Positions 1 to 34,436 of a DNA stretch of 34,436 nt are shown here, piece after piece. The first letter of the stretch is position 1. Each line of letters starts with the position of its first letter. The DNA is from Pseudonocardia sp. (GTDB lineage Bacteria > Actinomycetota > Actinomycetes > Mycobacteriales > Pseudonocardiaceae): assembly GCA_026785945.1 (NCBI GenBank), contig JAJAZD010000195.1, positions 1 to 34,436 on the forward strand. Direction: 5' to 3'. The position numbers were made by a program, and so were the translations under genes. The notes beneath the pieces were generated by a model, which saw only the letters and a program-made list of their open reading frames with translations, had not been told where the DNA came from and ran no database searches.

Positions 1-736
1 CCGCCCCCCCGCGGGCCGGGGGGCCCGGCGCGGCGGCACCAGGCCGGCCGCTGCCGGCGACGTCGGCTGCCGCGGCGTCGCCGCCGGGCTCGTTCTGCCC
101 GGACCGGTTGCCAGCGGGGCGGTCCCCACCCTCTGGCGGGGTGGTGCCGGCAGTGGGCTCGTCGTCGGAGGACGAGCCGTCGGCCGGGCGGGGAACCGCA
201 GGTGTGAGGCGTTCGCGGCCCGCGGGTATCAACGTGACGCCGGCGGACCTGGGCACCTCGGGTCCGGGCGGGGTGGGCTCGGACGGGGTCGGCTCGGACG
301 GGGTCGGCTCGGACGGGGTCGGCTCGGACGGGGTCGGCTCGGACGGGGTCGGCTCGGACGGGGTCGGCTCGGACGGGGTGCGGGCCGGCGTCACCGCCGG
401 TTCGGACGTGGGCGGATCGGCTTTCGGACGGCCGGATGGGTCGGTGGGCTCCTGGCGCTCGGAGGTGCCGGCGGGCGCGTCACCGTCCGCGACCCGAGCA
501 GCGGCGACCGGCGGCTCGTCGTGGGGGTCGGCCGGGCCTGCGTCGGCGCGGGACTCCTCCACCACCGGTGGATCGTCCTGCCCCGGCACGGGCGGAGCGG
601 CGGTGGCCGCCTTCTCCCCGGTGGGGTCGGCGGTGTCCGCCTGGTCGTGCGGCGCCGGGTGGTGACCGTTGCCGTTCTTGTCTCGGTCCGTCTCCGGACG
701 CGCCACCTCGCCGGGCGAGGACTGCCGCTCGGGCAT
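1..736 (-). CDS. Partial Pro/Glu-rich disordered protein (N-terminal part)
   Basis: A reading frame on the minus strand opens with ATG at 736 and runs off the left edge without a stop, giving about 245 residues. An in-frame TGA lies about 11 codons upstream and a GAGGGG stretch precedes the ATG, so this start is well fixed. The protein is almost entirely low-complexity (Pro, Glu, Asp, Ala, Thr), with no membrane segment or recognisable domain in the visible part. Residues from about 121 to 156 are seven tandem SEPTP pentapeptides. Long disordered N-terminal tails like this precede membrane or cell-wall domains in many actinobacterial proteins, so the functional domain is probably beyond the edge (inference). 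The plus-strand frame over the same bases (GVGSD repeats) is judged a shadow. Confidence 0.7.
   Translation of the reverse strand, partial: MPERQSSPGEVARPETDRDKNGNGHHPAPHDQADTADPTGEKAATAAPPVPGQDDPPVVEESRADAGPADPHDEPPVAAARVADGDAPAGTSERQEPTDPSGRPKADPPTSEPAVTPARTPSEPTPSEPTPSEPTPSEPTPSEPTPSEPTPSEPTPPGPEVPRSAGVTLIPAGRERLTPAVPRPADGSSSDDEPTAGTTPPEGGDRPAGNRSGQNEPGGDAAAADVAGSGRPGAAAPGPPARGGA
270..374. repeat. 15-bp tandem repeat, 7 copies
   Basis: Six perfect copies of GGGGTCGGCTCGGAC lie at 285-374, preceded by one variant copy at 270-284. The unit is a multiple of three, so copy-number change would lengthen or shorten the SEPTP linker of the minus-strand protein without breaking its frame. Confidence 0.95.
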
Positions 737-838
737 GAAGTCCGTTTCCCCTCAACATCTCCGCTGTCACGGCGTGCAGCTCACGTTCCCCGCAGGACGA
801 GGAACGTCACCCCGGCACGCCGAACACCTCTCCCCACA

Positions 839-850
839 CCAGACGTCTGG
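839..850. promoter_or_regulatory. 12-bp perfect palindrome, candidate operator
   Basis: CCAGACGTCTGG is a perfect palindrome about 100 bases upstream of the ATG at 736. Position and symmetry suit a dimeric regulator site. No regulator gene is adjacent, so the role is inferred only. Confidence 0.3.
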
Positions 851-942
851 CGACATCAGCGGTTGCGGGAACGACCATGCCTGCGCGGTTCCGATGTTAC
901 GACGTCGGCCCGTCAGCCCCGGACCCACCCGGGAAACGGAAA

Positions 943-985
943 CCCCGCGGTGCTGTCAGGTCGGGGGTCCGACAGCACCGCGGGG
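943..985 (-). terminator. Rho-independent-type terminator of the AAA ATPase gene
   Basis: A perfect 15-bp stem (CCCCGCGGTGCTGTC at 943-957, complement at 971-985) closes a 13-base loop. Read on the minus strand it begins about 84 bases after the AAA gene stop at 1069 and is followed by TTTCCGTTTCCC, a moderately T-rich tract. The polarity therefore fits termination of the minus-strand gene. Confidence 0.75.
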
Positions 986-1068
986 TCGTAGAGAGATTCG
1001 GTCGCAGGGAGCCGGGCGTTAGCCGCGACCCCGGCAATCCCCTTCTTCCACCCGTTCAGAGTAACGGA

Positions 1069-2259
1069 TCAGGTCTGAGCCAGGAGGTAGCGGCCGAAGT
1101 GCGGCACCGTGAAGGCGATCTGGCCGCGCTGGGCCGAGAACACCAGGCCCTTCTTCAGCAGACTGTCGCGCGCCGGCGACAGCGAGGACGCCCGGCGCGT
1201 GAGGTGTTCGGCTATGCCGGCGGTACCGACGGGCTCGTCGCGACCGTCCGTCAGCTCGGCCATCGCGCGCAGGTACTCGCGCTCGGCCGGGGTGGCGCGC
1301 TCGAAGCGGGACCCGAAGAAGCCAACGGCCAGCTCCGCCTCCGCCTCCGGCGCGGCCATCTTGACGTCCGTCGCGCCGATCGGGCTGCGGGGCGCGGCGT
1401 CCCACGCGGCCTTGCCGTAGGCCTGCACGAAGTAGGGGTAACCGCTCGAGGCCTCGTAGAGCGCGTCGAGGGCGTCGGTGTCGAAGGAGGCGTCCTCGCG
1501 CTCCGCGGGGGCGAGAAGGGCGAAGTCGGCGTCGGCGCGGTCGAGCGGGCCGATGCGCGAGTACGTGAAGAGCCGCTCGGAGTAGGACTTGGAGGCCGAG
1601 AGCACCGCGGGCAGGTGTGGCAGGCCCGCCCCCACGACGACTAGGGGGGCCCGGGACTGCGACAGCTCGTGGCAGGCCGCGCAGAGGGCCGAGACGTCGT
1701 CGGGACGCAGGTCCTGCATCTCGTCGATGAGGATCGCGACACCCGTTCCGATGTCGGCGGCCAGCGCGGCGACCTCGGTGAACAGCTCGACGAGGTCGAT
1801 CTCGATGTCACCGGAGTCCGCGCGACCGCTCTTCGGGGGTACGTCGATGCCGGGCTGCCAGCGGTCGCGGAGCTTCGCGCCGTCGGGGGCCGAGCGCAGC
1901 GCGAACGCCTTGAGGATGCCGAGCACCTCGGCGACACGGTCGGGATCACCGTGGCGCACCGCGAGGTCACGGATGGCGCGGTGTAGCGCGGCCGACAGCG
2001 GGCGGCGGAGGTCGGCGTCGGGCCGGGCCTCGATCTTGCCCGCACCCCAGCCGGCCAGGACGGCCATCGAGCGCAGCTCACCGAGCAGCACCGTCTTTCC
2101 GACGCCCCGGAGGCCGGTGAGCACGAGACTGCGCTCCGGACGCCCCCGCGCCACCCGCTCGAGCACGATCTCGAACGCGTCGACCTCACGGTCCCGGCCG
2201 GCGAGTTCGGGCGGGCGCTGGCCGGCACCGGGAGCGAACGGATTGCGCACGGGGTCCAC
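1069..2259 (-). CDS. AAA ATPase (Orc1/Cdc6- or STAND-like P-loop protein)
   Basis: A 396-residue P-loop NTPase. Walker A is GLRGVGKT at residues 49-56 and Walker B is VAILIDE at 174-180, followed by MQDL. The segment after about residue 290 is predicted helical and ends in a short winged-helix-like tail (residues ~330-396, containing a HLTRR and SLLKKGLV pattern). That architecture resembles Orc1/Cdc6-type or small STAND-type ATPases common in actinobacteria. The natural substrate is unknown; conformational switching on DNA or a partner is inferred. The start is GTG at 2259 without a visible ribosome binding site, so the transcript may be leaderless; GTG at 2250 is an alternative. It stands alone between two terminators. 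Confidence 0.8.
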   Translation of the reverse strand: MDPVRNPFAPGAGQRPPELAGRDREVDAFEIVLERVARGRPERSLVLTGLRGVGKTVLLGELRSMAVLAGWGAGKIEARPDADLRRPLSAALHRAIRDLAVRHGDPDRVAEVLGILKAFALRSAPDGAKLRDRWQPGIDVPPKSGRADSGDIEIDLVELFTEVAALAADIGTGVAILIDEMQDLRPDDVSALCAACHELSQSRAPLVVVGAGLPHLPAVLSASKSYSERLFTYSRIGPLDRADADFALLAPAEREDASFDTDALDALYEASSGYPYFVQAYGKAAWDAAPRSPIGATDVKMAAPEAEAELAVGFFGSRFERATPAEREYLRAMAELTDGRDEPVGTAGIAEHLTRRASSLSPARDSLLKKGLVFSAQRGQIAFTVPHFGRYLLAQT

Positions 2260-2344
2260 GCATCGGACGGTATCGACGAATCTTGTCGTGACCCTAGAAC
2301 CGGGTAGGGAACGCGAGCGCGTGTCGTCGATCGGGCCGTCTTCC

Positions 2345-2380
2345 GCTTTCTACGACGTCGTGGAGAATGAGCTAGAAAGC
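2345..2380 (-). terminator. Hairpin downstream of fxsA, possible terminator
   Basis: GCTTTCTA (2345-2352) pairs with TAGAAAGC (2373-2380) around a 20-base loop, starting 22 bases past the FxsA stop codon on the minus strand. The stem is only 8 bp and there is no clear T tract, so termination is a moderate inference. Confidence 0.4.
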
Positions 2381-2401
2381 CCGACAGACGGTGCGTCGTC
2401 G

Positions 2402-2878
2402 CTAACGCGCCTCGCGCGGGACGACCGTGCCCTCGATGACGAGGTGCCCCTCGTCGCGGCGAGGGGGATGGTCGACCACGACCCCGTCCACGACGGGCCC
2501 CTCGGCACGGATCCGCGCGGTACGCAGGCCCGGGGCCCGCTCCTCGGCCGCGCGCACCAGCCGGCGGCGGACCAGTGCCCGTGTGGGCGGCAGCAGGAGC
2601 AGCAACCCGGCCACGTCGGTGACCAGTCCGGGAACGAACAGCAGGACCCCGCCGGCCGCGACGAGCAGGCCGTCGGTGAGCTCGGAGTGGGCGACCTGAC
2701 CTTTCGTCATCGCCGTCGTGAGGGCCTGGGCCGCACGCAGTCCCTCGCGCCGGGCGAGCAGGAGCCCCAGTACGGAACCGGCCAGCAACACGAGCAGCGT
2801 CCAGCCGAACCCGATCACCGACCCGAGGGCGACAAGGGCGACGATCTCGACCACGAGGTACAGGAGCACGAACGGCAT
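2402..2878 (-). CDS. fxsA: FxsA family membrane protein
   Basis: About 158 residues. Two closely spaced N-terminal hydrophobic segments (residues ~1-40, with VVEIVALVALGSVIGF) are followed by RREGLRAAQ. A third hydrophobic segment, LLVAAGGVLLFVPGLVTDVAGLLLLLPPTR, follows at about 70-100, then a charged cytoplasmic tail. The FxsA signature (pfam FxsA; E. coli FxsA modulates F-exclusion of phage T7) is recognisable in the ARREGLRA...PG..TD..G..LLLPP pattern. The cellular role in actinobacteria is not established. I chose ATG at 2878 because a GAG-containing stretch lies about 5 bases upstream; GTG at 2884, two codons earlier, is the alternative. It lies downstream of the bkd operon on the same strand with a 99-base gap. 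Confidence 0.85.
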   Translation of the reverse strand: MPFVLLYLVVEIVALVALGSVIGFGWTLLVLLAGSVLGLLLARREGLRAAQALTTAMTKGQVAHSELTDGLLVAAGGVLLFVPGLVTDVAGLLLLLPPTRALVRRRLVRAAEERAPGLRTARIRAEGPVVDGVVVDHPPRRDEGHLVIEGTVVPREAR

Positions 2879-2977
2879 GTCCACTCAACGCGCGAGGTGC
2901 CGTCCGTGCTCCCGAACCGCCGGTACTCGTCGGGATCAACCGATCGCGTGGCCGTGGCGGAACACCACGCAGCCGTT

Positions 2978-4342
2978 TCACCAGGTCAGCGCGAGCCCCG
3001 GATCGGCGAGCAGCGCGCCGACGTCGGCGAGGAACCGCGAACCCTGCTCGCCGTCGACGAGCCGGTGGTCGAAGGAGAGCGCGAGCTGGCAGACGGTGCG
3101 CACGGCCAGCTCGCCGTCCACCACCCACGGGGTCGGCTTGATCGCCCCGACGGCCAGGATCGCCGCCTCCCCCGGATTCAGGATCGGTGTGCCGGTGTCG
3201 ACGCCGAACACGCCCACGTTGGTGATCGTGAACGTGCCACCCGCCATGTCGGCCGGGGGTGTCCGGCCCGACCGTGCCGTGGCCGTCAGCTCGCCGAGAG
3301 CCGTGGCCAGCCCGTGGAGGGTCAGCGTGTCGGCGTCGCGCACCTTGGGCACGATCAGCCCGCGGGGTGTCGCCACCGCGATGCCGAGCTGCACCCGGTC
3401 GTAGTAGAGGATCTCGCCCGCCGCCTCGTCCCAGTGGGCGTTGACCGCGGGGGTGCGCCGCGCCGCGAGGCACACCGCCTTGGCGACGAACGCCAGTGGC
3501 GTCAGCTTCACCTCGGCGTACGCGCGGGTTCCACGCAGCCGGTCGCGCAGGGCCATCGTGGCGGTGATGTCGATCGCGAGGAACTCCGTGACGTGCGGCG
3601 CGGTGAACGCGCTGGTCACCATCGCCGCCGCGGTGGCCTTGCGGACACCGCGGATCGGCTCACGCCGGACACCGGCACCGGTAGCCGTGACGGGCGGGAT
3701 CCCGGCCACCTGGGACCCGTCGGTGGGCCGCCCGGCCGCGTGGACCGCGACGTCCTCGCGTGTGATCACCCCGTCCGACCCGGTGCCGATGAGGGCGTAG
3801 AGGTCCACTCCGAGATCGCGGGCCAGCTTCCGCACGGGTGGCTTGGCCAACGGCACGGCCCCCACCCGGACACCGCGCCCCTTTCCCCCACGCGCCGGTT
3901 CAGGAAAGCCACTTTCCTGCCCTGACAGTTCGTGACCGTGGCTTTCCTGAACCACGGGCACGGAGCGGCGGGGGCGGCGGGCGGCGGGGCCCGGTCGCGG
4001 ACCGTAGCCGACGAGCGTGGCGACGCGGCCGTCCTTGCCCGCCTCACCGATCTTCGCCCCGAGCTCCTCGGTGGGTGCCGGTGCACGCGCCGCGGGGGCC
4101 GCCTCCGCGGACTCGATCGCGATGATCGGCGCGCCGACGGCCACGGTCTGCCCGGGCTCGACGAGTAGCGCCCCGACCGTCCCCGCGTACGGGCAGGGAA
4201 GTTCGACGGCGGCCTTGGCCGTCTCGATCTCGCAGATGATCTGGTTGACGACGACGGTGTCGCCGGGGGCGACGTTCCAGGTGACGACCTCGGCCTCGGT
4301 CAGCCCCTCACCGACGTCGGGCATGGCGAACTCGCGCAACAT
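2978..4342 (-). CDS. bkdC: Branched-chain 2-oxoacid dehydrogenase E2 (dihydrolipoyl acyltransferase)
   Basis: A 454-residue E2 that transfers the acyl group from E1 to CoA via a swinging lipoyl arm in the cytoplasmic multienzyme complex. The lipoyl domain spans residues 1-78 with the lipoylated Lys43 in EIETAKAA. A peripheral subunit-binding domain lies at about 163-199 (VRKLARDLGVDLYALIGTG). The CoA-dependent acyltransferase domain runs from ~225 to 454 with catalytic His426 and Asp430 in SFDHRLVDG. The ATG at 4342 is 5 bases after the E1beta stop, so translation is coupled; longer in-frame extension through E1beta is an artefact. The linker at about 130-149 is encoded by a perfect inverted repeat. 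Gene order and size resemble mycobacterial Rv2497c-Rv2495c. Confidence 0.93.
   Translation of the reverse strand: MLREFAMPDVGEGLTEAEVVTWNVAPGDTVVVNQIICEIETAKAAVELPCPYAGTVGALLVEPGQTVAVGAPIIAIESAEAAPAARAPAPTEELGAKIGEAGKDGRVATLVGYGPRPGPAARRPRRSVPVVQESHGHELSGQESGFPEPARGGKGRGVRVGAVPLAKPPVRKLARDLGVDLYALIGTGSDGVITREDVAVHAAGRPTDGSQVAGIPPVTATGAGVRREPIRGVRKATAAAMVTSAFTAPHVTEFLAIDITATMALRDRLRGTRAYAEVKLTPLAFVAKAVCLAARRTPAVNAHWDEAAGEILYYDRVQLGIAVATPRGLIVPKVRDADTLTLHGLATALGELTATARSGRTPPADMAGGTFTITNVGVFGVDTGTPILNPGEAAILAVGAIKPTPWVVDGELAVRTVCQLALSFDHRLVDGEQGSRFLADVGALLADPGLALTW
3897..3953. repeat. 16-bp inverted repeat inside the E2 linker
   Basis: GGTTCAGGAAAGCCAC (3897-3912) is perfectly complementary to GTGGCTTTCCTGAACC (3938-3953) with a 25-base loop. 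The left arm also belongs to a smaller palindrome, CAGGAAAG-CCA-CTTTCCTG (3901-3919). It stays in frame and encodes E2 linker residues ~130-149, which are less Pro/Ala-rich than the rest of the linker. Confidence 0.9.
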
Positions 4343-4347
4343 GCCGG

Positions 4348-5322
4348 TCACCACGCCATCGAGCGGTCGACGGCGTCCAGCACCCGGTCGAGGTCGGGGA
4401 GGAAGTCCTCCTCGCACTTCGACGGCGGGTAGGGGGTGTCGAACCCCGTCACCCGCAGCACCGGGGCCTCCAGGGAGTGGAAGCACTCCTGCTGCACCCG
4501 TGCGGCGACCTCGGAGCTCACCGACGTCTCCGACGGCGCTTCGGCGACCACGACCAGCCGCCCCGTGCGGCGCACCGAGGAGAACACCGGGTCCAGGTCG
4601 AGGGGCGAGAGCGAACGCAGGTCGATCACCTCGACGTCGTGCCCGTCGGCCTCCGCGACGGTGGCGGCCTCCAGGCAGGTCTTGAGGACCGGGCCGTAGC
4701 CGGCGAGGGTCAGGGTGGTGCCCGGACGAGCCACACGGGAGGTGAACAGGGGCGCGGGGGTCGCCGACACATCGACCTCCGCCTTCTCCCAGTACCGACG
4801 CTTGGGTTCGAAGAAGATCACCGGATCGTCGGAGGCGATGGACTGCTGGATCATCCAGTAGGCGTCCACCGGGTTCGAGCAGGCGACGACCTTGAGCCCC
4901 GCGACGTGGGCGAACAGAGCCTCGGGCGACTCGCTGTGGTGCTCCACCGCGCCGATGCCACCGCCGAAGGGGATGCGCACCACCACCGGCATCCTCACCT
5001 TGCCCTGCGAACGGAAGTGCAGCTTCGCCAGCTGGGACACGATCTGGTCGTAGCCGGGGAACACGAACCCGTCGAACTGGATCTCGCAGACGGGTCGGAA
5101 GCCGCGGATCGCGAGACCCACCGCGGTACCGATGATGCCGCTCTCCGCCAGCGGGGTGTCGAGCACCCGCTGCTCGCCGAAGTCCTTCTGCAGCCCGTCG
5201 GTCACGCGGAACACGCCACCGAGCTTGCCGACGTCCTCGCCCATCACCAGGACCTTCGGGTCGCGCTCCATCGCGGCGCGCAGACCGTCGTTGATCGCCT
5301 TCGCCATCGTCAGCACAGCCAT
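4348..5322 (-). CDS. bkdB: Branched-chain 2-oxoacid dehydrogenase E1 beta subunit
   Basis: A 324-residue transketolase-like beta subunit of the thiamine-diphosphate E1 component, which decarboxylates branched-chain 2-oxoacids together with E1alpha. The family pattern is clear: VLVMGEDVGKLGGVF near residues 24-38, DTPLAESGIIGTAVG at about 55-69, and a transketolase C-terminal domain from ~200 with EAPSETSVSSEVAA. Length matches the family. ATG at 5322 lies 2 bases after the E1alpha stop and the stop is 5 bases before E2, so the three genes form one translationally coupled unit. Pyruvate specificity cannot be excluded from sequence alone. Confidence 0.92.
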   Translation of the reverse strand: MAVLTMAKAINDGLRAAMERDPKVLVMGEDVGKLGGVFRVTDGLQKDFGEQRVLDTPLAESGIIGTAVGLAIRGFRPVCEIQFDGFVFPGYDQIVSQLAKLHFRSQGKVRMPVVVRIPFGGGIGAVEHHSESPEALFAHVAGLKVVACSNPVDAYWMIQQSIASDDPVIFFEPKRRYWEKAEVDVSATPAPLFTSRVARPGTTLTLAGYGPVLKTCLEAATVAEADGHDVEVIDLRSLSPLDLDPVFSSVRRTGRLVVVAEAPSETSVSSEVAARVQQECFHSLEAPVLRVTGFDTPYPPSKCEEDFLPDLDRVLDAVDRSMAW

Positions 5323-5324
5323 GC

Positions 5325-6512
5325 TCAGACCCCCTCGAACGACGCGTGGTAGGCCAGGAACGCCTCGCGCTGCGCCTCGACGTTCGGCGACGGCTCGGCG
5401 TAGACCTGCGAGAACATCCGGTCGGGCGCGGGCGGGGGCATGTCGGTGCAGAACTGGCGGAACCGCGCGGCGAGCTCGTCGGACCCGGCCTGCACGTCGT
5501 CGAAGAAGTCCTGCTCGACGTCGTGTTCACGCACCAGGTTGACGCGCACGCGCTCGATGGGGTCCTTGAGCTTCCACAGCTCGAGCTCGTCGGCGAGGCG
5601 GTACCGGGTGGGGTCGTCCGACGTCGTGTGGGCGTCCATCCGGTAGGTGAACGCCTCGATCAGCACCGGCCCGTTGCCGGTGCGGCACTCCTCCAGCGCC
5701 CAGCGGGTGACGGCGAGGCAGGCGAGCACGTCGTTGCCGTCGACGCGTATGCCCTCGAAGCCGTAGCCCTGCGCGCGCTTGTAGAGAGGCACGCGGGTCT
5801 GGCGCTCGGTGGGCTCGGAGATCGCCCATTGGTTGTTCTGGCAGTAGAAGACGACCGGGGCGTCGTAGACCGCGGCCCACACGAAGCCCTCGTGGACGTC
5901 TCCCTGGCTCGTGGCCCCGTCACCGAAGAAGCAGATGGTCGCCTCGGCGTCGGGCCCGTCCCCCACCTTCCCCTCGAACTTCTGGCCCATCGCGTAGCCC
6001 GTGGCGTTGAGGCACTGGTTGCCGATGACGATCGTGTAGAGGTGGAAACCGGTGGCGATGGGGTCCCAGCTGCCGTTGTCGGTGCCGCGGAAGATGCCGA
6101 GCAGCTCGGTCGGGTCGATCCCGCGCGCCCACGCCACGCCGTGCTCCCGGTAGGACGGGAACGCCATGTCCTGGGGCGCCATCGCGCGGCCGGCACCGAT
6201 CTGGGCGGCCTCCTGGCCGAGCAGCGGCACCCAGATCCCGAGCTGACCCTGGCGCTGCAGCGCGTTGGCCTCGCGGTCGAACCGGCGCACCAGGACCATG
6301 TCACGGTAGAGCGCCTGCAACGCCGGCACGTCGACGTCGGCGGCGAAGCGGTCGAACCGCGGATCCGCCATGCGCAGGCCCTCGGGCGTCAGCAGCTGGA
6401 CGAGGTCGGCGCCGCCCTCGTCGGTGCCCTTCAGACCGGCGACGACGTGGTCGCGGCTGGCCTGCGGCTCGGGGACGGACGTGGCGGGCGTCCAGGCTTG
6501 TGGAGCGGACAC
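5325..6512 (-). CDS. bkdA: Branched-chain 2-oxoacid dehydrogenase E1 alpha subunit
   Basis: A 395-residue E1alpha that binds thiamine diphosphate and performs the decarboxylation step. The ThDP motif is GDGATSQGD at residues 197-205, closing at NNQWAIS (226-232). The phosphorylation-loop-like region YRMDAHTTSDDPTRYR is conserved. GTG at 6512 is preferred because AGGAGG (6522-6527 on the complement) is 9 bases upstream; the TTG at 6518 would leave only 3. First gene of the bkd operon. No regulator or E3 gene is adjacent. A GC-rich imperfect hairpin (arms 6537-6546 and 6556-6567) sits just upstream of the Shine-Dalgarno and could influence expression (inference). Confidence 0.92.
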   Translation of the reverse strand: MSAPQAWTPATSVPEPQASRDHVVAGLKGTDEGGADLVQLLTPEGLRMADPRFDRFAADVDVPALQALYRDMVLVRRFDREANALQRQGQLGIWVPLLGQEAAQIGAGRAMAPQDMAFPSYREHGVAWARGIDPTELLGIFRGTDNGSWDPIATGFHLYTIVIGNQCLNATGYAMGQKFEGKVGDGPDAEATICFFGDGATSQGDVHEGFVWAAVYDAPVVFYCQNNQWAISEPTERQTRVPLYKRAQGYGFEGIRVDGNDVLACLAVTRWALEECRTGNGPVLIEAFTYRMDAHTTSDDPTRYRLADELELWKLKDPIERVRVNLVREHDVEQDFFDDVQAGSDELAARFRQFCTDMPPPAPDRMFSQVYAEPSPNVEAQREAFLAYHASFEGV

Positions 6513-6686
6513 GGGCAACTACCTCCTGTTTCGGCGGCCCCCGACCGTTCGTGGCGGTCGCGGGGGCTGGTGCGAACCGGGCCACGGCGTCCGGGTGAGG
6601 ACGACCGAGAACCACCCGCACGCATCCTGACACGAGCGGGCGGTCCGGCGGGAGAAGCTGCGGCGTCGCGATCGGCGCCCGACCCG

Positions 6687-7028
6687 CTACGGCCGAGGGG
6701 TACCCGGGTTGGGCTGCGTTCCCGGCTCCCGGCTCTGCGCGGGTGCCGGACCGGGCTGCGGCTTGCCCGGGGCGTCGTGGGTCCCGTAGCCCGGGGTGTG
6801 GCCGTTGCCGGCCGGGTCGTGGCCTGCGACGGGCCGGATGCCGACGACGCCCTTCGCCTTCTGTGCGACGCCGCTGATCTGGCCGGAGTACTTGCCCTTC
6901 GTCTGCTTGTCGACGAACGTGGCGGCCTGGTCGACGAACTTGGCCGCCTGCTCCGGGTTGCTCCTGGCGTAGCGGCGGGCGGCCTCGGCGGCCGCGGCGA
7001 GTGTGGCGAGTCTCCTGAACAGGGACAT
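6687..7028 (-). CDS. MT0933/Rv0909-like small helical protein with Pro/Gly-rich tail
   Basis: A 113-residue protein. The N-terminal half is helical and basic, and residues ~35-60 (FVDKQTKGKYSGQISGVAQK) match the pattern of the MT0933-type 'antitoxin' family (DKxTxGKY..., PF14013), usually about 60-90 residues. The C-terminal ~45 residues are a Pro/Gly-rich disordered tail not typical of the family. No toxin-like gene is adjacent, so an actual antitoxin role is doubtful; these proteins are often orphans. The start is ATG at 7028 with AGGACC-type purines just upstream. It is transcribed divergently from the amino-acid ABC importer. Confidence 0.65.
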   Translation of the reverse strand: MSLFRRLATLAAAAEAARRYARSNPEQAAKFVDQAATFVDKQTKGKYSGQISGVAQKAKGVVGIRPVAGHDPAGNGHTPGYGTHDAPGKPQPGPAPAQSREPGTQPNPGTPRP

Positions 7029-7142
7029 GACGGGTCCTCCGTGATAGCTGTTGTCACCGCTGTCGAGGCACGTGCAGCGGCTGATACCTCCGTTGTACCC
7101 ACACCGGCCCCACGGTCACACCATCGGCCCTCAACATGACGC

Positions 7143-7158
7143 TGCGTGACGTCACGCA
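7143..7158. promoter_or_regulatory. 16-bp perfect palindrome in a divergent promoter region
   Basis: TGCGTGACGTCACGCA is a perfect palindrome centred on TGACGTCA. It lies in the 214-bp divergent gap, 85 bases before the importer start at 7243 and 115 bases before the small-protein start at 7028. A dimeric repressor or activator site for one or both genes is the simplest reading; the regulator is not encoded in the window as far as I can see. Confidence 0.5.
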
Positions 7159-7242
7159 ACAGTGACCCACTTTCCGGTGTCCATCCGGCGACGGGATGAC
7201 ACCATCCCCGCGTACTTGCCGTAGGAATCACCGGAGGTCGTT

Positions 7243-8151
7243 GTGCCTGTCAGCTCCCGTTTGCTCCCGAGCGCGCTCGCCGCGACGGCTGTGGCCGTCG
7301 TCCTCGCGGGGTGTGGGGCGGCCGGTGACGGCAGTGGGGCCGCGCCGGCCCCCGCGCCGTCCGCCGCCCCCGCCGCCACCTCCGACGACGCGCTCGCCGC
7401 GAAGGTGCCCCCCGCCGTCAGTGCCGACGGCAAGATCGTGTTCGGCACCGACGCGTCCTACGCGCCCAACGAGTTCTTCGACGTCGACGGCTCGACGATC
7501 ATCGGGCTGGACGTCGACCTGGGCACCGCGATCGCCGAGAAGCTCGGCCTCACCGCGGAGTTCCAGAACAGCCAGTTCTCGGGGATCATCCCGGGCATCG
7601 ACGGCGCCCGCTACGAGCTGGGGATGTCGTCGTTCACGATCAACGACGAGCGCGTCGCGACCGTCGACATGGTCAGTTACTTCTCCGCGGGCACCAGCCT
7701 GGCGGTCGCCTCCGGCAACCCTGACGGCATCACGCCCGAGGCGTTGTGCGGCAAGGCCGTCGGTGTGCAGGCGGGCACGGTGCAGGCCGAGGACGTCGTC
7801 GCCCGCAACGAGGCGTGCGAAGCCGCGGGGCAGCCCGCGATCGCCGTGACCGAGCTCCAGGCCCAGACCGACGTGACACTCGCGCTGACGTCGAAGCGGA
7901 TCGTCGCGATGCTGGCCGACTCGCCCGTCATCGCCTACGCGGTGACCACCACCGAGGGGGCCCTGGAGGTCGTCGGTGAGCCGTACGACACGGCGCCGTA
8001 CGGGATCGTGCTGGCCAAGAACCAGGGCGAGTTCTCGGCCGCGGTGGCGGGTGCTGTGCAGGCCCTGATCGACGACGGGACCTACGGCAAGCTGCTGGAG
8101 AAGTGGAACGTGGCCAACGGAGCGATCCCGACGGCCGAGGTCGAGAGCTGA
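7243..8151 (+). CDS. Polar amino-acid ABC transporter substrate-binding lipoprotein
   Basis: A 302-residue extracytoplasmic solute-binding protein (SBP_bac_3 family). The signal peptide ends in a lipobox, VVLAGC, with the lipidated Cys24, followed by a Gly/Ala/Pro linker to about residue 55. The mature domain starts with [15 protein letters not shown] and [17 protein letters not shown], the usual opening of family 3 binding proteins, and contains [29 protein letters not shown] at 7243 is preceded by GGAGG at 5 bases. It is the first gene of a three-gene importer. Ligand (probably a polar or cationic amino acid) is not determined by sequence. Confidence 0.9.
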
Positions 8152-8156
8152 CCGAC

Positions 8157-9068
8157 GTGACCGCCGTATCCACCTCCCCCTCGACGCGGCCGATCGAGGC
8201 CGTGCCGGTACGCCACCCCGGGCGGTGGCTCGCCGTCGGCGTGCTGGCCGTGCTGTTCGCGATGCTCGTCAACACGGTCCTCACCAACGACGGCTTCCGC
8301 TGGCCGGTCGTCGGGCGGTACCTGTTCTCCGCACCGGTGCTCAACGGCCTGCAGAACACGCTGATCCTCACCGCCGCGTCGATGGTGATCGGCATCGTCG
8401 GCGGCATCGGGCTGGCGGTGATGCGGCTGTCGCCGAATCCGGTGCTGAGCTCGGTCGCGGGCATCTACATCTGGTTGTTCCGCGGCACGCCGCTGATCGC
8501 GCAACTGCTGTTCTGGAACTTCCTGGCGGCGCTCTACCCGCAGCTCTCGCTCGGCATCCCCTTCGGACCGGCGTTCGTGGTGTTCGACACCAACACGCTG
8601 ATCAACCAGTTCGCGGCCTGCCTGCTCGGACTCGGGCTCAACGAGGCCGCGTACATGGCCGAGATCGTCCGCGGCGGGCTCCAGTCGGTGGACGAGGGGC
8701 AGACCGAGGCGGCCGGGGCGCTGGGGATGTCGCGGGCCCAGACGTTGCGCCGGGTCGTGCTGCCCCAGGCCATGCGGGTGATCATCCCACCCACCGGCAA
8801 CGAGACGATCTCGATGCTCAAGACCACATCGCTGGTGGTGGTGATCGGCTACTTCGAGCTGCTCACGTCGGTGCAGCGGATCTACTCGCAGAACTTCCAG
8901 ACCATCCCGCTGCTCATCGTGGCGGCTGCCTGGTACCTGGCCCTGACGTCGGTGCTGTCCATCGGGCAGGGCTTCGTCGAACGGCGTTTCGGGCGGGGGA
9001 CGAGCCGTGGGCCGACCGGTCCGCAGCTCTTCCGACGCAATCCCGAGGAGAGGGTGGCAAAGGTATGA
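8157..9068 (+). CDS. Amino-acid ABC transporter permease (HisM/GlnP type)
   Basis: A 303-residue membrane subunit. After a short cytoplasmic N terminus it has a first hydrophobic segment at ~25-42 and then the His/Glu/Gln/Arg/Opine-type permease core, beginning [18 protein letters not shown]. The EAA loop that contacts the ATPase is [21 protein letters not shown] at about 182-202, followed by [22 protein letters not shown] at 8157 lies 5 bases after the binding-protein stop; the longer frame from 8103 overlaps the upstream gene and is rejected. The C-terminal ~35 residues are a charged tail. It ends in an ATGA overlap with the ATPase gene, so the subunits are translationally coupled. Confidence 0.9.
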
Positions 9069-9829
9069 CCACGCCGATGGTCGAGGCCACCGACATCCAC
9101 AAGAGCTTCGGGCGCGTCGAGGTGCTGCGGGGGATCGACCTGACCGTCATGCCGGGCGAGGTGGCGTGCGTGATCGGGCCGTCGGGCTCGGGCAAGTCGA
9201 CGTTCCTGCGCTGCATCAACCACCTGGAGCACATCGACGCCGGACGGATGCGCGTGAACGGCGACCTGGTCGGCTACCGGGAGGCCGGCGGGAAGCTCCA
9301 CGAGCTCCGGGAGTCGGAGGTCGCCCGCCAGCGTCGCGACATCGGCATGGTGTTCCAGCGGTTCAACCTGTTCCCGCACATGACGGCCGCACAGAACGTG
9401 ATGGAGGCGCCGTGCACGGTGCGGCGCGAATCGCGGGGCCCCGCGCGGGAGCGGGCCTGCGCCATGTTGGAGCGGGTCGGGCTGGCCGACAAGTACGACG
9501 TCCACCCCGCCCAGCTCTCGGGCGGGCAGCAGCAGCGGGTCGCGATCGCCAGGGCGCTCGCCATGGAGCCCCGGCTCATGTTGTTCGACGAGCCGACCTC
9601 GGCGCTCGACCCGGAGCTGGTCGGTGAGGTGCTCGACGTCATGCGCGGGCTCGCCGCCGACGGCATGACGATGGTGGTGGTGACCCACGAGATGGGCTTC
9701 GCCCGCGAGGTCGGCGACACGCTGGTCTTCATGGACGAGGGCCGGATCGTGGAGGCCGGCGACCCGAAGCAGGTGCTGACCGACCCACAACACGAGCGAA
9801 CGAAGGCGTTCCTCTCGAAGGTGCTCTGA
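9065..9829 (+). CDS. Amino-acid ABC transporter ATP-binding protein
   Basis: A 254-residue ABC ATPase of the GlnQ/HisP type that powers the adjacent permease. Walker A is GPSGSGKST (38-46), Q-loop is [12 protein letters not shown] (~97-108), signature is LSGGQQQR (151-158), Walker B is LMLFDEP (171-177) and the switch His is H208 in [13 protein letters not shown] at 9065 overlaps the permease TGA by four bases. One permease gene is present, so the membrane unit is presumably a homodimer (inference). Downstream, a strong inverted repeat (9874-9912) can end this operon. Confidence 0.95.
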
Positions 9830-9860
9830 GCGGCGCACCCATAGCCCGACTCGCGCGCAC

Positions 9861-10349
<489 letters not shown>

Positions 10350-10489
10350 CTACGACCCGCTCATGCTCCACCCCGGAAGCGTCCGGGTGTAGTCCCCGAC
10401 CGTGCGGTGTTGCCTCGACGCCCGCCGTCCGGACACCACGATCACGGATCGTCCACCGCGAACCGTGCCCGCTGCATCGCGGGGTGACC

Positions 10490-11083
10490 TCAGCGTGGCA
10501 GGCGTCCCATCAGGAAGAACTCCGGGTTGGGCCGCAACGCCGTCAGATGGGCGAGCCGGTTGGACATCGCGAACAGCGCGGTGATGGCGCCGACGTCCCA
10601 GATCTCGTCCTCCGACAGACCGGCCGATCGGGCGTCGTCGAGCGCCTCGTCGGTGAGCGCGGCGGAGTCGGTGGCGACGAGCAGCGCGAGGTCGACGATC
10701 GCCCGTTCCCGGGGGCCGAGCTCCACACCCCACGGGTTGGTGGCCACCCTGTCGGCGATCTCCGGGTCCTTCGCGCGCACCCGCAGGATCGCGCCGTGCG
10801 CCACCACGCAGTACGTGCAGTTGTTCGCGCCCGACGTCGCAACGACCACCAGCTCACGTTCGGCCTTGCTGAGACCGGCCGGCCCCGGCGCGCTCGGCGG
10901 ATCCATCAGTGCGTCGTGGTAGTCGAGGAACGCCCGCAGCTCCGCCGGCCGCCGGGCCAGGGCCCGGAACACGTTCGGTACGAAGCCCGACTTCTCCGTG
11001 ATCACGCCGATCCGCTGCTTCAGGTCCTCGGGCATGTCATCGAGCTCGACATGGCCGAACCGGCTCACTGCGTGGTCACCCAT
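10490..11083 (-). CDS. AhpD-like / carboxymuconolactone decarboxylase family peroxidase-related protein
   Basis: A 197-residue all-helical protein of the alkylhydroperoxidase (AhpD/CMD) superfamily, peroxidase-related branch. The redox pair is Cys89-x-x-Cys92 with His96 in NNCTYCVVAHGA, the classic CxxCxxxH active site that reduces peroxides via a dithiol. A second CMD-like helical half follows (LSEDEIWDVGAITALFAMSNRLAH). ATG at 11083 is preferred because homology begins at FGHVELDDMPEDL; upstream codons to 11146 lack support and run into the neighbour. There is no clear Shine-Dalgarno. The gene lies upstream of the hydrolase remnant on the same strand with a 167-base gap, and may once have been co-transcribed with it. 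Confidence 0.85.
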   Translation of the reverse strand: MGDHAVSRFGHVELDDMPEDLKQRIGVITEKSGFVPNVFRALARRPAELRAFLDYHDALMDPPSAPGPAGLSKAERELVVVATSGANNCTYCVVAHGAILRVRAKDPEIADRVATNPWGVELGPRERAIVDLALLVATDSAALTDEALDDARSAGLSEDEIWDVGAITALFAMSNRLAHLTALRPNPEFFLMGRLPR

Positions 11084-11105
11084 GACCGTGGACGTTAGCC
11101 CCTTT

Positions 11106-13091
11106 TCAGGCGCCCGCCTGGCCCACCGGCGAGGCTCCCGCCACACCCATCGGGCGACCGGCGCCGCCGAGGCGGACCACCCGTCCGGAGGAGCCGGACC
11201 GGCCTCGGATCACCGGTGCCGCCGCCCGCTGCAGGACGCTGAGCAGCGTCGGGGCACCGTCGGGACGTTCATCCGGGCCGACCGCGGCGATCATCCGCGG
11301 CGCCACCCCGGTGAGCAGCAGGCGCTCGACACCCAGCCGAGCGGCTCCGAGCACCACCACCACATCGGCACTGTCGGGCGGGGGCACCGCGCCGAGCAGG
11401 GCGTCGGTCGGCACGAAGCAGGCGAGACCGAGCGCGGTGCCGTCCTGCTCGCCGAGCGTCCGCCACGCCTGCGCGAGGCGGGGACAGCTGGCAGCCAGGC
11501 GGCGCTCCAGGGCCACGCACCGCGTCTCGTCCTGCACCTCCCGGCGGGCTCCCTCCAGCGCGTCGACGGCTGCGGCGTAAGCGGCGACGTCCCGCGCGCG
11601 CAGCGCGGTCGTCGCGAGCTCGTGCTCGGGTGCGGTGGCCGCGATCGGAGCCAGGGCGGCCAGGTCGTCGGCCATCCGGTCGAGCCGTCGGACGGCATCG
11701 GCGGCGGATCCGTTCTTGGCGTAGTCGAGGATCGCCCGCGCGACCTGTTCGGCCGTCTCGACGTCGGGCACCGACAGCGGCGAGTCCGGAGCGATGAACA
11801 GCACGTCATGACGCAGGGCGCCGACCGATCGGGCCGCCGCCGCGACCTGGACGAGCCCCTCGGCGAGCACGCGCAGCTCGGTCTCGTCGCGCGGGGCCGG
11901 GATGGAGGTCTCGGCGCACCCGGTGTCGACGCGGGCCAGGCGCTGGCCGAGCTCCAGGTGGTCGATCACCCGGCCGATCTCGTCAGCGGTCTCGGGCACA
12001 CGGGCGTCCACCCGGACGGCGCGGAGCACCGGCTGCACCTCCCGCTGCACCGGCGCGCGGAAGTACGAGCGGGACCGGCCACCGGTGCCGAGGAAGTCGC
12101 GATACCGCCGTATGACGTCCAGCGCGTCGTGCGCGAGCGGGCCGGTGAGGGACACGGGAGGGGTGCTGCGCGCCCGGTCGAGCCCGGCCACCGCCTGGGC
12201 CGTGTCCTCAAGCATGCGGTCGAACACCGCGCGGTGGCGCCCGTGGATCAGACGGGACAGCAGCACCCACGACCAGCCGTCTTCGGACCGCGGGGGCAGG
12301 GCCTCCAGCGACCGGCTGACCAGGCGCGCCACGGCCGTGACGGCGGCGCGCCGTTCGGGATCGGCGGCGGTGAGCAACCGGAGGACGAGGCTCGCGGCCG
12401 TCCCGGAGCCGGTCGGTCGGCGTGCCTGGAGGCAGAGCCGCGCCACCTGCTCCCAGGCGGGCAGGGCCCCGGGCGACGGCAGCTTCTGATCGGCACGGGC
12501 GCGGCGGCCCGGTGTGGAGGTGGCGAGCAGCCGACGCAGCTCACGCAGCTGACCGGGCGGGAGCGCGGGCAGGCTGTCGAGAACGCGGTCGACGACCTCG
12601 GCGGGCAGGGCGCCGCGCACGGCGGCGAGGTCGGCGGGGGTGCTCCCGGTGACCACGACGCGCCGGGCGTCGGCGAGCAGGGCGGCGACCGCGACGGCAA
12701 CCGCGGCGGCATCGGCGTCGGTGAGGACGACGAGGGCGTGGCTGCGCATCGCCGTGACGACCGAGGAGGTGCACTCCGGGGAGTGTCGGGGCGGCGGCGC
12801 CTCGGTGACCGATGCCGCGAGGGCCTCGGCGAGGTGGCGCACCCCTGGGGGCGGGTGACCCGCGTCGATCGACCGCCGGATCTGCGCCCTCGCCGAGGCG
12901 GTGGGCGCGTCCGAGCCCGCGTCCGCGAGGCGGTCGACGAAGACGGCCAGGTCCGCAGCGTCGTCCGGCCGGTGCGCCGGGTCGGCCTCCGAGCCGTCAC
13001 CGTTACCGACGCTGCCGTTACCGACGCTGCCGTTACCGACGCTGCCGGCAACCGCCGCTCCGACGACCAACACCTGGACCACCTCCACCAC
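11106..13091 (-). CDS. Uncharacterised protein, possibly a degenerate superfamily-1 helicase relative
   Basis: I do not firmly recognise this 661-residue protein. Third codon positions are strongly G/C and the frame is clean, so it is real. After a Gly/Asn/Ser-rich N terminus with three GSVGN repeats, residues ~112-150 (LVVLTDADAAAVAVAVAALL, then VVVTGSTPADLAAV) are laid out like the Walker A and Ia region of Dna2/Upf1-type helicases but without GxxGxGK[ST]. Near the C terminus, DVVVVLGAARLGVERLLLTG sits where a DEAS Walker B would be. A non-catalytic helicase-fold descendant is therefore a speculative reading. GTG at 13091 is the longest start; GTG at 13073 has GGAGG 8 bases upstream and may be used instead. 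Confidence 0.6.
   Translation of the reverse strand: MVEVVQVLVVGAAVAGSVGNGSVGNGSVGNGDGSEADPAHRPDDAADLAVFVDRLADAGSDAPTASARAQIRRSIDAGHPPPGVRHLAEALAASVTEAPPPRHSPECTSSVVTAMRSHALVVLTDADAAAVAVAVAALLADARRVVVTGSTPADLAAVRGALPAEVVDRVLDSLPALPPGQLRELRRLLATSTPGRRARADQKLPSPGALPAWEQVARLCLQARRPTGSGTAASLVLRLLTAADPERRAAVTAVARLVSRSLEALPPRSEDGWSWVLLSRLIHGRHRAVFDRMLEDTAQAVAGLDRARSTPPVSLTGPLAHDALDVIRRYRDFLGTGGRSRSYFRAPVQREVQPVLRAVRVDARVPETADEIGRVIDHLELGQRLARVDTGCAETSIPAPRDETELRVLAEGLVQVAAAARSVGALRHDVLFIAPDSPLSVPDVETAEQVARAILDYAKNGSAADAVRRLDRMADDLAALAPIAATAPEHELATTALRARDVAAYAAAVDALEGARREVQDETRCVALERRLAASCPRLAQAWRTLGEQDGTALGLACFVPTDALLGAVPPPDSADVVVVLGAARLGVERLLLTGVAPRMIAAVGPDERPDGAPTLLSVLQRAAAPVIRGRSGSSGRVVRLGGAGRPMGVAGASPVGQAGA
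13001..13045. repeat. 15-bp tandem repeat, 3 copies
   Basis: Three perfect copies of CGTTACCGACGCTGC, in frame within the start of the minus-strand 661-residue gene, encode the GSVGN repeats. Length change would be frame-neutral. Confidence 0.9.
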
Positions 13092-13331
13092 ACCGCCGCC
13101 GGACGGCGACGGTCGCCCTTCGTATCGCGGGTGTCCACAGAATGTTGCACCCGGGACGAACGCGGATGCAATCGCTGCGCGTTCGAACGGTCACTCTGAG
13201 CGGCATCTGACACTCGATCAGTTGAACAACGGGCGGATCGGGCACCAGCACCCGAGGTGCGGACGATCGATCGCGCAGCGGTACGTATCGCGCGACGAAC
13301 GGTAGATGCTGCTGACCAACGGCCGTCCGGG

Positions 13332-13552
13332 TCAGGCGCGCGTCATCAGGAACACGGTCGCGACACAGACGACGACGACCGGCACCCGGCGAACTGGGAC
13401 CAGTAGAAGAAGGGAATGCCGAACAGCTCGGGCTCGCGCGCGTCGAACCTGGGCGTGACGAGCAGCAGGAACGGGACCAGCAGCAGGAGGTTCCGAGCCC
13501 TGCGGCGCAGTCTCGCGCCCTCGTCACCCGGCCGGGACGCCGGCTCCGACAT
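13332..13552 (-). pseudogene. DUF3311 small membrane protein, frameshifted
   Basis: ATG at 13552 (GGGAGAGGG just upstream) opens a frame with the DUF3311 hallmark: a basic N terminus (RLRRRARN), one hydrophobic helix LLLLVPFLLLV, then EPELFGIPFFYWSQFA. Right after FYWSQFA the frame goes wrong and stops at 13346. In the neighbouring frame the sequence continues VPVVVVCVATVFLMTRA and stops at 13332, exactly the expected second helix. Insertion of one base (a T giving Trp) between 13387 and 13388 would restore a 73-residue protein of family length. DUF3311 genes usually precede a sodium:solute symporter; none is here. A real mutation or a sequencing error are both possible. Confidence 0.8.
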
Positions 13553-13569
13553 GCGCCCTCTCCCGACGA

Positions 13570-14094
13570 TCAGGGGCCCGCGTCCGCCCGACGCCGGCGG
13601 GCGTGGCAGCGCAGGTTGCGGATGTCGTAGGTGACGAGCTCCTCCACGTCGAGGAACTCGCCCACCGCGGCACGCAGCGACTCGGCTTCGAACATCGTGT
13701 GGTGGGCGTTCCAGATCCACAGCGGCACGCCGCGGGCGTCGACGCCCCGATGTGCGGCGCGCTCGGAGTGCCCGCCGAGGATCCAGTGGTTGGCCTCGGC
13801 GGTGTCGATCTCGCCGTTGGCCCACTGGGTCGCCACGAACTTCGCGTCCGGCACCCCGATGTCGACGGGCGCGCCCGGTTTGAGCACGCGGGCCCACTCG
13901 CGCAGCGTCGAGGAGACGAGCTCGTAGCTCTGGTGTTCGAGCACGTGGTTGGCACGCAACGCGTCGATAGACGCGGTGGCGAACGGCAGGGCGTCGATGC
14001 CGCACCGCACCTCGACGTCAGGGAGCGGCAGCAGGTCGACGTGCAGGTCGTAGTCGGGGTGGGGCTTCTCACCGGACCCGATCTCCAGCCTCAT
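13570..14094 (-). CDS. Class I SAM-dependent methyltransferase
   Basis: A 174-residue small methyltransferase-like protein. It begins with motif I LEIGSGE (3-9), has the acidic strand DLHVDLLPLPDV, then IDALRANHVLEHQ, the HVLEH motif common in glycan and natural-product methyltransferases, followed by WARVLKPGAPVDIGVPD. The domain is short for the fold but complete in motif order. Its ATG at 14094 overlaps the acyltransferase stop by four bases (ATGA), so it belongs to the minus-strand arm of the glyco-tailoring cluster. The substrate is unknown; O-methylation of a sugar or lipid-linked glycan is inferred from neighbours. Upstream extension of the frame to 14247 lies inside the acyltransferase gene and is rejected. 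Confidence 0.8.
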   Translation of the reverse strand: MRLEIGSGEKPHPDYDLHVDLLPLPDVEVRCGIDALPFATASIDALRANHVLEHQSYELVSSTLREWARVLKPGAPVDIGVPDAKFVATQWANGEIDTAEANHWILGGHSERAAHRGVDARGVPLWIWNAHHTMFEAESLRAAVGEFLDVEELVTYDIRNLRCHARRRRADAGP

Positions 14095-14573
14095 GCCCGG
14101 CCGGTCAACGTCTTGATGACCTTTGCCGGCCGTCCGGCGACCACGGTGTAGGGCTCGACGTCCTCCCGCACCAGCGACCCGCCCGCGACGACGGCGTGCT
14201 CGCCGATCGTCACCGGCCCGAGGACCAGCACGTGGCTCGCGAGCCACACGCCGTCACCGATCACCACGTCGCGGCCCGAGCCGGGGAACCCGAGCTGGCG
14301 CTCCCGGCCGAACTTCTCGATGTCGTGGGTGCCGGTCAGCACCGCGACGTCGTGGCCGAAGAACGCGTACTCGCCGATCGTGATCTCGCCGCCCGACATG
14401 TTGAACAGAGCGTTGTTGACGATCGCGCTGTCGGGCAGGTGCAGTCGCGAGCGGTCACCGTGCCACCGGTAGCCGTAGAGGGCGTCGAGCTTGAGCTTCG
14501 CCACCTGATCGGCCACCAGGGCCTCCACCGGACCCTTCAACAGGCCGGCAATCAGGCGGTCAAGCAGTCGCAT
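14091..14573 (-). CDS. Hexapeptide-repeat (LbH) acyltransferase
   Basis: A 160-residue left-handed beta-helix protein related to sugar O-acetyltransferases (WbbJ/CysE/MaA type). Imperfect [LIV]GxxxX hexads run from about residue 55 to 145: ITIGEYAFFGHDVAVLTGTH, VVIGDGVWLASHVLVLG, VTIGEHAVVAGGSLV, and the characteristic end VVAGRPAKVIK. His at GTHDIEKFG is in the place of the usual catalytic His region. It probably acetylates a sugar using acetyl-CoA (family knowledge plus context). ATG at 14573 has GAGGGG 8 bases upstream and lies 22 bases inside the preceding glycosyltransferase gene, indicating coupling; it overlaps the methyltransferase downstream. Confidence 0.85.
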   Translation of the reverse strand: MRLLDRLIAGLLKGPVEALVADQVAKLKLDALYGYRWHGDRSRLHLPDSAIVNNALFNMSGGEITIGEYAFFGHDVAVLTGTHDIEKFGRERQLGFPGSGRDVVIGDGVWLASHVLVLGPVTIGEHAVVAGGSLVREDVEPYTVVAGRPAKVIKTLTGRA

Positions 14574-15655
14574 CCGTGGAACCCCTCTTCGCGTCGGCCG
14601 CCCGCATGGTGGCACATCGGATCACCCGACAGCAGCAACCCCAGCCGCCTGCCGAGCGCGTCCATGCCGAAATGGGTCCGTGCGAGCGCCTCGTTGTGGT
14701 CGAGCAGGTCCGGGTCGGGATCGGCGAGCCAGCTCCGCAACGGAGCCGGGTCCGCCGCGTCGAACCAGCGGAAACCGAACGCCGCCAGCTCACGGGCGAC
14801 AGGGAAGTCACCGACGGCGATCGGGCGCCGGTGCAGGGCCGACTCGATCAGCGGCAGTCCGAACCCCTCCCACGACGAGGGCAGCACCACCGCGTCGCAG
14901 GCCGCGTAGGCGTCCGCCATCCCGACCCCGGGGGGGAGCCGGCGCCGCACCGGGACCGGGCTCCGGGCGATCAGCGTGTCCAGCTCGGCGGAGAAGCCGT
15001 CCTCGGCCGGGCCGGTGAGCCAGAACGTGCCGCCGAGCGCCGCGGTGATCGCGAGGCCGGCCGGGACGTTCTTGCGCGCGATGGCGCGCGTGGGCTGGAG
15101 CACGAGCAGCTGGTCCGAGACCCCCAGGCGGGCCCGCACCCGCTCCCGCCGGTCGGGTCGGGGGCGCTCGTCGAAGCCGTGGTAGACGGTGGTGGCCGTG
15201 ATGCCGCGGCGGTCGGCGAGCGAGCGTCGGGCCAGATCGTTGATCGTCACGTGCCGCCACGCGGGGTCGTCGGGTGGCCAGTGGGTGACGTCGGCGAAGC
15301 GCTCCCGCTCCCAGGGCAGGTCATGATGACGAAGAACGGCGCTCCGACCGGCGAGATGGTCGGCGACGGCCTCGCCGACCGCGCGGTTCATCGGCAGGGA
15401 GCACACGTTCTCGACGATCACCACATCGGCGCCGTCCAGCGCGGAACCGAGCTCGCGGCGCGACGGCGGACGGCGGGCGTCGATCGCCAGCCCGCGGACC
15501 CGGACGTCGGGGCGACCCTCACCGGCCACCGTCCGCACCCGGACGCCGAGCCGGCGCAGCGCCGTGGCCCACTGCCCCGCCGTGACGGACACACCGTCCG
15601 CCGTCCCGAGGCGGTAGGACAGGATCGCCACCCTGCTCCCGATCATGTTCGACAT
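14552..15655 (-). CDS. GT4-family glycosyltransferase
   Basis: A 367-residue GT-B fold retaining glycosyltransferase. The N-terminal domain opens with VAILSYRLGTADGVSV (Gly-rich acceptor loop). The C-terminal nucleotide-sugar domain starts with LVLQPTRAIARKN and ends with the E-x7-E motif EGFGLPLIE near residue 280. It is expected to use a nucleotide-activated sugar in the cytoplasm. ATG at 15655 gives MSNMIGSRVAI; ATG at 15646 is a close alternative, and no convincing ribosome site distinguishes them. Its 3' end overlaps the acyltransferase start by 22 bases. The last ~30 residues are Gly/His/Cys-rich and probably not part of the fold. Confidence 0.87.
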   Translation of the reverse strand: MSNMIGSRVAILSYRLGTADGVSVTAGQWATALRRLGVRVRTVAGEGRPDVRVRGLAIDARRPPSRRELGSALDGADVVIVENVCSLPMNRAVGEAVADHLAGRSAVLRHHDLPWERERFADVTHWPPDDPAWRHVTINDLARRSLADRRGITATTVYHGFDERPRPDRRERVRARLGVSDQLLVLQPTRAIARKNVPAGLAITAALGGTFWLTGPAEDGFSAELDTLIARSPVPVRRRLPPGVGMADAYAACDAVVLPSSWEGFGLPLIESALHRRPIAVGDFPVARELAAFGFRWFDAADPAPLRSWLADPDPDLLDHNEALARTHFGMDALGRRLGLLLSGDPMCHHAGGRREEGFHGCDCLTA

Positions 15656-15722
15656 TCGCGCATCGTGCCCTGCCCCGGGTACGGCGACCACGTTCCGTTA
15701 CGCAAACCTCATCGGAGAGCGG

Positions 15723-16949
15723 CTATCCGGTGAGCTCGGTGGCGCGGCCGGCGTGATCGGCGTGATCCAGGACCGTGCGGTAGAGCCGCAGGTAGTCCTC
15801 GGCCATTCGCTCCGGGCCGAAGCGCGCCGCGGCGGCACGTCGGCAGGCGCCGCGGTCGAGCTCGCCGACCCGGCTGAGGTAGCCGGTGAACTCCTCCTCG
15901 GTGTCGGCGAGGAAACCGGTCACTCCGTGCTCGATGAGCTCGGGCAGGACGCCACGACGCAGCGCGACGACCGGCGTTCCGGCGGCGAGGGCCTCGACGA
16001 CCACGGTCGCCCCCGGCTCCTCCCACTGCACCGGCATCAGGACCGCCCGGGCCCCGGCGAGCAGCCGGGTCTTGGCGTCGTCGCCGGCGTGGTCACGCAC
16101 CGTACCGATCCACCGGACCCGGTCGCCGTCGACGAGCGGGCGAACCTGACTCTCCCAGTAGGCCAGGTCGGTGCTTCCCGTCATGGCCGGGGTGCTCGCC
16201 GCGAGCTCGGCGGGGTTGTGGGCCCACCCGACGGGACCGGCCAGTGTCAGCCCCGCCCCGGCCCGCCTGCAGGCCATCGCCGCCACGTGCTGCCCCTTCT
16301 GGGGGCAGATCCGGCCGAGCACGAGGAACGGCGCGTCGGGCGGCGGCGGCGCGGACCACGGCACCGACGGGGTGGCGAGATGCACGGCACCCACGGCCTG
16401 GCGGCGCAGGTTCGCCGGCATCCGCGCCAGATGACTGTCCGACACCGCGTTCATCCAGACCCGCCCACCGCCGTCGAACGTGTCGTAGAAGTCGGCCTGG
16501 CGCATCGGGTCCCAGTGCAGGGTGTGCAGCGTCGGCGGGACGGCGGAGCCCAGCGCGGCGAGCACGGCCGGTCCGACCACCTCGAGGTGGCTGTGCACCA
16601 GGTCCACCTCGGGGTGCCCCAGCAGGTACTCGGCCACGACGCCCATGTGGGCGTGCGCGACACCGACCGCGCGTGTGTACGGCTGCGCCATGTCCTCGAA
16701 CCGGGCCCGGGCGAACCGGTGGATCTGCTCGTCGCACGCGAGTCGGGACTCCCCCACGGTGGCCAGCACGACGCGGACCCCCCGCTGGCGCAGGCCGGTG
16801 ACCAGGGTGGCGACGACGTTCTCCAGGCCCCCGTACCCGCCCGGCGGCACCGGCAGCCATGGGCCGGCATCGACCAGCACGGTGGTGGGGTTGCGGGAAG
16901 TCGTCGCCCGCATGGCCGACGTCGAGGTGAGTCCAGTCACGCGCATCAT
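15723..16949 (-). CDS. GT4-family glycosyltransferase
   Basis: A 408-residue GT-B glycosyltransferase. Hallmarks are the acceptor-site loop PPGGYGGLENVVATL (~36-50), VDLVHSHLEVVG, the donor domain start FLVLGRICPQKGQ, and the E-x7-E motif in EEPGATVVVEALAAGTPVVAL. It resembles the GT4 enzymes annotated for capsule or small-molecule glycosylation; donor and acceptor are unknown. ATG at 16949 is used (ATG at 16946 is equally possible; no clear ribosome site). It is transcribed divergently from the Gfo/Idh/MocA gene across only 44 bases, so the two arms very likely share control. A 67-base gap separates it from the next glycosyltransferase. Confidence 0.88.
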   Translation of the reverse strand: MMRVTGLTSTSAMRATTSRNPTTVLVDAGPWLPVPPGGYGGLENVVATLVTGLRQRGVRVVLATVGESRLACDEQIHRFARARFEDMAQPYTRAVGVAHAHMGVVAEYLLGHPEVDLVHSHLEVVGPAVLAALGSAVPPTLHTLHWDPMRQADFYDTFDGGGRVWMNAVSDSHLARMPANLRRQAVGAVHLATPSVPWSAPPPPDAPFLVLGRICPQKGQHVAAMACRRAGAGLTLAGPVGWAHNPAELAASTPAMTGSTDLAYWESQVRPLVDGDRVRWIGTVRDHAGDDAKTRLLAGARAVLMPVQWEEPGATVVVEALAAGTPVVALRRGVLPELIEHGVTGFLADTEEEFTGYLSRVGELDRGACRRAAAARFGPERMAEDYLRLYRTVLDHADHAGRATELTG

Positions 16950-16993
16950 TACCCGCTGTTGCCAATTCTCATGCGAACAGGTGACATGGAGCG

Positions 16994-17980
16994 GTGACGA
17001 CGGTTGATCGAGCCCGAATCCGGATCGGCGTCGTCGGTGCCGGTGGCGTGGCGGCCAGACACGTGAAGGTGCTGTCGGGCATGGACGACGCCCAGGTCGT
17101 CGGCATCGCCGATCTCGACCCGGAGCGCGCGGGACGGCTGGCAGCGGAGTGCGGTGCGCAGGCGTGGCCCGACGCGGAGGCGATGCTGGCGGGCGGGCGT
17201 CCGGACGCCGTCTACATCTGCGTGCCTCCCGGTGCGCACGGAGCCCCCGAGGAGGTCGTTCTCGCCGCCGGGCGGCCGATGTTCGTCGAGAAGCCGCTGG
17301 CGGCCGACCTGGCCACCGCCGAGGGTCTCGCCGCGCGTGTGTCCGCCGCCGGGGTGATCACCGCGACCGGATACCACTGGCGTCACCTGGACACGGTGGC
17401 GACGGCCCGCGAACTGCTGGCCGACCGGCCGGTGGGGATCGCGAGCGCGTCGTGGTGGGGCGCGATGCCGCCGCCGCCGTGGTGGCGGCTCCGCAGCGGG
17501 TCGGGCGGACAGGTCGTCGAGCAGGCCACCCACGTGCTGGACCTGCTGCGCGTGCTGGTCGGCGAGGTGGCCGTGGTGCACGCGTCGTCCAGCCGGTTCG
17601 GGCACGCCGGCCCGGCCGACGACCCGGACGTGGTGGACGACGCCACCGTCGCGTTGCTCCGGTTCAGAGGCGGCGCCGTGGCCACCGTCTCGGCGACGTG
17701 CCTCGCCGACCGCCCGCACCGGGCCGACATCGAATTGGTCGCGGGCGGGCTGGCCCTGGAGCTGACCGAGGAGAAGCTGGTGTCCGCGGACCGCGAGTGG
17801 CGGCCCGTGAAGGACGCCCGGGAGGCGGTGGACCGCGCCTTCCTCGACGCCCTGCACGCCGACGACCCCACCCTCGTCGGAGCCGACTACGCCGAGGCCC
17901 TGCGGACCCACGCGGTGGCCTGCGCCATCGCCACCGCGGCCCGCACCGGCGCGCCGGTCCGGCTCGACGGCGCGGGATGA
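16994..17980 (+). CDS. Gfo/Idh/MocA family NAD(P)-dependent sugar oxidoreductase
   Basis: A 328-residue two-domain dehydrogenase. The N-terminal Rossmann fold contains IGVVGAGGVAARH (11-23) and an acidic strand end VVGIADLDPERA. The family motif EKP is at 99-101 (FVEKPLAAD). The C-terminal alpha/beta domain includes GGQVVEQATHVLDLLRVL with the conserved His region. It probably oxidises or reduces a nucleotide- or protein-linked sugar (inference). GTG at 16994 has GGAG just upstream. It overlaps the following MDR gene by four bases (ATGA). Confidence 0.9.
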   Translation: MTTVDRARIRIGVVGAGGVAARHVKVLSGMDDAQVVGIADLDPERAGRLAAECGAQAWPDAEAMLAGGRPDAVYICVPPGAHGAPEEVVLAAGRPMFVEKPLAADLATAEGLAARVSAAGVITATGYHWRHLDTVATARELLADRPVGIASASWWGAMPPPPWWRLRSGSGGQVVEQATHVLDLLRVLVGEVAVVHASSSRFGHAGPADDPDVVDDATVALLRFRGGAVATVSATCLADRPHRADIELVAGGLALELTEEKLVSADREWRPVKDAREAVDRAFLDALHADDPTLVGADYAEALRTHAVACAIATAARTGAPVRLDGAG

Positions 17981-19179
17981 GCCCCGCTGTGACGAATGCC
18001 TTCACGAACACGGCCCGGACGGTCCGTGTGCTGCAGGTCGACGGGCCCCGCCGGATGCGGCTCACCGACCTGCCCGACGCCGAGCTGGTCCCGGGCCGCT
18101 TCCGGGTCGACACCCTGGCCAGCGGGGTGTCGCTGGGCACCGAGATGAGCTGGTACCGGGGGACCAACCCCGCCCTGCACGCGCACTGGGACGCCGAGTT
18201 GGGCTTGTTCCGGCCCGGTGAGCCGTCCGCCCGCTGGCCGGTGCAGCGTTTCGGCTACATGCAGGTCGGGATCGTCACCGCGAGCCGCTTCGCCCCGGTG
18301 GCCGAGGGCGCGAGGGTGGGGATGACCTACGGCCACCGCGGCGGGCACACCGCCGACGGCCGGGCCGAACGGGCCGTCGTGCTGACCGAGGACGTCTCGG
18401 ACCGTCTCGGTGTGCTGGTCGCCCACATGGGTCCGATCTGTGCCAACGGCCTGCTGCACGCCGCGCACGACGCCCGCGGTGCCGCGGTGCACGGGCTGGG
18501 CGACGGGGTGCGCGGCCGCGAGGTGGTGGTGATCGGCGCCGGCACCGTGGGCCTGCTGACCGGGCTGTTCGCCCGGGCCCACGGGGCCGCCGAGGTCGTG
18601 GTCGTCGATCCGACGCCGGAGCGGCTGACGGCCGCTGAGGGGCTCGGCCTGACCGCGCTCACCGCATCCGACGACGTCGCCGAACAGGTCAAGCTGCGCT
18701 TCCGGCACGCCCCCGGGGACCGGGGCGCCGGTGTGGTGTTCCAGTGCCGAGGGCAGTCGGCGGCGCTGGCCCTCGCCCTGCGGTGCGCCCGCCCGCAGGG
18801 CGTCGTCGTGGACATGGCCTTCTACGACGGCGGCGCGGACGATCTGCGCCTGGGCGAGGAGTTCCACCACAACGGTCTCGCGCTGCGCTGCGCGCAGATC
18901 GGCCGGGTGCCCCGCGGCCTGGCCCCGACCTGGGATCGGGAACGACTGTCCCGGGAGACTCTCGACCTGGTCCGGGCCCACGGCACCGTGCTCGACCGCC
19001 ACCTGCTGCCCGACGACGTCGCCTTCGACGAGGCGCCGCGGCTGTTCGCCGGGGTGGATGCCCGCACGCGCCCGGCGAGGGGGGTCGTGCTGCGGTTCCC
19101 CGGCGTACCGACCTCGGCGGACCGACCTGCCCACGACCCTGACCCTGACCCCACCCACGACGATGACCCACGACGATGA
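17977..19179 (+). CDS. Zinc-type MDR oxidoreductase, apparently lacking catalytic zinc ligands
   Basis: A 400-residue medium-chain dehydrogenase/reductase. The cofactor fold carries GAGTVG at 187-192 within VVVIGAGTVGLLTGLFARAHG, and DPTPERL follows the second strand. The N-terminal catalytic domain has SGVSLGTEMSWYRG where classical enzymes have the Cys zinc ligand and GHE; no GHE motif or structural-zinc Cys quartet is visible. This layout matches the MDR half of 'bi-domain' oxidoreductases in which an MDR is fused to a Gfo/Idh/MocA domain; here the halves are separate but coupled. Its last codons and stop lie in a 13-bp tandem repeat (19153-19204), so its C terminus depends on repeat number. 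Confidence 0.85.
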   Translation: MSPAVTNAFTNTARTVRVLQVDGPRRMRLTDLPDAELVPGRFRVDTLASGVSLGTEMSWYRGTNPALHAHWDAELGLFRPGEPSARWPVQRFGYMQVGIVTASRFAPVAEGARVGMTYGHRGGHTADGRAERAVVLTEDVSDRLGVLVAHMGPICANGLLHAAHDARGAAVHGLGDGVRGREVVVIGAGTVGLLTGLFARAHGAAEVVVVDPTPERLTAAEGLGLTALTASDDVAEQVKLRFRHAPGDRGAGVVFQCRGQSAALALALRCARPQGVVVDMAFYDGGADDLRLGEEFHHNGLALRCAQIGRVPRGLAPTWDRERLSRETLDLVRAHGTVLDRHLLPDDVAFDEAPRLFAGVDARTRPARGVVLRFPGVPTSADRPAHDPDPDPTHDDDPRR

Positions 19180-19204
19180 CCCACGACGATGACCCACGAC
19201 GATG
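19153..19204. repeat. 13-bp tandem repeat x4 at a gene junction
   Basis: Four perfect copies of ACCCACGACGATG (19153-19165, 19166-19178, 19179-19191, 19192-19204). The MDR stop codon TGA (19177-19179) straddles copies 2 and 3. Each copy ends in ATG, and the array runs directly into the AGGAGG of the CmcI-like gene. The unit is not a multiple of three. Confidence 0.95.
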
Positions 19205-19215
19205 AGGAGGAGCCC

Positions 19216-19866
19216 ATGGGACACGAGCCCCAGCAGGACGTGACGGACGCCTTTCACCGCCTGTACTACGACGAGCTCGCGGACCAGACCCGCGAGCACA
19301 ACACCTGGCTGGGGGTGAAGGTCTGGAAATGCCCGTTGGACATGTGGGTCTACCAGGAGCTGCTGTACCGGGTACGACCCGACCTCGTCGTGGAGACCGG
19401 CACCTACAAGGGCGGCAGCGCGTACTTCATGGCCGGCATCTTCGACCTCATGGACCACGGCCGGATCCTCACCATCGACCTGGACGAGGACGGCGACCGC
19501 CCACGGCACGACCGGATCTCCTACGTGGTCGGGTCGTCGATGGACCCCGCCGTGCTCACGCGGGTCCGTGCGGAGGTCGCACGCCACCGGACCGTGCTGG
19601 TCATCCTCGACTCCGACCACCGCCGCGACCATGTGCTCGCGGAGCTGCGCGCGTACAGCGGGATGGTGACGCCGCAGAGCTACCTGATCGTCGAGGACAC
19701 CAACATCAACGGCCATCCCGTCCGGGCGGAGTACGGGCCCGGTCCCCGGGAGGCGGTCGAGGCCTTCCTCGCCGAGACCGAGGAGTTCGCGTCCGACCCC
19801 GCCTGCGAGAAGTTCCTGCTCACCTGGAACGGCGGCGGCTACCTACGCCGCAGTCCCTCCGTCTAG
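19216..19866 (+). CDS. CmcI-like ('cephalosporin hydroxylase') family methyltransferase
   Basis: A 216-residue protein of the CmcI/rhamnosyl O-methyltransferase family (often called cephalosporin hydroxylase, but SAM-dependent). SAM motif I is VVETGTYKGGSAYFMAG (~58-74), the acidic post-I strand is ILTIDLDEDG, and later metal/substrate-site segments are VILDSDHRRDHV and LIVEDTNING. These correspond to the Asp/Glu-Asp Mg2+ site known in CmcI. Members methylate antibiotic or glycolipid hydroxyls, and the sugar-enzyme neighbours favour a glycan or glycosylated metabolite. ATG at 19216 has an ideal AGGAGG 5 bases upstream; ATG at 19189 inside the tandem repeat is in the same frame and would add nine residues. 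Confidence 0.87.
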   Translation: MGHEPQQDVTDAFHRLYYDELADQTREHNTWLGVKVWKCPLDMWVYQELLYRVRPDLVVETGTYKGGSAYFMAGIFDLMDHGRILTIDLDEDGDRPRHDRISYVVGSSMDPAVLTRVRAEVARHRTVLVILDSDHRRDHVLAELRAYSGMVTPQSYLIVEDTNINGHPVRAEYGPGPREAVEAFLAETEEFASDPACEKFLLTWNGGGYLRRSPSV

Positions 19867-19888
19867 CCGCGGACCCGGTCGCAACGAA

Positions 19889-19925
19889 CGGCACTCTCGT
19901 CCGACAGGGGTGGACAAGAGTGCCG
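19889..19925. terminator. Bidirectional terminator between convergent genes
   Basis: CGGCACTCTCGTCC (19889-19902) pairs with GGACAAGAGTGCCG (19912-19925), 13 of 14 positions, around a 9-base loop. It sits in the 72-base gap between the convergent CmcI-like gene and pckG, so it can serve both. There is no long T tract, as is usual in high-GC actinobacteria. Confidence 0.75.
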
Positions 19926-19938
19926 ATCGTGAGCGGTG

Positions 19939-21759
19939 TCAGGCGCCGAGCCGGAGCTTCAGCGCCTCCAGCTCGTCGCGCATCGAGGTCGGCAGCTTGT
20001 GGCCGATCTTGTCGAACCACTCCTCGATGAGCGGGATCTCGGCGCGCCACTCCTCGGTGTCGACCGCCAGCGCCGCGTCGATGTCGGCGTGGGACACGTC
20101 GAGGCCGTCGAGGTCCAACTGCTCCGCGGTCGGCACGTGACCGATGGCCGTCTCCGTGGCGGCGGCGGTGCCTTCCATCCGCTCGATGCACCACTTCAGG
20201 ACGCGGCTGTTCTCGCCGAAACCGGGCCACAGGAAGCGACCGTCGTCGCCGCGCCGGAACCAGTTGACGTAGAAGATCTTCGGCAGCTTGTCGGCGTCGG
20301 CACCCTTGCCGACGTTCACCCAGTGCTGGAAGTAGTCCCCGACGTCGTAGCCCAGGAACGGCAGCATCGCCATCGGGTCGCGACGGACCTCGCCCAGCGC
20401 GCCCGTGGCCGCGGCGGTCTTCTCACTCGACATCGTGGCGCCCATGAACGTGCCGTGCTGCCAGTCGCGCGACTCGGTGACCAGCGGGACCGTGGTCTTG
20501 CGGCGCCCGCCGAACAGGATCGCCGAGATCGGCACGCCCGCCGGGTCCTCCCACTCCGGCGCCACGACCGGGCACTGCGAGATCGGGGTGGTGTAGCGCG
20601 AGTTGGGGTGCGCGGCATCGAAGTCGGAGTCGGGCGTCCAGTCCTCGCCGGTCCAGGACCTCAGGTGCCGGGGGTCGCCCTCGAGGCCCTCCCACCAGAT
20701 GTCGCCGTCGTCGGTGAGCGCGACGTTGGTGAACAGCGAGTTGCCCTGTTCGATCGTGCGCATCGCGTTCGGGTTGGTCTTCCAGTTGGTGCCCGGTGCG
20801 ACACCGAAGAACCCGAACTCGGGGTTGACCGCGTAGAGCCGGCCGTCTTCACCGAAACGCATCCAGGCGATGTCGTCGCCGACGGTCTCGGCCCGCCAGC
20901 CCGGAATGGTCGGCTGCAGCATCGCGAGGTTGGTCTTTCCGCACGCGGACGGGAATGCGGCCGCGACGTAGTAGGCCTTCTCGTCCGGGCTGATCAGCTT
21001 GAGAATCAGCATGTGCTCGGCGAGCCAGCCCTCGTCGCGCGCCATCACCGAGGCGATCCGCAGCGCGTAACACTTCTTTCCGAGCAGGGCGTTGCCGCCG
21101 TAGCCGGAGCCGTAGCTCCAGATCTCGCGGGTCTCCGGGAAGTGGGTGATGTACTTGGTCTCGCTGCACGGCCACGCCATGTCGGCCTGCCCGGGCTCCA
21201 GCGGCGCGCCGACGGAGTGCAGGGCCGGCACGAACCTGTCTCCCGCCGGCCCGTCGAACAGCGGCAGGACCGAGGCGCCCATCCGAGTCATGATCTTCAT
21301 CGAGGCCACGACGTACTCGGAGTCGGTGATCTCCACGCCGAGGAACGGCTCGTCGGAGTCGAGCGGGCCCATGCAGAACGGGATGACGTACATCGTGCGA
21401 CCGCGCATGCATCCGCGGTACAGCTCGGTCATCGTGGCCCTCATCTCGGCGGGCGCCATCCAGTTGTTGGTCGGCCCCGCGTCCGCCTCGTCGACCGAGC
21501 AGATGAAGGTGCTCTCCTCGACCCGGGCGACGTCGTCGGGGTGAGAGGCGGCCCAGAAGGAGTTCGGCTTCTTCTGTAGCCGGACGAACGTGCCGGCGTC
21601 CACGAGCTGGGTCGTGACCCGATCCCACTCGGCGTCGGACCCGTCGCACCACATGATCCGATCCGGCGTGGTCAGTTCCGCGACCTCCCGGACCCACGAG
21701 AGCAGGGAGGCGTTGTCGGTCGGCGCTTCGTCGATCCCTGGCACGGTCGCTGCAGTCAT
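19939..21759 (-). CDS. pckG: Phosphoenolpyruvate carboxykinase (GTP)
   Basis: A 606-residue GTP-dependent PEPCK that converts oxaloacetate and GTP to PEP, GDP and CO2 in gluconeogenesis. Length is normal. The nucleotide P-loop with the hyper-reactive Cys is [10 protein letters not shown], with SACGKT at 271-276 (Cys273). Metal and substrate motifs include [11 protein letters not shown] (220-230), TNNWMAP (97-103), [13 protein letters not shown] and [12 protein letters not shown] at 21759 is chosen because a GAGGA lies about 5 bases upstream and homology begins shortly after; the extra 53 codons up to 21918 are leader. It is monocistronic, ending at a shared terminator. Confidence 0.97.
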
Positions 21760-22140
21760 ATCGTCCTCGCTCCTCGCCGGAAACCCGACGCCGGGAATGC
21801 CTACACACACCCGGTCCCTCGCGGTCGGGCGTGCAGGTGAAATATGGAATCCGACGGTACCTGCGGTGTCGGGATTCCCCCAGCTCCGGGCTGTCGATTC
21901 ACTCACAGGACCGATCATGTAATCGATTCAGAAGCGCGGAAGCGTTTTCCTGTTCGTCGGCTGCTCACCACCCGCACTCCGCCGCGACCAGCAGGTCCGT
22001 GCGGCGGGTCGGCGGGAGGGGTCTGGGGTGCCGCCCCGACCCGCCACGCAACGGAATCGGTCACGTGGTGGACCGCGCCGAACCTGGTCCGGCCCGCCGC
22101 GTGAACGTAGAGTGACGCGCGACGCCAGGAGGCTCCGATC
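21760..22140. other. Divergent intergenic region upstream of pckG
   Basis: This 381-bp gap separates pckG from the divergent membrane-protein gene. It contains an imperfect hairpin (21846-21878: GGAATCCGAC against GTCGGGATTCC, one-base bulge, 12-base loop) about 87 bases before the pckG start, plausibly in its leader or operator. Local A/T content is higher than average around 21837-21850 and 21900-21960, as expected for promoters. No additional gene or RNA is supported. Confidence 0.4.
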
Positions 22141-22575
22141 ATGGACATCCAACAGCTGATCATCCTGCTCGCCATCTCGGTCGGGCTCACCTTCGTCGTC
22201 GGCCGGTTGCTGGTGGTCGCGGGTGAGCCGTTCCTGCAGGAGGTGTTCGAGGACAAGGCCGTCACCCGATCGGTCAACCTCCTGCTGTCGGTGCTCTTCC
22301 ACCTGATCACCCTGGGCGTGCTCGCGATCGTGTCGAGCATCGAGCTGGGGACCTCGGTCCAGGCGTTCATCGTCCGCCTCGGAATCGTCCTGATCATTCT
22401 GGGCGTGGCGTACGGCGTCTCGATGATGGTGCTCATCCGCGTGCGGGAGCGCCGCAGGGCCGACAAGATCTCCGAGCACGTCCAGGAGCGCCTGGCGGAC
22501 CGCGGCGTCGACGCCCGCCCGCCCGAGAACCGCCCGGACGTCACGACCAGGCCGGTGACACCTCCTCAGCCGTGA
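22141..22575 (+). CDS. Small integral membrane protein, uncharacterised
   Basis: A 144-residue protein with three hydrophobic helices: ~5-27 (LIILLAISVGLTFVVGRLLV), ~45-67 (NLLLSVLFHLITLGVLAIVS) and ~74-98 (FIVRLGIVLIILGVAYGVSM). A basic stretch (RVRERRRADK) and a Pro/Arg-rich cytoplasmic tail follow. I do not recognise a named family; similar conserved membrane proteins are seen in Pseudonocardiaceae (recollection, unverified). ATG at 22141 has AGGAGG 8 bases upstream. Its TGA overlaps the GTG of the following broken gene, so the two were once coupled. Confidence 0.8.
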   Translation: MDIQQLIILLAISVGLTFVVGRLLVVAGEPFLQEVFEDKAVTRSVNLLLSVLFHLITLGVLAIVSSIELGTSVQAFIVRLGIVLIILGVAYGVSMMVLIRVRERRRADKISEHVQERLADRGVDARPPENRPDVTTRPVTPPQP

Positions 22576-23399
22576 CCGTCCGGTTCCCTTCGCCCTGCCT
22601 GGTGGTCCTGGCCGGTCCGGCGGGCTCCGGCAAGTCGACCTGGGCGGCAGCGCACTTCCCGGCCGACGTCGTCGTGTCCAGCGGTCCGCGACGCCCTGCC
22701 CGGTGAGGGCTTCGACGCGGTCCTGACCCCCGAGCCCGCGCGGGTCGTCCCGGCCGCGTTCGCGACGGCCGACGGGGCGGCGGACCGCCGGCGTGAGCGG
22801 CCCGTCGGAGTGCGGTTCGCACCGCACCTCTCGGCCTTCCCCGGCGGCGCGGCCACCCTGGCTCCCCGGCTGCGGCAGATCGCCGAGGGCGCCGAGGCCG
22901 CGGGCTTCGACGCGATCTACGTCATGGACCACTTCCGCCAGATCCCGCAGGTCGGACGCGCATGGGACGACTTCCTCGAGAGCTGGACGACGCTCGCGTG
23001 GCTCGCCGCGGCGGGGAGCGCCGGACGCTCCGGCTCGCGGCCCGGTACGCCGACGCGGCCAACGTCCTCGGTGACCTCGCCACCGTCACCCGCAAGGCCG
23101 CGGTGCTGCGGAAGCACTGTGCGGCGGCGGGGCGCGAGGTGGAACTCTCCCATCTCACCACGGCCGTGGTCGGGGCCGACGCGGCGTCGGTGGGGAGGCT
23201 GGTCGAGTCGCTGCGCCCGCGCGGCGCGGACCCCGCCCGGTACGCCGCCACCCTCTATGCAGGCACCGTCGACGACCAGGTCGGGCGGTTCCGCGAGCTG
23301 GCCGAGGCCGGGGTGGCCGAGATCGCGGTCCGGCTCCCCGGCCTGACCGACGCCGAGCCCCTGTCGCGGTTCGCGCCGGTCATCGCGGCGTTCCGGTGA
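22572..23399 (+). pseudogene. Broken AAA-kinase / F420-type LLM oxidoreductase fusion
   Basis: Three homologous pieces lie in three frames. Piece 1 (22572 to ~22678): GTG start then FPSPCLVVLAGPAGSGKSTW, a Walker A of a polynucleotide-kinase-like P-loop domain. Piece 2 (~22680-23010): VRDALPGEGFDAVLTPEP, the end of that kinase domain, then VRFAPHLSAFPGG and FDAIYVMDHFRQIPQVGRAW, the start of a luciferase-like (LLM) F420 oxidoreductase. Piece 3 (~23010-23399): GERRTLRLAARYADAANVL through GVAEIAVRLPGL, the LLM C terminus. Relatives known to me carry this kinase-LLM fusion at about 450-500 residues. Roughly 120 kinase codons and 100 or more barrel codons are missing at two junctions, each also shifting frame. 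It is non-functional. Confidence 0.85.
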
Positions 23400-23426
23400 G
23401 CACTCACGGGGGAAGCACTCACGGGG
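23399..23426. repeat. Direct repeat at convergent gene ends
   Basis: AGCACTCACGGGG occurs at 23399-23411 and 23414-23426. The first copy abuts the stop of the LLM remnant and the second contains the stop codon of the convergent MFS gene. Confidence 0.8.
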
Positions 23427-24960
23427 TGCGGCCGCCGATGCCGAGCACCACCGCCGCCGCGACGGCCACCAATGCACCCGCACCCACCAGTGCCGCGGTG
23501 TCGATGCCGGTCACGAACGCGGTTCGTGCGGACGTCAGCAGGGACTGCGCCTCGACACCGGAGAGCCGGTGCACCACCCCGACGGCTCCGCCGAGCGTCT
23601 CGCGGGCGACGCCGGCGTAGACGGGGCCGACGGCGCTCGGCACCCGCACGCCGTCCCGGTACGCCGCGGTGAGCACGCTGCCCAGCACCGCGGTGCCGAG
23701 GACGGCGCCGATCTCGTACGCCGTCTCCGACACCGCCGAGGCGGAACCAGCGCGGTCGGCCGGGGCGCCGGCCAGGATCGCGTCGTTGGTGATGGTCTCC
23801 GAGAGCCCGATCCCGGCGCCGACCAGCACGGCCGCGACGCCGAGCAGCACGACCGCGAAGTCCCCGTCGAGCAGGGTGCACAGGAGGTACCCGCTCGCGG
23901 CGAGGAGCAGGCCGGCCGCCACGAGCACACGCAGCGGGAGATGCCGGGCGAGCCGGGCCGCGACGAGCCCGGCCACCATCGTCATGAGGAAGCCCGGGAG
24001 CAGCACCATGCCCGCGTCGAGCGGGGACAGGTCGAGGACCAGCAACAGGTACTGCGCGGAGAAGAACAGCAGCCCGGTCAGCGCGAACATCGTCGCGGCG
24101 TTGGCCAGTGCCGAGAACCGCAGTACCGGTGACGCGAACAGCGTGACGTCCAGCAGCGGCTCCTCACCGGCGGCGAGCCGGGCGCGGGCCCGCCGGACGA
24201 ACAGGACAGCGGCGGTGGCGGCGACCATGAGGGCGAGCACGGCCGAGGCGGTGATCCCGTCGTGGGCCGCCATCTTGATCGCCAGCACGGCCGGGGCGAG
24301 TGCGAGCAGCGAGAGCAGCACGCCGAGCGGGTCGACCCGGCCCGGGTTCGTCCTGCGCGACTCCGGCAGCACGATCACCGCCAGCACCAGCAGCACGACC
24401 ATGATCGGCACGTTGACCCCGAACACGGCTCCCCACCGGAAGTGCTCCAGCAACAGCCCCCCGACGATCGGGCCGAGTGCGGCACCTGCGGCGAATCCCG
24501 TGGCCCAGATCGCGACGGCGAGCCGCCGCTGGACGGGATCGAGGAACAGGGTGCGCAGCAGGGCCAACGTGGCGGGCATGAGCATGGCGCCGAAGAACCC
24601 GAGCAGTGCGCGCGCGACGATCAGCTGCGCCGCGTCGGCGGCGAACGTCGCGGCCAGCGAGACCGCCCCGAACCCCGCGACGCCGATCAGCAGCGTCCGG
24701 CGCCGGCCGATACGGTCTCCCACGGTGCCCATCGTGACGAGCAGGCCGGCCAGCACCAGCGGGTAGACGTCGACGATCCACAGCATCTGGTTGCCCGACG
24801 GGGACAGCGCCTCGCTGATGGCGGGCAGCGCGAAACCGAGGATCGTGTTGTCGATCGCGACGAGCAACGTCGGCAGGAACAGGACGGCGAGCCCGATCCA
24901 CTGGCGGCGGCCGGCGCGGGGTGGGCTCGCCGGGTGGCGGGTGGGGGTGGTGACGATCAA
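23419..24960 (-). CDS. DHA2-family (EmrB/QacA) MFS drug exporter
   Basis: A 513-residue proton-coupled exporter with about 14 hydrophobic helices in the inner membrane. Helix 1 contains the DHA2 signature VAIDNTILGFALPAI. Motif A is GTVGDRIGRRRTLL between helices 2 and 3, and motif C-like GAALGPIVGGLLLE follows in helix 5. The TTG at 24960 is preferred as start because GAGGAA lies about 5 bases upstream and the TM-proximal sequence begins soon after; the 33 extra codons up to 25059 overlap the operator. Regulation is visible: a perfect TetR-type palindrome lies 35 bases upstream. Substrate unknown. It faces the LLM remnant convergently. Confidence 0.9.
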   Translation of the reverse strand: MIVTTPTRHPASPPRAGRRQWIGLAVLFLPTLLVAIDNTILGFALPAISEALSPSGNQMLWIVDVYPLVLAGLLVTMGTVGDRIGRRRTLLIGVAGFGAVSLAATFAADAAQLIVARALLGFFGAMLMPATLALLRTLFLDPVQRRLAVAIWATGFAAGAALGPIVGGLLLEHFRWGAVFGVNVPIMVVLLVLAVIVLPESRRTNPGRVDPLGVLLSLLALAPAVLAIKMAAHDGITASAVLALMVAATAAVLFVRRARARLAAGEEPLLDVTLFASPVLRFSALANAATMFALTGLLFFSAQYLLLVLDLSPLDAGMVLLPGFLMTMVAGLVAARLARHLPLRVLVAAGLLLAASGYLLCTLLDGDFAVVLLGVAAVLVGAGIGLSETITNDAILAGAPADRAGSASAVSETAYEIGAVLGTAVLGSVLTAAYRDGVRVPSAVGPVYAGVARETLGGAVGVVHRLSGVEAQSLLTSARTAFVTGIDTAALVGAGALVAVAAAVVLGIGGRTP

Positions 24961-24994
24961 GGTGGTTCCTCGCAGCTCCGACGTGAGATCTGTA

Positions 24995-25010
24995 TACCGT
25001 CTAGACGGTA
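24995..25010. promoter_or_regulatory. Perfect 16-bp TetR-type operator upstream of the MFS gene
   Basis: TACCGTCTAGACGGTA is a perfect palindrome located 35 bases upstream of the MFS start. On the minus strand it overlaps a GGTATACAG stretch that can act as a -10 element, the classic arrangement for repression. The sequence resembles operators of TetR-family repressors that control exporters. No TetR gene is adjacent. Confidence 0.75.
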
Positions 25011-25066
25011 CAGTTCGCTGCGGCATTCCCGTCACCACGGCCATGGTGGCGCTCGCCACCCCTCCA

Positions 25067-25478
25067 CCTAGATGAGTGATTCCGTGAGGTTGGTGTTCAG
25101 CGGTCGTCGACGACCGGTGTTCGTTCTGCGGTGACGTCGAGTGCCCAGTTGCGCCTGATACCTGTGGCCAGGGCGAGGAGGCGTTGGGGCGGCTGACTCA
25201 CGACTCGACACGACGCCCGTGCTCCCCGTCCGCGGCGACACCCCCCGTCGAACGGGGGCACCGACCCGCGGCAGGGAGTACCACCGGAGAACGGGGGCAT
25301 GCCAGAGGTCCCCCCGGTCACGGGCGCCGGCCCGACGGGACGGGACCGGACACCCCGGCCATCCAGTCCCTGCGACGACAGGCGCACCGCGACAGCGCAT
25401 CCTTGTCCGATGACCGGCGTCGTGACAGCGAGGCCGCGACACGCCCTCATACGATCTTCACGGAATCAACCACCTAGG
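25067..25478. mobile_element. Degenerate IS remnant (IS5-like ends)
   Basis: The two ends are inverted: inward from the left, CCTAGATGAGTGATTCCGTGA (25067-25087); inward from the right on the complement, CCTAGGTGGTTGATTCCGTGA (25478-25458). The core TGATTCCGTGA is identical. CTAG at 25068-25071 and 25474-25477 would be a 4-bp target duplication, as in the IS5 group. Inside, the minus strand encodes SQPPQRLLALATGIRRNWAL ending at a TGA at 25097, 25 bases from the end, which resembles the C terminus of IS5/IS982-type transposases (QRLLALAA.IWHNW). Only ~0.4 kb remains, so the element is internally deleted and non-autonomous. Confidence 0.65.
25097..25202 (-). pseudogene. Transposase C-terminal fragment
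   Basis: The frame ending at 25097 encodes about 35 residues including PPQRLLALATGIRRNWALDV. That pattern is the usual end of IS5/IS982-type DDE transposases (from memory). No DDE residues or upstream catalytic domain are visible; the frame upstream within the element has no recognisable homology. Confidence 0.5.
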
Positions 25479-25750
25479 GTGGCCGGGGCCGCCGTGCTCG
25501 TGCTGGTGTCCACCGCACCGCGCTGTTCTTCGCCCCGTGGACTGGTGCCATCCCCTGCGGCCGGCCGCTCGGTGACCCGGTGTGCGCCCTTGGGTGCGCC
25601 CAGCCAGTGGTCCTACTGGGTGCCCGCGGCAGCGTCCAGCTCGCTGGTGGTCCCGGTGCCCAGCGCCGTGGTCGCGACCGCCGAGGTGAGTGCCTCGGGC
25701 TCGGAGTCCTGCCCGCCGATGACCCGGCTCCGGTCGACCGGGATCTCGCG
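25466..25750 (-). pseudogene. Degraded gene tail with an internal stop
   Basis: One minus-strand frame from about 25750 to a TGA at 25466 has almost exclusively G/C third positions in its first 43 codons (IPVDRSRVIGGQDSEPEALT...), typical of coding DNA here. It hits a TAG at 25613-25615, then continues in the same frame as WLGAPKGAHRVTERPAAGDG until it ends inside the IS terminal repeat. No start is available, because the DehI-family gene ends immediately upstream. I do not recognise the family. It looks like the truncated 3' end of a lost gene. Confidence 0.35.
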
Positions 25751-25751
25751 G

Positions 25752-26642
25752 CTATGGCACGGGGAACGGGGACGCGGACGCGACGTCGCTGCCGTCGAGG
25801 GCCTGCGTGCAGCGCACCATGTCGATGGTCACGTCGAGGATGAACCGCTGGAACAGGAAGAGCAGGCCGGTGATCGCGGCCACCTCGGCGTCGGAGCACA
25901 CCGCGAGCGCGGCGTCCGGCGCGAGGCCCGCGATTGCGGGCAGGTCGCCGACCTGCTCGCGGGCCCGGGTGAGCAGCGCCTGCGCGGTGGCCTCGTAGGG
26001 GGCGGTGCGCACCACCGGCGCCAGGATGTCGTCCAGGGCGACCTGCAGGAAGTCGGGCCAGTTGGCGAGCACCCGGAAGTCGCTGGACGGCCCGTGGTGC
26101 AGGTGCATGTCGGTGACCCGGCGCAGCAGCCCGCCGACGCGCGGCGAGACGTCGCGGGGATCGACCATGCTCAGCGCCGCCATCCCGGCCGGGGGGCCGG
26201 GGGGCACCGTGTCCTCCAGGGCGGCCACCGCGCCGGCCCCGCCGCTGGCCCGACCCTGAATGCCCTCGCACCACGCCGTGATCAGCAGCAGGTACTTGGC
26301 GTTGCCGTAGTTCAGTGCGCGCAGCGCCTCCCGGACCTCGTCCACTCGACTCTCGACGAAACCCAGCCCGGCCAGCCGTGGCCGCGGGTCGGGCGGGTCA
26401 TCGCCGGGCAGGATCGCCATCGCGCGCAGCTCGTCGGCGCACCGCTCCAGGTGGCGGGTGGCGAAGGTGGTCCGGGACACCCGCCAGGCCGCGGGCACGA
26501 AGCCGCCGAAGACGGCGAGACTGCGCGCCGCGAACATCACCCAGGGCACCCGCAGCACCGCCTGCATGTCCTCGTAGCTGCCCCGCAGCTCCCCGCGCGC
26601 GTCGGCGAACTCGACCTGCGGGAACTTCGGCCCGCCGCTCAT
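25752..26642 (-). CDS. DehI-family (group I) 2-haloacid dehalogenase-like protein
   Basis: A 296-residue all-helical protein resembling the DehI/D,L-DEX family, which hydrolyses 2-haloalkanoic acids by direct water attack on both enantiomers. The N-terminal half has FADARGELRGSYEDMQAVLRVP and YGNAKYLLLITAW (112-124). The second half has SDFRVLANWPDFLQVALDD, in which Asp188 sits where the catalytic Asp189 of DehI is expected (from memory). Many family members are of unproven activity, so substrate remains open. ATG at 26642 is the only good start; a GGGG stretch lies upstream. A broken type II haloacid dehalogenase lies next door on the other strand. Confidence 0.7.
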   Translation of the reverse strand: MSGGPKFPQVEFADARGELRGSYEDMQAVLRVPWVMFAARSLAVFGGFVPAAWRVSRTTFATRHLERCADELRAMAILPGDDPPDPRPRLAGLGFVESRVDEVREALRALNYGNAKYLLLITAWCEGIQGRASGGAGAVAALEDTVPPGPPAGMAALSMVDPRDVSPRVGGLLRRVTDMHLHHGPSSDFRVLANWPDFLQVALDDILAPVVRTAPYEATAQALLTRAREQVGDLPAIAGLAPDAALAVCSDAEVAAITGLLFLFQRFILDVTIDMVRCTQALDGSDVASASPFPVP

Positions 26643-26852
26643 CGGCGCGACCCCGTCGCGCGCTGCTCCGCTCTGTCATTACCGCGCTGGTGCTGGGTCA
26701 TCCTGCGATTGTGCCTCCGTCCCCTCGGCGATGATCAGTCGGCCACGGGCCGGTCGCCGGCAGCGGCGTCGGGTCCCCGCCGGGTGGCAGTTCGTGCTGC
26801 GCCCGCATCGCGTCACCGCGAGACTGCCGCAGTCGAGAAGGAGAGGTCCACC

Positions 26853-27264
26853 ATGTCAGCACACTGCCCCGGAGACTCCGGCGTTCGACGTCGTCGAGAC
26901 GTTGATCTCGCTGGAGCGTGCGGGTGATCGGCGCCGGGCGGCTCACCGATGACGACGTGAGCCACGTCCTCGACGGGTTCGCCACGTTGCCTGCCCAGCC
27001 GGACGCCGAACCGGCCATGCGGGCCCTCGCCGACACCGGTGTCTCCATGGTGGTGGCCCGGAGCAACGGGGCCCAGAAGAGCACGGAGGCGTTCCTGGAC
27101 CGCAGCGGTCTGGACCGTTCGTCGACGACGTGATCAGCGTGGCCGACGTCGGGAAGTGGAAGCCGCCGCCCAAGATGTACCGGTACGCGCTGGACCGCAT
27201 CGGCCGGCCGGCGGGTGATGTCGCGCTGGTCGCCGCGGGGCTCGTCGCCCTGCCCGAGACCTGA
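26853..27264 (+). pseudogene. Broken type II (HAD) haloacid dehalogenase
   Basis: AAGGAGAGG precedes ATG at 26853, and homology to L-2-haloacid dehalogenases continues through three frames. FDVVETLISLE carries the nucleophile Asp motif (from 26884, one base out of frame with the ATG). Next comes LTDDDVSHVLDGFATLPAQPDAEPAMRAL with SNGA and STEAFLDRSGLDR (26918-27118). Then FVDDVISVADVGKWKPPPKM with the motif III Lys and IGRPAGDVALVAA, ending at 27264. About 60-70 codons between the first and second pieces are missing (cap domain), and the final WD motif with the acidic motif IV is lost. It is therefore non-functional. Confidence 0.85.
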
Positions 27265-27407
27265 GATCCACCGGCTGTCGAGGACGGGCTCCGCGGTCTC
27301 GAGCAGCACTGCGAGGCCGGCGCGGCGCTGGGGGAATCAAACCGGCGGCGGCCGGGTTGCCTGCCCGCACGTACGGCACGTGAGCCGAGTCCTGCGGAGA
27401 GGTGACG

Positions 27408-28847
27408 ATGGGCGTGCTGGAACGGTTGCGTCGATGGGGGCGCGCCACGCGGCCCACCGATCCCGAGTTCACCGCGGCGATGGCCCGGCGGTGGGCGGAG
27501 CTGCCGGAGACCGTGCGGACACCCGGCCAGGCGCTCGGCCGGTTCGCGGTCGGTTGCGAGGGCACCCACGGGGTGTTCCCGGCCTGCGACCTGGCCTGCA
27601 CCCCGTGTTACCACTCGCGCGACGCCAACCGGGTGCGGGTGGACGGCGCGCACACCCGGGAGCAGGTCGACGCGCAGATGTCGGTCCTGCGCCGGCTGCG
27701 GGGTCCGCGGGCGCACGCCCAGCTGATCGGCGGAGAGGTGACACTGCTGCCTCCCGACGACCACGCCGCGACGTTGCTGATCATGCGTGCGCACGGCCGC
27801 GAGCCGATGAGCATGACCCACGGCGACATCGACGACGACTACCTCGACCGCCTCGTTCTCGGCCCGGACGGACGGCGCCGCCTGCACCGGGTGTCGTTCG
27901 CGGGCCACTTCGACTCGATGATGTTCGGGCGTCGCGGGATCCCCCGCCCGCCGGACGAGGCCTCGTTGCACCCGTACCGGCGGCAGTTCGTCGCCCGGTT
28001 CGAGCGGCTGAGCCGGGAGCACGGGGTGCGCTCGTTCCTGGCCCACAACATGACCGTCACCCCGGCCAATGTCAGCGAGGTGGCCGAGGTCGTGCGGGCC
28101 GTCGGGCCGATGGGTTTCGGGATGCTGTCGTTCCAGCCCGCCGCCTACGTCGGCGACGACCGGCGCTGGCACGGGGACTTCCGCGGCGCGGACGTCGGCC
28201 CGGACGCCGTGTGGGCGCAGATCGAGAGTGGCGCCGGGCAGCGGCTGGACTACCGGATCGTGGAGAACGGTGACGTCCGCTGCAACCGCACGGCATACGG
28301 CTTCTACCTGGGAGATCGCTGGTATCCGCTGCTCGACGGCGCCGATCCCCGCGACCTGGCCACCCGCGACGCGGTCTTCGCGCACCTGTCCGGGATCGGG
28401 TTCGCCGCCACGCCGGTGCCGGCGCTCGTGGTCAAGCTGGCGCGGGTGCTGGCGCGCCACCCCGGGCTGCTGGCGGTCGCGGCCGGCTGGTTGGCCCGCA
28501 CGCTGCGCCGGGTCGGGGCCCGGTCGCTGCTGCGCACGGTGGCGAGCCGGTCGTGGCCGCGGCCGGTCACCTTCGTGATGCACCAGTTCATGGACGCCGC
28601 CGCCGTCGAGCCGGCCTGGGCGATGATGCAGCGCGGCGAGACCGCGGACGACCCCCGGCTGCGCGAGACCCAGGAGCGCCTCGCCGCGTGCCATTATGCG
28701 ATGGGGCACCCGGACACCGGGACCCTCGTCCCGGCGTGCGTGCAGCACGGCGTGCTCGACCCCGCGGCGAACGCCGCGCTGCGGCGGCTGCTGCCGATCG
28801 TCGAGGCCCGGCGCACGATCACCGGCACCCGGACGGAGAAGACATGA
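27408..28847 (+). CDS. Radical SAM protein of unknown reaction
   Basis: A 479-residue radical SAM enzyme. The [4Fe-4S]-binding CX3CX2C motif is Cys60, Cys64 and Cys67 in ACDLACTPCYHS, and the SAM-binding GGE motif is at 108-110 in LIGGEVTLLP. The C-terminal ~150 residues are helical and basic (LARVLARHPGLLAVAAGWLARTLRR) and may lie on the membrane; conserved Cys residues near the end (AACHYAMGH, VPACVQHG) could bind an extra cluster or metal (inference). ATG at 27408 has GGAGAGG 5 bases upstream, better than GTG at 27402. It overlaps the next gene by four bases. An inverted CACGT-N5-ACGTG (27368-27382) lies upstream and may be an operator. Confidence 0.88.
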   Translation: MGVLERLRRWGRATRPTDPEFTAAMARRWAELPETVRTPGQALGRFAVGCEGTHGVFPACDLACTPCYHSRDANRVRVDGAHTREQVDAQMSVLRRLRGPRAHAQLIGGEVTLLPPDDHAATLLIMRAHGREPMSMTHGDIDDDYLDRLVLGPDGRRRLHRVSFAGHFDSMMFGRRGIPRPPDEASLHPYRRQFVARFERLSREHGVRSFLAHNMTVTPANVSEVAEVVRAVGPMGFGMLSFQPAAYVGDDRRWHGDFRGADVGPDAVWAQIESGAGQRLDYRIVENGDVRCNRTAYGFYLGDRWYPLLDGADPRDLATRDAVFAHLSGIGFAATPVPALVVKLARVLARHPGLLAVAAGWLARTLRRVGARSLLRTVASRSWPRPVTFVMHQFMDAAAVEPAWAMMQRGETADDPRLRETQERLAACHYAMGHPDTGTLVPACVQHGVLDPAANAALRRLLPIVEARRTITGTRTEKT

Positions 28848-30283
28848 GCCCGGTCGTCGTGCCCGCCGTGGAGGGCGGGGTGTGGGACCTGCTGGTGATC
28901 GGCGGCGGGGCCGCCGGGCTCGTCGGGGCCCGGACCGCGGCGTCGTTCGGGGCGTCGGTGCTGCTGGTCGAGCGGGAGCGCACCGGTGGGGACTGCCTGT
29001 GGACGGGCTGCGTGCCCAGCAAGGCACTGCTCGCGGCCGCGTCCCTGGCGGCCGACGCCCGCGGCGCCGGGCGGCTCGGGGTGCACGTCGAGCGCGTGCG
29101 GGTCGACTTCGCGGAGGTCATGGCCCACGTGCGCGCCGCGATCACCACCATCGAGCCCGTGGACTCCGCCGACGCCCTGCGCGCGGTGGGCGTGCAGGTC
29201 GCCATCGGCACCGCCCGGTTCACCGGCCCGGCCACGGCGGACGTCGGGGGTACGCCGGTCCGGTTCCGGCAGGCGTTGGTCGCCACCGGCTCCGATCCCC
29301 TGGTACCACCCGTCCCCGGCCTGCGGGACGCATCGCCGTTGACCAGCGACACCGTGTGGGACCTCACCGGGCTCCCCGCGCGGCTGGTGGTGCTCGGCGG
29401 CGGCACGATCGGCTGCGAACTCGGCCAGGCCTTCGCCCGGCTCGGGTCGTCGGTGACGGTCGTCGAAGCGGCCGGGCGACTGCTGGGCGCCGAGGACGCC
29501 GACGCGTCGGCGCTGGTCACCGAGGCGTTGCGCCGCGACGGGGCCACGGTGCTCACCGGTGCACCGGTCACAGCGGTGCACGGCGGCCAGGTCGTGCTCG
29601 AGGACGGGCGGCGGGTCCCGGCCGACACGATCCTGGTCGCGCTGGGCCGCCGGCCCGACACCCGCGGTCTCGACCTCCATGCCGCCGGGATCGAGGTCGA
29701 CGACCGGGGGCACGTCGTCGTGAATGCCGCGTTGCGCACCACCTGTCGCCGAGTGTGGGCCGCGGGCGACGTCACCGGGCATCCGCAGTTCACGCACGTC
29801 GCGGGGGTGCACGGCTCCACCGCGGCCAGCAACGCCGTGCTGGGGCTGCGCCGTCGCGCCGAGGTCGGCGCGATCCCGCGGGTGACCTACACCTCGCCGG
29901 AGGTCGCGGCCGTCGGCGTCGGCGCCGGCGCTCCGGGTGTCACGGTCCGCACCGTGGGCCACGACGAGGTGGACCGCGCCGTCGCGGAGGGCCGCACCGC
30001 AGGGTTCGCCCGGCTGGTCACCGACCGCCGCGGGCGGCTCGTCGGCGCGACGGTGGTGGGCCCGCGGGCGGGGGAGACCCTCGCCGAGCTGACCCTGGCC
30101 GTGCGCCGGGGCCTGCGCGCGCAGGACCTGGCCTCGACGATGCACCCGTACCCGACCTTCGGCGACGGCCCGTGGAACGCCGCGATCGCCGACGTCCGCG
30201 CCCGGCTCACCGCCCCGGCCGCCAGAGGGGCCATCGGGGTCCTGTCCGCGGCCCGGCGGCGGTGGCTCGACGCGCGGGGCTGA
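28844..30283 (+). CDS. FAD-dependent pyridine nucleotide-disulfide oxidoreductase (Lpd/MerA-like)
   Basis: A 479-residue class I flavin disulfide reductase. FAD fold: DLLVIGGGAAGLVGAR (15-30). Redox-active disulfide: Cys51 and Cys56 in GGDCLWTGCVPSK. NAD(P) fold: LVVLGGGTIGCELGQAFARLG. Second FAD motif: VWAAGDVTG. The C-terminal interface region reads HPYPTFGDGPWNA; classical members have HPxxxE with a catalytic His-Glu pair, and the Glu appears absent. No MerA C-terminal CC is present. The natural substrate is unknown; the tight overlap with the radical SAM gene suggests they act together. Its stop is only 7 bases from the convergent phosphatidyltransferase stop. Confidence 0.9.
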   Translation: MSPVVVPAVEGGVWDLLVIGGGAAGLVGARTAASFGASVLLVERERTGGDCLWTGCVPSKALLAAASLAADARGAGRLGVHVERVRVDFAEVMAHVRAAITTIEPVDSADALRAVGVQVAIGTARFTGPATADVGGTPVRFRQALVATGSDPLVPPVPGLRDASPLTSDTVWDLTGLPARLVVLGGGTIGCELGQAFARLGSSVTVVEAAGRLLGAEDADASALVTEALRRDGATVLTGAPVTAVHGGQVVLEDGRRVPADTILVALGRRPDTRGLDLHAAGIEVDDRGHVVVNAALRTTCRRVWAAGDVTGHPQFTHVAGVHGSTAASNAVLGLRRRAEVGAIPRVTYTSPEVAAVGVGAGAPGVTVRTVGHDEVDRAVAEGRTAGFARLVTDRRGRLVGATVVGPRAGETLAELTLAVRRGLRAQDLASTMHPYPTFGDGPWNAAIADVRARLTAPAARGAIGVLSAARRRWLDARG

Positions 30284-30290
30284 TGGGGCG

Positions 30291-30902
30291 TCACCGTAGG
30301 GCGCGATGCCCGGCCACGATGCGCTGGGCGGCACCGAGCCCGACCACCGCGGCCCAGACCACCGCGATCTGCGGGGCCCAGAACGGCGCCACGAGCCAGA
30401 GCGTGTGCACCGCGATCGTCTCTGCGCCCTCGGCGATGCCGCCGAGGAACGACAGGGACCGCCCGTCGTCGCGGGTGCGTCCCGCGCGCTCGGCGATCGA
30501 GGAGAACGCGAGGAACGCCGTGCCGTTGACATAGTAGGCCAGCAGCACCAGCAGGAACGGCCACAGCGGGCCATCGGAGCCGATCCCCACGCCGACGACG
30601 GTGGCGCCATAGACGGTGAAGTCCGCGGTGATGTCGAAGAACCCGCCCGCCCCGGCGTCGCCGACGTCCCGGGCGCGGCGGCGGCGGGCGAGCGGGCCGT
30701 CGAGACCGTCGGCGAGCCGGGAGGCCAGCCACAGCACGATCGACGCGGTCCACCATCCGGTCGCGGCGGCAGCGGCGCTGCCCAGACCGAGCACCAGCCC
30801 GGCGGCGGTGAGCCGGTCCGGGGTGATCCATCCGATGTCCAGGGCGGTGGCGGCGCGCTCCAGCGGGCGTTCCAGTGCCCGGCGCAGCGGGGCGTCGAAC
30901 AT
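30291..30902 (-). CDS. CDP-alcohol phosphatidyltransferase family membrane protein (YnjF-like)
   Basis: A 203-residue membrane enzyme with about five to six hydrophobic helices. The CDP-OH-PT motif D-xx-DG-xx-AR-x(n)-G-xxx-D-xxx-D is complete: D65, D68, G69, A72, R73, G86, D90 and D94. Members transfer a phospho-alcohol from a CDP-linked donor to another alcohol using these Asp residues and Mg2+/Mn2+. Acceptor and donor are unknown. E. coli ynjF encodes this family beside ynjBCD, which is the main reason to compare this region with the ynj locus. Its ATG (30902) shares one base with the TGA of the upstream TVP38-like gene (TGATG), so translation is coupled. Confidence 0.88.
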   Translation of the reverse strand: MFDAPLRRALERPLERAATALDIGWITPDRLTAAGLVLGLGSAAAAATGWWTASIVLWLASRLADGLDGPLARRRRARDVGDAGAGGFFDITADFTVYGATVVGVGIGSDGPLWPFLLVLLAYYVNGTAFLAFSSIAERAGRTRDDGRSLSFLGGIAEGAETIAVHTLWLVAPFWAPQIAVVWAAVVGLGAAQRIVAGHRALR

Positions 30903-31555
30903 CAGTCCGGCACCGCCGGGAGGTTCCCGCGTCGCCGCCGGTTCGCCACCAGCCCGAGCACGGTGAGCACGGCCAGCCCGCCGACGCCGAGCACGAACGG
31001 CGCCGACCCGGGGGTGGCCCCGAAGGCGCCGATCGTGACGTACGCGGCGACGCCCGGCAGGATCCCGACGGCCGTGCCCAGCAGGTAGTCCCGCGGTCGC
31101 ACCGCGCTGAGCCCGCAGGCGTAGCTCAACGCCGTGAACGGGAGCAGCGGCACCAGCCGGACCCCGATGACCGCGAGCAGGCCCCGGCGGCGCAGCAGCG
31201 CGTCGAGCTTGCGCAACCGCGCGTTGTCGATGTCGGCGACGGCGTCGCGGCCGAGTAGCCGGGCCAGGGCGAAGGCGGTTCCGGCGCCCACCGTCGCGCC
31301 GCCCAGCACCACGACCACGCCCAGCGGCAGCCCGAACAGCACCCCCGCGGTGATGCTGAGGACCGAGGCGGGCGCGGGGGTGAGCGCCAGCGCGGCGTAG
31401 CCGGTGGCGTAGAGCAGCGGCGCCGCCCAGCCGGCGCGCTCGACCCCCGCGCGGATCTCCTCGATCGGGGGGATCCCGACGATCAGCGCGACGGCGATCC
31501 CGGCTCCGACGACGGCTGCCAGCAGCAACGGCCGGATCCACCACTTCCCGCGCAC
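30902..31555 (-). CDS. TVP38/TMEM64 (VTT/DedA-like) family membrane protein
   Basis: A 217-residue integral membrane protein. The VTT-domain pattern is clear: LTPAPASVLSITAGVLFGLPLGVVVVLGGATVGAGTAFALARLLGRD, then RLVPLLPFTALSYACGLS and LLGTAVGILPGVAAYVTIGA. About five hydrophobic helices including re-entrant loops are expected; family members act in lipid scrambling or transport or in membrane homeostasis. GTG at 31555 has GGAGAGG 5 bases upstream, and the long frame extending to 33019 opposite the binding protein is rejected. It is first in a two-gene unit with the phosphatidyltransferase, and divergent from the ABC importer across 174 bases. Confidence 0.88.
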   Translation of the reverse strand: MRGKWWIRPLLLAAVVGAGIAVALIVGIPPIEEIRAGVERAGWAAPLLYATGYAALALTPAPASVLSITAGVLFGLPLGVVVVLGGATVGAGTAFALARLLGRDAVADIDNARLRKLDALLRRRGLLAVIGVRLVPLLPFTALSYACGLSAVRPRDYLLGTAVGILPGVAAYVTIGAFGATPGSAPFVLGVGGLAVLTVLGLVANRRRRGNLPAVPD

Positions 31556-31729
31556 GCGATCCTCTCCGAACCGGCCACCCGCCGGGTCGCAGCGGTAACC
31601 CCGCCCGGCCCGGCGATCTTCCACGAATTCTGCCGAACGGGGAATCGGACACCGGACGGCCGGGTTCCCCCGGCGCCCACAGCACCCCGATGCCGCCCGA
31701 TCCCGACGACGCTCCGCTGGAGAACGCCT

Positions 31730-32968
31730 GTGCGCCGCCCGCTGGCCCGCCTGACCGTGCTGTGCCTCGCGTCCGCGCTCGTGCTGGCCGCCTGTGGCAC
31801 GGATGCGGACACCGCCGCCCCGCTGCCCGATCCGGCGGACTGGACGTCGGTGACCGAGGCCGCCAGGGGGCAGACCCTCGATTGGTACATGTTCAACGGC
31901 GACGAGGCGGTCAACTCCTTCGTCGAGGGTTACCTGACGCGGCGCCTGGCCGACGAGTACGGGGTGCGGCTCAACGTCGTGGGCGTCGCCGACACCGCGG
32001 ACGCGGTGAACAAGGTGCTCGCCGAGCAGCAGGCCGGGCGCACAGGCGACGGCGCCGTCGACGCGATCTGGCTCAACGGGGAGAACTTCGCCACCGGCAA
32101 GCAGGCCGGGCTGTGGTACTGCGGATACCCCGAGGCCCTGCCCAACGCGCAGTACGTCGATTTCGACGACCCCTCGGTGGCCGGTGACTTCGGGGTACCC
32201 GTCGAGGGGTGTGAGTCGGCCTGGCAGCGGGCCGACTCGGCGCTGGTCTACGACAGTGCCCGGCTCGGCGAGGCCGACGTCGCGTCGCTGACCGCGCTGA
32301 GCGACTGGGCGCGAGCCAACCCGGGCCTGCTCGCCTACCCGGCCGTGCCGGACTTCACCGGTTCCATGGTCGTGCGGACGTTCCTCTACGACACTGTCGG
32401 TAACCCCGCCACGCTCGCCGGGGCCTTCGACCAGGCGAGGTTCGCCCCGCTCGCCGACGAGCTGTGGGCGCGGCTGAACGCGCTGGAGCCCGCGCTGTGG
32501 CGCGGCGGAGAGACCTACCCCACGAGCCAGGACGCGGTCGAGCAGCTCTACGCGGGCGGTGAGATCGCCGCCTACTACACCTACGGCCCGGGCACGGTGG
32601 CGACGAAGGTCGCCGACGGCGTCTACCCGGCCAGCACCCGCGAGGCCGTGCCGTCGGTCGGCAACATCGGCAACGTCTCGAACATCGCGATCCCGGCGAA
32701 CTCGCCGGACCGGGCGGCGGCGCTGGTGCTGGCGAACCTGCTCCAGGACCCGGCCGGCCAGCTGGAGTTCTACTCCTCCGCCGGCATCTACCCGGCGATC
32801 GACGTCGAGCGGACGACCCCCGAGGTGCAGCAGCGCTTCGCCGCGGTCCAGGCCGGGCCGTCGGTGCTGCCGCTCGACGAGCTGACCGCGCGCTCGCTGC
32901 CCGAGCTGGACGCGGGCTACGTCACCGCGATCGAGGACGGCTGGACCGCGAACGTGCTGCAACGGTGA
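31730..32968 (+). CDS. ABC transporter substrate-binding lipoprotein (YnjB-like)
   Basis: A 412-residue extracytoplasmic binding protein. The signal peptide ends in a lipobox, LVLAAC, with the lipidated Cys22. The mature part has TLDWYMFNGDEAVNSFV, VDAIWLNGENFATGKQAGL (closely like the 'IWxNGENF' stretch of E. coli YnjB, from memory), AYYTYGPGTVATKVADG and NIGNVSNIAIPANSPDRAAA. Its length fits the iron/putrescine/sulfate-type family of larger binding proteins. GTG at 31730 has GGAG 7 bases upstream. The next gene overlaps its stop by four bases. Ligand unknown. Confidence 0.88.
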   Translation: MRRPLARLTVLCLASALVLAACGTDADTAAPLPDPADWTSVTEAARGQTLDWYMFNGDEAVNSFVEGYLTRRLADEYGVRLNVVGVADTADAVNKVLAEQQAGRTGDGAVDAIWLNGENFATGKQAGLWYCGYPEALPNAQYVDFDDPSVAGDFGVPVEGCESAWQRADSALVYDSARLGEADVASLTALSDWARANPGLLAYPAVPDFTGSMVVRTFLYDTVGNPATLAGAFDQARFAPLADELWARLNALEPALWRGGETYPTSQDAVEQLYAGGEIAAYYTYGPGTVATKVADGVYPASTREAVPSVGNIGNVSNIAIPANSPDRAAALVLANLLQDPAGQLEFYSSAGIYPAIDVERTTPEVQQRFAAVQAGPSVLPLDELTARSLPELDAGYVTAIEDGWTANVLQR

Positions 32969-33849
32969 GCCGGCGGGTTCCCCGCGGGCTGCGGATCGGC
33001 CTGCTGCTCGCGCCCGCACTGATCGTGGTCGTGCTGCTGTTCGGGGGCGGTCTGGCCCAGGCGGTCGCGCAGAGCTTGGGCTACCAGCCGTTCCTGGCGC
33101 CCCGCCCGCTGGGCCTCGACGCCTACCGGCAGCTGTGGACCGACCCGGCGGTGCGGGCCTCGATCGGGCTGACGCTGCGCGTCGCGGCGGTCTCCACCCT
33201 GCTCGCCGCCGTGCTCGGCGTCGCGGCTGCGCTGCTGGTCCGGTCGCTCGGGCGGACGCGGCGCGTGTTCGGTGCCCTGCTGCAGGTGACGCTGCCCGTG
33301 CCGCACCTGGTCGCCGCGTTGGCGATGGTGCTGCTGCTCGCGCAGAGCGGCACGCTCTCGCGGGGCAGCAACGCGCTCGGGCTGACCGGCGACCCGGCGT
33401 CGTTCCCGGCGCTGACCCAGGACGCGTTCGGCTGGGGGATCATCATCTCCTATGTGTGGAAGGAGGCCCCGTTCGTCGGAGTCGTCGTGCTGGCTTCCCT
33501 GTCCACGGGGGTCGCCGAGCTGGAGGACGCCGCCCGCGCGCTCGGGGCCGGTCCGGGGCAGCGGTTGCGGCACGTCGTGCTCCCGGTGATCACGCCCGCG
33601 GTCGGCGCGTCGTCGCTGCTGGTACTGGCGTTCACCGTCGGGTCCTACGAGGTGCCGTTCCTGCTGGGGCGCCCGTTCCCGGCCACCCTGCCGGTGGTGG
33701 CCTACCAGCAGTTCCGCGACCCGGACCTGGCGGCCCGCCCCCTCGCCGCCGCGATCAGCGTGCTCATCGCGGTGCTCGTGGGGCTCTGCGCGCTGGCCTA
33801 CCTGGCCCTGACCGAACGCTCGTCCCCGACCCGGGCGGTCCTCCGATGA
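32965..33849 (+). CDS. ABC transporter permease (YnjC N-half-like)
   Basis: A 294-residue binding-protein-dependent permease with about six transmembrane helices (first at ~10-32, RIGLLLAPALIVVVLLFGGGL). The ATPase-contact EAA loop is ELEDAARALGAGPGQRLRHVVLP at about 190-212. In E. coli YnjC the two permease halves are fused in one ~510-residue protein; here they are separate genes with an ATGA overlap. GTG at 32965 overlaps the binding-protein TGA (GTGA). Confidence 0.88.
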   Translation: MSRRVPRGLRIGLLLAPALIVVVLLFGGGLAQAVAQSLGYQPFLAPRPLGLDAYRQLWTDPAVRASIGLTLRVAAVSTLLAAVLGVAAALLVRSLGRTRRVFGALLQVTLPVPHLVAALAMVLLLAQSGTLSRGSNALGLTGDPASFPALTQDAFGWGIIISYVWKEAPFVGVVVLASLSTGVAELEDAARALGAGPGQRLRHVVLPVITPAVGASSLLVLAFTVGSYEVPFLLGRPFPATLPVVAYQQFRDPDLAARPLAAAISVLIAVLVGLCALAYLALTERSSPTRAVLR

Positions 33850-34436
33850 GGCGTGCGATCGGGACGTCGGCACTCGTCGTGGGCCTGCTGGCGCCGGTGC
33901 TGCCACTGCTGGCGTGGGCGGTCAGCGGGCAGTGGCGCTACCCCGCGCTCGTGCCCGAGCGGCTCACCGGCCGCGGCCTCGGGTTGCTCGGCGACCGGGA
34001 CGTCGTCGAGGCGCTGGTGACGTCCCTGGCCATCGCCACGGCGGTGGCCGTGCTCGCCGCCGCGCTGGGGCTCGGCGCCGGCCGGGCCGTGGGTCTCCAC
34101 TCCTTCCCGGGCAGGCGGGCCGTGCAGTTCCTGCTGCTCGCCCCGGCGCTGGTCCCGACGATCGCGGTCGCCCTCGGGATCCAGGTGTTCCTCATCCGCT
34201 ACGGCGTCGCCGACACCGTCGCGGGGGTGGTGCTGGTGCAGCTCGTCCCGACGGTGCCCTACGTCAGCCTGGTGATGGGCGCCGCGTTCGCCAACCTCGA
34301 CCCCGACATCGAGGACCAGGCCCGGATGCTCGGCGCCGGCCCCGGGCCGCGCGCCGGGCGGGGGCCCCAGCCCCCCGGGGGGGGCGCCCGCGGGGGGGGC
34401 GCGGGGCGGGGCGTGCGGGTGGGCGGGCGCGGGGAC
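33846..34436 (+). CDS. ABC transporter permease, partial (YnjC C-half-like)
   Basis: ATG at 33846 overlaps the previous stop. The frame is open to the window end (about 197 codons). Helices are visible at ~5-27 (ALVVGLLAPVLPLLAWAV), ~58-78 (LVTSLAIATAVAVLAAALGL) and ~92-112 (VQFLLLAPALVPTIAVALGI). The EAA loop begins IEDQARMLGAGPGPRAGR near residue 157-174. From about 34352 the frame reads only Gly/Pro/Arg from runs of G and C, where homologues have VTLP; I treat that part as unreliable sequence. The gene should continue to ~270 residues and be followed by an ATPase. Confidence 0.82.
   Translation, partial: MRRAIGTSALVVGLLAPVLPLLAWAVSGQWRYPALVPERLTGRGLGLLGDRDVVEALVTSLAIATAVAVLAAALGLGAGRAVGLHSFPGRRAVQFLLLAPALVPTIAVALGIQVFLIRYGVADTVAGVVLVQLVPTVPYVSLVMGAAFANLDPDIEDQARMLGAGPGPRAGRGPQPPGGGARGGGAGRGVRVGGRGD
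34352..34436. other. Suspected low-quality contig edge
   Basis: The last 85 bases are runs of G and C (for example eight consecutive G twice) with codon usage unlike the preceding gene, exactly where a conserved permease loop should continue. The first ~40 bases of the window have a similar look. Base-calling or assembly artefact is the likeliest cause. Confidence 0.65.

Follow-up and report, generated by a model that had tools for sequence, protein, structure and literature searches.

The described system closest to the locus analysed here is the ydjXYZ-ynjABCDEF region of E. coli, an operon of no known job in the best-studied bacterium. The TVP38 genes ydjX and ydjZ lie there directly upstream of ynjA, and YnjE is a sulfurtransferase. 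PMC3688515 lists the ydjXYZ-ynjABCD genes among those that the anaerobic regulator FNR activates directly, and a literature search among open-licence articles found no study of their substrate. For bisenarsan, the passages on bond formation in the published account propose that the C-As bond arises from BsnM/BsnN, without SAM enzymes (PMC12159101).

The window, that is, the whole stretch of 34,436 nucleotides analysed, is the entire contig C195 (JAJAZD010000195.1) of a Pseudonocardia sp. assembly made up of 380 contigs. When it was re-examined, all gene positions given by a first-pass annotation were borne out. The features are as follows, the last one being on another contig of the same assembly:

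27408-28847, + strand: radical SAM protein (rSAM), recognised by a CxxxCxxC motif and its fold, with exactly seven cysteines
28844-30283, + strand: flavin disulfide reductase (FADred), MerA/dihydrolipoyl-dehydrogenase-like (Pfam Pyr_redox_2, 212 bits)
30291-30902, - strand: CDP-alcohol phosphatidyltransferase, YnjF-like (Pfam CDP-OH_P_transf, 33 bits)
30902-31555, - strand: TVP38/TMEM64 (VTT) membrane protein, YdjX/YdjZ-like (Pfam VTT_dom, 93 bits)
31730-32968, + strand: YnjB-family substrate-binding lipoprotein (SBP) (Pfam SBP_bac_8, 69 bits; PRK11622)
32965-33849, + strand: PermA, ABC permease like the N-terminal half of YnjC (Pfam BPD_transp_1; YnjC, E 9e-8)
33846-34436, + strand, truncated by the contig end: PermB, second ABC permease (Pfam BPD_transp_1)
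C130, 13326-12946: AhpC/SelL-like gene, placed after an ATPase gene as in the Pseudonocardia locus L028

The rSAM and FADred genes overlap by ATGA, the CDP-alcohol gene faces the FADred gene across a gap of 7 bases, and the SBP gene diverges from the TVP38 gene over a spacer of 174 bases, all three as first described; the TVP38 gene has a GTG start, and its stop shares one base with the start of the CDP-alcohol gene. The final 100 bases of the window are 96% G+C and resemble a poor contig end.

The first-pass annotation had called this block a ynj-type locus, and sequence comparison leads us to the same assignment, with SBP, split YnjC-like permeases, ATPase, YnjF-like and YdjX/Z-like genes all found. 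The SBP has a LAAC lipobox (found by eye), groups with YnjB on the NCBIfam model PRK11622 (404 bits, cut-off 203; E. coli YnjB scores 560) and is 36% identical to YnjB (E 3e-59). The two permeases score 50 and 27 bits on BPD_transp_1. The CDP-alcohol enzyme is 32% identical to YnjF (E 7e-23) and has DGLDGPLAR..GGFFDITAD, with a motif spacing of 12 and not the 7 that we take to define the CDP-alcohol phosphatidyltransferase motif, and the TVP38 protein is 28-31% identical to YdjX and YdjZ (E 6e-19 and 5e-20). Extension of the contig, proposed earlier as a check, located the YnjD-like ATPase gene (14596-13475) at the end of C130, after the C-terminal part of PermB. Residues 6-179 of the L028 permease are matched by the window and residues 148-272 by C130; the C130 ATPase is 63-65% identical to that of L028 and 40% identical to E. 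coli YnjD (E 3e-34). The annotation had compared the block with ynjABCDEF, which stands for the importer and YnjF but leaves out ydjX and ydjZ. The FADred, with the active-site motif GGDCLWTGCVPSK, scores 367 bits on the MerA model TIGR02053, and a role in mercury was rejected because this is below the cut-off of 454.

Judged from its sequence and model, the rSAM belongs to a so far unnamed family of radical SAM proteins in which seven cysteines are invariant. It scores 21 bits on Pfam Radical_SAM, under the gathering score of 29.5, and is identified as a radical SAM protein because of its CxxxCxxC motif and predicted fold (pLDDT 85.5). The fold search gave 24 PDB matches at E<=0.001, every one a radical SAM enzyme; their TM-scores, by query length, are low (0.21-0.34). 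By sequence, no solved structure matched convincingly (best E 0.07, an aldolase). Cysteines C50, C60/C64/C67 (CxxxCxxC), C292, C428 and C444 are invariant in 56/56 sequences of alignment A4, which holds the window rSAM and 55 of 77 good sequences, four stretches with stops or of insufficient length having been dropped. The identical seven-cysteine set occurs in three proteobacterial relatives, which hhalign aligns with the rSAM at 99.8% over 352 columns. The window rSAM matched no NCBIfam model at 0.001, ArsS (TIGR04167), TrsS and Tes included, and its treatment as an ArsS homologue was rejected on this ground and on an hhalign value of 10.9% over the rSAM core. The window's clade was placed as sister to Actinomycetospora with support 92/91, not starred.

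The block is co-conserved outside its own genome, as the neighbourhood check proposed in the first-pass annotation had been meant to establish. Among the 80 closest of 280 rSAM loci found, FADred accompanies the rSAM in 66, the CDP-alcohol enzyme in 34, TVP38 in 25 and a YnjB-like protein in 22; the importer alone is present in 19, sugar genes alone in 36 and both in 4. These counts are not independent, because the loci are the closest 80 of 280 and at least 27 are labelled Streptomyces. In 46/80 loci the flanks extend 6 kb or more in each direction; features were assigned from tblastn matches to window or Streptomyces queries, which divergent homologues may escape. A FADred homologue lies within 1.5 kb of the rSAM in 46/80 loci against 0/26 control loci around other actinobacterial rSAM genes, whereas TIGR04283 occurs within this radius in 8/80 and 2/26, that is, with no difference. 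The control informs FADred, phosphorylase and TIGR04282, and weakly the ATPase and CDP-alcohol enzyme; its reach is limited because the CDP-alcohol enzyme, SBP, TVP38 and permeases mostly lie more than 1.5 kb away. We rejected the idea that the rSAM generally neighbours an arsenic resistance operon, arsR/arsC genes adjoining L035 alone (1/80).

The patchy spread of the rSAM (10/296 genomes sampled across the phylum, with only fragments in two of the 10; 4/80 of the family; 0/2 other genomes of the genus) might suggest that unrelated genes became adjacent by accident. The neighbourhood counts refute this reading, which we regard as barely credible: the same gene set recurs across many genera in four gene orders, and the FADred control points the same way. 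Since the SBP is of the YnjB family and the block is co-conserved, we found neither of the outcomes named beforehand as fatal to the ynj-type reading, namely genes confined to this genome or a binding protein of a well-characterised thiamine, iron or polyamine system.

YnjB-type importers also occur without the rSAM. In seven regions from plasmids of other phyla, picked for spread from the best 25 rows of a YnjB search that matched 171 plasmid records, the CDP-alcohol enzyme was present in 6/7, TVP38 in 3/7 and FADred in 3/7, and the ynj core without rSAM was found in Bacillota and Alphaproteobacteria. A FADred homologue stands beside such an importer in a Metabacillus operon and, fused to TVP38, in Falsirhodobacter, and near one in Deinococcus, each time with no rSAM. 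FADred is therefore not the unusual part. The first-pass annotation had singled out the rSAM and the reductase together, and only its first half stands: the rSAM alone is the unusual addition to the ynj-type set.

The relatives of the rSAM lead to arsenosugar-type operons. On a Cupriavidus plasmid, one strand carries the run ArsM-AhpD-ArsS-FADred-TVP38-TIGR04283-TIGR04282-phosphorylase-rSAM-DUF547, in which the AhpD is YnjA-like (46% to E. coli YnjA), ArsS scores 466 bits on TIGR04167 (cut-off 300), and FADred and rSAM are 40% and 29% (E 6e-16) identical to those of the window. On a Burkholderia glumae plasmid, the rSAM lies about 2 kb from an annotated arsS, with no FADred or TVP38 match within 25 kb. 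The proteobacterial rSAM alignment found nothing at 1e-40 in 119 genomes around G316, a cut-off too strict to be informative, as it missed even the actinobacterial-type rSAM of G316 itself (L096). True ArsS loci have the order TIGR04283-ArsS-phosphorylase in 4/4 cases, one of them preceded by YdjY and a YdjZ-like gene (57%), and their phosphorylase is 44% identical to that beside the Streptomyces rSAM. Four Streptomyces loci unite the importer with arsenosugar-type genes, and L035 holds ArsM-like, importer, CDP-alcohol enzyme, TVP38, FADred, rSAM, phosphorylase, TIGR04282 and TIGR04283 genes in one locus; in L053, TIGR04283 and rSAM share a single open frame. Among the 80 loci, ArsM adjoins the rSAM in Streptomyces only (17 loci) and scores 195 there, under the NF008823 cut-off of 263.

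The shared phosphorylase and transferases at first favoured a plain replacement of ArsS, in which the rSAM would adenosylate dimethylarsenite and the linked phosphorylase would strip the adenine. Streptomyces-type loci indeed place an ArsS-type phosphorylase and TIGR04282/TIGR04283 after the rSAM, with no ArsS match. The Cupriavidus and Burkholderia plasmids, however, hold both enzymes, and the rSAM is therefore not simply an ArsS stand-in. Given also the low profile similarity to ArsS, and another rSAM in Streptomyces and Roseomonas (metallophosphoesterase-linked, Rv1681-like) that is closer to ArsS, we consider direct replacement improbable.

Arsenosugar genes are mostly lacking from genomes with importer-type loci (TIGR04283 over cut-off in 0/14, ArsM in 2/14). 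The window's own genome has no TIGR04283 over cut-off, an ArsM match of at best 54.7 bits against 263 and a best phosphorylase match of only 36%, and it is not among the 4/296 phylum genomes with ArsS (TIGR04167) over cut-off. Its TIGR04282 match on C161 (123 bits, cut-off 134) was rejected as the missing transferase, being below cut-off and far from the locus. Such absences weigh against arsenic as the substrate and would suit a general head-group salvage: the compound taken up and placed on a phospholipid by the ynj-type set would be an ordinary polar alcohol or something phosphonate-like, the rSAM would modify a head group free of arsenic, and arsenosugar operons would have borrowed a promiscuous TVP38 and FADred. 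Salvage agrees with the occurrence of the core on plasmids, those of Metabacillus and Falsirhodobacter among them, whose regions gave no match to ArsM, ArsS or the rSAM, and with an SBP and permease most like 2-aminoethylphosphonate and polyamine systems. In fold, the SBP comes closest to binders of the 2-aminoethylphosphonate type, of polyamines and of iron, at 10-18% identity throughout; by sequence, 4edp alone was matched among solved structures (E 0.002). Six SBP stretches were excluded from alignment A5. Salvage is a possible but rather doubtful explanation, for it accounts neither for the rSAM family and YnjA-like AhpD in the Cupriavidus ArsM-ArsS run nor for the all-in-one Streptomyces loci.

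Selenium or sulfur might also take the place of arsenic, with the rSAM making a seleno- or thio-sugar or lipid and SelL-like and other redox genes giving the chalcogen. SelL-related genes adjoin the rSAM in 11/80 loci, besides the one on C130; the sulfurtransferase YnjE would fit, and among NCBIfam models the Cupriavidus rSAM comes nearest to TrsS, a radical SAM (seleno)protein. The score of 107 bits nevertheless falls far below the cut-off of 490 (Tes, 73 against 450), the window rSAM lacks any NCBIfam match, and the metalloid enzymes in the linked operons are ArsM and ArsS, which leaves this chemistry little likelihood.

The outline of the first-pass annotation, import followed by redox/radical chemistry and lipid attachment, fits the gene anatomy, and the neighbourhoods suggest, without proving, organoarsenicals as the precursor. 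We tentatively propose, as the best of the readings considered though at slightly less than even odds, that the locus imports an organoarsenical or look-alike and attaches it to lipid. Gene families, co-conservation and the links to ArsM/ArsS operons are observed; the substrate, the sequence of steps and the product are inferred. The locus is a hybrid: importer, CDP-alcohol phosphatidyltransferase, TVP38 and flavin disulfide reductase make up a ynj-type set, and the rSAM belongs to the genes of arsenosugar-type operons. The YnjBCD-type importer may take in a small polar organic compound, at best guess a methylated arsenical or arsenosugar, and FADred, drawing on NAD(P)H and a thiol partner, could bring it to a reactive trivalent state. 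The rSAM would then use a 5'-deoxyadenosyl radical, in an active site with many conserved cysteines, to form or alter a C-As (or C-X) bond. The alcohol so formed would be coupled to CDP-diacylglycerol by the CDP-alcohol enzyme. The result would be a phosphatidyl-linked product, for example an arsenosugar phospholipid, which TVP38 may shift or handle within the membrane.

Compared with known systems, the window shares with E. coli ydjXYZ-ynjABCDEF the YnjB-family SBP, YnjC-type permease, YnjD-type ATPase, YnjF-type enzyme and YdjX/Z-type TVP38, and differs in its split permease and in having rSAM and FADred. E. coli has instead YnjA (AhpD-like), YdjY and YnjE, and the 18 kb examined there contain neither an rSAM nor a MerA-like reductase; YnjA, YdjY and YnjE gave no tblastn match at E 1e-3 on the window, C130 or C161. 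The Metabacillus dongyingensis plasmid operon (L158) carries TVP38, FADred, SBP, two permeases, ATPase and CDP-alcohol enzyme in a single run, but no rSAM match. Cupriavidus sp. KK10 p1 (L157) shares the rSAM family, FADred and TVP38, lacks matches to the importer and CDP-alcohol enzyme, and has, unlike the window, ArsM, AhpD, ArsS, TIGR04282, TIGR04283, phosphorylase and DUF547. The Streptomyces sp. SM10 type (L035, with L036, L038 and L041) shares importer, CDP-alcohol enzyme, TVP38, FADred and rSAM (70% identical), and adds ArsM-like, methyltransferase, phosphorylase, TIGR04282, TIGR04283 and metallophosphoesterase-rSAM genes. The Streptomyces bisenarsan (bsn) cluster is likewise an actinobacterial organoarsenic pathway, with a different gene set. 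It is conceivable, if on balance unlikely, that the whole ynj-type set, E. coli included, acts on the uptake and membrane-lipid side of organoarsenical metabolism, taking up arsenosugars or methylated arsenicals and incorporating them into arsenic-containing phospholipids, and that the actinobacterial rSAM performs a new kind of C-As bond chemistry, separate from that of ArsS and ArsL. CDP-alcohol phosphatidyltransferases become a candidate enzyme type for arsenic phospholipid synthesis. The actinobacterial loci bridge the importer and lipid enzymes of the E. coli type with the radical enzyme and transferases of arsenosugar-type operons, and the orphan E. coli operon thereby gains a concrete question, that is, whether it handles organic arsenic.

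The seven genes of the locus (27408-34436), namely those of the radical SAM protein, the flavin disulfide reductase, the CDP-alcohol phosphatidyltransferase, the TVP38 protein, the YnjB-like binding protein and two permeases, were found by a gene check on the window at the coordinates of the first-pass annotation, with the gaps and overlaps that it described. The second permease is interrupted by the end of the window, which is a complete contig (C195) of an assembly of 4.46 Mb in 380 contigs. When the ATPase of another Pseudonocardia locus (L028) was used as query, the best match in the own genome (65%) lay at the end of a second contig, C130, where the C-terminal part of the permease is followed by the ATPase and an AhpC/SelL-like gene, in the same order as in L028. 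Assuming that the ends of C195 and C130 meet, this is the YnjD-like ATPase that an extension of the contig had been expected to reveal. Three further features lie in or beside the locus:

25752-26642, minus strand, adjoining the locus, halocarboxylic acid dehalogenase gene of the DehI family (40 bits in Pfam)
26873-27265, upstream of the radical SAM gene, resembling by eye a broken haloacid-dehalogenase-type gene
34337-34436, last stretch of the contig, 96% G+C and marked by G/C runs, which cuts the second permease and is probably unreliable sequence

The binding protein belongs to the YnjB family, scoring 404 bits against PRK11622 (NCBIfam cut-off 203; E. coli YnjB itself, 560), which bears out its earlier label. 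The CDP-alcohol enzyme is homologous to E. coli YnjF and retains the motif that we take to define such enzymes, and the TVP38 protein is homologous to YdjX/YdjZ. Because ydjXYZ immediately precede ynjA in E. coli, TVP38 is part of the E. coli locus too. The reductase is MerA-like, but under the MerA cut-off. The radical SAM protein had no NCBIfam match at 0.001 and a weak Pfam match; searched with its predicted structure, every match at E<=0.001 was a radical SAM enzyme.

YnjB-type importers were found on 171 plasmid records. In the seven regions read, the importer was adjoined by a CDP-alcohol enzyme in six, by TVP38 in three and by the reductase in three, and none contained a match to the radical SAM protein. 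Metabacillus has TVP38, reductase, binding protein, two permeases, ATPase and CDP-alcohol enzyme in a single run, and in Falsirhodobacter the reductase is fused to TVP38. Since the reductase stands beside importers that lack the radical SAM gene, we regard it as a member of the wider set and the radical SAM gene as the actinobacterial addition; the earlier proposal that the two were added as a pair thus holds for the radical SAM gene and not for the reductase.

A scan with one genome per species gave 280 relatives of the radical SAM protein, and the best 80 of these 280 loci were kept. Of these, 78 bear the label Actinomycetota or that of one of its taxa; the other two come from an Acidobacteriota MAG and from a bacterium without a name. 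The reductase occurs in 66 of the 80, the CDP-alcohol enzyme in 34, TVP38 in 25, and the binding protein and ATPase in 22 each, the binding protein under 13 genus-level labels that include Pseudonocardia, Streptomyces, Kineococcus, Kineosporia, Promicromonospora, Humibacillus, Geodermatophilus, Rhodococcus and Arthrobacter. The arrangement varies: for example, the importer faces away in Geodermatophilus (L089), and Kineosporia (L098) has a single run. The reductase lay within 1.5 kb of the radical SAM gene in 46 of the 80 loci and an MTAP-like phosphorylase in 31; in a control of 26 loci around other actinobacterial radical SAM genes, neither was found within that distance. The gene is rare: among 296 genomes sampled across the phylum it turned up in 10 (two as fragments), in the family in 4 of 80 genomes, and in neither of two other genomes of the genus. 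ECF-type sigma factor genes (cluster c3; L080, L083 and others), possible regulators, lie near it in 30 of the 80 loci, and haloacid-dehalogenase-like genes of intact appearance (cluster c20) in nine. Arthrobacter sp. H14 carries a partial repeat of the locus (L105, 10001-18089), with a second radical SAM copy, short or containing a stop, beside CDP-alcohol and TVP38 pieces.

The same 80 loci hold a second, sugar-type set: the phosphorylase (31), TIGR04282 (29), TIGR04283 (34) and a metallophosphoesterase-radical SAM fusion (34). TIGR04282 and TIGR04283 carry the NCBI name arsenosugar biosynthesis glycosyltransferases, and an ArsM-like methyltransferase is also present in 17 Streptomyces loci. 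Importer genes alone were found in 19 loci, the second set alone in 36, both in four (all Streptomyces) and neither in 21, a class inflated by short contigs. A tree of the radical SAM protein clusters the window with Pseudonocardia (100/99) and places second-type Actinomycetospora loci beside it (92/91), in a region rich in such loci: the radical SAM gene and reductase are constant while the accessory sets swap. In Actinomycetospora (L053, 9260-11341) the TIGR04283 transferase and the radical SAM protein form one open frame of 693 codons. The metallophosphoesterase fusion (L035, 13686-15374, and 33 other loci), common in sugar-type loci, contains an Rv1681-like radical SAM part closer to ArsS than the window-type protein is; its two halves are separate genes in Roseomonas.

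ArsS, the radical SAM protein of arsenosugar operons, exceeded the cut-off in four of the 296 genomes, all four with the order TIGR04283-ArsS-phosphorylase, and their phosphorylase is 44% identical (207-221 bits) to that adjoining the Streptomyces radical SAM gene. On plasmids, matches to the window protein were confined to Burkholderia (44 records, with B. glumae among the matches listed), Cupriavidus and Roseomonas. Cupriavidus carries on one strand ArsM, AhpD (46% identity to YnjA of E. coli), ArsS, the reductase, TVP38, TIGR04283, TIGR04282, the phosphorylase, the radical SAM gene and DUF547. In B. glumae, arsS lies about 2 kb from the radical SAM gene, with no match to the reductase or TVP38 within 25 kb. 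The Roseomonas region (L156, 9866-15268), without ArsS or phosphorylase matches, combines a relative of the radical SAM protein with TIGR04282, the Rv1681-like protein, a metallophosphoesterase, the reductase, a VTT protein and a phosphonate-type ABC importer, so that the same family is accompanied there by a different importer type. A comparison of actinobacterial and proteobacterial profiles of the radical SAM protein gave 99.8% over 352 columns, and the same seven cysteines occur in all 56 actinobacterial-type rows of the alignment, window included, and in three of three proteobacterial rows. The four cysteines outside the radical SAM motif would predict a second Fe-S cluster or a site for a metalloid.

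The families, their neighbourhoods and the common radical SAM family are thereby established, and we infer that the compounds handled by the three kinds of operon are related. Among the partners, known chemistry is limited to ArsM and ArsS, which makes organoarsenicals our best guess for the substrate of the cassette. Phosphatidyl-linked arsenosugars are an arsenolipid class of algae, and the CDP-alcohol enzyme would fit the synthesis of such lipids. In arsenosugar biosynthesis a radical SAM enzyme adenosylates arsenic (PMC12159101). Against the arsenical reading, a genome search found no ArsM, ArsS, TIGR04283 or special phosphorylase in the own genome, and importer-type and sugar-type loci are nearly separate. 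One might guess, to reconcile this separation, that sugar-type species would make an organoarsenical that importer-type species would take up. No paper in a literature search, which mostly lacked subscription papers, joined ynj genes or this radical SAM family to arsenic in its title or abstract start.

While an arsenical substrate is putative, the genomic link to arsenosugar-type operons is strong. In one of the four ArsS genomes (L148, 2376-4760), YdjY and a YdjZ-like TVP38 with 57% identity to YdjZ of E. coli lie upstream of the TIGR04283-ArsS-phosphorylase genes, at a distance of about 3 kb from TIGR04283, which links E. coli ydjYZ directly to an ArsS locus. The cassette is real, co-conserved and multi-phylum, and its radical SAM protein ties it to operons of the arsenosugar type.
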